From Gemmatimonadaceae bacterium (GTDB lineage Bacteria > Latescibacterota > UBA2968 > UBA8231), in NCBI GenBank assembly GCA_002726335.1, contig PBSR01000030.1, forward strand, positions 1 to 44,303: 44,303 bases of DNA. Direction: 5' to 3'. The notes below the pieces were generated by a model that saw only the letters and a program-made list of their open reading frames with translations, had not been told where the DNA came from and ran no database searches. Position numbers and translations under genes: made by a program. Shown here in pieces: positions 1-44,303 of this stretch (positions are counted from its first letter, which is position 1; each line of letters opens with the position of its first letter).

Positions 1-997
1 AGCCGACGAGTTTGCCGTCGGCGCCGACAACCCGGTGGCATGGCACGATGATGGCCAGCGCGTTGAGACCGTTCGTCGTGCCCACGGCCCGTACCGCGGC
101 GGGCCGTCCAACCTCGGCGGCAAGGGTACTGTAGCTGACGGTCTGGCCGTAGGGGATACGTGTCAACGCCGCCCATACCGACTCCTGGAATTCTGTCCCC
201 GGCGTCACGATGGGAACGCTGAACTCTCGACGTGAACCGTCGAAATAGGCGCTGATCTGGTCTCCGGTCTGGTCGATCACGCTGTTGCGATCGGGGACGA
301 AGACGGCGCCCAGCCGTTGGCGCAGGCGTTTCACCTGGGTCGGCAGTAACCGCCGGTCGACGAATTCCAGCAGGCACAGCTGCTCACCGGTTGCCCCCAC
401 CAGCATCGGCCCCAGAGGCGTGGTGATGCGATCCACCCGGACCACGGTGGCGGCATCGAGGCCGGTGGGACTGGCACCGAAGTAACGCTGAAAGGCCTCC
501 TGAAAACCGGACAACGAATCGTAACCGCTGTCGAAAGCGGCACGGGTCACGCGGGAACCGTCCTGCACCTGCCCCAGGGCAGTCCCCAGCCGCCGGGCGC
601 GGCTGTAGGCGTGGAAGGTCATGCCGTGGTGGGTCTGGAACCAGCGACGGACGCGTTCGGGGCTGAGGCGGCGCTGGCGCAGGTCCTCGTCCTTCCAGCG
701 ACGGGTGGGATCCTGTTCGAGGTCGTCGAGCAGGGGACGCAGCCAGGCGGGCGGGTCGCCGGCCGCTTCGAGGGGGCGACAGCGCTTGCAGGGGCGGTAA
801 CCCGACTGCAGGGCCTCGCGGGAGGTGCCGAAGAAGTGGACGTTCTCAGGAAGCGGTTTGCGCGCGGTGCAGTTGGGCCGGCAGAAGATCCCGGTGGTAC
901 GCACCGCCGTGAGAAAGATGCCGTCAAAGGCGGCATCGCCCTGCAGGAAGGCCTGCATCATCACAGACTCGGCTGGCAGTTCAGCAGTTGTCATCAT
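1..997 (-). CDS. ada: Ada: DNA methylphosphotriester/O6-methylguanine repair protein and AraC-type activator (3' end cut by window)
   Basis: Repairs alkylated DNA by irreversible methyl transfer to its own cysteines and, once methylated, activates repair genes. All three Ada modules are visible in about 332 residues. The N-terminal zinc domain has FCRPNC (about C39 and C43) and later RPCKRC. The AraC-type helix-turn-helix lies around residues 100-165. The C-terminal methyltransferase ends in the active-site PCHRV motif at the very edge of the window. Roughly the last 20 residues are missing compared with the usual ~350. The start is one of three closely spaced in-frame ATGs (1003, 997, 994), and none has a strong Shine-Dalgarno sequence. 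It is divergent from msrAB, separated by about 230 bases that would hold both promoters; I cannot name an Ada box there. Family assignment is secure. Confidence 0.95.
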   Translation of the reverse strand, partial: MMTTAELPAESVMMQAFLQGDAAFDGIFLTAVRTTGIFCRPNCTARKPLPENVHFFGTSREALQSGYRPCKRCRPLEAAGDPPAWLRPLLDDLEQDPTRRWKDEDLRQRRLSPERVRRWFQTHHGMTFHAYSRARRLGTALGQVQDGSRVTRAAFDSGYDSLSGFQEAFQRYFGASPTGLDAATVVRVDRITTPLGPMLVGATGEQLCLLEFVDRRLLPTQVKRLRQRLGAVFVPDRNSVIDQTGDQISAYFDGSRREFSVPIVTPGTEFQESVWAALTRIPYGQTVSYSTLAAEVGRPAAVRAVGTTNGLNALAIIVPCHRVVGADGKLVG

Positions 998-1226
998 GAG
1001 CATGAATCTGGGGCTGCCGGCCGATCCGCACTACCGAAAAACGGACGCCGAACTTTTCACACTGCTGAGTGTAGTGCGACCAGGTGAATGTGACATGATC
1101 CGGCGCAGCGGACGAGGGCGAAAGATAACGTTTCGGTAACATTGTGTCGGAGCCCGGAGCAGAACCCCGCAGCACGCCTATGTTATGCAAAAAACGGTGC
1201 GACTGGCAGACACAGGGGGACTGAAG

Positions 1227-2267
1227 ATGAGGACATCGATCGTGCCGGCGCTGGCCCTGCTCATGGCGGGGGTTGCCGCGGCCGGCGCCGAACCAGAACA
1301 TGCGACCTTCGCCGGAGGCTGCTTCTGGTGCATCGAAGCCCCCTTCGAGAAGCTGGAGGGTGTCATTTCCGCCGTGTCAGGCTTCTCCGGTGGCGCCGAG
1401 AAGAATCCCACCTACCGTCAGGTCGCCTCGGGTGGCACCAGTCACCTGGAGGTGGTGCAGGTCACCTTCGATCCCGCCAGGATCAGTTATCAGAATCTGC
1501 TGGACATCTACTGGCGGCAGTTCGATCCCACCGACGACGGCGGTTCTTTCGTCGACCGCGGACATCAGTACACGTCGGCCATCTTTGCCCACAACGACGA
1601 GCAGCGCCGGCAGGCGGATGCCTCGAAGCAGGCCCTGGCCGCATCGGGCCGTTTCAGCGCCCCCATCGTCACGCCGATTCGTACCTTCGAGTCCTTCACA
1701 CCGGCCGACGACTACCACCAGGACTTCTTCAAGACCCACACTTCACACTATCAGCGCTACCGCTCCGGCTCGGGTCGCGATCAGTTCATCGAGAAAAACT
1801 GGGGACATGAGGTGCAGATCTCTTCGAAGTATCATAAACCGTCCGATCGCGAGCTGCGCACGCGGCTGACATCGATCCAGTACAGCGTTACGCAACAGGA
1901 CGACACCGAGCCTCCCTATCGCAACGAATACTGGCGTAATGAGAGTCCGGGGATCTACGTCGATATCGTCAGCGGCGAGCCGTTGTTCAGTTCACGTGAC
2001 AAGTACAGATCGGGCACCGGTTGGCCGAGCTTCACGCGGCCCCTGGTGGCGGAGAATGTCACCGAGGATACGGACCACAAGCTTGGGTACCCGCGCACAG
2101 AGCTGCGCAGCAAGCACGGTGATTCCCATCTGGGTCACGTATTCAGTGATGGCCCCGAGCCCACGGGTCTTCGCTATTGCATCAACTCGGCGGCGCTCCG
2201 CTTCGTACCGGCCGAGGAACTCGAGGTCGAAGGCTACACTGACTTCGTGGCGCAGTTTCAGGAGTAG
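1227..2267 (+). CDS. msrAB: Exported fused peptide-methionine (S)/(R)-sulfoxide reductase MsrAB
   Basis: Reduces both stereoisomers of methionine sulfoxide in proteins, here probably in the periplasm. The 346-residue product has an N-terminal signal peptide (about residues 1-21, ending AAAGA). An MsrA domain follows with catalytic GGCFWC (C32), and then an MsrB domain whose catalytic cysteine is in RYCINSA (about C318). The CxxC zinc pairs found in many MsrB proteins are not evident. The ATG at 1227 is preferred over the in-frame ATG at 1185 because AGGGGGA lies at 1214-1220, six bases upstream, and because the signal peptide then starts normally. Fusion of A and B domains in one exported chain is a known arrangement (PilB/MsrAB type). 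The divergent ada gene makes a damage-repair neighbourhood. Confidence 0.95.
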
Positions 2268-2279
2268 AGGACGGGCACG

Positions 2280-3839
2280 CTACCAGATCGACTGCATCTG
2301 CCAGGCGTCGAGGGACAGCAGACTGGTGGTGACGCCCTGGGAGCGGAGTCTCACTCCGACGCTGTCTTCCCGTTCCGGGTAGACGCGGACGGCGACACAC
2401 TGTCTGCCATTGACGAATACCTCGACGACACTGCGGTCGACGAAGACGCGCAGCTCCAGCGGCTCGTCTTTGGCCAGGCAGACCGGCGCTGTCTCCGGCG
2501 CCCGGGGCCGCACATCGCCGGCCTGCGACGATCGCGAGCTGTCGATGGAGACCAGGCTCTGACGTCGTCGGTCGTCGCCGAAGGACTCGTTCATGCCACG
2601 GTCGCGGTAGAAGGCGATGCGGGTGTATTCCTCGCCGCGTGGGGAGCACAGCACATCCAGCTCGATCACGGGAGCTGACGACGGAGCGATGCGGGCGATG
2701 AGCTCCAATGCATCACCCTGAACCCCTTCCACGACAATGTCGGCGTTGGCTGGCAGTTCCACATCTTCACGGCGCTGATGCTCAGTCCGCAGTGATTCCA
2801 CATCACCGGCCGGTTCCATGAACAGGGCGTCGCCGTCGACGGTGAGTCGTCGCGGCAGACTCATGATCTGGTTCCAGCCAGCGGTGGGTTTGCCGGGGTT
2901 CATGTTGAAGATGGTGATCACCCCGCCGTCGCCGTCGGGCGCCGCCGATGGTGCGTGTACGCCGGAGGGCGTGGACGGTCCGAAGTTGAACCTGGCGCCG
3001 TAGGTGACGACGAACTTGTCGCGGGCCGCGTCGTAATCGCCGAGCAGGTACTGACCGCCCGACATGTGACTGAAGAACAGCAGGATGTGACGCGCCGATG
3101 GGCCCTCGCCAATGGGCCAGAAGTACGGACAGGCGCCGTCGTCACCGACGAAGGTGTAGCGGTCGTCTTCGACGAAGGGGTGCAGGTATTCCCAGTGCTC
3201 CAGATCTGGGGAGCGCAGCAGGAAGTTGCCCCGTACCGGTTGACCGGCCGGGCCCTCGGGCCTCGTTCCGGCTGACAGCGAGTAGTAGAAGTCCCCCTGC
3301 TTCCAGATGCAGGGATCGAAGATGCGCGGCGGCCAGGGCTTGCCCGCCGGACCCGCGATCGGCACTACCGCCTTGCCGGCCACCTTGTCCCAGTTCAGCA
3401 GCAGCGGGTCGGAGGAGGTGGCCACCATGTTGCCCACCTCGGTGCCGTGGTACATGGCGATGACGCGGTCCTCTTCCACCAGGGCCGAACCCGAAAAACA
3501 GCAGCGCTCCGGGTCGGGATAGATGCAGTACGGCAGGTCGCGCCAGTGGATGAGGTCGTCGGACACCGCATGACCCCAGTGCTGGCGGGTGTCCTCCGGC
3601 GGGTAGGCCTGGTAGAACAGGTGCCAGCGCCCCTGCCAGAAACACAGGCCGTTGGGATCGTTCAGCATCGCCTCGGGGTTTACATAGTGGTACTGCGGGC
3701 GGTGCCGGTCGTCGGCAAAGGCGATACGGGCAGCCTGCATCCGCTGCAGCAGCGGGTTGGCCGCGAGTGCCGCTTCCTGCTCTTCGATGGAGCTGGTGGG
3801 GAACTCGTACTTCGGGACCAGGGATGTGTAGTCAGCCAT
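2280..3839 (-). CDS. Glycoside hydrolase family 32-like protein (beta-fructosidase/levanase type)
   Basis: Predicted to cleave fructosyl or related glycosidic bonds. The 519-residue protein has the five-bladed propeller signatures of GH32: LNDPNG, with the expected nucleophile at D61, WHLFYQAYP, FSGSAL, and an FDP segment near residue 174. The usual acid/base motif ECP appears here as GACP (about residues 235-238), so the catalytic Glu is not in its normal place. A C-terminal beta-sandwich region ends with a GH32-like segment (RVFVDRSVVEVFVNG). There is no signal peptide. The ATG at 3839 has GGAGGCAGGAG just upstream. An earlier in-frame ATG at 3887 would overlap the preceding kinase stop but lacks such a site. 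It is the last gene of a six-gene minus-strand run. It is probably an outlying GH32 clade with uncertain substrate. Confidence 0.85.
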   Translation of the reverse strand: MADYTSLVPKYEFPTSSIEEQEAALAANPLLQRMQAARIAFADDRHRPQYHYVNPEAMLNDPNGLCFWQGRWHLFYQAYPPEDTRQHWGHAVSDDLIHWRDLPYCIYPDPERCCFSGSALVEEDRVIAMYHGTEVGNMVATSSDPLLLNWDKVAGKAVVPIAGPAGKPWPPRIFDPCIWKQGDFYYSLSAGTRPEGPAGQPVRGNFLLRSPDLEHWEYLHPFVEDDRYTFVGDDGACPYFWPIGEGPSARHILLFFSHMSGGQYLLGDYDAARDKFVVTYGARFNFGPSTPSGVHAPSAAPDGDGGVITIFNMNPGKPTAGWNQIMSLPRRLTVDGDALFMEPAGDVESLRTEHQRREDVELPANADIVVEGVQGDALELIARIAPSSAPVIELDVLCSPRGEEYTRIAFYRDRGMNESFGDDRRRQSLVSIDSSRSSQAGDVRPRAPETAPVCLAKDEPLELRVFVDRSVVEVFVNGRQCVAVRVYPEREDSVGVRLRSQGVTTSLLSLDAWQMQSIW

Positions 3840-3883
3840 GTTGGTCTCCTGCCTCCGGGTAATCACGTGTTCGCCACCAAAAG

Positions 3884-5872
3884 TCATTCGTGCAGCCGTA
3901 ACGGCAGACGGATGATGACCTCCGTGCCGACGCCGACCTCCGAGTGTACCTGCATCTGTCCCCCGTGTTCATTCACGGTGTTCACATCGGCCACCAGGCC
4001 CATGCCCATCTTGACGCGGGCCTTCTGGCGGAAGGCAACATCGAACAACCCTTCCAGATGCTCGGCCGGGATCCCGGGGCCACTGTCGCCGACGCTGACA
4101 CAGGCCTGTTCGTCCTCCACCCAGGTGCGCAGGCGGATTGTGCCCGCACCGCCGTCGAGGGCCTGCAGGGCGTTGGTGATCAGGTGCATGAAGACCTGGT
4201 TGAGCCGGGCCGGTGCACACCAGATCGCTGGCAGCTCTCCGTATTGCCTCTCGACATCAATGTCGCCACCCAACTGTGAGTCCATGACGGCCACTGTGCT
4301 GTCGAGTCCCTGCTCGATACGGGCGATCTGCCATTCGGCCTCGTCCAGATCGGAGAAAGACTTGAAGCCGGACAGGACCGTACCCAAGCGGTCTGTCGCC
4401 GATTCGATGGCGACGTTGGAGCTGTCGATGGCCTGCAGCGCCGCTCCCGGAGGGATGTCACCTCGCAGCTTGCCGATGGCGCGTGACAGGGTGTCGCGAG
4501 CACTGCGGATGGTGCCCACGGGGCTGTTCATCTCGTGGACGATGCCGGCCACCAGGTGGGTCAGCGTCGACAGCTTGGCCGACTGCACCTCGCGTTCATG
4601 TTCGACGGCGCGAGCGGACAGGTCGCGGACCTGGGTCAGCTGCTCAGCCAGCTGATGGTTCGTGCGAGCCACCCCTCGTGCCAGGTAGACGGACATGCTG
4701 ACCACGAGCAGCAGCGTGCCGTAGATGTAAGGGAAGAACTCGATGGGGAATTCGAACACGTCGAGCTCCATCAACACCTGCAGCAGGCAACCGCTGGCGA
4801 ACAGGAACCATCCCGCCCGTACGATGCCGGCGCCTGGCGCGCCCCGGCTCAAACCAAGAACCACGACGCGTACGACGTCGACGAGGAACAGCAGGCAGAC
4901 GTAGTAGATGATGTCGAGGGGCAGCACGAGGGCCAGGGCGCCGACGACGGCGCCGATGGCGCACAAGGCCCAGAATAGCTTTGAAGGTCGCTCGAGAAAC
5001 TCGGTATACAGAAACAGGAGGCCGGACAGGGGAACGACGAGAAGGGACCACTTGAAGGTCAGTCGCAGCAGCGTGAAATCCCGTGGCTCGTGTAGGAAGG
5101 CCAGATGCAACGGAGCGTAGATGAGTACCGCCACGGAAAGGGCGAAGATGGCGTAGTAGAGGTGTCCGGATTGCTGGCGGTGGTAGAGGTACAGCAGCAG
5201 GTGGAAGATGCCGAAGGCGAGGGGGACGACGAACAACGTCTGCTGCTGCACGTGGCTGTAGATGAGCCACCGGGCCAGACCTTCGTACGCCGACACGTCG
5301 ACGAGGGCAGCGATGATTCCCGGTGGCTCGGGAGGATCGAACATGGCCAGGGTGTTGCGATTGGAATAGTGCATGGCGATGACATGCTCGCCGCCGGGCT
5401 CCAGGGGTAGCGGGACGACCTCTTTCAACTCACCGACCAGGTAGACCTGCTCCTCGGTCTGGCGGGAGGAGACCCGTCCGGAAGTGTCCAGTAACTGACC
5501 GTCGAAATAGACGGCGATCCCACCCTTGTGCCCGTAGAGCAGTCCCATCGTACCCACCGGCATGTCCGGGTCGAGGCGCAGGCGCAGACGGAACCAGCCC
5601 TCGCCCTGCCAGCCGATCCGTTCCCGTGTCTGCTCGGAGAGCATCGTGTCGAGGGAATCGAGAATCAGCCAGCCGCTGTCATCGAAGTCTCTGGCCGCCC
5701 AGGCTTCGGCGTGACCGGTATGGTAGCGCCAGCCAGCCAACAGCGGCAGAGCAGGGATGTCCAGCTCGTCGATGCCCTGTCGCGACACGGCGTCGGCCGG
5801 TATCAGAACCGGATCGGCCGACGCACCGACGGTTATGCCGACCACGAGGATGGCTGCCAGCAGCACGAACAT
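3884..5872 (-). CDS. Membrane sensor histidine kinase with 7TMR-DISM-type sensor
   Basis: Signal-transducing kinase of 662 residues. Residues 1-20 are a signal peptide. Residues 21-200 form an extracytoplasmic beta-rich domain with a GWFRLRL-type jelly-roll segment. Seven hydrophobic helices span about 205-400 (7TMR-DISM-like), followed by a short coiled coil. The dimerisation/phosphoacceptor box is VAGIVHEMNSP (H446). The ATPase has an N-box (ITNALQALDG, N567), G1 (DSGPG, about 596-600) and G2 (MGMGL). Extracellular domains of this class often bind carbohydrates or small ligands, which would fit the GH32 gene 44 bases downstream. That link is inference. No response regulator is in the window. 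The gene begins 8 bases after yaiI ends. Confidence 0.93.
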   Translation of the reverse strand: MFVLLAAILVVGITVGASADPVLIPADAVSRQGIDELDIPALPLLAGWRYHTGHAEAWAARDFDDSGWLILDSLDTMLSEQTRERIGWQGEGWFRLRLRLDPDMPVGTMGLLYGHKGGIAVYFDGQLLDTSGRVSSRQTEEQVYLVGELKEVVPLPLEPGGEHVIAMHYSNRNTLAMFDPPEPPGIIAALVDVSAYEGLARWLIYSHVQQQTLFVVPLAFGIFHLLLYLYHRQQSGHLYYAIFALSVAVLIYAPLHLAFLHEPRDFTLLRLTFKWSLLVVPLSGLLFLYTEFLERPSKLFWALCAIGAVVGALALVLPLDIIYYVCLLFLVDVVRVVVLGLSRGAPGAGIVRAGWFLFASGCLLQVLMELDVFEFPIEFFPYIYGTLLLVVSMSVYLARGVARTNHQLAEQLTQVRDLSARAVEHEREVQSAKLSTLTHLVAGIVHEMNSPVGTIRSARDTLSRAIGKLRGDIPPGAALQAIDSSNVAIESATDRLGTVLSGFKSFSDLDEAEWQIARIEQGLDSTVAVMDSQLGGDIDVERQYGELPAIWCAPARLNQVFMHLITNALQALDGGAGTIRLRTWVEDEQACVSVGDSGPGIPAEHLEGLFDVAFRQKARVKMGMGLVADVNTVNEHGGQMQVHSEVGVGTEVIIRLPLRLHE

Positions 5873-5880
5873 CGTCGGTT

Positions 5881-6333
5881 TCAGCTCCCGGGTCGGGACT
5901 GCAGAAACTGGTTCAGCTGATCGGCAAAGGCCTGACTGTCCCGGTTGCCGTAGGAAGAGGGGCCCCCTTCGACGAGAGCGGCATTGCGCAGCTCGTCGAG
6001 CAGGTCGCGTGTGGCCAGGCGCTCTTTGATGTTGGCGGCGGTGAGCAGCGTCCCGCGCGGGTCCAGGGCGGTGGCCCCCTTGGCCACGACCCGATCGGCG
6101 AGGGGGATGTCGGCGGTGATCACCAGATCATCGGCCTCGGTGAGCTCGACGATACGATCGTCGGCCTCGTCAGGGCCCGCCGGCACGGCGACACTGTCGA
6201 TATGGTCGGCCAGGGGGACACGCATGTACTGATTGGCGATCAGCGTTGTGGGGATCTTGAGCCGCTGCACGGCGCGGAACAGGATCTCCTTCACGGCGCG
6301 GGGACAGGCATCGGCATCGACGAGAATCTTCAT
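5881..6333 (-). CDS. yaiI: YaiI/YqxD (UPF0178) family protein
   Basis: A 150-residue protein matching the UPF0178 family in length and in its conserved opening (MKILVDADACP), with further acidic residues in the GPDEADDRI and DLVITADIPLA segments and a DPRGTLLTAANI segment. The acidic cluster resembles PIN-like nuclease folds, so a nuclease role is plausible, but no biochemical role for the family is established to my knowledge. It sits between an LDH2-type dehydrogenase (45 bases upstream) and the histidine kinase (8 bases downstream) on the same strand and is probably cotranscribed with them. The family call is firm; the function is unknown. Confidence 0.9.
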   Translation of the reverse strand: MKILVDADACPRAVKEILFRAVQRLKIPTTLIANQYMRVPLADHIDSVAVPAGPDEADDRIVELTEADDLVITADIPLADRVVAKGATALDPRGTLLTAANIKERLATRDLLDELRNAALVEGGPSSYGNRDSQAFADQLNQFLQSRPGS

Positions 6334-6378
6334 GCCTTGTAAGGTGCGCGATCGGGTCTGACCGATCCAGAGCGATTC

Positions 6379-7356
6379 CTACCAGGGTGCGTTGACGCCG
6401 AGCTCGTGCCCCAGGCCTGTCAGCGTGGCCAGGGTATCGGCGCCGATGGGAATCCCCCGTTCCCGGTACTCGGCTTCTCGACGCCATTCCGGACCCCCGG
6501 GAAGATCGGCGAAATCGAATCCCGGCAGGGGCTCCAGGTCACCGACCTGCTGCATGAGATGATTCATGTCAGCAAGAAATGCCGTGGGATCTGTAAAGCG
6601 ATCGATCTGCAAGGCCATGAAGAACCCGGACTGATCGGCGCCCGCAAAGGTGATGTTGCGGCGGTCGAAATCCGGCAGCATCTGCCCGCCGAGGGTGCCG
6701 GAGAACATGTTGGCCACATGGGCGATGCCGATGGCCTTCAGATAGATCTGCGGCATGCGGGTGAAGGCATCCGCGTCCCACGGCACGTTGGTGGCCATGT
6801 CGAGTATGAAGGGAGGCTGATCCGGTCCGGAGGGTACGCCGACACAGAAGGGCGGGCTCCCCTGGATGGATCCCATGATCGTGCCGGCGGGGTTATACTC
6901 GGGCGCCGCACTACGACCGGAGAGCCCGACACCGATGTGCCCGCGGCGCAGGGCCATGCGCACATACTTGCCGGCGCTGCCGATGTGGTCATGGTAGGTG
7001 GTTGTCACCACGCCCACACCGAGGGTTTCGGCCCGTTCGATGGCCATCTCCATGCCCTGGGCGGCGACGATGTAGCCGAGACCGCCGTCGCCGTTCAGCG
7101 CCGCCGTGGCCGGACCTTCGCGCAGGACCTCGATCCGGGGCTCGCGATTCATCCGGCCCTCCTGCCAGCCGCGGACATACCGTTCCACCTGCACCACGCC
7201 GTGGGAGGTGACCCCCCGCAGGTCGGTGTCGACCATCAGCTCAGCGATGAGGGTGGCGTGGTCGGCCGGAACCGGTACGGCGGTGAACAGATCGCCGAGC
7301 CAGCTCTGCAGGGCATCGACCGGTACGAAGGTGGCGTCGGGTGGAGGTGTATTCAT
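6379..7356 (-). CDS. Malate/L-lactate/ureidoglycolate dehydrogenase family (LDH2/YlbC type) oxidoreductase
   Basis: NAD(P)-dependent 2-hydroxyacid dehydrogenase of the non-Rossmann LDH2 superfamily, 325 residues, the usual family length. Characteristic segments are TDLRGVTSHGV (about residues 49-59, with the catalytic His region), GDGGLGYIVA, a nicotinamide-binding TTYHDHIGSAGKYV segment, and LDMATNVPWDA in the middle of the chain. Known members act on malate, sulfolactate, ureidoglycolate or 2,3-diketogulonate; the sequence does not let me choose. Given the sugar-acid genes nearby a keto/hydroxy-acid substrate is likely, but this is inference. Nine bases separate it from the helicase gene upstream. 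Confidence 0.9.
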   Translation of the reverse strand: MNTPPPDATFVPVDALQSWLGDLFTAVPVPADHATLIAELMVDTDLRGVTSHGVVQVERYVRGWQEGRMNREPRIEVLREGPATAALNGDGGLGYIVAAQGMEMAIERAETLGVGVVTTTYHDHIGSAGKYVRMALRRGHIGVGLSGRSAAPEYNPAGTIMGSIQGSPPFCVGVPSGPDQPPFILDMATNVPWDADAFTRMPQIYLKAIGIAHVANMFSGTLGGQMLPDFDRRNITFAGADQSGFFMALQIDRFTDPTAFLADMNHLMQQVGDLEPLPGFDFADLPGGPEWRREAEYRERGIPIGADTLATLTGLGHELGVNAPW

Positions 7357-7365
7357 GGGTCAGGG

Positions 7366-9126
7366 CTACTTCCCCTTCGCGCTGCGCTTGCGGTGCCGAT
7401 CCTTTTTGCGCTTGGGCTTCGCCTTGGCGGGCTTTTTCCGCTTGATGCCCTTCTGGCTGCGCTGCCCTCGGTCACCATGCCAGCTGTCGCCATCCGCCGC
7501 CGAAAGCCGCAGACGCTGGCCGCGAACACGGACCTTCTTCAAAGCCTGGAAGAGTTCGTGCCGTATGCCGGCGGGCAGATCGATCGTGCTGTACGTAGCA
7601 AAGATCTCTATCTGGCCGATGTCCCCACCGGTCAGGTCGGTCTCGTTGGTGATGGCGCCCACCAGGTTTCCCGGCTGAATGCCGTGCGTGTCCCCGACCT
7701 CTACCCGGAAGCGCTCCATGCCCCTTTCCGGCCGCGAGGCCGGGGCCCCTCGCGGTTCTGGTCTTGCCGCGCGTGCACCGTCACGTGGACGATGGTCCAC
7801 CTCGGCGGCCAGCAGCAGAGGCTCATCCCCCTGCACCATTCTGGCCAGAGCCGACGCCATCTCCAGGGCGGCCACGTTGTGTTCCTGGCGGTACTGCTCC
7901 AGGATCATGCGGAAGAGCCCGAGGTCCTCGGAGGCCAGCACGTCGGTGAGATTCTGCTTGAAGCGCGCGATCCGGCGGTCGTTGATCATCTCCGTCGATG
8001 GCAGCTCCAGCGGCGCGATCTTCTGCCGGGTGGCGCGCTCGATGGCGTGGAGCAGGCGTCGCTCCCGGGGGGCCACGAAAAGAATCGCCTTGCCGCTGCG
8101 ACCGGCGCGACCGGTCCGTCCGATGCGATGGATGTAGGCTTCGGCGTCGGCGGGGATGTCGAAGTTGATCACGTGACTGATCCGGTCGATGTCCAGTCCG
8201 CGGGCCGCCACGTCGGTGGCGACGAGGATGTCGAGCTGCCCCTTTCTCAGCTGCCCCACCGTCTGTTCCCGTCGACGCTGTGCCATGTCGCCGCTGAGAG
8301 CGGCACTGCCGTAGCCACGGGCCTCCAGCTTCTCGGCCAGTTCGACCGTCATGATGCGCGTGCGCACGAAGACGAGTACTCCGTCGAAAGGTTCGGCCTC
8401 GAGGATGCGCGTCAGGGCGTCGATCTTATGCTCCTTGCCACTCACCATCCAGTGATGTTGGGCGATGGTGGCGGCCACCGTGGTGCGCTCTTCGATGGCG
8501 ATGTGTTTGGGGTCGCGCAGGTGCTTGCCGGCGATTCGGCGGATGGGCGACGGCAGGGTCGCAGAAAACAGTGCGGTCTGTCGTTCAGGTGGTGTCTGCT
8601 CCAGGATCCACTCGACATCGTCGATGAAGCCCATACGCAGCATCTCGTCAGCCTCATCCAGGACCAGACAGCTCAGCTTGTCGAGGCGCAATGTCTTGCG
8701 GCGCATGTGATCCATCACCCGTCCGGGTGTGCCCACCACAACATGAACGCCACGCCGGAGTGACCGCAGCTGGCCGTCGTAGGCCTGGCCACCGTACACC
8801 GGCAGCACGTGGAAGCCTTTCAGGCCCACCGCGTAGCGCTGAAACGCCTCAGCGACCTGGATGGCCAGCTCACGTGTGGGCGTCAGCACCAGCACCTGAA
8901 CTTCACGGCGTTCGAGCTCGATGCGGGAGAGCAAGGGCAGAGCGAAGGCGGCCGTTTTTCCCGTGCCGGTCTGTGCCTGCCCGAGTACATCATGACCAGT
9001 CAGCACCAGGGGAATCGTCTGGGCCTGGATCGGTGTCGGGATCTCGTAGCCCACTTCAGCCAGCCCTTTGAGCACCGGCGTGGCGAGGGACAGGTCCTTG
9101 AAGGTCAGACCGGGGTTTTCAGCCAT
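7366..9126 (-). CDS. DEAD-box ATP-dependent RNA helicase with DbpA/CsdA-type RNA-binding domain
   Basis: RNA helicase of 586 residues, likely in ribosome assembly or RNA turnover. It carries a Q motif, AQTGTGKT (51-58), PTRELA, TPGR, DEAD (157-160), SAT (188-190), and a helicase C domain with a DVAARGLD-type motif and HRIGRTGRAG. A DbpA-type RNA-binding fold covers about 470-545, and a Lys/Arg-rich tail of about 40 residues follows. This combination matches CsdA/DeaD rather than the shorter RhlE proteins. The ATG at 9126 overlaps the end of the upstream NAD-epimerase gene by 8 bases, which suggests translational coupling. The open frame continues further upstream to 9564, but that extension lies antiparallel in another frame to the epimerase and has no helicase homology. 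Confidence 0.95.
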   Translation of the reverse strand: MAENPGLTFKDLSLATPVLKGLAEVGYEIPTPIQAQTIPLVLTGHDVLGQAQTGTGKTAAFALPLLSRIELERREVQVLVLTPTRELAIQVAEAFQRYAVGLKGFHVLPVYGGQAYDGQLRSLRRGVHVVVGTPGRVMDHMRRKTLRLDKLSCLVLDEADEMLRMGFIDDVEWILEQTPPERQTALFSATLPSPIRRIAGKHLRDPKHIAIEERTTVAATIAQHHWMVSGKEHKIDALTRILEAEPFDGVLVFVRTRIMTVELAEKLEARGYGSAALSGDMAQRRREQTVGQLRKGQLDILVATDVAARGLDIDRISHVINFDIPADAEAYIHRIGRTGRAGRSGKAILFVAPRERRLLHAIERATRQKIAPLELPSTEMINDRRIARFKQNLTDVLASEDLGLFRMILEQYRQEHNVAALEMASALARMVQGDEPLLLAAEVDHRPRDGARAARPEPRGAPASRPERGMERFRVEVGDTHGIQPGNLVGAITNETDLTGGDIGQIEIFATYSTIDLPAGIRHELFQALKKVRVRGQRLRLSAADGDSWHGDRGQRSQKGIKRKKPAKAKPKRKKDRHRKRSAKGK

Positions 9127-9904
9127 GGTAGAACGCCTCGGCGTCGTGCGTTGGGTGGTAGCCGATCTCTCGACGGGGAATCTCGAGGTCGAAGATGTTG
9201 TAGGTGTTGTTGGAAACCACGAAGTAGTGGGTGGAAGGCACGCCGCCGTTCTGCTGTGTTCTGTAGCAGGCATGGACGAAACGGGCGGCGTCCTCCTGGT
9301 GACACCACAGGGCAAAGTAGCCACGTTCCTTCGACATCTGATTCCTGGCGTTGATGCCCCCCCAGCGTGCCGCCACAGCGCCGTGGCCGGCATCGGCCAT
9401 CCTGCGACACCAGCCTTCCACATAGGCCTTCTCCTCGCCGTAGCCGTTTGTCGGACAGGCGTCGATGGACGAGAGTATCTGCTTCGGTTTCGGGTCGAGA
9501 TCGTCAAAGCGGCGTTCCGCCCACAGAGACCAGGGCTCTTCGTCCACATCGTAGGCGCCGTCACAGGCGTGGACGGAGCTGGAAGCCACGACCATGGGTA
9601 CAGGGTCCTGTTGCAGCACCGTCTCGAAGACGAGGTCCGTCATGGCGTTCATCACCTGCAGTGATCCCTTGCGTGCCAGGTAGACGACGAGGTCCCGTCC
9701 CTGCATCAACCGGGACAGCTCCCCAGGTTGCTCGCAGATGTCGAGATCGACGAAGTCCCGCTGGGCATCGGCCTCGGTGGCTTTGTCCACCGATCCTGGC
9801 AGATCGATGGAGGTGATGCGGTAGCCGGCGTCGAGACGTGGCAGGTAGGTGCGCAGGCCGGAGCCGATGTTGCCGCGGCCACCGATGAGCAGGACGTTGA
9901 TCAA
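9119..9904 (-). CDS. NAD(P)-dependent epimerase/dehydratase (extended SDR)
   Basis: Short-chain dehydrogenase of about 261 residues. The Rossmann glycine motif is LIGGRGNIGSGLR at the N terminus; an SSSVHACDG strand and a CPTNGYGEEKAYVE segment supply the active-site Tyr and Lys (YxxxK). An uronate dehydrogenase or sugar-nucleotide epimerase role is possible; the short length is closer to uronate dehydrogenase-like enzymes. No ATG gives a sensible start. TTG at 9904, directly before INVLLIGG, fits the family start, and longer extensions run into the divergent gene. It is the first gene of the minus-strand run and is divergent from the dehydratase at 9962 across only 57 bases, so the two may share control. 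Confidence 0.82.
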   Translation of the reverse strand: MINVLLIGGRGNIGSGLRTYLPRLDAGYRITSIDLPGSVDKATEADAQRDFVDLDICEQPGELSRLMQGRDLVVYLARKGSLQVMNAMTDLVFETVLQQDPVPMVVASSSVHACDGAYDVDEEPWSLWAERRFDDLDPKPKQILSSIDACPTNGYGEEKAYVEGWCRRMADAGHGAVAARWGGINARNQMSKERGYFALWCHQEDAARFVHACYRTQQNGGVPSTHYFVVSNNTYNIFDLEIPRREIGYHPTHDAEAFYHG

Positions 9905-9961
9905 GAGCGTAACCCATTCTTTCCGTGAAGAGCAGACAGGTGGCAGGTGAGGAGCAGATAG

Positions 9962-11011
9962 ATGAATATCGTTGATATCCGCGTGACGCAACCGGCGCGG
10001 CCGGGAATGCCCGGTGGTTGGCGCGGCTCCATGGGTCAGGTCGTCGTCGCCATCGACACTGATGCGGGCCTGACGGGCTATGGCATCGGTGGTGGCGGCG
10101 CGGCTGCGATCCACATTGTGGAACAGGAACTGCGATCCCTGTTGCTAGGTACCGATGCGAGGCCGGTGGAGGAACTGTGGGAGCGCATGTATCGGGCAAC
10201 CCTCGCCTACGGCCGCAAGGGGCTGGCCATCATGGCCATCAGTGGCGTCGATCTGGCGCTGTGGGATTTGCGCGGCAAGGCGGCGGGCGTCGCCGTGGCC
10301 GACCTGTTGTCATCCTCTCCCGCTGTGGATGTGCCGGCGTACTTCACGGTGGGTCTGGCCGGCGACGACCCGGTGGGTGGCGTCGCCAAGGGGCTGGCAG
10401 AAGGGTACGGCGTGATCAAACTGGGCGTCGGCGGCCACTCTCTTCCCGGTGACGCCGACCGCCTGGTGCAGGGTGTACGTCGGGTACGGGAGCACATCGG
10501 ACCGGATGTGGCGCTGATGGCGGATGCCGCCATGGCCTGGTCTGACCGCCATGTCGTGCTCGAGACGGCACAGGCCCTGGCCGAATTCGATCTCGGCTGG
10601 CTCGAAGAGCCCCTGCTGGCGGACGATCTGGAGGGCTACGCCTGGCTCGCCGAACGCTCTCCCATACCGATTGCGGGGGGTGAGCACGAGTTCACCGCGC
10701 GTGGATTCAGCGAGCTGCTGGCCCGCGGCTGTCACCACATCTATCAGCCCGACATCTGCTGGTGTGGTGGCCTGACACAGCTGCAGCAGATCTACGCTCT
10801 GGGGCAGACCCATGGAGTTCGGGTCATACCCCACCGGGGGTCGGAGGTCTTCGGGCTGCACGCCGTGCTCAGCCTGGAAGCTGGGGCTCCCCTGGCCGAG
10901 AGCGGCCGACCGTGGATGGAGTGGGTTGGTGGGCGAGAGTTGAAGGGCGGTCGGGCCCGTCTGTCAGGTGCTGACAACGGCTTCGGTGTGGACCTGTCCG
11001 GCTGCTTCTGA
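9962..11011 (+). CDS. Enolase-superfamily sugar-acid dehydratase, L-rhamnonate dehydratase-like
   Basis: Probably dehydrates a deoxy-sugar acid to a 2-keto-3-deoxy acid. The 349-residue chain has an N-terminal capping domain and a TIM barrel with metal ligands D188 (LMADAA), E215 (WLEEP) and E241 (GGEHEFT). A candidate catalytic histidine is H291 (PHRGS), with K153 (VIKLG) in the first barrel strands. The stretch around GGEHEFTARGF, the QPDICWCGG segment and the PHRG loop resemble L-rhamnonate dehydratase more than galactonate or mandelate enzymes, although RhmD is usually some 50 residues longer. GAGGAG lies about 7 bases before the ATG. The neighbouring divergent SDR enzyme could supply or consume the same acid. 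Confidence 0.88.
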   Translation: MNIVDIRVTQPARPGMPGGWRGSMGQVVVAIDTDAGLTGYGIGGGGAAAIHIVEQELRSLLLGTDARPVEELWERMYRATLAYGRKGLAIMAISGVDLALWDLRGKAAGVAVADLLSSSPAVDVPAYFTVGLAGDDPVGGVAKGLAEGYGVIKLGVGGHSLPGDADRLVQGVRRVREHIGPDVALMADAAMAWSDRHVVLETAQALAEFDLGWLEEPLLADDLEGYAWLAERSPIPIAGGEHEFTARGFSELLARGCHHIYQPDICWCGGLTQLQQIYALGQTHGVRVIPHRGSEVFGLHAVLSLEAGAPLAESGRPWMEWVGGRELKGGRARLSGADNGFGVDLSGCF

Positions 11012-11019
11012 GAGATCGG

Positions 11020-11358
11020 CTAGAACGGCTTGAATACGCCGAGGTAGGCGGCCACGAGAAACAGGACCCAGAGGCCCCACCACAGTGGCGTGTTCAGCTG
11101 CGGCAGGCGTTTCAGCAGCACCGGGCTGGCACCGAAGATCAGCCACACCACGATCTTGATCCACAGCCAGCCCGGCCAGGGCCAGTCGATGGCGTATCGC
11201 GCCACCAGACCGAAGCCGCCGATCAGCGCGATCAGCAGGCCGATCCCGTGGGTGATGGACAGCAGTTTCTGATCCTGCCGCCAGGCGAGGCCCCCGATGG
11301 CGAGCAACGTGAGGCCGAGACCGGACAGATGCAGCCACTTGTAGAACTCGATGGTCAT
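11020..11358 (-). CDS. Small four-helix membrane protein, SirB-like
   Basis: A 112-residue integral membrane protein with four predicted hydrophobic helices (about residues 8-27, 35-52, 62-80 and 90-109), starting MTIEFYKWLHLSG. The early KWLHL histidine and the THGIGLL segment resemble SirB/CopD-like small membrane proteins, whose function is poorly defined. It begins 10 bases after the end of the large acyltransferase gene upstream on the same strand, so it is probably cotranscribed with it. It ends 8 bases from the convergent dehydratase gene. The family assignment is tentative. Confidence 0.7.
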   Translation of the reverse strand: MTIEFYKWLHLSGLGLTLLAIGGLAWRQDQKLLSITHGIGLLIALIGGFGLVARYAIDWPWPGWLWIKIVVWLIFGASPVLLKRLPQLNTPLWWGLWVLFLVAAYLGVFKPF

Positions 11359-11368
11359 GGTACTCGTC

Positions 11369-13327
11369 TTATGTAGACTTCGGGGGTGCCGGATCGAGAA
11401 GCGTGGCAATGTGCATCGCCTGAAAGAGCGTCGCCGGTTCCAGCTGTGTGCGCAAGGCCCGCTTGCGCGGCAGCAACGTCGTTTCGCCGGGTACCGGGGG
11501 CGAGATGAAGACATCGACGTGACCGGGACTGACGTTGAGGTTGTTGCGCGGCGACTTAGGCCAGAGGGAGTGGATTCCCCGGAAGGCGACGGGGATGAAC
11601 ACGGTATCCTGTGGCAGGTGAGCGAACAGGGCATGCTGCATGGGCAGCACCTGCAGGTCGAAGGCCGACGTGGTGCCGCCGCCATAGACAACACCGGGAC
11701 GGTCGTCGAGGATGGCCGCGAAGCGTTTGATCGGTGACCCGGTGTCGTCGTGGGCGAGGATGACGTATCCGTCGACCTCCTCCTGCAGACGATCGATCTC
11801 GGCGGGAGACAGACCGATGAGGGAGATCTCGCGGCCACCGATCTTGATGGCAGTGGCCTGCATCAGCCGCGGCCGCGACAACAGACAGCAGGGTACCGGT
11901 GCCGACCAGCCCATGGCCTGCAGAAGCTCTGGCGACTGCAACGTGTGGTACATCACCGGATGGTCGAGCAGGCTCTGATGTGTCGGGAAGAAGACGACCT
12001 TGCGTCCCAGACCGGGGCGCAGATCGAGTTCGCGCGCCACCTCGGCAAAGGCCGGGTCGATGGTGACGGATACGTCGATGCCGAAGGTCTTCAGCGTCGT
12101 CTCCGCCCACTTCAGATTCGCCTTCCATGCGCCCTGCTGGCGTTCGGCCTCGGCAAGACCGCTCCGGTGCAGCTTCTTCTTCCGGTTTGCCGCCGAGCGG
12201 AAGGCCCCCACCCACTTCAGCAGTCGTCCCCCACGGATCCATCGAGACACCGAGCCCTGCCTCCCCACGTGGGCGAACTCATGGAAGGAGCCCTGGGAAG
12301 CGCCCCGCAGCAGGGGCGGCAACTCAACGGCGGCAAACTGGGGTCCGTAGCGCGAGCGCAGGCGCTCGCCGTTGCGGACCAGCTCGTGCATCAGGTCGAT
12401 CATGTCCCGCGTCAGGTAGCTGTACTGCTGACCGTACCAGTAGTCGGTGGGTCGGATCTGTGCCGGATCCTCCAGGTGGGCCTTGAGAAACTTGAGCAGC
12501 ATGCCCTGCGCCAGGCGAACATAGCTCTCCAGCTTGTCGACCCAGGCGTCACGCGCCCGTCCTCGCAGTCTGCAGGTGAGCAGCTCGAGTTCGGTCACCA
12601 CCTTCCACACCGAGATGCCGAACCAGATGAAGTTGCTGAACGTGTTGTAACGGATCGCCAGGTGCTCACCGGCGGCAAGGAAGTCGACGACGCTCTCCGA
12701 TACCTGCGTCAGCAGATCGCGCAGGCTGCCCTCGCCCTGCCCGTCGTCAAGGTCCCATTGGTAGGTCGCTGCCCAGCGCGGGTCGTCGGCCCCGGGTCCC
12801 GGGCGAATCTTGTCGATGACGGAGGCGGCATGGGCCAACGGTGCGCGCGCCACTTTGAACTCCACGAGGGCGGCCTCCCCCTCATCCAGTGGAACCGGGT
12901 TTTCCCGCGCCAGAGCTTCGAGGTAGACGGTGCCGTAGAGCTCGCCGAAGTCGCGCTCAGTGCCGGCCTCGTGGGCGACGAACTGACGCTGCACCTGAAG
13001 AAACAGGCGGGTGGCACGCAGGTAGGCCGGCCGCAGCTGCGCGTAGCGATCGTGAGCGTCTACCAGACGGCGGTTGCGCCGCGGCGGGATGCCATCGTGG
13101 ATTTCGGCGATCAGTTCGGCCCGTCGCTCCAGACCGTCCACACCGACCGGGTTGCCGTTCTCGTCATGGCTCGGCGGCCACTCCAGATCATCCGCCTTGC
13201 GACCGGCAAAGTGACCGTCGAGGCGGGCGACACGTATCAGCTCCGCAGCCGCCTCGTCGTAGCGGGCGAAGATCTCATCGAGATTGGCCAGGGCTTCGGC
13301 CAACGCCTTGTCGAGGTCGGAGGGCAC
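11369..13327 (-). CDS. Large PlsC-like acyltransferase with long N-terminal helical domain
   Basis: A 652-residue protein. The C-terminal third has the order of features of glycerolipid acyltransferases: a FFPTHQSLLDH segment giving an HX4D motif (H450, D455), then a block at about 545-554, then a FIPVAF strand. The motif that normally binds the phosphate, FPEGTRS, appears here as YGGGTTS, which is a strong departure. The first ~430 residues are mostly charged and alpha-helical and unlike PlsC; I recognise no domain there. It could be a divergent PlsB-like enzyme (PlsB is also long). The start is GTG at 13327 without a clear Shine-Dalgarno sequence. It lies upstream of the SirB-like gene and is divergent from the Gfo/Idh/MocA gene. 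Activity is unproven. Confidence 0.72.
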   Translation of the reverse strand: MPSDLDKALAEALANLDEIFARYDEAAAELIRVARLDGHFAGRKADDLEWPPSHDENGNPVGVDGLERRAELIAEIHDGIPPRRNRRLVDAHDRYAQLRPAYLRATRLFLQVQRQFVAHEAGTERDFGELYGTVYLEALARENPVPLDEGEAALVEFKVARAPLAHAASVIDKIRPGPGADDPRWAATYQWDLDDGQGEGSLRDLLTQVSESVVDFLAAGEHLAIRYNTFSNFIWFGISVWKVVTELELLTCRLRGRARDAWVDKLESYVRLAQGMLLKFLKAHLEDPAQIRPTDYWYGQQYSYLTRDMIDLMHELVRNGERLRSRYGPQFAAVELPPLLRGASQGSFHEFAHVGRQGSVSRWIRGGRLLKWVGAFRSAANRKKKLHRSGLAEAERQQGAWKANLKWAETTLKTFGIDVSVTIDPAFAEVARELDLRPGLGRKVVFFPTHQSLLDHPVMYHTLQSPELLQAMGWSAPVPCCLLSRPRLMQATAIKIGGREISLIGLSPAEIDRLQEEVDGYVILAHDDTGSPIKRFAAILDDRPGVVYGGGTTSAFDLQVLPMQHALFAHLPQDTVFIPVAFRGIHSLWPKSPRNNLNVSPGHVDVFISPPVPGETTLLPRKRALRTQLEPATLFQAMHIATLLDPAPPKST

Positions 13328-13418
13328 GTGTCATCCATCGGTATCGCGTGGCGGGGAAGGTGCCGGCTGTCGTAGTTATGTGGCGACAACAAAGTAGTCA
13401 TTCCCGAAGCGAGCGAAC

Positions 13419-14474
13419 ATGGAACACAAGATCGGACTCATCGGTTGCGGCAGCATCGCAGGAACCTGGATCCAGGCGGTAGAGGCCCAGGCGTACAGTC
13501 AGATCGAGGCGGTCTTCGACCTGGATAAGTCGGCGGCAGACAGGCGGGCTGTCGAGGCGAACGCCCGGGCGGTGACCGATCTCGACGAACTGCTGGGTGC
13601 CGACATCGACGTGGTCATCATCGGTACGCCGACCACGAGCCATCCCGACCTGGTGTTGCGTGCCGCCGCTGCTGGCAAGCACATCATGTGCGAGAAGCCG
13701 ATGGCGCTGACGTTGACGGACTGCCAGTCCATGATCGACGCCTGCGCCGCCACGGGGGTGAAGCTGGCCATCGGCCATACGATCCGCTTCTTCGGCACCT
13801 TCCGCACTGTGCGCCGCCTCATCGCCGAAGGGGTTATCGGTATGCCGGTCTCGGGCAGCTTCGATCGAACCAGTGCGGCCAAGCCGCGTCGCGCCGGCGA
13901 TGAGGCACGCTGGTCAGGGCACTGGCGGGATGATCCCCGCAACTCCGGTGGCAGTGTGCTGGAGGGATTCATCCACGAACTGGACTGCACGCGCTCGGTG
14001 TTCGGTACCGTCGCCGGCGTCAGTGCCGATATCGCCGGCAACCAGGAATACGACGGCTATCTGTCGCCGCAGATCGTCCAGGGCCTGGTGCGCTTCGAGT
14101 CCGGGGCGCTGGTGACGGCGCGTACCGGCAGCGCCGTCGGTGTGCCCTCACGCGGCTACTGGATCGGCGGTACCGAGGGAGGGCTCCGCTTCGACCGCTG
14201 GGGACAACCAGTGTTGTTGTATCGTCCCGAGAAGGAAGAGCCGGAAGAGGTGGCTGCCGAGACCAACAACCCGTACACCGTCGAGCTGGAGGATTTGCTG
14301 GCGGCGGTACACGGCGAGGTGGAAGAGCCGGAGAACAGCGGCCGCAACGGTCTGGAAAACGTCGGTCTGGGGCTGGCCTTCTACCGCAGCTGCGAGACAG
14401 GGACGCGCGTCGAATTCACCGATGGACTGCCCGACCTGCCGGAGAGTTATCAGAACACGACCTTCACGTTCTGA
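13419..14474 (+). CDS. Gfo/Idh/MocA family oxidoreductase
   Basis: NAD(P)-dependent sugar or inositol dehydrogenase of 351 residues. The N-terminal Rossmann fold has GLIGCGSIAG (5-14) and the family's active-site CEKPMAL segment. The C-terminal alpha/beta domain contains GGSVLEGFIHELD, with the Asp/His positions typical of the substrate site. It is one of three members of this family in the window and is not closely similar to the other two. It stands alone: divergent from the acyltransferase gene 91 bases away, with its 3' end overlapping the remains of a methyltransferase on the other strand. The substrate cannot be read from the sequence. Confidence 0.92.
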   Translation: MEHKIGLIGCGSIAGTWIQAVEAQAYSQIEAVFDLDKSAADRRAVEANARAVTDLDELLGADIDVVIIGTPTTSHPDLVLRAAAAGKHIMCEKPMALTLTDCQSMIDACAATGVKLAIGHTIRFFGTFRTVRRLIAEGVIGMPVSGSFDRTSAAKPRRAGDEARWSGHWRDDPRNSGGSVLEGFIHELDCTRSVFGTVAGVSADIAGNQEYDGYLSPQIVQGLVRFESGALVTARTGSAVGVPSRGYWIGGTEGGLRFDRWGQPVLLYRPEKEEPEEVAAETNNPYTVELEDLLAAVHGEVEEPENSGRNGLENVGLGLAFYRSCETGTRVEFTDGLPDLPESYQNTTFTF

Positions 14475-15017
14475 TACCGCGCCGGGCGCCGCGGCCGTCG
14501 TCGAGCCAGACGTTTTTCGATCAGTTCACCTTCAACGACCTCGACGTGGCCACCTTCGGCGGCGACGAACCGGCGTGTCACCGGGGCCACCGCCGGGCGT
14601 TCGAGCACGCGCACGCGCGTACCTGGCAGGTGCCGCTGCAGGGCGACGGCCAGTCTTCCGGAACCTCCACCGAGGTCGACGATGTTGCGGCAACCATCGA
14701 GCCATCCCAGGCGTCCAAGCAGTTGTCCGGTGGCCACAGCCTCCGGATGCAGGCCCCGCAGGAAAGCCGCCGTGACGCTCTCGTCCCACCAGACTGCGCA
14801 ACAGGGCGTCGAGGCGCCGCGGGTCGCAGAGCAAGGTGGCGGACAGATCGGCAACGGTGCGCGGCCGGTCCACGATCTGTGTGAACAGGTCGAGGCGGAG
14901 ACCCGCCAGGATCGTCAGCGCCGGCAGCGGATCGCGCAGGCTGTCCAGCCAGTTCCTGTCGTGGCCGTTGACGCCGGTCACGGGGACCGCCCTGCCGCTT
15001 GAAGGTGCGCTACACAC
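14450..15017 (-). pseudogene. Broken SAM-dependent O-methyltransferase (frameshift and deletions)
   Basis: Two minus-strand frames carry consecutive parts of a plant/bacterial small-molecule O-methyltransferase. The frame starting near 15017 gives the N-terminal dimerisation and winged-helix part (PLPALTILAGLRLDLF, DPRRLDALLRSLV). Near 14790 the homology moves to another frame, with AFLRGLHPEAVATGQLL and the SAM-binding DLGGGSGRLAVAL motif, and ends soon after VVEGELIEK. Intact enzymes are about 330-340 residues and have some 70 residues between the winged helix and the glycine motif, plus about 90 more at the C terminus; both are missing. A sequencing error could explain the frameshift but not the missing segments. 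The tail overlaps the end of the convergent Gfo/Idh/MocA gene. Confidence 0.8.
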
Positions 15018-15041
15018 AGCAGTATCTTTGCGCTACTCACC

Positions 15042-15740
15042 ATGAATTCCAACAAGTTACACCTCGTTGTCGCCCTCCTGGCAGGGCTCTGTCTCCGCTC
15101 CGGAACCGCATGGGGTCAGACGGGCACGATTGCCGGCTCAGTGGTGTTGCCCCCATCGCAGACCAAGGAGCGCTCCTTCCGGGGCAGCCTCTACCGCAAC
15201 CGCCTGGCGCCGAATCGCAGAGGCCAGGAAAAGGTCGCCACGCCCCGCTCACGGTACGACGATGTCATCATCGGCGCCCACGCCCTTGATTTCGATCCCC
15301 CCCTGCAGGCGGCGCCCGCACCTGCTCGTATGGACCAGAAGATGGCCCGATTCTGGCCCCGCGTCCTGCCCATCACGGTGGGAGCCACGGTGGAGTTCGT
15401 CAACCAAGACCGATTCTACCACAACGTTTTCAGCCTGTCGCGACCCAACGATTTCGACATCGGACGCAAACCGACAGGAGTCGTCGCCGGACAGGCCTTC
15501 AATGACACGGGCAGAGTTGAAGTGTTTTGCGACATCCATCCGCAGATGAATGCCACGGTACTCGTCCTCGGCACGCCGTGGTTCACCCGGCCCGACTCGA
15601 CAGGCAGCTTCCGCCTCGAGGCCCTGCCGGAGGGGCGGTATCGATTGCACGCCTACCACCCCGAACACGACGACCTCGAGCGCCAGATCGAAGTCGGCGG
15701 AGGTGTGCCCATGACCCAGACCTTCGTCTTTGGCCGCTGA
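15042..15740 (+). CDS. Exported cupredoxin (type 1 copper) protein
   Basis: A 232-residue secreted protein with a signal peptide (residues 1-25, cleavage near AWG/Q). A cupredoxin domain carries all four expected type 1 copper ligands: H127 (FYHN), then C163, H166 and M169 in FCDIHPQM. It would move electrons or sense copper in the periplasm. The last ~45 residues (DSTGSFRLEALPEGRYRL) look like a carboxypeptidase-regulatory/SdrD-type beta sandwich, an unusual tail for plastocyanin-like proteins. The start ATG is at 15042. Its stop is six bases before the cyclase gene, and the outer-membrane protein follows, so the three form an operon. Copper binding is inferred from the ligand set. Confidence 0.88.
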   Translation: MNSNKLHLVVALLAGLCLRSGTAWGQTGTIAGSVVLPPSQTKERSFRGSLYRNRLAPNRRGQEKVATPRSRYDDVIIGAHALDFDPPLQAAPAPARMDQKMARFWPRVLPITVGATVEFVNQDRFYHNVFSLSRPNDFDIGRKPTGVVAGQAFNDTGRVEVFCDIHPQMNATVLVLGTPWFTRPDSTGSFRLEALPEGRYRLHAYHPEHDDLERQIEVGGGVPMTQTFVFGR

Positions 15741-15746
15741 TCTGCC

Positions 15747-17444
15747 GTGACTTTCTCTATCCGCAGAAAACTGTTCGTCCTTCTCGCCGGACTCACGGCG
15801 GTGGTGCTTACCGGTGTGCTCGCCCAGGTGACATCGTCGTTGAGCGCCGCCATTCTGCAAAAAGTGCGCTTCGACTTCGGCCAGACCGAGCGGGTCTTTC
15901 AACGGGCCCAGTGGCTGCGCTACGAAAGCCTGCGGGACGCTGCCGCCCTGATCGGAGAGAACCCCTCTTTCAAGGCCAATGTCAGCCTCGACGATCCGGC
16001 TTCCGTCTACCAGGCGGTGAGCGACATGGCACTGATGACACGGGCGGAGATACTGATCGTCACCGACGCCGAGGGTCGGTTGCTGGCCTGGTTCGGTGAT
16101 GAAGAGCGGCACGGTGAGGATCTGACGGATCGCGAGTCCATCGTCCGGGTCCTGCGCGGCGACGAACGTCCAAACGCTGGCCTGCCGGAACTGTGGCACA
16201 CGGCGGACGGACTGTTCCAGGTGGCGACGGTTCCGGTGCTGATCAACTACGAGACGCTCATCGGCACACTGACATTGGGAGCCAGCCTGAGTCGAGCCGA
16301 CGTGGCCAGCGAGTTGAAGGGAGAGTCGGAGATCGACATCACCTTTCTCGCTGGTCAGGAGCTGCTGGTCACCACCGCAGAGGGGCTTACGGTGACCCAC
16401 ATCGACAGCTTCCGTGCCGAGGCGGCGCCTCTGGTCGCCGGGGTGATCGCTGACCTGCAGACGAGCGATGTCTTCGAAGGCAGTTTTGCCGGTCGGGAGG
16501 TCTTCGCCTTCCTCAGTCCCCTCGGCTTCGGCGTGCCGGCCTACTACGTGGCCACAGCGATCAAGTCACGCGAGCTGGGCCTGATTACCCAGATGCGCGA
16601 CAGCATCTTCGTCACCGGGGCGTTGAGTCTCGTGATCACCGTCGTGCTGGCTCTCGGGCTCGGGCGCCGTCTGACGCAGCCGATCCTCGACCTGGTGGGT
16701 GGCATGAATCAGGTCACTGAAGGGGATCTGTCGGTGACACTGCGGCCGACGACGAAAGATGAGATCGGCCTGCTGACGAGCACCTTCAATGACATGATCG
16801 TCAACCTGCGCGAGCGTCTGCAGCTGATGAAGTACGTCGGCTCGCATACGGTGGACATGATCCAGCAGACCGATGGCGTCGACGTACCGCTGGGAGGCTC
16901 ACGGCACGAACTGGCGGTTCTGTTCACCGACATCCGGGGGTTCACGCCCTTCAGCGAAAAGCGTGAACCGGAAGAGGTGATCACCATGCTGAACCGTTAT
17001 CTCGGATTTCAGGCGGAGATCGTGCAGCAGACGCAAGGCTCGGTGGACAAGTTCGTCGGGGACGAGATGATGGCTCTGTTCACCGGTGTCCAGGCCCTCG
17101 ACCGCGCCGTGGATTGTGCCCAGAAGATCATGCGCCGCGTCGAGGTGGAGCACGCCTCCGATCCCCGGCCGATCCATATCGGCATCAACTGCGGGCCGGC
17201 CATTCTCGGGAATATGGGGGCACAGAACCGGATGGACTACACCGCCATCGGCGTCACCGTCAACCTGGGGGCACGACTGATGCAGGTCGCCGGCCCGGGC
17301 CAACTCCTGCTGCCGGCGGCTCTGCTCGAACAGCTCAGGACACCGGCGCGCGTGCTCAGTTGCGAAGCGATGGCCTTCAAGGGGCTGTCCGAGAAGATCG
17401 AGGTCGCCGACGTCGCGTACGATGAAGAGGCACAGGATGGGTAG
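15747..17444 (+). CDS. Membrane class III adenylate/guanylate cyclase with periplasmic sensor and HAMP
   Basis: Makes cAMP (or cGMP) in response to an external signal. The 565 residues comprise TM1 (8-28), a large periplasmic sensor region (30-284) that looks like a double Cache-type fold, TM2 (about 285-307), HAMP (305-358) and a cyclase domain (385-555). Catalytic residues are present: metal-binding D395 (LFTDIRGFT) and D439 (FVGDE), K435, T499 (MDYTAIG), and transition-state N506 and R510 (VNLGARL). The K/T pair favours ATP as substrate. Translation starts at GTG 15747, six bases after the cupredoxin stop, and the end overlaps the outer-membrane protein start by eight bases. The paired genes suggest a cell-envelope sensing unit. 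Confidence 0.92.
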   Translation: MTFSIRRKLFVLLAGLTAVVLTGVLAQVTSSLSAAILQKVRFDFGQTERVFQRAQWLRYESLRDAAALIGENPSFKANVSLDDPASVYQAVSDMALMTRAEILIVTDAEGRLLAWFGDEERHGEDLTDRESIVRVLRGDERPNAGLPELWHTADGLFQVATVPVLINYETLIGTLTLGASLSRADVASELKGESEIDITFLAGQELLVTTAEGLTVTHIDSFRAEAAPLVAGVIADLQTSDVFEGSFAGREVFAFLSPLGFGVPAYYVATAIKSRELGLITQMRDSIFVTGALSLVITVVLALGLGRRLTQPILDLVGGMNQVTEGDLSVTLRPTTKDEIGLLTSTFNDMIVNLRERLQLMKYVGSHTVDMIQQTDGVDVPLGGSRHELAVLFTDIRGFTPFSEKREPEEVITMLNRYLGFQAEIVQQTQGSVDKFVGDEMMALFTGVQALDRAVDCAQKIMRRVEVEHASDPRPIHIGINCGPAILGNMGAQNRMDYTAIGVTVNLGARLMQVAGPGQLLLPAALLEQLRTPARVLSCEAMAFKGLSEKIEVADVAYDEEAQDG

Positions 17445-18618
17445 CCTCCCACGCCTGATCACTCTGTCGGCGCTCGGCTGGCTCCTGGCATGGCCGGCAA
17501 CGGCACAGGTGCAGTGGTCCGGGTCGCTCGACATCGCCCACAAGGTGGACGTCGCCCAGGAAGAGGGCGAAGAGAACGCCACGCTGAACACGACACCGAA
17601 AGGGCAGTCTCCGTTCAGCCTGGTGCGAGCCAGGCTGTTCGCCGATGCTGAGGTCACCGACGGTGTCACCGTGCTGACGACGATCCTGTGGGACGAGGGT
17701 CTGGGGCACTTCGATATGGAGGGGGCCTATGTGGTGTTCTCTCAGGTCAGCGGTCGCGAGGCTCTGAATCTGCAGGTGGGCAAGATGGCCACGCCGTACG
17801 GTCGCTTCGCCTCCCGTTCCTTCGCCACGGTGAACCCCCTCATCGGTATTCCGCTCATCTACCAGTATTTCTCCTCGGTGCGCGGCAACACGGTACCGGC
17901 CAACGCAGCCCAGCAGCTGGCCTGGCGCAACTCAGCCACCGCCGCCTACCAGACCCGTGGCCTGCCGACGATCTACGACGCCTGCTGGAATACCGGGGTG
18001 CAGCTGTTCGGCTCGACACCGCACGTGGCCTTCGCCCTGGCCCTGACCAAGGGGGCCGTGTCGAATCCGGCGGCGAGCGACAACGATGGGGCGCAACTCG
18101 TCGGCCGTATCGGTGTCCAGCCCAGCATGGGGCTGCAGCTGGGTCTGTCCGCTGCCTGGGGACCGTATCTGGAGTCGGGCGCCGCCGAAAGTCCGGCCTT
18201 CCCGGAAGGCAAGTCGGTGGAAGACTATAAACAGCTGCTGATGGGATTCGACGCCGCGTACAGCGTCGGTCGCTGGGAATTCACCACGGAGTTGATGCGC
18301 AACCGCTGGGAGGTGCCGAACCTGGTGCCCGGCGATGATGCCTTGACCAACATGGGTGGGTACGTGGAAGGTATCGTGGGGCTGCGCCCCGGTCTGAATG
18401 GATCGCTGCGCGCCGGCCGGATCAACTACGGGGAGATCGACGATGGTACGGGCGCCGACATCGCCTGGGACTATGACGTCACCCGCGTGGAGACAGGTCT
18501 GGAGTACTACCTGACCCGGGCTACACATCTGAAGGGCGTGGTCCAGCTGAACTGGCGACATGATGCCCCGGACGACGCCGATCACATGATCGGGGCGCAA
18601 CTGGCGACGGTGTTCTAG
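17437..18618 (+). CDS. Outer-membrane beta-barrel protein (porin-like)
   Basis: A 393-residue exported protein with a signal peptide ending at about PATAQ (residues 1-24), alternating hydrophobic strands throughout, and a C-terminal phenylalanine (ATVF) as needed for BAM-dependent barrel insertion. Segments such as SLVRARLFADAEV, LNLQVGKMATPYGRF and RVETGLEYYLTRATHL resemble phosphate-selective or general porins (the VGK...PYGR region is typical). I prefer the ATG at 17437, with GAAGAGG at 17424-17430, over the in-frame ATG at 17422 which lacks a binding site. It overlaps the cyclase stop by eight bases, so translation is probably coupled. The permeant is unknown. Confidence 0.8.
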   Translation: MGSLPRLITLSALGWLLAWPATAQVQWSGSLDIAHKVDVAQEEGEENATLNTTPKGQSPFSLVRARLFADAEVTDGVTVLTTILWDEGLGHFDMEGAYVVFSQVSGREALNLQVGKMATPYGRFASRSFATVNPLIGIPLIYQYFSSVRGNTVPANAAQQLAWRNSATAAYQTRGLPTIYDACWNTGVQLFGSTPHVAFALALTKGAVSNPAASDNDGAQLVGRIGVQPSMGLQLGLSAAWGPYLESGAAESPAFPEGKSVEDYKQLLMGFDAAYSVGRWEFTTELMRNRWEVPNLVPGDDALTNMGGYVEGIVGLRPGLNGSLRAGRINYGEIDDGTGADIAWDYDVTRVETGLEYYLTRATHLKGVVQLNWRHDAPDDADHMIGAQLATVF

Positions 18619-18678
18619 ATGGGGATCCCCGGGCGTCCGGTGATGCGGGTCACATCCGGCGAACCCCTCAAGGGCGTA

Positions 18679-18684
18679 TATAAT
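18679..18684 (+). promoter_or_regulatory. Consensus -10 element upstream of the HDOD gene
   Basis: TATAAT lies 24 bases before the ATG at 18708 in an otherwise GC-rich 89-base gap, making it the clearest sigma-70-like -10 box in the window. No good -35 lies 16-18 bases upstream, so an activator may be needed. It would separate the HDOD/MBL/Gfo-Idh unit from the cyclase operon. Confidence 0.5.
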
Positions 18685-18707
18685 GGATTCGCTATGTTTG
18701 GAGTCCG

Positions 18708-20054
18708 ATGAGCCGCAATCAGCCAGCACCCGCGCCCGATGAGGAATTCGGCCTGATCGTCGAACAGGAAGGGGTAGGCCCCGACCTGGTGCGGCAACTG
18801 GGCCTCATCCTCAACTACTTCTACGGCTTCAACATGATGCTTGCCCGCTCGCCCGAAGAAGCGGCGGGCATGGTTGCCGAGCGCGGCGAGGCCGTAGCCT
18901 TTGTCCTCTTTCTCGGGGACGAACCGCTGGCGGCGGCCACCGTCAGCCGGCTCACCCGTGACGGGACGTTGCCTCTCATCGCCCTGCTGTCCCGGCCACT
19001 GGTCGACAGCCACCGCGATCTGGCGCACGAGGTCGAACAACTGCACCTGATCCCCCTCGAGACGATTCCCGAGCATGGCGGAGCGATTCTGCGTGACGCT
19101 CTGGCACCGATCTTCGAAGCCCACGGCATCGGCGGCCTGTGGGAACGGGCCCAGCACGTGTCCTTCCGTGTTCTCGAACAGCGCGTGGAGAAGCGGGTCA
19201 GCCACCTGCACACGCTGCCCACGTTACCCGAAGTCGTGATGCGGATCCTCGAGGTCGTTCACGATGACGATTCCACGTCGGCGCAACTCGAGGAGGTCCT
19301 GCGCTCCGATCCGGCCATCGTGCACAAACTGCTGCAGGTGGTCAACACTCCCACCTTCGCCGGTGTCGGCCAGCACGGCGAGTGGGGCCTGGGCGACGCC
19401 ATCGTTCGCCTCGGGCGGCGCAAACTCGGCAGCCTGGCCCTGCAGATCAAGCTCATCAACGGGCTCATCAAACCCGAGGAAAGTGGCTTCGATCTGCGCC
19501 GCTTCTGGGTCCACTCCGTGGGTTGTGCCCACATCGCCGACCGGCTGTTCACCCAGCGCCTCGTCGAGATCGACGAAGATGAAGTTTCGGTGAACGAGTA
19601 CTGGGTGGCGGCTCTGATGCACGATATCGGCAAGCTGGTCCTCGGGTTCTTCTTCTGGGATCACTTCGATCGCCTCGCCAACCTGAGTACTGGAGCGCAG
19701 ATCAATTTCCGTGAAGCCGAGAGCCGTCTCGGTGACGTGGTCAGCCACGAGCAACTCGGACAGCTGCTGATGATGCGCGCCCCCATGCGTGAGGACCTGG
19801 CCCGCTGCGTGGGAACCCACCACCAGCCAGGCAGCATCCCAAGTTCGTTGCTGGCGCTGGTGAATTTCGCCGACAATCTGTGCAAGGATCTGGGCATGGG
19901 CACTCTCGTCGAAGAGCGGGGCGAGTATGACGCAGCCGTGCTGCGCGTGCTCGGCGTGACCCAGGAGCGTGTCGAGGTCATCCGCGACGGTCTTGGCCAG
20001 GCGGCGGTGCAGGAGGTGATGGACATCGTCGACCGGTGCACGGCGTCAACCTGA
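18708..20054 (+). CDS. HDOD domain signalling protein with degenerate receiver-like N terminus
   Basis: A 448-residue cytoplasmic protein. Residues about 165-400 form an HDOD domain: HTLPTLPEVVMRILE opening, VLRSDPAIVHKLLQVVNT, AIVRLGRRKLGSLAL, and an HD pair in LMHDIGKLVLG. HDOD proteins act in signalling and regulation, often without the phosphohydrolase activity of HD-GYP. The first ~140 residues look like a receiver fold without the usual acidic pocket and phospho-Asp (pseudo-receiver), though this is judged by eye. GGAG sits four bases before the ATG and a TATAAT box lies upstream. The position just after a cyclase operon suggests a nucleotide-signalling neighbourhood. Its end overlaps the next gene by 19 bases. 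Confidence 0.85.
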   Translation: MSRNQPAPAPDEEFGLIVEQEGVGPDLVRQLGLILNYFYGFNMMLARSPEEAAGMVAERGEAVAFVLFLGDEPLAAATVSRLTRDGTLPLIALLSRPLVDSHRDLAHEVEQLHLIPLETIPEHGGAILRDALAPIFEAHGIGGLWERAQHVSFRVLEQRVEKRVSHLHTLPTLPEVVMRILEVVHDDDSTSAQLEEVLRSDPAIVHKLLQVVNTPTFAGVGQHGEWGLGDAIVRLGRRKLGSLALQIKLINGLIKPEESGFDLRRFWVHSVGCAHIADRLFTQRLVEIDEDEVSVNEYWVAALMHDIGKLVLGFFFWDHFDRLANLSTGAQINFREAESRLGDVVSHEQLGQLLMMRAPMREDLARCVGTHHQPGSIPSSLLALVNFADNLCKDLGMGTLVEERGEYDAAVLRVLGVTQERVEVIRDGLGQAAVQEVMDIVDRCTAST

Positions 20055-20944
20055 AACCGGGCGCGGCTGCAGGTTCAGCCTTTGAAGAGATCGTGCCGGG
20101 TGTCGTCGTCTACAGGCACAACTGGGCCGATGGCACCTGTGCCCTCGTCTTCGGCGACACCGGGGCAGCAGCCGTCGACGGCGGCGGTGATCCGGCCGAC
20201 GGACACGCCATGGCCACCCATCTGCGAGGTCGGGGTCACGAGCCCGACCGCCTGATTTACACCCACGGACACAGCGACCACGTATGGGGGGCAGCTGCCC
20301 TCGGCGAGGGCGAGGTCATCGCCCATGAATTGACGCCAGAGGTCATGGCTCGCCAGGTGCCGTCGTGGGCACAGCGCTGGCAGGTGAAGGAGGACGAGGC
20401 CAGGGCGCGAGTACCATGGCCGACGGTGACGTTCTCCGATGAGCTGCAGGTGCATCTGGGGGGACGAACGTTGCGACTGCTGCGCACCCCCGGTCACAGC
20501 ATCGACGGGATCAGCGTGCTGGTGCAGGACTGCGGCGTCCTCCTCGCCGGAGACTGCGCCGCCACAGGAATCGTGCCGGCCCTGGGCGATGGCGACGGCC
20601 GCATCCTGGAGGCATCGCTGCGCTCCCTCGCAAACATGAACATCGACGTGCTGGTTCCCGGTCACGGTCCCGTCGTGCGTGGTGCTGAGGTAGGCGACTG
20701 GTTGCGTTGGGGGGCCGACTATCTGCTCGGTGTACGGCAGCGAGTCCGTGAGCAACTGTCAGCCGGGATCTCCGTGGCTGACGTGGCGGCCACCGTGCCA
20801 TATGAAGAATTCGTCGGTGATCGTCTGTCGCGAGATCGACATGGCATGCCCGACCGTCACGCCAGTGCCGTGCGCAAGATCATCGACGAAGAGCGGACGC
20901 GGATGCCGCAGCCGTTTGCTGACAGCATTCGGGGCGGCGTGTGA
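20036..20944 (+). CDS. Metallo-beta-lactamase-fold hydrolase
   Basis: A 302-residue protein with the complete di-metal motif set: THGHSDH (76-82), a later His in TPGHS, an Asp in LAGDC, and a final His in VPGHGP. This matches hydroxyacylglutathione hydrolase/lactonase-like members of the superfamily; the exact ester or thioester substrate cannot be told. The C-terminal ~90 residues are helical, as in ETHE/quorum-lactonase-like variants. The start is GTG at 20036, inside the end of the HDOD gene (19-base overlap). The stop overlaps the following GTG start by four bases, so the three genes are probably translated together. Confidence 0.9.
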   Translation: MHGVNLKPGAAAGSAFEEIVPGVVVYRHNWADGTCALVFGDTGAAAVDGGGDPADGHAMATHLRGRGHEPDRLIYTHGHSDHVWGAAALGEGEVIAHELTPEVMARQVPSWAQRWQVKEDEARARVPWPTVTFSDELQVHLGGRTLRLLRTPGHSIDGISVLVQDCGVLLAGDCAATGIVPALGDGDGRILEASLRSLANMNIDVLVPGHGPVVRGAEVGDWLRWGADYLLGVRQRVREQLSAGISVADVAATVPYEEFVGDRLSRDRHGMPDRHASAVRKIIDEERTRMPQPFADSIRGGV

Positions 20945-21975
20945 CAGGGGCGGCACTGCGCCTGGCCATCGTCGGCGTCGGCTGGGCCGGAACGAGGCAG
21001 ACCGAGAGCGTCGGGGAACTGGGGGACGGTACGCTCCAGGTCGTCTGCCTTGTCGATCCCGATGTCGACCACCTGACGGACCGAAGCAAGGTACTGGGCG
21101 TCGAACGCATCTGCTCCGACTTGCCGGAGATCCTCGCCGATCCCGACATCGATGCCGTATCCATCTGCAGCCCCCATCGGTTTCACTGTGAGCAGGCCGT
21201 GGCCGCCGCGGAGGCCGGCAAGCACATCCTCGTCGAAAAACCGATGTCCATGGATGTGGATGAGGCCACACGGATGATCGATGCGGCGTCCAAAGCCCAT
21301 GTGTGTCTGTATGTGGCCGAGAGTGCCACCTATCAGCCTGTAGCATCCTTTCTACGTGACGTTGTGCGCCAGGGCCGATGGATCGGTGAGCTGACCGCGG
21401 CCAGCGTGAGTGCCGGATTCCGGGCACCGGCGTACGGGTATCCGGATCGGCGCGCCTGGTTGGCTCAACCAGAACACGGTGGCACCGGGACCTGGGCCCT
21501 GCATGGAATCCACACCATCGCGCAGATGCGCTACGTCCTCGGTGAGGTCGCCGTGGTCTACGCGCATCAGCACCGAGCGGCTTCCTTCGAGCGTGATGAC
21601 GTGGAAGCCACGGTGAGTGCCACCCTTACGCTGGACTCCGGTCTGATGGTGCAACTGTTGCAGACGGCGGAAACGAAAATTCCACCCATGCTGGCCGGTT
21701 ACGTGTTACACGGGGATCGTGGAAGTCTGCACGCTGGTCCTGCCGGCTGTCGGATTTTCACTGACGAAGACCATGGAACCCTCGTCGATATCCCGGCTGC
21801 ACGACATTCGGAGCATGCCCTCGAGCTGGAGGCGTTTGCGGCGACAGTGGCAGGCGTCGAAGGCCCGACGACCGGTCTGTCCGAGCGGCGCAGTCTCGCC
21901 GTCGTGGAGGCAGGCTACGAGTCGATGCGCACGGGGTTGCCAGTGGATCTGGAACAGCGCTTCGGGGTTCTGTAG
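20941..21975 (+). CDS. Gfo/Idh/MocA family oxidoreductase
   Basis: A 344-residue NAD(P)-dependent sugar dehydrogenase-like protein. The Rossmann motif is IVGVGWAG (9-16), DAVSICSPHRFH follows, and the active-site lysine is in LVEKPMSMD. The C-terminal domain shows the WALHGIHTIAQMRYVLG segment expected at the substrate site. It starts with GTG in a GTGA overlap with the metallo-hydrolase gene. The pairing of a lactonase-like MBL hydrolase with a sugar dehydrogenase would fit oxidation of an aldose to a lactone and then hydrolysis; this is an inference from adjacency. A strong hairpin follows 24 bases after the stop. Confidence 0.92.
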   Translation: MTGAALRLAIVGVGWAGTRQTESVGELGDGTLQVVCLVDPDVDHLTDRSKVLGVERICSDLPEILADPDIDAVSICSPHRFHCEQAVAAAEAGKHILVEKPMSMDVDEATRMIDAASKAHVCLYVAESATYQPVASFLRDVVRQGRWIGELTAASVSAGFRAPAYGYPDRRAWLAQPEHGGTGTWALHGIHTIAQMRYVLGEVAVVYAHQHRAASFERDDVEATVSATLTLDSGLMVQLLQTAETKIPPMLAGYVLHGDRGSLHAGPAGCRIFTDEDHGTLVDIPAARHSEHALELEAFAATVAGVEGPTTGLSERRSLAVVEAGYESMRTGLPVDLEQRFGVL

Positions 21976-21998
21976 GGCGGAACGTCCTGATGGTGCCG

Positions 21999-22031
21999 GG
22001 ACGACCGGTCCACGGATGGGACCGGTCGTCC
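21999..22031 (+). terminator. Strong hairpin after the Gfo/Idh/MocA gene (terminator-like, weak T tract)
   Basis: A perfect 13-bp inverted repeat (21999-22011 with 22019-22031) around a 7-base loop starts 24 bases after the stop codon. The following bases TCTATGT give only a poor U-run, so it may be an intrinsic terminator of low efficiency or a 3'-end stabilising hairpin. Confidence 0.6.
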
Positions 22032-22034
22032 TCT

Positions 22035-22194
22035 ATGTCGTGTCTCAGAGATCCGTCAACATTCTGCCGCCGAGCCATCCGTGCTCACTGCGTTGCGCTC
22101 ACTCTGTGGGTCCACTGACCCACATCGATCGCGCGCCTTGTGAGCCCGGCGTCTCGACGCCAGAATTCGCCGACCTATCTCTGAGGCACGACAT
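22035..22194 (+). other. Structured 160-base element closed by an 18-bp inverted repeat (candidate ncRNA or MITE-like element)
   Basis: The ends, 22035-22052 and 22177-22194, are inverted repeats over all 18 positions. The single non-Watson-Crick pair is T22043 with G22186, which is a G-U pair in plus-strand RNA but an A-C mismatch in minus-strand RNA. Inside are further complementary segments: 22061-22066 with 22161-22166 (6 bp), 22097-22102 with 22140-22145 (6 bp), a hairpin of 8 bp with a 4-base loop at 22105-22124, and a 5-bp hairpin with a CTCG loop at 22148-22161, which competes with one base pair of the 6-bp helix. No ORF fits it. It could be a structured RNA read from the plus strand or a terminal-inverted-repeat element; I see no clear target-site duplication. 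I do not recognise a known family. Confidence 0.55.
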
Positions 22195-22201
22195 CTAGCT
22201 T

Positions 22202-22333
22202 TCAGCGGGGGATGGCGAAGAGATGCTCGGGGTCGGTGGCGACGGCATAGGCCACCGACAGAGCGAACACCCACCATAACGCACGCTGCAGGCCGTTGAC
22301 GGCACGCGTGTGATACAGATGGTTGGCCTTCAT
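22202..22333 (-). CDS. Putative 43-residue single-span membrane peptide
   Basis: An open frame of 43 codons starting with ATG at 22333, with GAGGAG about nine bases upstream. The product has a basic N-terminal part (MKANHLYHTR), a hydrophobic helix at about residues 18-33 (RALWWVFALSVAYAVA) and a short polar tail ending IPR. It is the downstream member of two tiny membrane ORFs on this strand and ends eight bases from the structured element. No family recognised; the good ribosome site and clean single helix argue for a real gene, but short frames in GC-rich DNA are common. Confidence 0.5.
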   Translation of the reverse strand: MKANHLYHTRAVNGLQRALWWVFALSVAYAVATDPEHLFAIPR

Positions 22334-22397
22334 GTCGCACTCCTCGAGTTCATGTGGTTTCTGTGGCACCCTCTTCGCTCCTGCAACGGGATCTTCT

Positions 22398-22499
22398 CTA
22401 GGAGAAGTAGCCGATGAAGGGGAAGACGAGGGTGACGATAAAGGTGACCACGCCGTATACCAGGGCCTGGTTCAGCAATTCTCGTCGCATCGTTTCCAT
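22398..22499 (-). CDS. Putative 33-residue single-span membrane peptide
   Basis: An ORF of 33 codons from ATG 22499, or 30 codons from the in-frame ATG at 22490. AGGAG directly precedes the first ATG and is better placed for the second (about 11 bases). The peptide has a charged start (MRRELLNQ) and a hydrophobic helix covering most of the rest (ALVYGVVTFIVTLVFPFIGYF). It resembles in shape the tiny accessory subunits of membrane complexes, but I recognise no family. It lies 64 bases upstream of the 43-residue ORF on the same strand. Confidence 0.5.
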   Translation of the reverse strand: METMRRELLNQALVYGVVTFIVTLVFPFIGYFS

Positions 22500-22542
22500 C
22501 TCTCCTGCGTTGGCGGCGAACTTCCATCGTTCGCCGGGTTAC

Positions 22543-22574
22543 AAAAAAGGGACCGTCCTGTGGAGGACGGTCCC
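22543..22574 (-). terminator. Intrinsic (rho-independent) terminator, minus strand
   Basis: A perfect 10-bp GC-rich stem (22549-22558 with 22565-22574), a 6-base loop, and on the minus strand a run of six T directly after the stem. It is the most canonical terminator in the window. It ends a minus-strand transcript coming from above 22574, where the only candidate gene is the 23-residue ORF at 22655-22726. Confidence 0.88.
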
Positions 22575-22654
22575 TGCGTCATCATATCGGATGATGAAGC
22601 CCGTCTACTCCGTCCCACTGCTGCGGGATCGGAGAGAGGGCGCTGAGTTCTGCG

Positions 22655-22726
22655 TCAGAACTCGATACCCACCTCGTCGATCACCGGAGCGATCTGTGAA
22701 GCGATACCCGTCAGGCGTTGAAACAC
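22655..22726 (-). CDS. Putative 23-residue peptide ahead of a strong terminator
   Basis: A GTG-started frame of 23 codons with AAGGAG seven bases upstream, product MFQRLTGIASQIAPVIDEV plus GIEF. The stop is about 80 bases before the perfect terminator on the same strand. A dedicated short transcript (ribosome site, peptide, terminator) is the simplest reading; it could be a small peptide gene, or an sRNA that happens to carry a frame. No family recognised. Confidence 0.4.
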   Translation of the reverse strand: MFQRLTGIASQIAPVIDEVGIEF

Positions 22727-22985
22727 GTCACGTCTCCTTCCCTGGGGATGCTTCTGTCTGCGACCTTTGGTGCAAGCTGCATCTCTGGTCTCCATTGTCG
22801 CCCGAAGGCGGCGCAAAGCATCCGTGAATCGAATGTGGCTGAAGCGAACGTTGGTTGGGCCCGCATATGCAAGGGGCGTGCCAGTGCCTATATCTATTAT
22901 GATAGACGGCGTTTTTCCGTCCACCCTTCGTCCGACTCCGTCAGTGGTGTTGAGTCGACGTAAAAGTGCAGACCGGATGTACACC
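22727..22985. other. Gene-free stretch with a possible minus-strand promoter
   Basis: No convincing ORF on either strand. It holds the most AT-rich patch of the area (22888-22905). On the minus strand TGGACG followed 16 bases later by CATAAT (between about 22896 and 22927) could be a sigma-70 promoter for the short transcript ending at the terminator near 22543. A small GACGG/CCGTC inverted repeat overlaps the spacer. Support is by eye only. Confidence 0.3.
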
Positions 22986-23004
22986 GGGTGCAAACCTTGC
23001 ACCC
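22986..23004. promoter_or_regulatory. Perfect 8-bp palindrome with 3-base spacer upstream of threonine aldolase
   Basis: GGGTGCAA, three bases, then TTGCACCC, ending 36 bases before the ATG at 23041. The symmetry and position suit a repressor operator or a short 5' UTR hairpin. No T tract follows, so it is not an intrinsic terminator. Confidence 0.45.
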
Positions 23005-23040
23005 TTGCGTCGAGCCAACCCTTTCACCGAACATGTGACC

Positions 23041-24078
23041 ATGACTGAACGCGTCCGTCACTTCGCCAGTGACAATGAGGCCGGTATCCATCCGCGGGTT
23101 CTGGCGGCCATCGCCGAGGCCAACACGGGGCACGCACCTTCCTACGGAGCGGATGCATGGACGCAGGAGCTGGAGGCTCGTTTCCGCGAGCTTTTCGGCT
23201 CCCACACCCGGGCCTTTCCCGTGTTCAACGGCACCGCCGCCAACGTGATGAGTGCCGCCGGCATCATCGAACCGCACCAGGCCGTGATCTGTGCCGGCAC
23301 ATCGCACATACATTTCGACGAATGTGGCGCCATCGAGCGCTTTGCCGGCTGCCGTGTCCTCGTCCTCGGTGTGCCGCACGGCAAGATCGAGCCGGCGTCG
23401 CTGACGCAGGTAGCCGATGGTCACGGTATGCCCCATCAGTCGCAGCCGCGGGTGCTGTCGATCACGCAGGCCAGCGAGCTGGGTACCGTCTACACACCAG
23501 ATGAGGTACGGCGCCTGGCAGAGGCCGTTCACGATCGTGGCTGGTTGCTGCACATGGACGGAGCCCGGTTGGCCAACGCGGCGGCGGCCCTCGACGTGCC
23601 GCTGCGCGCTGTGACCAGCGACGTCGGCGTCGATATGCTGAGCTTCGGTGGGACCAAATGCGGCTTGCTCGCAGGCGAGGTCGTGCTCGTACTCAGCCAG
23701 GGGCTGGCACCGCAGATGCCGTACACGCGCAAGCAGGGACTGCAGCTGGCATCGAAGATGCGCTTCCTCAGCGCCCAGTTCCTGGCCCTGCTCACCGACG
23801 AACTGTGGCGAGAGATGGCGCAACACGCCAACAGCATGGCGCGCCGCCTGCACGAGTCGGTGGGTGATCTGCCAGGGCTGGAGTTCACTCATCCCCAGGA
23901 GTCGAATGCTGTCTTCGCCCGTCTGCCCGCTACGGCCCTGGCCCAGCTGCGGCAGGATTGGCGTATGGCGGTGTGGGATGCCGAGACCCACGAGGTCCGC
24001 TGGATGGCCTCGTGGGATACCACGCCCGAGGATGTGGACGACTTTGCGGCGGCGATCCGCAGCGCCCTGACGGACTGA
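23041..24078 (+). CDS. ltaE: Low-specificity L-threonine aldolase
   Basis: PLP-dependent enzyme cleaving threonine or allo-threonine to glycine and acetaldehyde. The 345 residues cover the fold-type I aldolase: FASDNEAGIHP opening, PVFNGTAANV (cofactor phosphate region), HMDGARLANA with PLP-pairing D173, and the Schiff-base lysine K206 in SFGGTKCG. The ATG at 23041 is where homology begins; the frame stays open to 22966 but those residues are not family-like and would cover the upstream palindrome. A truncated glycosidase start and a glycosyltransferase follow on the same strand. Confidence 0.93.
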   Translation: MTERVRHFASDNEAGIHPRVLAAIAEANTGHAPSYGADAWTQELEARFRELFGSHTRAFPVFNGTAANVMSAAGIIEPHQAVICAGTSHIHFDECGAIERFAGCRVLVLGVPHGKIEPASLTQVADGHGMPHQSQPRVLSITQASELGTVYTPDEVRRLAEAVHDRGWLLHMDGARLANAAAALDVPLRAVTSDVGVDMLSFGGTKCGLLAGEVVLVLSQGLAPQMPYTRKQGLQLASKMRFLSAQFLALLTDELWREMAQHANSMARRLHESVGDLPGLEFTHPQESNAVFARLPATALAQLRQDWRMAVWDAETHEVRWMASWDTTPEDVDDFAAAIRSALTD

Positions 24079-24083
24079 ACACC

Positions 24084-24182
24084 ATGTCAGCACCGATTCA
24101 ACCGGGAACCCGTCGGGAGCTGTTCCTCGACGAAGATCTCATCGCCCGCTACCACCGGGGCGAAGCGTGCCCGGCGCCCTGA
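24084..24182 (+). pseudogene. Truncated N terminus of a glycoside-hydrolase-like protein
   Basis: A 32-codon frame beginning MSAPIQPGTRRELFLDEDL and stopping abruptly. The RRELFLD.DLI opening is typical of the first residues of large GH32/43- or sialidase-like proteins in Planctomycetes-type genomes (pattern from memory). Here the rest is missing and the glycosyltransferase gene begins almost at once, so the gene body appears to have been lost. It starts six bases after the aldolase stop and overlaps nothing essential. It could instead be a small real peptide, but the N-terminal similarity makes a remnant more likely. Confidence 0.5.
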
Positions 24183-24193
24183 CAAGGTCAGCG

Positions 24194-26236
24194 ATGCTGT
24201 CGACGGTGCTCGTTCTGGCCGGCAGTGCTCTGCGACTCGTACCGCTGCTGGTGGGTGCGCCGGTGCCGCATCCCGACGAATTCAACGCGGCTTTCTGGCC
24301 CCTGCTGGTCGCCCTCGGTGACCCTGCCCCTGAGGTCTTCTACTACCCCTATTTCCACACCTACGTCCTGGCGCTGCTGCAGCTGCTGAGGGGGCTGGCC
24401 CTTGCCCCTCCGGATGTGTCGCTGAACTCGTGGTTGGGTATTCAGTATTTCTGGCGTCCGGAGGCCGCCCTGCTGCTGGCACGCTGGGTCAACGCCCTCA
24501 GCGGTGGTGTGACGATGCTGCTCGTGGCCGGGCTGGCACGGCAGATCTATGGCCGCCGGGCGGGACTGATCGCACTGGGACTGTCGGCCGTAGCGGTCCT
24601 TCCGGTGCGGCAGAGCCCGGTGGCCGGCCTGGATGTGCCGATGACGATGTGGTATGTCGCCGCCGCCTGGTCCGCTGTGCGACTCGTCTCACACCCGGGG
24701 ACGAAAGGATATCTGTGGGCCGGTGTCCTGGCAGGGCTGGCAGCATCGACGAAGTATCACGGTGCCCTGGCGGCGATCCCCATCGTCGTCGCTCATGTGT
24801 CTCTGCGCCGCTCACTCGTGGACCGCCGTCTGTGGATCGCCGGCGGGGCGACGGTGGCCACCTTCCTCGCGGGGTCTCCGTACATCGTGCTGACGCCGGC
24901 AGCGTTTCTCGCCGGGTTCGGCGACCTGGTCACACACGCGCGAACGGGCCTGGCCGATCAGGGACCCGGTTGGATCCACCATATCCTCTTCAGTCTGCGG
25001 GTCAACCTCGGCAGGCCGGGGCTGGCGGCTCTGGTGGTCGGTCTGGTGCTGGCGCTGCGTGGCGGCGATGTACGACAACGGGTGCTGGCCACAAGCTGGA
25101 TCGGCTACTACCTCGTGGTCGGCGCTTCGCCGCTGGTGTTCGCCCGGTACGCCTTGCCGCTGGCCATGCTGCAGTGCGTTCTGGCTGCCGGTGGACTGGA
25201 GTGGATCGCCACCCGGACCGGGTCGAAGCGCTGGATGCTGGCAGCGGGCCTGGCCCTTGTCGCCCTGCCCCCGGCCTACGCGAGTCTGCGCATCGTCGAC
25301 GTTCTACACTCACAGGACACGCGACAGCAGGCCGTGGACTGGCTCGAGGAGCGGGTCCCGGCAGGTGCGAGGTTGTGCAACTTCGGCAGCTGGTCAGCTG
25401 ATCCGCCGTTGGTGACGGAGGCTGGTACCTGGTGGCAGGTGCGTCGCTACGTCGCGCAGAACGGCGCCACCGGTCTGCGCCGCCTGTTGCCGTACCTGGA
25501 GCGTTCCGGACCGGAGCGGCCGGTTTATCGGTACGCACTGCAGGCCGATTGGCGACGTTTCGAGAGCGGCAACCTGCGCGTCATCGACGAGTCGGAGTGT
25601 GACTATGTGCTGACCAATGACCACCCTCTGTCACCGGTGCGACTCGACTCGAGCTTTGTCGGCCAGTTGCCGTCCGTCGCGCAGCGCCAGGCACGCTTCA
25701 CACCGGCTGGCTGGGATGTGGCTGACCCCCCTGAGTTCGATCCAATCGATGCCTACTACATACCCGTCTCAGACTTCGGTGACCTGAGGCAGGCAGGACC
25801 TGCCATCGAGATATGGCGGGTGCGTGGGGCTCGCGCCGTGCCGGCGCCGGACAACTCCTCCCGTATCGTGATCGCCTCAGCGATCCTTCGCGGCGCGCTG
25901 GCGGCTCTCGAGGCCGGCAAGGTGGAGGACTTCGCCCGGCTGCAAAGGCGATCGATGGACATCTCACCTACCGTCGTCGATGGCGCTGACTATCGCCGTC
26001 GTCTCGGTTGGTCGTACCGCCGTCTTGGCAGGATTGGAGAAGCCGCCAGCGAATGGCAGAGATCGCTGGGCCTCGACCCGGGCAATACGCGTCTCTGGCT
26101 CGAGCTGGGACTGCTGGCGGCGGCCGAACTCGACGATCCGGCCCTGGCGGCGACCTGTTTTGGCCGCGTTCTGGCACTCGAACCGGAGCACCCGAAAGCC
26201 TCCCTGCTGCACGGTTTCATCGAAGCCCGACGTTGA
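24194..26236 (+). CDS. GT-C (GT39/PMT-like) membrane glycosyltransferase with C-terminal TPR region
   Basis: A 680-residue membrane protein likely to transfer a sugar from a polyprenyl-phosphate donor in the periplasm. About 10-12 hydrophobic helices lie in residues 1-370. The first periplasmic loop has HPDE (26-29), the acidic motif expected in GT-C catalytic sites. A soluble domain spans about 370-560, and the last ~110 residues contain TPR-like helices (YRRLGRIGEAASEWQRSLGLDPGN, then ALAATCFGRVLALEPEH). I chose the ATG at 24194, preceded by AAGG six bases upstream. A GTG at 24167 is also in frame but lies inside the preceding remnant. Confidence 0.85.
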   Translation: MLSTVLVLAGSALRLVPLLVGAPVPHPDEFNAAFWPLLVALGDPAPEVFYYPYFHTYVLALLQLLRGLALAPPDVSLNSWLGIQYFWRPEAALLLARWVNALSGGVTMLLVAGLARQIYGRRAGLIALGLSAVAVLPVRQSPVAGLDVPMTMWYVAAAWSAVRLVSHPGTKGYLWAGVLAGLAASTKYHGALAAIPIVVAHVSLRRSLVDRRLWIAGGATVATFLAGSPYIVLTPAAFLAGFGDLVTHARTGLADQGPGWIHHILFSLRVNLGRPGLAALVVGLVLALRGGDVRQRVLATSWIGYYLVVGASPLVFARYALPLAMLQCVLAAGGLEWIATRTGSKRWMLAAGLALVALPPAYASLRIVDVLHSQDTRQQAVDWLEERVPAGARLCNFGSWSADPPLVTEAGTWWQVRRYVAQNGATGLRRLLPYLERSGPERPVYRYALQADWRRFESGNLRVIDESECDYVLTNDHPLSPVRLDSSFVGQLPSVAQRQARFTPAGWDVADPPEFDPIDAYYIPVSDFGDLRQAGPAIEIWRVRGARAVPAPDNSSRIVIASAILRGALAALEAGKVEDFARLQRRSMDISPTVVDGADYRRRLGWSYRRLGRIGEAASEWQRSLGLDPGNTRLWLELGLLAAAELDDPALAATCFGRVLALEPEHPKASLLHGFIEARR

Positions 26237-26357
26237 TGAAGAAAATACAGACAAGAGCGGCAGCAATCGTGCAACGCGCTGTAAATGCCGCGTTTCTGGA
26301 GGCCCTTCCGGGGTGTACATTGACGGCAGATCTGGCACCCGACCGGGGGATGGAACC

Positions 26358-26657
26358 ATGGCGATCGGCTTTCTGTACACGTGCACCTGCGGCAAGCGGT
26401 TCAAGGCCTACGTACCCAAGCAGAAGCTGTTCCGCACCAGTACGGGCAGCACCGTAGACTGGGAACGGATCGATCGCACCGAGGAGGACGCCGGGAGCGT
26501 TGACGAGGTGAAGCGCCACGCCGCTTTCACCAAGTGCAGCTTTGTCGATGTCCGCGGCGGCGAGCGCCTGACGTGCCCTGCCTGCAGTCACGAGGTGAAT
26601 CTGATGAGCCACTTCCGCTCGGTGATGATGAACCTGTCGCACCTCCCCATGAGCTGA
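26358..26657 (+). CDS. Small zinc-ribbon-like hypothetical protein
   Basis: A 99-residue cytoplasmic protein. An N-terminal CTCG pair (about residues 9-11) and a C-terminal CPAC pair (residues 74-77) could together hold one zinc ion, as in zinc ribbons. The middle is polar with a short acidic stretch. GGGGGA lies seven bases before the ATG at 26358. It is separated by 121 bases from the glycosyltransferase and is convergent with the exonuclease gene 11 bases away. No function recognised. Confidence 0.7.
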   Translation: MAIGFLYTCTCGKRFKAYVPKQKLFRTSTGSTVDWERIDRTEEDAGSVDEVKRHAAFTKCSFVDVRGGERLTCPACSHEVNLMSHFRSVMMNLSHLPMS

Positions 26658-26668
26658 ACCGGCGCAGA

Positions 26669-27529
26669 CTAGGCACCACGCAGCGGGATCTGCCGCCGCA
26701 GGAACCCGTCATTCTCCAGAGCCCGTGCCAGAGCCTCAAGCCCTGGCCCGTCGGCGCCGCACCAACGCAGTTCTTCCAGCGATTCACCGAGGGGTGCGTC
26801 CAGACGCTTGATCCCCTGGTCCCGATAGCCGATGGCCTCCTGGCGACGTTCGATGAACGTGGCGGCCAGCTTCCGGCTTCCCCGAACGTCGAGAGCCTCC
26901 CAGGCCGTCGCCTCGAGCGGCACATCTTCCAGTCGGCCGAAGCGGCGCAGCACGGCAGAAGCCGCCTTCGGCCCGAAGCCCGGAATCCCGGGGATACCGT
27001 CTGACTTGTCTCCCACCAGGGCCAGCCAACCCGGGATGCGCTCGGGGGGCACGCCGAACTTCTCCAGCACCGCTGCCTCGTTCAGAATGATCCGCTTGAT
27101 CCGATTGTAGAGCACGATGCGCTCGCCGCGAACGCACTGGGCGAAGTCGTTGTCGCTGGAGCAGATGACGATGCGTGTCAGAGACGGGTCGGAATCGAAA
27201 CGGTGGGCGGACGTGGCCAGGGCATCATCGGCGGAGAACCCAGACATGGTCCACACGGTCACACCGAGGGCGGCGAAGACCTCCCGCGCCAGATCGTACT
27301 GGGCCTGGATTAGCTCGGTGTCTTCCGGCTCGCGGGCCTCCAGCAGGGCCACATCGTCGAAGGCCACGGCCACATGGGTCAGGGCTTCTTCCCGCAACAA
27401 CGCCAGCGTCGTGCCGAAGAGCGTGCGCACGGCGCCGATTTCCTTGCCGTCGGAGCGCTGGGCCCGGGGGGCACCGAAGAAGCAGCGGAACAGCTCGAAG
27501 CTGCCATCGATCAGATAGAGGGTCGCCAT
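26669..27529 (-). CDS. Stand-alone 5'-3' exonuclease (FEN / Pol I N-terminal domain type)
   Basis: A 286-residue flap endonuclease-like protein without a polymerase domain. It has the acidic metal-site residues of the family: LIDGS, VAFDD, SADDALA, SSDNDFAQ and GDKSDGIPG. A helix-three-turn-helix follows (GIPGFGPKAASAVL). It would trim flaps or RNA primers in replication or repair. The ATG at 27529 fits the family start. A TTG at 27565, overlapping the upstream stop as TTGA, is an alternative suggesting coupling. It is the last gene of the comM unit and is convergent with the zinc-ribbon gene. Confidence 0.92.
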   Translation of the reverse strand: MATLYLIDGSFELFRCFFGAPRAQRSDGKEIGAVRTLFGTTLALLREEALTHVAVAFDDVALLEAREPEDTELIQAQYDLAREVFAALGVTVWTMSGFSADDALATSAHRFDSDPSLTRIVICSSDNDFAQCVRGERIVLYNRIKRIILNEAAVLEKFGVPPERIPGWLALVGDKSDGIPGIPGFGPKAASAVLRRFGRLEDVPLEATAWEALDVRGSRKLAATFIERRQEAIGYRDQGIKRLDAPLGESLEELRWCGADGPGLEALARALENDGFLRRQIPLRGA

Positions 27530-27561
27530 GCGGGTAAGTAGCCGCGACGTTGGGCCCCCGG

Positions 27562-28341
27562 TCAAGGCTCCCGGCGAGGCCCTCCGTAGTCGAACTCGAT
27601 GCGGGCGCGGTACCGTCGACCGCCGTCACCACGCATGTCGGTGACGCCTTCGTAGAGCAGGACCCGGCGGGTCTGGGCATCGTAGGTCATGTCGATGCCG
27701 GGCACGACCCAGCGCAACCACCAGCTGGCCGGTTCGATCCGGAGCTGCAGCGTGTCGGCCGGTTCGCCGAGTCGTCGGACTCGGATGTGAAAGTTTCGCA
27801 GTCGATCGGGCACGGCGAAGTCGAATTCGACTCTCGAGCCGGCGGCCAGCAGGTCCCAGTAGCGGCGGATGGCGTGGTCGAGGCCGGCATTGATGGCGGC
27901 CAGCCGGTCGGGCCGGCTGGAACGGCGGTATTCGGGGGCGTCGTGATCCAGCCGCCGAAACATCTCGATCGAGTCGCCGCGAACAATGGCCCCCTCGCGA
28001 TACCCGGTACGGCGATCGTCAAGTGTGACATCCGGCCTGATGAGGTGTCGGGAAAAGTCGAGGGACTTGGTGGCGAGGGTATCGCCGTACGGGCCCAGAT
28101 AGACAACGTGAGAACTGAAAGGGAAGTCGTTGCAGACAACGTCCGTGTACCGCTCGGAATAGAGCAGGACGCCGGATCTCTGCTCTACGGCCCGGGAGGA
28201 GTAGGTGCGCTCCACGCAGGCGTGGAGGGGCTGATTCGTCAGCACCAGCAAGAGCAGCAGCAACAATAGAGCGGGGGGGGGATGGCATGGCCAGGTGAAT
28301 CTACACACGAGCGTCGCCTGGGGTGGTGGCTCCTGCCTCAT
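27562..28341 (-). CDS. Exported protein of unknown function with leucine-run signal sequence
   Basis: A 259-residue product. A hydrophobic run at about residues 25-36 (ALLLLLLLLVL) ends near LHAC, so the protein is either secreted or a lipoprotein with an imperfect lipobox. The rest is beta-rich and ends with a repeated strand pattern (DMTYDAQTRRVLLYEGVTD). I recognise no family. ATG 28341 overlaps the comM stop (ATGA). Between the start and the hydrophobic run the coding strand has nine consecutive C (28273-28281), so the reading frame here is slippage-prone; initiation at a TTG after the tract is also possible. Confidence 0.65.
   Translation of the reverse strand: MRQEPPPQATLVCRFTWPCHPPPALLLLLLLLVLTNQPLHACVERTYSSRAVEQRSGVLLYSERYTDVVCNDFPFSSHVVYLGPYGDTLATKSLDFSRHLIRPDVTLDDRRTGYREGAIVRGDSIEMFRRLDHDAPEYRRSSRPDRLAAINAGLDHAIRRYWDLLAAGSRVEFDFAVPDRLRNFHIRVRRLGEPADTLQLRIEPASWWLRWVVPGIDMTYDAQTRRVLLYEGVTDMRGDGGRRYRARIEFDYGGPRREP
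28273..28281. repeat. Nine-base G/C homopolymer inside a signal-peptide coding region
   Basis: Nine G on the plus strand (nine C in the coding sense) encode three prolines directly before the leucine run of the exported protein. One base gained or lost would put the upstream ATG out of frame with the mature protein. Confidence 0.9.
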
Positions 28342-29885
28342 TTCATCAGGGGTCGATCCAGGCCGCGATACTGGACAGCCTCTGCCACATGGGTCTCGCC
28401 GAGGCAATCGACGCCGGCCAGATCGGCGATCGTGCGGGCCACCTTGAGAATGCGGTCGTGCGCCCGCGCCGACAGTCCCAGCCGTTCGAGGGCGGCACGC
28501 AGCAGCTGGGCGGCCTCGCGCGGCAGAGGGTAACAGTACCGGCGCACGTGATGAGAATCCATGTGGGCGTTGCAGAGCAGATCGGGCGAGGCTTCGCTGG
28601 CGAAACGCTCGAGCTGACGCTGACGTGCGGCGGCAACGCGCAGACGTATCGCCGAGGAGGCTTCGCCGGCGGGACCGGTCTGCAGGTCATCGAAACCGAC
28701 GGCGGGCACAGAAACGTGCAGATCGATCCGGTCGAGAAGCGGGCCGGAGAGTCGGGTCCGATACCGTTCCACCGCAACGGCCTGACAGACACATTCCTGG
28801 CGTCCATGGCCCAGGTAGCCGCAGGGGCACGGATTCATCGAAGCGACGAGCATGAAGCGCGAAGGGTAGCTGAGCGTTGCCGCCGCGCGACCGATGGTGA
28901 CACGAGCCTCCTCCAGCGGCTGTCGCAGGGCCTCGACAACGCGGCGATGGAATTCGGGCAGCTCATCGAGGAAGAGGACGCCATGATGGGCCAGTGACAC
29001 TTCGCCGGGGCGTGGGACGCGGCCGCCACCGATGAGGCCACCGTCCGAGATCGTGTGATGGGGGGCGCGGAAGGGACGTCTCGTGATCAGCGACTGGCCC
29101 GGTCGCAGGAGCCCGGCCACCGAATGGATGCGGGTGACGGCGAGGGCCTCCTGGACCGTTGGTGGCGACAGGATGGTGGGCAGGCGGCGGGCGAGCATGG
29201 TTTTTCCTGACCCGGGAGGCCCGACGAGGATGACGTTGTGGCCACCAGCGGCCGCCACTTCCAGGGCCCGCTTGGCGTGCTCCTGACCGCGCACATCGGC
29301 AAAGTCGTATTCGTCACCGGGAGCGTCCCGCGCCAGCGCCTGACCGGCGTCGACGACACATGGCCGGATGCGCACGCCGCCCTCGAGGATCTCGACGGCC
29401 TCGGTGAGGGTGGCGGCGGGATAGACGACAGGCCCGCCCGCCATGGCCGCTTCCCGGGCATTGGCACGGGGCACGATGACGGCATAGACGTCCCGCTCCC
29501 CGAGGCCGGTGGCCATGGACAGCAGACCTCGAACCGGACGGATGCTGCCGTCGAGCGACAGCTCACCGAGAAGGGCGAAGTCTTCCAGTGTGGGTGTGCG
29601 GATCTGTTCTGACGCGACGAGAATGCCCACGGCGATGGCCAGATCGAAGGCGGAACCCTCCTTGCGCAGGTCTGCCGGCGCCAGGTTGACGGTGACCCGC
29701 CGTCGCGGCCACTCGAAGCCGGCATTGCGGATGGCGGCCATGACCCGCTCGCGGCTTTCGCGCACGGCGGAGTCGGGCAGGCCCACGAGGGTGAAGGAGG
29801 GCAGCTTGCGATCGGTGTCGACTTCCACATGCACGAGGCGGGCCTCGACGCCGAAGGTGGTGGCAGTCATCACGGTAGCGGTCAT
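28338..29885 (-). CDS. comM: ComM/YifB family Mg-chelatase-like AAA+ ATPase
   Basis: A 515-residue hexameric helicase-type ATPase; in naturally competent bacteria ComM helps branch migration during transformation. Domains: N-terminal Lon-S5-like fold (LVGLPDSAVRESRERV, VNLAPADLRKEG), Mg-chelatase-type AAA+ core with Walker A GPPGSGKT, GVLFLDELPEF (Walker B), SMNPCPCGYLGH, and a C-terminal Mg-chelatase-type domain containing HDRILKVARTIADL. ATG 29885 has AGGTGA seven bases upstream. The gene leads a three-gene minus-strand unit with the exported protein (ATGA overlap) and the exonuclease. An inverted-repeat pair lies just upstream. Confidence 0.95.
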   Translation of the reverse strand: MTATVMTATTFGVEARLVHVEVDTDRKLPSFTLVGLPDSAVRESRERVMAAIRNAGFEWPRRRVTVNLAPADLRKEGSAFDLAIAVGILVASEQIRTPTLEDFALLGELSLDGSIRPVRGLLSMATGLGERDVYAVIVPRANAREAAMAGGPVVYPAATLTEAVEILEGGVRIRPCVVDAGQALARDAPGDEYDFADVRGQEHAKRALEVAAAGGHNVILVGPPGSGKTMLARRLPTILSPPTVQEALAVTRIHSVAGLLRPGQSLITRRPFRAPHHTISDGGLIGGGRVPRPGEVSLAHHGVLFLDELPEFHRRVVEALRQPLEEARVTIGRAAATLSYPSRFMLVASMNPCPCGYLGHGRQECVCQAVAVERYRTRLSGPLLDRIDLHVSVPAVGFDDLQTGPAGEASSAIRLRVAAARQRQLERFASEASPDLLCNAHMDSHHVRRYCYPLPREAAQLLRAALERLGLSARAHDRILKVARTIADLAGVDCLGETHVAEAVQYRGLDRPLMK

Positions 29886-29895
29886 GGTGGCTTCA

Positions 29896-29932
29896 CCTGC
29901 AACCCGCGTGCCGCGGGTGCGTCCAGTGCAGG
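29896..29932. promoter_or_regulatory. Nested inverted repeats upstream of comM
   Basis: A perfect 7-bp palindrome with 3-base spacer (29902-29918, ACCCGCG / CGCGGGT) sits inside an outer CCTGCA / TGCAGG pair (29896-29901 and 29927-29932). The block starts 11 bases before the comM ATG, in the 174-base gap shared with the divergent phosphatase, so it could be an operator or a 5' UTR hairpin. Confidence 0.35.
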
Positions 29933-30059
29933 CTGGCGACTTGCGTCAATCCGCGTGTAACCGGAGGGCAGCATCGCTGTCACCCACAGCTCACGTTTGG
30001 CGACATGCGGTCACAGCGCCATCTTCCATGCCGACCACTCAGCAAACCCAGGAGCCGCC

Positions 30060-30857
30060 GTGAGCCAACGACCGACCCCCAGCCCCGATCTGAGCCTCGC
30101 CATCGACGCCGCCCGTCAGGCGGGGGCCCTCATCGCTGACCGCTTTTCCGACGGTGCGGCTGCCGAGCGCAAATCCGGCGGCAAGGGGGAAGTGACAGCA
30201 ACCGATCGCGACGCTGAGACGATCATCCTCGACAAGCTGCGTGCCGAGTCTTCCTACGACATCCTCAGTGAAGAGGCGGGGGGCACGAGGGACAGCGACG
30301 CCGGTCTGTGGGTGGTCGACCCCCTCGACGGCACGACAAACTTCTCGCGGGGTATCCCTCTGTTCGCCGTGTCGATCGCCCTCATGCAGGGACCGCGTGT
30401 CGAGCTGGGCGTTATCTATCATCCGCTGACGGGGGACTGCTACACCGCCGAACGCGGCAGCGGCACCTGGCGCAACGACGAGGAGCAGCTGTCCGTGTCG
30501 CAGGTTGCCGATCCCGAGCTCGCCGTCCTTTACCTGACCCACGGTTATCCGCCGCCCGATCGCAGTCGGTACGGTGCCGCTCTGTCCCGCTTTGCGCCGC
30601 GCAGCTACCCCCGCAGCCTCGGCTCCACCGCCGTCGAGCTCAGCTTCGTCACCGCCGGTATGGGCGATGGCTGGATCTGCTCGGGGGATGAGCTGTGGGA
30701 CTTCACCGCGGGTATGGTGCTGGTGGAAGAAGCCGGAGGCCGTGTCACCGACTGGCGCGGTGCTGGCTGGGACGGCAGCAGCCTGTACACGGTGATCACC
30801 AATGGCGCCATGCACGACTACGTGATCGACATGATCGGCGATCTGCAGCAGGACTGA
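30060..30857 (+). CDS. Inositol monophosphatase family phosphatase
   Basis: A 265-residue Mg-dependent sugar or inositol phosphatase. The lithium-sensitive phosphatase motifs are present: SEEAG, the metal-binding WVVDPLDGTTNFSRGIP block, and WDFTAGMVLVEEAGG near the C terminus. The start is GTG at 30060, five bases after AGGAG. Members dephosphorylate inositol-1-phosphate, histidinol phosphate, fructose-1,6-bisphosphate or PAP. With a sulfatase gene eight bases downstream, a PAP/CysQ-like or sugar-phosphate role is conceivable, but this is not resolved. Confidence 0.92.
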   Translation: MSQRPTPSPDLSLAIDAARQAGALIADRFSDGAAAERKSGGKGEVTATDRDAETIILDKLRAESSYDILSEEAGGTRDSDAGLWVVDPLDGTTNFSRGIPLFAVSIALMQGPRVELGVIYHPLTGDCYTAERGSGTWRNDEEQLSVSQVADPELAVLYLTHGYPPPDRSRYGAALSRFAPRSYPRSLGSTAVELSFVTAGMGDGWICSGDELWDFTAGMVLVEEAGGRVTDWRGAGWDGSSLYTVITNGAMHDYVIDMIGDLQQD

Positions 30858-30865
30858 GGAAGACC

Positions 30866-32566
30866 ATGAAACGTCCCAACGTCATCTTCATCATCTGTGA
30901 CGACCTGGCCTGGGGAGACCTGGCCTGCCATGGCAACCCGGTGCCGACGAAGACGCCGCAGCTCGACGCCATGTACGCCGCCAGCACGCGACTGACACGG
31001 TACTGCTCGGGTCCGCTGTGCACGCCGGCACGGGCGGGGATTCTCACCGGACGCTGGCACCTGCGCACCCGCGCCTTCGACACGTACTGTGGTCGTACAA
31101 CTCTCGATCCTGGCGAGCCGACGATCGCGGCGACGCTGGGTGCCGCCGGCTATGCCACGGGTTGTTTCGGCAAATGGCACCTGGGAGACAACTACCCGTC
31201 ACGGCCAATGGATCTGGGCTTCGACGAAAGCCTGGTACATCTGGCTGGAGGGATCGGCCAGCCAGGCGACCGCTACGAGAATCACGAGCGGGAAGACGAG
31301 TCCTATTTCGATCCCGTCGTGGTGCGCCACGGGATGCCGGAGCAGAGCAACGGCTACTGCAGCGACGTCTTCACCGACGAGTGCCTCGACTTCATCACGC
31401 GGCGGGCAGGGGAGCCATTCTTCGCCTACCTGGCATTCAATGCGCCGCACACCCCCCTGCAGATCGCCGACCAGTGGGCGGATCCGTACCGGGAGGCCGG
31501 CGTCAACGAGGCTCACGCCAGGATCTACGGTATGGTGAGCAACATCGATCACAACGTCGGCCGCGTGCAGGCGAAGCTGGCAGAGCTGAATCTGGCCGAC
31601 AACACCCTCGTCGTGTTCACCTCCGATCACGGGCCCTGCGGCTCGGCGCAGAACCAGGAGGCACCGGCCGGCGAGCGACATCGCTGGAACGGTGGCCTGC
31701 GCGGGATCAAGGGGAGCGTCTATCAGGGTGGCGTGCAGGTGCCCAGCTTGTGGCACTGGCCGGGCCATGTGCCGGCCGGGCGGGATGTGGATTGCCTGGC
31801 GGCGACGGTGGACGTGTTGCCCACCCTTGCCGATCTCTGCGGCGCGCAGCTGCCCGAACAGCCCGTGGACGGCGTCAGCCTGGCAGCACAACTGACGGAG
31901 AGGCCGGGGACGTCACCGGAGCGCACCGTGTTCATGCAATGGCATCGCGGCGACGCCCCCGTGCGGTACCGCAACTACGCCGCCATCACGCAGCGATGGA
32001 AGGTGACCCGTCCCCACGAGAGTGCTGCCGACGAGCTCTACGATCTGGCGCGGGATCCGCACGAGACGGCCGACATCGCTGTCGCCCACCCGGACGTGGT
32101 GGAACGGCTGCGCCAGGAATACGAAGTGTGGTTCGATGACGTCGGCACAACCCGGGGAGCCCGCACATTCGATCCGCCCACGGTGTACCTGGGCTCAGAC
32201 GAGGAGAACCCGGTCCTGTTGACGCAGAACGATTGGCGCACTCTCGACGGGGCCGAGGGCTGGCGCAGTGATGGTCTGCGTGGCTACTGGCGGGTGTATG
32301 TGCGACAAGGAGCGGGACCGTTCAACGTGCGGATCCGGCTGCGACAGGGCGTGCCCGCCGGCACGGTCCATCTCGCCCTTGACGAAGCGGAGTACGAAGT
32401 GGCACTGCCGCCGGGGATGCATGTCGTGGACATGGTGTCCCTGGACCTGCCTTCGGGGACGTCACGTCTGGAAGCGTGGCTGCACACCGATGACCCGGCA
32501 CCCGATGCTCGCCACGGTCGCTTCATCCCGGCTCTCTATGTAGAGGTGGAAGGCGTCCGAAGATAA
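30866..32566 (+). CDS. Formylglycine-dependent sulfatase (arylsulfatase-like) with C-terminal beta domain
   Basis: Hydrolyses sulfate esters, probably on a glycan. The 566 residues begin at ATG 30866, five bases after GAGGA. The metal site starts with FIICDDLAWGD, the formylglycine motif is CTPAR at C52, and GKWHLG, the paired acidic residues of FTSDHGP and GGVQVP follow, all typical of the alkaline-phosphatase/sulfatase superfamily. Activity needs a formylglycine-generating enzyme, not found in the window. After about residue 430 an additional beta-rich domain of ~110 residues (RGYWRVYVRQGAG...) looks like a carbohydrate-binding or jelly-roll module. There is no signal peptide. It is cotranscribed with the phosphatase. 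Confidence 0.93.
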   Translation: MKRPNVIFIICDDLAWGDLACHGNPVPTKTPQLDAMYAASTRLTRYCSGPLCTPARAGILTGRWHLRTRAFDTYCGRTTLDPGEPTIAATLGAAGYATGCFGKWHLGDNYPSRPMDLGFDESLVHLAGGIGQPGDRYENHEREDESYFDPVVVRHGMPEQSNGYCSDVFTDECLDFITRRAGEPFFAYLAFNAPHTPLQIADQWADPYREAGVNEAHARIYGMVSNIDHNVGRVQAKLAELNLADNTLVVFTSDHGPCGSAQNQEAPAGERHRWNGGLRGIKGSVYQGGVQVPSLWHWPGHVPAGRDVDCLAATVDVLPTLADLCGAQLPEQPVDGVSLAAQLTERPGTSPERTVFMQWHRGDAPVRYRNYAAITQRWKVTRPHESAADELYDLARDPHETADIAVAHPDVVERLRQEYEVWFDDVGTTRGARTFDPPTVYLGSDEENPVLLTQNDWRTLDGAEGWRSDGLRGYWRVYVRQGAGPFNVRIRLRQGVPAGTVHLALDEAEYEVALPPGMHVVDMVSLDLPSGTSRLEAWLHTDDPAPDARHGRFIPALYVEVEGVRR

Positions 32567-32596
32567 AAGATGCAGCGAAGGACGTACGTCGTGGGT

Positions 32597-34006
32597 TCAG
32601 CTGGCCCATTCCATCTGGGGCCAGAAGGCGGCGCCCTGATCCTGCTGCGTGTCACCGAAGTCATCACGCCAGGCGGTTAATGCCTGGCGCATGAGCAGCA
32701 CTGCCTCGGCGTGCTCGGGATCACCAGCCAGGTTCCGCATCTCCCACGGATCGCGCCCCAGGTGAAACAGTTGCGTGTGACACTGCCCGGCGGCGGCGGT
32801 CTCGATGAGCTTGTTGCCCGCGCCATCCCGTACGCCCCGCATGAGATGGCGGTAGGCGAAGAGCATCGTGTCGCGCACCGAGGCGCCATCGTCATCGAAG
32901 CAGAGCCCGAGGCTTTCGCCCTCGACCGACTCAGGTACTTCCACATCTGCCAGGTCACACAACGTCGGGAAGATGTCGATCAAGCCCGCCAGAGCCTGGC
33001 GCCGCTGGTCTTCGGGAACACCAGGACCGGCGAAGACCAGAGGCACACGCACGGAGTGCTCGTAGAGATTCTGTTTGCCCAACAGGCCGTGCTGCCCCAC
33101 GGCCAGACCGTTGTCTCCGGCGAAGACGACGATCGTGTCCTCGAGCAACCCCAGGTCCTCGACCACGCCCAGCACCCGGCCTATGTGATCGTCGAGGTGG
33201 GTGATCATGGCGTAGTAGGCGGCGATGTGCTGGCGGACCTCACCCTCATCACGGGGGATCGCAGCCAGCACCTCGTCGCGTACACGCAGTTCGCCGTTGT
33301 CGAAATAGTGCTCGGCGAGGAAGTTCGGCGGCAGCTCGACGCGATCCGGCCGATACATGGCGAGGTATTCCGGGGGCATGGTGCGCGGATCGTGGGGCGC
33401 CATGAAGGCGACATAAGCGAAGAAGGGACTGTCGCGACGCGCCCGATCTGTCAGGAAGTCAACGGTGGCGTCACAGAACAGCTCGGTCGAGTGCACACCG
33501 GCTTCGATGTGATCCGCCGTCCATTCACGCACGGCCTGAGAATGAAAATCGGTGGTCTGCTGGATGCGCGACTCGTACCGACCGGATGGATCGAAGTCGC
33601 AGGCCGGCACATTCCAGTGGTCGCCCATGCCGCCGAAGAAGATCTCGCCGCCGTGGGAGAAGGAACGGGCGTGGGCGTCGGGGCCGTTGTGCCACTTGCC
33701 GGTGCCGAAGGTGTCGTAGCCGGCGGTGCGCAGGGTTTCACCCAGAAGGGCATGATCGAGGGGAATCCGGCTGCCCCGGTCCTCGATGTGATAGAGCGAG
33801 CGGGAGGTGTGCAGCATGGCGCGACTCGGCATACACACAGCGCCGCAGCTGCCGCCCATGATATAGGCGTCGATAAAGGCTGTGCCGCGGCCGACGAGGC
33901 GATCGAGGTTGGGTGTGCGGATGGCGGCATTACTCAGGGCGGCGATGGTGTCGAAGCGCTGGTCGTCGGTGAAGAAGAAGAGGATGTTGGGGCGATCTAC
34001 AGGCAT
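32597..34006 (-). CDS. Formylglycine-dependent sulfatase
   Basis: A 469-residue sulfatase with FFFTDDQRFD (metal Asp14/Asp15) and the formylglycine motif CMPSR at C58. GKWHNG, an EHYF-type insert and VFAGDNGLAVGQHG complete the active site. It differs clearly from the other sulfatase in this window (shorter, without the extra C-terminal domain), so the two probably act on different sulfate positions or glycans. There is no signal peptide. The start at 34006 overlaps the end of the TIM-barrel gene by 10 bases, placing it in a catabolic operon with mannonate dehydratase. It converges on the other sulfatase gene with a 30-base gap. Confidence 0.93.
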   Translation of the reverse strand: MPVDRPNILFFFTDDQRFDTIAALSNAAIRTPNLDRLVGRGTAFIDAYIMGGSCGAVCMPSRAMLHTSRSLYHIEDRGSRIPLDHALLGETLRTAGYDTFGTGKWHNGPDAHARSFSHGGEIFFGGMGDHWNVPACDFDPSGRYESRIQQTTDFHSQAVREWTADHIEAGVHSTELFCDATVDFLTDRARRDSPFFAYVAFMAPHDPRTMPPEYLAMYRPDRVELPPNFLAEHYFDNGELRVRDEVLAAIPRDEGEVRQHIAAYYAMITHLDDHIGRVLGVVEDLGLLEDTIVVFAGDNGLAVGQHGLLGKQNLYEHSVRVPLVFAGPGVPEDQRRQALAGLIDIFPTLCDLADVEVPESVEGESLGLCFDDDGASVRDTMLFAYRHLMRGVRDGAGNKLIETAAAGQCHTQLFHLGRDPWEMRNLAGDPEHAEAVLLMRQALTAWRDDFGDTQQDQGAAFWPQMEWAS

Positions 34007-34731
34007 TGCTCAGCCCGGGAACGCCGGGCCTGCAGCACGGCGCGCAGGTACCCGAGGTCACTGGCTGCCCCCTTGGGGTTCCAGTCGTCATCCTCAGCCA
34101 GCAAGGGCGCGGCGCCGGCGCGGACGAGTCCGTCGAATCCGGCCGCCGTCAAGGCGTCGATGCATCCCGGTACGTTGAGCGGGCCCTGACCGAGGGGTTG
34201 GCCCCCACCCTCGAATCGTACCCCGCTGACGCCGCCCGCCCGCACTCTTTCGGCGGCGTCGGCACCGACGGTCTGTCCGGCCGCCAATGGCGGCAGACCG
34301 ATGCCGAGCTCCACGTGTACATTCCCCGCCGGCAGCCAGGCGAGCTCCTCCGGCAGCAGACGCGCCGAATCGAGACACACCGTCACTTCCGTCGCCATGG
34401 CAGTGGCGACGACCGCTTCCAGATCCTCGGCGAGGGTTGCCGACTGCCGCACGGGAGAGGCGCAGAGGATCGTGTCGACGCCGGCGCTCGAGGCGGCCAG
34501 CAAGGCGCCGGTGAGACCATCGGACCAGGGCTGGAACTCTTCCGACATGCCGAACAGCTCGACACCCGCCAGCTGCAGTCCGGCGACCTGCACGCGGTTG
34601 GCCACGGGGGCCAGATCCGTGTCCTGCGGGTCACCCAGGTCGAAGCGAACCACCACCGCGTCGGCGCCGAGTTGCTGGGCGAAGATCAACTCTTCGTCGT
34701 AGCCGTAGCGTACCGTCAAGGCCAGTTTCAT
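33997..34731 (-). CDS. TIM-barrel protein, xylose-isomerase/mannonate-dehydratase-like
   Basis: A 244-residue protein starting MKLALTVRYGYDEELIFAQ, with alternating strands and helices of a sugar-phosphate isomerase/epimerase-type barrel (ADAVVVRFDLGD, DTILCASPVR, VTVCLDSARLLP, VHVELGIGLPP). I see no convincing metal-binding His/Glu set, and the chain is shorter than typical members, so it may be an accessory or non-classical enzyme. It is linked to mannonate dehydratase upstream (ATGA overlap) and to the sulfatase downstream (10-base overlap). Family by fold pattern only. Confidence 0.6.
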   Translation of the reverse strand: MKLALTVRYGYDEELIFAQQLGADAVVVRFDLGDPQDTDLAPVANRVQVAGLQLAGVELFGMSEEFQPWSDGLTGALLAASSAGVDTILCASPVRQSATLAEDLEAVVATAMATEVTVCLDSARLLPEELAWLPAGNVHVELGIGLPPLAAGQTVGADAAERVRAGGVSGVRFEGGGQPLGQGPLNVPGCIDALTAAGFDGLVRAGAAPLLAEDDDWNPKGAASDLGYLRAVLQARRSRAEQCL

Positions 34732-35738
34732 GCTGCGGCTCGCTTCCCACCGCTCTCGAGGCTCTGCACAAGCCCCCGCAGATACCCCACCTGAAAGGCG
34801 AAGGAGCGGTCGGCCCGAGCGTTGTCGCCGACCACACCGGGGCAGTGATCGATGCGGATTACCCCGTCGAAGCCGACGTCGTTCCAGGCGCTGACGGCAT
34901 CCACCATGTCGATGTCCCCCTCGTCCGGAAAGACCTCCTCAAAGGACGGAACCTGGCCGCGGGGATTGCGAAAGTGGGCGAAGAAGACCTTGCCCTGGCC
35001 GCCGATGCGTCGGATGGCGTCGACCACATCGACGCCGGCCATGGTGCCGATGGTCCCCATGCAGAAGCCGATGCCATTGTACGGACTGGGCACAGTGTCG
35101 ATGACCCGCTGCAGACTGTCGACATCGATGAGAATCCGGGCGACACCGAGGTACTCCGCCACCGGCGCGTCGTCGGGATGGGCGGCGACGCGGACTCCGG
35201 CGGACTCGGCCACGGGGACGATGGCTTTGAGGAACCACTCCAGATTGGACCAGACTTCTTCGGCCGACATGGGTCGGTCGGGCACGTGGGGGTAGCGGTG
35301 ACTGCCCCCGCCCAGCCAGTCGAGGCAGGCGGCGGCCATGTGTCGGGCAATGTCACTGTCAAAGCGTGGGTAACGGGCGCCGCCGCGACCGGTGGGTGAA
35401 TACTCGGTACGCAGGCCTCCCAGCAGCATCCACTGGTATTGCAGAACGGGAATGCCGGCCTTGCCCATGTTCTCAATGGTTCGACACACCCCCTCCAGCT
35501 GATGGTCACGCCCGGGTGCGCCGAACATGATCTCGTCGTAGAGGGTGGGTGTCAGATTCTCGATCACCCCCCAGTCGAGGCCGCCGCCGGTGAACTGGTC
35601 GCGTCGTTGTTCGAAGGCTTCGACGGGAACGACCCCGTCGATGGCGGCGGGCATGCCACCGACGACGTCGGTGAGTCCAAGAGAGCGGACAAAGGCCATG
35701 TGCTCTTCGGACTCGGAAGCATGGAGAGCAATTTTCAT
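34728..35738 (-). CDS. uxuA: Mannonate dehydratase (UxuA-like)
   Basis: Dehydrates D-mannonate to 2-keto-3-deoxygluconate in hexuronate catabolism. UxuA signatures are present: AAHPDDAP, GIGFCMGTIGTM, FFAHFRNPRG, FEEVFPDEGDIDM and the metal histidine in IRIDHCPGV. The 336 residues are a little shorter than the usual 350-395, so a related dehydratase is possible. It heads a minus-strand operon with a TIM-barrel protein (ATGA overlap) and a sulfatase, which suggests breakdown of a sulfated uronic-acid-containing glycan. A 25-bp dyad lies 18 bases upstream of its start. Confidence 0.88.
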   Translation of the reverse strand: MKIALHASESEEHMAFVRSLGLTDVVGGMPAAIDGVVPVEAFEQRRDQFTGGGLDWGVIENLTPTLYDEIMFGAPGRDHQLEGVCRTIENMGKAGIPVLQYQWMLLGGLRTEYSPTGRGGARYPRFDSDIARHMAAACLDWLGGGSHRYPHVPDRPMSAEEVWSNLEWFLKAIVPVAESAGVRVAAHPDDAPVAEYLGVARILIDVDSLQRVIDTVPSPYNGIGFCMGTIGTMAGVDVVDAIRRIGGQGKVFFAHFRNPRGQVPSFEEVFPDEGDIDMVDAVSAWNDVGFDGVIRIDHCPGVVGDNARADRSFAFQVGYLRGLVQSLESGGKRAAA

Positions 35739-35756
35739 GACACCATCCTGATGTTC

Positions 35757-35781
35757 ATGAGTTCGAGACCGCCGAACTCAT
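35757..35781. promoter_or_regulatory. Perfect 9-bp inverted repeat (operator-like) in the divergent region
   Basis: ATGAGTTCG at 35757-35765 pairs exactly with CGAACTCAT at 35773-35781 across seven bases. It lies 18 bases upstream of the mannonate dehydratase start and 91 bases before the divergent aldo/keto reductase. Arms of nine bases with this spacing suit a dimeric repressor; no regulator gene is adjacent. The motif does not recur elsewhere that I noticed. Confidence 0.5.
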
Positions 35782-35872
35782 TGAGTGAATCAGCCGGGCG
35801 CGCATCCTGCGCTCAGGTTATTCTCTCCTGGGCGCACAACTGATGGTTCAAAGGGGATAAGGTAGACAAGGC

Positions 35873-36742
35873 ATGGAACGACGGCGATTCGGCTCGACGG
35901 ACATGGAGTTGAGCGTGCTGGGACTGGGGGGACTGCTGGCGCGGTACGAAGGGGCGCTGGGCCATCCGCCTCCGGAGGAGAAGCGCCGGATCTACCTGCG
36001 GGCCGCCGAGCTGGGTGTCAATCTGTTCGACATGGGCTACGGCGACGAGGTCCACATACCGGATGAACTGAAGGGTGAGGATCAGGAGCGCCACTTCTCA
36101 CTGAAGCTGGGGGCGCCCGACGCCGAAACCCTCGCCGATGTCGTCGACGGTCACCTGCGCAACATCCGCCGGGAACGCATCGACATCCTGCGCGTGCACC
36201 ACGTCAACTGGATGACGGACGCTGCCGCGCGCGACGTGATCTCCGGCCTGCGGGAATCGGGCAAGGTGCGGTCCCTCTGCCTCATCCGACACTATGAGGC
36301 CGATCAACATGCCTATGTCGATGCCGGGCCCGACGCCGATGCGGATGCGGACCTGGTGATCTACAACCGGGCCTGTCGCTGGCAGGAGCCGGGTCTGGAT
36401 CTGGCGCGGGCGGCAGGCAAGGGAGTGCTGATCATGAAAGCCCTGGGCGGTCAGTGGCTGCCCTGGGAGGGGCAGGTGAGGACGGACTGGAGTACGGCAG
36501 GCCCCGAGGATGTGATCCGCCTGGCGCCGCTGGGCGAGGACCTGCGCGACAACCTGTCGCTGGTCTATCCCACCGTCAACGGACCGTGGCAGGAGTTGTG
36601 TGAGCCGGGGGAAGAGGTCCCGCCCACACACCGGGCTATCAACTGGGTGCAGGAGAATCCGGCGGTTACGAGCGTGCTCGTCGCGTTTGCCAGCGTGGCT
36701 GAACTGGAGGAAGGAGTCGGTATGGAGGTCCCCAAGACATGA
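35873..36742 (+). CDS. Aldo/keto reductase family protein
   Basis: A 289-residue NAD(P)H-dependent carbonyl reductase. The catalytic tetrad of the AKR fold can be read as D53 and Y56 (FDMGYG), K78 (SLKLG) and H109/H110 (LRVHH). The C-terminal cofactor region is NWVQENPAVTSVLVAFASVAEL. It lies alone on the plus strand, divergent from the mannonate dehydratase operon. Its substrate is likely a sugar or sugar acid by context. Its C-terminal third contains an atypical PLGEDLRDNL insert. Confidence 0.87.
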   Translation: MERRRFGSTDMELSVLGLGGLLARYEGALGHPPPEEKRRIYLRAAELGVNLFDMGYGDEVHIPDELKGEDQERHFSLKLGAPDAETLADVVDGHLRNIRRERIDILRVHHVNWMTDAAARDVISGLRESGKVRSLCLIRHYEADQHAYVDAGPDADADADLVIYNRACRWQEPGLDLARAAGKGVLIMKALGGQWLPWEGQVRTDWSTAGPEDVIRLAPLGEDLRDNLSLVYPTVNGPWQELCEPGEEVPPTHRAINWVQENPAVTSVLVAFASVAELEEGVGMEVPKT

Positions 36743-36872
36743 CGGAACGATGCCACGGATTGTGGGCTGTTATGCTGACGGCCTTTGAACAGGACAGGCG
36801 ACGCTGGAGTGGATGGTAGACGAGGTGCGCGCCGAGTTGGTACAGACGCGCCACGCGTATGAGAGTGGCTGG

Positions 36873-37832
36873 CTACTGGATCTCACCACCGGGTGCGGCG
36901 GGGGGCTGCAGATCAGCCAGCAGATCGGCCAGCTCCGACCACACGTCATCGGGGAGTTTCTCGGTGGCGTGGCGCACTCCTGATTCGACTTCGTCGACAG
37001 TGCGGGGGCCTACCAGTGTGGTCGCGATACGTTCGTCGCGCAGGCTGAACTGCACGGCCAGCGCCCCGACGTCGATGTCACGCTGATCACACCAGGCGAC
37101 GATGGCCCGGGCCCGCAACAGGTCGGCGTCATCCGGCGAGCGCCGCCTGGCGGCCTCGTCCAGATCGATACCAGCAAGCAGCCCCGCCTGGTAGGGGGAG
37201 CCGTTGACGACGGCCACATCCGCCGACCCGGCGATGTCGAGCAGTGGCGCCAGTGACTGCCGGATCGGATGGTAGTCGTACGAAGGCAGGATGACACTGG
37301 CACGTCCTGAATCGATGACACGGCGCTGGTAGCGGTGGCTGCGGTTGCCCAGGCCGAAACCGTGAATCTCGCCCTGGCTCTGCAGTTGTTCCAGCGCCTC
37401 GAAAGCGCCGCCGGAGGCCAGGATCGTATCCATATGGGCGTCACACGTGGGGTCGTGGACGAAGACGATGTCGATCCGACCGAGCATCTGCCGGGAATTC
37501 TCGAAGCACCAGCGCACATCGTCGACACCGTAGGTGTTACGTCGTTCGGGGTGCGTGCCCACCTTCGTCGATACGGTGAGCAGGGATCTCACCTCTGGCG
37601 CCAGCGTCGACAGCGCCGCGCCCAGGTAGCGCTCTGCCGTGCCATATGCCGGAGAGGTGTCGAAGTAGCGGACCCCCAGATCGATGGCGCGCTGCACGGC
37701 GGCGATGGCCGCATCCTGCCGCTGGGTGTCGGAGGCGGAGTCGTCGGTGAGGGCGCCGATATATCCGCCTACGCCCAGTTCGGTAACCGATACGCCGGTA
37801 TGGCCCAGCGTCCTGCTTCTCAATTCAGCCAA
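36873..37832 (-). CDS. Aldo/keto reductase, aldose dehydrogenase-like
   Basis: A 319-residue AKR of the L-fucose/D-threo-aldose 1-dehydrogenase type by overall pattern. The tetrad is seen in YFDTSPAYG (Asp and Tyr), STKVG (Lys) and VFVHDP (His). The cofactor segment is FSLRDERIATTLVGPRTVDEVE. It begins 13 bases after the end of the beta-lactamase-fold hydrolase gene upstream on the same strand, so they are probably cotranscribed. The 130-base gap to the convergent AKR gene shows no obvious terminator. It is not a close relative of that neighbour. Confidence 0.9.
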   Translation of the reverse strand: MAELRSRTLGHTGVSVTELGVGGYIGALTDDSASDTQRQDAAIAAVQRAIDLGVRYFDTSPAYGTAERYLGAALSTLAPEVRSLLTVSTKVGTHPERRNTYGVDDVRWCFENSRQMLGRIDIVFVHDPTCDAHMDTILASGGAFEALEQLQSQGEIHGFGLGNRSHRYQRRVIDSGRASVILPSYDYHPIRQSLAPLLDIAGSADVAVVNGSPYQAGLLAGIDLDEAARRRSPDDADLLRARAIVAWCDQRDIDVGALAVQFSLRDERIATTLVGPRTVDEVESGVRHATEKLPDDVWSELADLLADLQPPAAPGGEIQ

Positions 37833-37845
37833 TGGTCAGGCGTCC

Positions 37846-38955
37846 TCAGTCTTCAAGGGCGGCGGCGACGGTGTTGGACACACGGCGCAGCAGGGCGCCG
37901 CCGGCGACCATCTGGTTGGTCAGGCACACACAGCTGAGTCCCGTGTCAGGATCGGCCCAGGCCACGGTGCCGGTGGCGCCCACATGACCGAAGGTGTGCG
38001 CCGATACCTGTTCGCCGAAGAAGGACCACACCCGCGAGTCCCGCAGCGCCCAGCCGATTCCCCAAGGCGAATCGAGATGAGCCGGGTTCTGATCGCTCAC
38101 CATGGTCCTGGATGCAGCCGGGCTGAAAACGCGTGTGTCGCCCCACACACCACCGCTCAGGACGCAGCTCAACAGGACCGTCAGGTCCAAACCAGTCGAG
38201 TGCATGCCACCCCAGGGGCAGCCGAAGTCCCGCCAGTACGGTGAGTTCTGCCCCCAGCGCACGGCGTCGGGGGATTGCTGCATCGACGGCGAACACCACA
38301 CCAGATCTTCGATGGCTCGGCCCTGCAGGCCGAGGAAGCTGTGCGTCATGCCCAGGGGGCCGAAGATCTCCTGCTCTTCGAAATCCCGCAGACGCAGGCC
38401 TGTGAGTCGCTCGATGATGGCGGCGGCCAGCAGGATGCCCTTGCTCTGATAGCGGAACCTGGTATGAGGACGGAACAGCAGGCGGGTGTGAATGGCGCCG
38501 TCGACGAACCGCTCGATGGGGGCGTGGGCCTGCCGCAGGCGTGTATTCTGCGGCAGCATGTCGGGCATACCCGATATGTGTGAGAGGATGTCCCGTACCC
38601 GGATCTTCGCCTTGTCCCATCCGCGGAACTCGGGAAGATGCAGCTGCACCGGATCGTCGAGCGAGACCAGGCCGCGATCGACGAGCAGCATCATGGCGCC
38701 GGCGGTGACCGGTTTGGTGATCGACGCCAGCAGGAAGATGGACTCCGAGTCGACGGCACGTGCCCCCGGCTCCGGCCGTTGATGGCCGAAACCCCGACTC
38801 AGAACCAGGCGTCCCCGGCGGGCCACCGTGAGCGAGGCGGCGCTGATCTGGCCGGCGTCGAGGGCGTCGGCCAGCAGGCCGCTGGCGCGTTCCAGCACCG
38901 CGGCGGACAGGCCGACGTCGGTCGGGCTACCGGGCGTGAGGGTGGCAGAACTCAT
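37846..38955 (-). CDS. Serine hydrolase of the beta-lactamase/D-Ala-D-Ala carboxypeptidase (class C-like) family
   Basis: A 369-residue hydrolase. The nucleophile motif SITK (SxxK), a YQS tripeptide in place of the common YxN, and HVGATG (an HxG triad element) are in the order expected for class C-like esterases and peptidases. There is no signal peptide, so a cytoplasmic esterase or peptidase is more likely than cell-wall work. I take ATG 38955 (MSSATLTPG); the frame is open to 39042 but that part is not family-like. It lies upstream of the AKR and is divergent from the dioxygenase operon. Confidence 0.88.
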   Translation of the reverse strand: MSSATLTPGSPTDVGLSAAVLERASGLLADALDAGQISAASLTVARRGRLVLSRGFGHQRPEPGARAVDSESIFLLASITKPVTAGAMMLLVDRGLVSLDDPVQLHLPEFRGWDKAKIRVRDILSHISGMPDMLPQNTRLRQAHAPIERFVDGAIHTRLLFRPHTRFRYQSKGILLAAAIIERLTGLRLRDFEEQEIFGPLGMTHSFLGLQGRAIEDLVWCSPSMQQSPDAVRWGQNSPYWRDFGCPWGGMHSTGLDLTVLLSCVLSGGVWGDTRVFSPAASRTMVSDQNPAHLDSPWGIGWALRDSRVWSFFGEQVSAHTFGHVGATGTVAWADPDTGLSCVCLTNQMVAGGALLRRVSNTVAAALED

Positions 38956-39068
38956 GGCGCCGGAGTGTAGCCGACACCGCCAGGCCGGGCAAGACACAGG
39001 CGCGGCACGTGGGGTTGTCGTACCATAGCAGAGCGCCTCCACTCAAGCCTTCTCCGAGAGCGACCGCC

Positions 39069-39914
39069 ATGGCCGACCTGTGCCTCAGCGACGAGCAACT
39101 GCAGCGGTTCGACACGTTCGGATATCTCACCTTCCCAGGCCTGCTCGATGACGTGATCGCCGAGATCACCGACGCTTTCGAAGAGGTCTGGGCGCAGCAC
39201 GGGGGCGGGCACCACGGCGCCGCCCACGACGATGAACGGCGTTCCTGCATCGTCCCCTTCGTCGATCAGCATCCACGACTGTGTGCGCTGCTCGACGACG
39301 GCCGCATTCACGGAGTGCTCTGTGGCCTACTGGGGGAGGATTTCAACTACACCGGTTCGGACGGCAACTACTACGCCGGCGACACCACGTGGCACTCCGA
39401 CGGCTGGGCCCGTGGTGGCGCTCAACGCTTCGCCAAGGTTGCCTTCTACCTGGACGAACTGACCCGGGATACCGGGTGCCTGCGGGTGATCCCCGGCACT
39501 CACCGCGCCGGCGACTGGTTCGCCGACACGATGCAGGAGCATATCCGCGAGATCCCGGAAACATGGGGCATTGAGGGGGTCGATCTTCCGGCGGTGGCCC
39601 TCGAAACACGGCCGGGAGACCTGGCGGTGTTTGACCACAACCTGAAACACGCCGCCTTCGGTGGTTCCAGCCGTCGACGCATGTTCACCATCAACTGCTG
39701 CGCGCGTTTTCCCGAGGCGGATCTGCCGCGGTTCCGGGACTACATCTCACATCATGCCCGTTTCTGGGCTGACCGGTTGTACGGCGAGACGATGGTGGCC
39801 ACCGCCGGTGCCGGCCGCATGGTGCATCTGGAGCAGGGGCACGCCAACGACGGCCACCTGGCAGAGCTGGCGGCCAGGGCGCGCCGTGAGATGGCAGAGC
39901 CCTCGCGCGGATGA
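39069..39914 (+). CDS. Phytanoyl-CoA dioxygenase (PhyH) family Fe(II)/2-oxoglutarate oxygenase
   Basis: A 281-residue double-stranded beta-helix oxygenase. The metal triad is WHSDGW (HxD) and a distal His in LKHAAFGGSSRRR, whose Arg would bind 2-oxoglutarate. CLRVIPGTHRAG is the characteristic strand-turn of this family. Members hydroxylate diverse small molecules and are greatly expanded in Latescibacterota and Poribacteria, fitting the suggested host. The first gene of a plus-strand operon with an MFS transporter and a Gfo/Idh/MocA enzyme; the substrate is probably what the transporter imports. Confidence 0.92.
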   Translation: MADLCLSDEQLQRFDTFGYLTFPGLLDDVIAEITDAFEEVWAQHGGGHHGAAHDDERRSCIVPFVDQHPRLCALLDDGRIHGVLCGLLGEDFNYTGSDGNYYAGDTTWHSDGWARGGAQRFAKVAFYLDELTRDTGCLRVIPGTHRAGDWFADTMQEHIREIPETWGIEGVDLPAVALETRPGDLAVFDHNLKHAAFGGSSRRRMFTINCCARFPEADLPRFRDYISHHARFWADRLYGETMVATAGAGRMVHLEQGHANDGHLAELAARARREMAEPSRG

Positions 39915-39933
39915 TCCAGCGCAGATGATCCAG
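39910..39933. repeat. 14-base tandem duplication at the PhyH/MFS junction
   Basis: GATGATCCAG occurs at 39910 and again at 39924. The first copy overlaps the PhyH stop as ATGA but then reads into a stop after five codons; the second copy supplies the transporter's ATG. A slip duplication probably moved the transporter start out of a coupled overlap. Confidence 0.7.
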
Positions 39934-41235
39934 GGGTACCGGACCGCGTGGCCACTGTTCTCACGCGACGCCCGCCTGTTCCTGCTGTCGGCGACTCTCG
40001 CCGGATTCTCCTACAGCGGCATCTACTTCCTGCTGGCCAACCTGTTCCTCGTGCGTCTCGACTACGACGAGCAGTTCATCGGGGTCTTTGTCGCCACCGG
40101 CGCCCTGTCCTTCGCCCTCAGCAGCCTGCCGGCGGGCGTGGTGGGGCGTCGTTGGGGCAGCCGACGGGCCATGACCGCCGGTTATGCCGTGCTCGCCTGC
40201 GGCCTGGCGCTTGTCTCTCTGGCTCCCCTGATGCAGGAGCCGTGGCGGGCGCGCTGGCTGATCGCCACGTGCGCCCTGCGCGAACTCGGCAACGCCTTCT
40301 ACATGGTCAATGCCAACCCCTTCCTGATGGAGGCGACCGCCCAACGCGAGCGAGGCCACGTGTTTTCCAGCCGCGGAGCCGTGGTGCCTCTGGCAGGCTT
40401 CGTCGGTACGCTTCTGGGCGGCGTGTTGCCGGCAAGGGTTGCAGGCTGGACAGGGCGATCCACCGAGGATCCCATGACCTATCTGCTGCCGCTGCTGCTG
40501 GGAGGAGTACTGCTGCTGCCAGGACTGCTGGCCCTGCTCTCGACACGAGGGCCCGAGGCGGAAGATCCATCCCCCAGGGCCGCACCTGCGGACTCCCTCG
40601 ATCCTTGCGAAGTGGCCGAGACACCACGCCCTCCCCGCCCGCAGGTGACGGAGGGACCGATCGCCGCCATTCTCATCATGTCCCTGGTAGGTAGCCTCTA
40701 CATCTGCGCCATGGCGGCGTCCATGAGTTTCTTCAACCTCTACATGGATCGCGATCTGGCGGTGTCCACCTCCCGCATCGGCACGATCATCGCCTGCGGA
40801 CAGCTGCTGGCGGTACCGGTGGCGCTGACCATGGCGGCCCTGGCACGAAGGATCGGTTACGCCGCCACCTTCGGATTCGCTGCGGCGGGTGTGGCACTGT
40901 GCGCCCTGCCGATGGGTCTGCTGCCCCTGTGGTGGGCGGCAGGAGCCGGTGCCATCGGTATCACGGTGATGGCGGGCCTCGCGTTCCCGGCGATCACCGT
41001 CTATCAGCAGGAGCTCGTCGAACCCGACTGGCGACCGATCATGTCCGGCGCGTACATGATGGCCCTCGCCCTGAGCTGGACGGTGATGGCCTCGGCCGGC
41101 GGTTACCTGATCAAGGCCGAGGGGTACCGTTTTCTCTTTCTTCTCGGTGCCGGCCTGACCACGGTTGGCGTCGTCGTCTTCACCCTCTACGCCGTGCGTC
41201 GAGCCCGGCTCCTCTCCCTCAAGGAAATCTCATGA
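39925..41235 (+). CDS. Major facilitator superfamily transporter
   Basis: A 436-residue transporter with about 12 hydrophobic helices in two sets of six. A hydrophilic central loop of about 50 residues (near 200-250, rich in Pro, Glu and Arg) separates them, and the first inner loop has GRRWGSRRA, the MFS signature after TM2. A drug/sugar-type specificity cannot be chosen. The start at 39925 lies 11 bases beyond the PhyH stop, inside a 14-base duplication. Its stop overlaps the next ATG (ATGA), so transport and oxidation are coupled. Confidence 0.9.
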   Translation: MIQGYRTAWPLFSRDARLFLLSATLAGFSYSGIYFLLANLFLVRLDYDEQFIGVFVATGALSFALSSLPAGVVGRRWGSRRAMTAGYAVLACGLALVSLAPLMQEPWRARWLIATCALRELGNAFYMVNANPFLMEATAQRERGHVFSSRGAVVPLAGFVGTLLGGVLPARVAGWTGRSTEDPMTYLLPLLLGGVLLLPGLLALLSTRGPEAEDPSPRAAPADSLDPCEVAETPRPPRPQVTEGPIAAILIMSLVGSLYICAMAASMSFFNLYMDRDLAVSTSRIGTIIACGQLLAVPVALTMAALARRIGYAATFGFAAAGVALCALPMGLLPLWWAAGAGAIGITVMAGLAFPAITVYQQELVEPDWRPIMSGAYMMALALSWTVMASAGGYLIKAEGYRFLFLLGAGLTTVGVVVFTLYAVRRARLLSLKEIS

Positions 41236-42488
41236 GCAACCGGATCCGCCTCGGCTTCGTCGGCTGTGGCGGCATTACCAGTGCCCACTTGCGGGGACTG
41301 CAGATCCTGCGACAGGCGGGCTTCGAAGACTTCGAGGTGACGGCCCTGTGTTCGCGACATCGCGACAATGCCGAGCGCTACGTCGAACGGGGCAAGGGAC
41401 CGGCGCCGCTGCCGAAGATCTCGCCGTCGCCGACCGATCCGCTGTCGGTGCGCGACATCTACGTGCGCGACCTGCAGGACCGGGACCCGGCGATCTACAC
41501 CGACCACGAGCAGCTGCTGGCGGATGACACCGTCGACGCGCTGGTACTGCTGTCGGCCGTCTCGGCACATCACCCGGTGGCCCTGGCGGCGATGGATCGT
41601 GGCCTCCACGTGCTGATCGAGAAGCCCTTCGCCCTGACCTGCCGTGCCGCAGCCCGCATGGTGGAAAAGGCGCAGGATCGGCAGGTGGCTCTTGGGGTGG
41701 CGGAAAACGTCAGGTACCAGGAGGGTACGCGGGCGACGGCATGGGCTCTGCGGCAGGGATTGATCGGAGATCTGCAGATGGTGCTGTCCGGCGGCGTGGG
41801 CAACATTTGGTCACCCGACGTGATCGTGGCCAAGACGGCGTGGCGTCATGTGAAGCAGGAAGCCGGGGGTGGTGGTACGATGGACATCGGCGCTCACCTG
41901 TTCGATCGTCTGCGCTACGTCTGCGGCGAGATCGAAGAGATCGCCGCCATGGCGCGTGTCGTCGAACCCACGCGGTACACGCGGGATGACGAGGGTGGCG
42001 TGCTCGAGGAGACTGCCTGTGATGCGGACGACACCTTCTTCGCGCTGCTGAAGTTCGTCAACGGGGCGGTGGGCAACCTGCTGTTCTCCTGGGCTGGCCA
42101 CGGCGAGGCCACGGGCTTCGATGGCGGCGGTGCACTCTACGGCAGCGGCGGCGCCATCAAGGGCAATCGCCTGCTCGTCGACGGGGAGCCCGAGCGCGAC
42201 GTGGGCAAGGCTTTCAGCGAGGAGGCGGACCCGGCGGAGCGGGACCGCTTCTTCCCGCGGGCGGTGACCGATGCCTTTGCTCTCGAGCTGCTGGAGTTTC
42301 TCAACGCCATCGAAGAGGGGCGCCAGCCGGAGACCAGCGGCGAGGAGGGTTTGAAGGACATGGCGCCGTGCATGGCGATCCTGGAATCGTCAGAGCAGGG
42401 CGGGACGCCGGTGAAGGTGGCCGATGTGGAGTCGTGTCGGGTGGAGGGGTACCAGCGCGAGATCAATGAGCACTGGGGGATCGCGTAG
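41232..42488 (+). CDS. Gfo/Idh/MocA family oxidoreductase
   Basis: A 418-residue NAD(P)-dependent dehydrogenase, longer than the other two family members here. The Rossmann motif is GFVGCGGIT (8-16) and the active-site segment is LIEKPFAL. The substrate-domain segment GGGTMDIGAHLFDRLRYV carries the expected Asp/His positions. An insertion of ~30 residues between the first two fold units (PSPTDPLSVRDIYVRDL) sets it apart. ATGA overlap with the transporter gene; third gene of the PhyH operon. Confidence 0.92.
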   Translation: MSNRIRLGFVGCGGITSAHLRGLQILRQAGFEDFEVTALCSRHRDNAERYVERGKGPAPLPKISPSPTDPLSVRDIYVRDLQDRDPAIYTDHEQLLADDTVDALVLLSAVSAHHPVALAAMDRGLHVLIEKPFALTCRAAARMVEKAQDRQVALGVAENVRYQEGTRATAWALRQGLIGDLQMVLSGGVGNIWSPDVIVAKTAWRHVKQEAGGGGTMDIGAHLFDRLRYVCGEIEEIAAMARVVEPTRYTRDDEGGVLEETACDADDTFFALLKFVNGAVGNLLFSWAGHGEATGFDGGGALYGSGGAIKGNRLLVDGEPERDVGKAFSEEADPAERDRFFPRAVTDAFALELLEFLNAIEEGRQPETSGEEGLKDMAPCMAILESSEQGGTPVKVADVESCRVEGYQREINEHWGIA

Positions 42489-42493
42489 CGCGG

Positions 42494-43023
42494 TCAACGC
42501 ACCGCCGCCCGTACGCGCAGGACGAACACCGTGTTGGCCGCATCGGGCAAGGCCCCCGACTGGTAGTTGCGCGCATCGTAGATCAGCAGCGCCTCGTTGT
42601 CGCCAGCCGCGGCTCCACGAGCCAGGCGCGGTGCTGCTGGGACAGGGTCAGGTCGCCCACCGGGACGGCGTTGTGCCCTTCCGTGGGCAGGGGTTCAGAC
42701 CACGTGCGGCCACCATCGGTGGAGCGTGACCTGGCGTACTCATGGGGCCACGGGTAGTCGGGATGGTTCTCATGGGGCCACGGGTAGTCGGGATGGTTCT
42801 CATGGGGACGGAACAGGTAGACCGGGTGTTCGGCGCCAGGCAGCTGCACCGGAAGCCGCGAAGCGGTCGGTCGGGCACGGTCGGGGTGCAGGGTCATGTG
42901 GGCGATATGGGAGCCGTCGGCGGCGCGACCGGCGTTGCAGTAGTGGTGGGTCGCCTGCTTTACAGGCAGGGAGCCCTCAGCGCGGGCGATGACGACGGGT
43001 TCGTCGAATTCGAGATGGAGCAT
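42494..43023 (-). pseudogene. Broken BNR/sialidase-like gene with internal deletion and frameshift
   Basis: ATG 43023 has a good GGGAGG Shine-Dalgarno sequence, and the first 140 or so codons are open (MLHLEFDEPVVIARAEG onward), including an Asp-box STDGGRTW typical of beta-propeller sialidases. Near 42600-42640 the homology changes frame: the original frame stops at 42583, while the C-terminal segment (DNEALLIYDARN, then VFVLRVRAAVR) is in another frame and ends at 42496. Relatives are near 400 residues, so most of the propeller is also missing. A 30-bp tandem duplication lies in the remaining part. It is 15 bases downstream of the dehydratase gene on the same strand. Confidence 0.75.
42741..42807. 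repeat. Two exact 30-bp tandem repeats plus 7 bases of a third
   Basis: The units at 42741-42770 and 42771-42800 are identical, followed by the first seven bases of another unit. In the coding sense of the broken sialidase each unit adds ten residues (HENHPDYPWP) in frame, directly before the Asp box. Exact identity indicates a recent duplication or an assembly artefact. Confidence 0.95.
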
Positions 43024-43038
43024 GCAGCCTCCCTTTCG

Positions 43039-44181
43039 CTACCAGTCCTGCACGGCGTCATCCTTCCGGCGCAGATGGGGCGGCTCGTGGTCACTCGTTC
43101 CGACCTCGCGCGCCGCCTCTTCATTGATATCGACCCCCAGGCCCGGGCTGTCAGAAGCCATCAGGTAGCCGTCTTCCACACGCAGGTCGTGCTGAATGAC
43201 GTCGTTCATCCAGCCTGAGGGCGGCGCAAACTCCTGTGCCGCGCAGTTGGCGATGGACAGATTGAGATTCAACATGGCGGCGGAGCTCACCGGGCTCGAG
43301 GTGTAGTGGGTGGCCAGCTCCTGGTAGTGCATCTCCGCCAGGTGAGCCAGCTTCTTGCCCTCAGTGATGCCTCCGGTGTGACAGATATCGACACGCAGGT
43401 AGTCGATCAGCTCCTCCTCGATCAACTGCCGGTAGGCCCACTTATCATGTAGCTGCTCGCCGGTGCCGATGGCGACACTGGTCTGCTGGCGCAGCGTGCG
43501 GAAGGCGCCGGGGTTCTCGGAGCGGATGGGGTCTTCGACGAAGAACGGCCGGTACGGCTCCAACTGTCGGCACAGCTCGATGGCCCGTGTGGGTGACAGC
43601 CGGGTGTGGACCTCGAAGATGATCTCGACCTCGGGGCCGACACCCTCACGCAATGCGGCCATGTGGGCGACACCATTCAGTATCGCTCGCGTCGGGTCAA
43701 ACCCGACGTCGGCGCGGTGGTCGGTGTCCTCACCGCAGACGATGGGCGAGATACGCAGCACCTTCCAGCCTTCGTCGAGGAGGGCCTGAGACCGTTCGAC
43801 CAGCTGTGCCGGCGTGTTGCCGCCGACGTGGCGGTAGACGAGGACCTTCTGCCGTGCCAGACCGCCGAGCAGGCGGTGTACAGGAACACCGAGGGCCTTG
43901 CCGTTGAGGTCCCACAGAGCGATGTCGATACCGGCCAGAGCCGACTGCAGCACGGGGCCGCCACGCCAGAAGGTGCCGCGGTAGATGTCCTGCCAGATGT
44001 GCTCGATACGTGTGGCGTCGCAGCCGATCAGCACCGGGCTGATTTGCTCGAGGGCGCCGAGGACTGCGGTCTGCCGTCCGGAGAGGCTGGCTTCGCCGAC
44101 GCCGTAGAGGCCGTCTCCGGTGTGGATCTTGACGTAGACGAAGGAGCCAACGGGAATCGTATCGATTCTGGTGATCTGCAT
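43039..44181 (-). CDS. Enolase-superfamily (mandelate racemase/muconate-lactonising) dehydratase-like protein
   Basis: A 380-residue enzyme with an N-terminal capping domain and TIM barrel, probably a sugar-acid dehydratase. Metal ligands appear as E190 (FEVHTRLSP), E216 (VEDP) and E242 (TGEQLH), with H192 and H292 as possible bases. The first ligand is usually Asp, as in D-mannonate or D-galactonate dehydratases (DVH or DFH), so Glu there is a notable change. ATG 44181 (MQITRID) is preferred over a TTG at 44202. It is followed by the broken sialidase gene and is divergent from a gene starting at the window end. Confidence 0.85.
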   Translation of the reverse strand: MQITRIDTIPVGSFVYVKIHTGDGLYGVGEASLSGRQTAVLGALEQISPVLIGCDATRIEHIWQDIYRGTFWRGGPVLQSALAGIDIALWDLNGKALGVPVHRLLGGLARQKVLVYRHVGGNTPAQLVERSQALLDEGWKVLRISPIVCGEDTDHRADVGFDPTRAILNGVAHMAALREGVGPEVEIIFEVHTRLSPTRAIELCRQLEPYRPFFVEDPIRSENPGAFRTLRQQTSVAIGTGEQLHDKWAYRQLIEEELIDYLRVDICHTGGITEGKKLAHLAEMHYQELATHYTSSPVSSAAMLNLNLSIANCAAQEFAPPSGWMNDVIQHDLRVEDGYLMASDSPGLGVDINEEAAREVGTSDHEPPHLRRKDDAVQDW

Positions 44182-44285
44182 GATGACACCGGCTTGAGGC
44201 AAGAGGGTGAATTGGAGAGCTTATCCGGGAATCGGTACAGCGTAGGAAAGGGGAACGGGCACCGGCCCGGCAAGGGAGAAGAAGG

Positions 44286-44303
44286 ATGAGCGGCATCAGC
44301 AGC
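44286..44303 (+). CDS. Possible start of a plus-strand gene cut by the window end
   Basis: ATG at 44286 follows the purine-rich AAGGGAGAAGAAGG, a plausible ribosome site, and reads MSGISS to the edge. It would be divergent from the dehydratase gene. Only six codons are visible, so product and reality are unknown. Confidence 0.35.

Follow-up and report, generated by a model that had tools for sequence, protein, structure and literature searches.

The palindrome at positions 22035 to 22194 raises the question of whether its strong fold reflects selection on an RNA or the symmetry of a piece of mobile DNA. A preliminary description of this locus had argued for selection on plus-strand RNA structure and had named a terminal-inverted-repeat (MITE-like) element as an alternative. 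The locus is analysed here within the whole available stretch of DNA (44,303 bases, referred to as the window). We consider it likely, with a probability of roughly 0.7 as judged from the sequence, that the palindrome is an orphan, non-autonomous MITE-like mobile element. It is thus probably ordinary in kind and not a novel RNA regulator. The features on which this reading is based are listed in Table 1.

Table 1. Features of the palindrome and its surroundings (window coordinates; a dot marks features without strand).
Feature	Position	Strand	Remarks
GFO/IDH/MocA oxidoreductase gene	20941..21975	+	upstream, directed towards the element
Perfect hairpin	21999..22031	.	13 bp, 7-base loop, immediately before left TCTA
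Left direct repeat TCTA	22032..22035	+	4 bp, putative target-site duplication
Putative MITE-like element	22036..22193	.	158 bp, imperfect palindrome along its whole length, TGTCGTG...CACGACA
Left terminal inverted repeat	22036..22052	+	17 bp, 16/17 positions match right repeat
Central hairpin TGTGGGTC/GACCCACA	22105..22124	.	4-base loop, close to palindrome axis
Right terminal inverted repeat	22177..22193	-	17 bp, partner of left repeat
Right direct repeat TCTA	22194..22197	+	4 bp, putative target-site duplication
Candidate small ORF	22202..22333	-	43 aa, convergent, GAGGAG before ATG; stops 4 bases past right TCTA

Extent and fold of the palindrome

The outer arms (22035-22052 and 22177-22194) are paired at 17 of 18 positions. 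At the remaining position, T/U faces G in the plus strand and A faces C in the minus strand. The closing helix with one plus-strand G-U pair that had been described initially was thus recovered, and so were the complementary blocks inside it, which are nested in the order given there (22061-22074/22153-22166, 22079-22088/22140-22149, and 22105-22112/22117-22124). The region 22035-22194 folds with a minimum free energy of -84.2 kcal/mol on the plus strand (z -8.55) and of -97.1 kcal/mol on the minus strand (z -9.70), and on neither strand did any of 200 shuffles fold as well. When the window was searched for 18-mer arm pairs with at most one mismatch within 300 bases, the palindrome ends were the sole case, and such pairs were absent from all 20 dinucleotide shuffles searched at the same settings. 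The earlier view that this helix with its hairpins is unlikely by chance therefore holds: the palindrome structure is real and beyond chance.

Raw energy is less telling. Among 559 plus-strand windows of 158 bases (step 79 bases), three fold to -84.0 kcal/mol or lower, compared to -83.1 kcal/mol for the 158-base unit; because the window is GC-rich, the arms and the z-score are better measures. One of the six reading frames is open across the full 158 bp, and the element is too short to house a transposase gene. A 9-base complementarity between 22011-22019 and 22075-22083 was set aside as being at about chance level (roughly 0.1 expected by our own estimate).

Selection on RNA does not follow from a strong fold and one wobble pair in a lone copy; before it is inferred, it is worth checking for a direct repeat at the flanks and for how the wobbles are distributed between the strands. 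When the two 79-base halves are aligned (81 columns, of which 77 are ungapped), 56 columns match. The differences comprise three that are G-U pairs on the plus strand, four that are G-U pairs on the minus strand, and 14 others. This absence of a strand preference fits symmetry at the DNA level. The wobble in the outer arms, which had been taken as a pointer to the plus strand, thus loses that meaning: neither strand is marked as the selected one, and it is the minus strand that folds more stably.

An intrinsic terminator consists of a hairpin followed by a T run, and such a run is absent after the helix on both strands (plus strand, CTAGCTTTC; minus strand, AGAGGACG). A terminator scan of 21800-23000 returned four sites, none of them inside the element. 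Rfam gave no match at the gathering score across the window, and for 21950-22260 it gave only two sub-threshold matches (best E 0.28, 17.6 bits compared to a cut-off of 45). The palindrome is thus not assigned to a known RNA family, in agreement with the preliminary description, which had found no named family with such a layout. No tRNA or tmRNA was found. With the minus strand folding better, the wobbles unbiased, no Rfam match at cut-off, and no relative found in which compensatory changes could be counted, the claim of selection on plus-strand RNA structure gains no support here.

Flanking direct repeats and gene context

Shifting the boundary inward by one base at each end yields a 158-bp unit with TG..CA ends and with TCTA flush on both sides. 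The window was scanned for units of 60-600 bases having 14-base inverted ends (at most one mismatch) and a direct repeat of 4-10 bp. The only match was 22036-22193, and the same scan returned nothing in five triplet shuffles. The direct repeat taken by itself is a modest signal: among 200,000 random 158-bp placements in the window, a direct repeat of at least 4 bases occurred in 1.1% at a fixed register and in 2.6% over three registers. The combination of a 4-bp direct repeat with TG..CA ends occurred in 0.014% of random placements, a figure which overstates the case because it is not conditioned on the ends already being inverted. Together, the TG..CA ends, the flush TCTA, and the inverted repeat make up a MITE-like anatomy with a putative 4-bp target duplication. 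The alternative offered in the preliminary description thereby gains support from the flanks, although only in part. That description had mentioned neither the TCTA repeats nor the separate hairpin at 21999-22031.

The element sits between convergent reading-frame ends and adjoins a dyad symmetry. This symmetry is the hairpin at 21999-22031, which starts 23 bases downstream of the oxidoreductase gene and is separated from the element by TCTA alone. It is terminator-like, without a T run. From its position, it is probably the 3' end of the oxidoreductase gene (a predicted function), and it is likely to be the target context of the insertion.

On the other side, the candidate small ORF is in a row with a second one on the minus strand (22398-22499, 33 aa). 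Purine-rich, ribosome-binding-like stretches are found upstream of both, and both products appear partly hydrophobic by eye. Neither ORF had a Pfam match at cut-off, the best being TM_PetC for the 33-aa ORF (E 0.062, 13.5 bits compared to 37.1). Upstream of both small ORFs on their strand is a strong intrinsic-terminator-like hairpin (22548-22575, minus strand, 12 pairs followed by TTTTT). It lies downstream of a possible 23-aa ORF with a GTG start (22655-22726), which is preceded by GGAG.

The oxidoreductase provides some taxonomic context. Among the best 120 of its 974 relatives, nine carry an organism name, and three of these (P0019, P0093, and P0119) are from Latescibacteria/Latescibacterota. 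The other named ones are from Planctomycetota, Gemmatimonadetes, Chloroflexi, Poribacteria, and Dehalococcoidia. The host probably belongs to Latescibacterota, although this is no more than a leaning. The relatives include P0001 and P0002, which are 99% and 79% identical to the oxidoreductase. No transposase was detected by Pfam or NCBIfam among the 31 distinct larger ORFs of the window that were searched.

Searches for copies and relatives

No second copy of the ends was found in the window at up to three mismatches. The whole element, compared by BLAST to plasmids and phages (E up to 1), gave only coding matches of 26-27 bases, which fall under an ATP-binding protein (five plasmids) and a primase (one phage). 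With plasmids as the target (E up to 10), the left end had no match and the right end had five weak ones; in the two of these that were examined (H7 and H8), four short end words were absent from the stretches inspected.

In IMG/VR, the end pattern matched four contigs once each, with the sequence after the match being identical in L001 and L004 and likewise in L002 and L003. When parts of L001 and L003 were scanned for inverted repeats, none of the matched ends was paired, and a two-ended pattern with 121-151 bases in between had no match. The IMG/VR loci for two of the flanking proteins were pattern matches and not relatives. In L003 (6998-7014, minus strand; the same sequence is present in L002), the 17-base left-end sequence occurs once and is followed by GTCC. 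In these viral contigs it is located between ORFs of at least 100 aa, and a scan of 3 kb revealed no inverted partner for it. This left-end match is probably due to chance.

The species genomes (84,980 according to the tool description, with contigs under 3,000 bases left out) contained a single match to the pattern TGTCGTGNCTCAGAGATNNGTC, in a MAG from Actinomycetota, and this pattern revealed no copy of the element. The match was rejected: it is inside a reading frame (a 301-aa minus-strand ORF, 4698-5603 of L005), and has no inverted partner in 4000-5600. As the pattern searches demand exact ends, they address close copies, and diverged relatives could escape. Comparison of predicted proteins with the six frames yielded 73 and 16 candidates, with no relative among them at E up to 1; this search has low power since frames of this kind are rarely reported by gene callers. 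The collections gave few end matches, and no partner IS was recognised at any of them. A search of the open-access literature found no paper on a miniature inverted-repeat element in Latescibacter.

Origin of the element and comparison with known systems

Insertion of a MITE-like element would account for this arrangement as follows. The enzyme would be a DDE transposase from a TG..CA family with 4-bp duplications, encoded elsewhere in the genome; after binding to the end repeats, it would have placed the element into TCTA, immediately downstream of the 3' hairpin of the upstream gene. The empty site expected under this model is the hairpin followed by TCTAGCTTTCAG. Candidate transposases would be IS3/IS407-like, IS21-like, or IS481-like. 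IS21 elements have TG..CA ends and generate a 4-bp duplication. IS3 and IS481 also end in TG..CA; for the IS407 subgroup of IS3, the duplication is given as 4 bp, and most IS481 elements are described as making 6-bp duplications (PMC10045372). Once inserted, the element would give rise to a long stable hairpin upon read-through from either side. This hairpin may affect both transcripts at their 3' ends, and a selected RNA function would be unnecessary.

The main rival is a selected structured RNA, either a two-way 3'-end structure common to the convergent transcripts or a small RNA, which would end or protect both messages together with the adjacent hairpin. The very stable fold on either strand is what such an RNA would show, and the location, with reading frames converging on it and a 13-bp hairpin immediately upstream, would suit it as well. 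We nevertheless consider it unlikely, given that neither strand has a T run after the helix, that the terminator scan found nothing inside the element, and that Rfam has no match at cut-off; moreover, flush TCTA repeats and TG..CA ends are not predicted by an RNA function. A REP/BIME-like or other host palindromic repeat that is not moved by a target-duplicating transposase (e.g., a RAYT-linked one) would agree with an intergenic palindrome adjoining a gene end. At 158 bp, the element is far longer than REPs, which are given as 20-40 bp (PMC3733652), it is flanked by a direct repeat, and the searches returned no evidence of multiple copies, so that this origin is very improbable.

That the locus is a chance hairpin cluster, or a decayed local inverted duplication without a mobile past, hardly deserves credence. 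Its single copy, as far as seen, would agree with such an origin, as would the match of 56 of 77 ungapped columns between the halves and the three windows that equal or beat its raw plus-strand energy; the end helix was nevertheless not reproduced in any of 20 shuffles, nor inverted ends with a direct repeat in any of five, and the z-scores of the fold are far from random. An integron attC site was set aside, as the element ends do not have the form of core sites.

The MITE-like reading is favoured by the sole unit with inverted ends and direct repeats in the window, by the balanced wobbles, and by the likeness to elements in the literature. Weighing against it are the lack of a second copy and of a partner transposase in the searched sets, and the fact that a 4-bp repeat alone arises by chance in 1-3% of cases. 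A more far-reaching version is unlikely: the element might be the founder of a new MITE family, palindromic along the whole length, whose members insert next to 3' hairpins where genes converge and then serve as two-way 3'-end structures of mRNAs, in a little-studied lineage (probably Latescibacterota). If it is a MITE, it would add to the cases in which gene ends are shaped by small mobile palindromes.

Bacterial MITEs are described as being about 100-200 bp long, with highly base-paired transcripts (PMC2229807). The element, with 158 bp and terminal inverted repeats, falls within this range. Non-autonomous derivatives of TG..CA insertion sequences (IS3/IS407, IS481) share its ends, and the duplication of the IS407 subgroup has the 4-bp length of the putative one here (PMC10045372); a matching parent IS or transposase was not found for the element. 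Correia/NEMIS elements resemble it by their long terminal inverted repeats (24 bp) and structured transcripts, but are from Neisseria and have TA termini instead of TG..CA ends (PMC2229807). ERIC (IRU, RU-1) is likewise a small intergenic MITE-like unit with an RNA that forms a long stem loop, but has TA termini and a 7-bp terminal inverted repeat, compared to TG..CA and 17 bp here (PMC2229807). YPAL (RU-2), which is about 168 bp long and abundant in Yersinia, differs in that its inverted repeats are internal rather than terminal and that its duplications range from 3 to 26 bp, compared to the one 4-bp repeat found here (PMC2229807). The likeness to YPAL, compared by description and not by sequence, is one of layout and not of membership: both are similar in length, not A+T-rich, palindromic, and intergenic, the target duplications of YPAL have a putative counterpart in TCTA, and the targets of YPAL span or adjoin dyad symmetry (PMC2229807), as does the TCTA next to the hairpin of the oxidoreductase gene.
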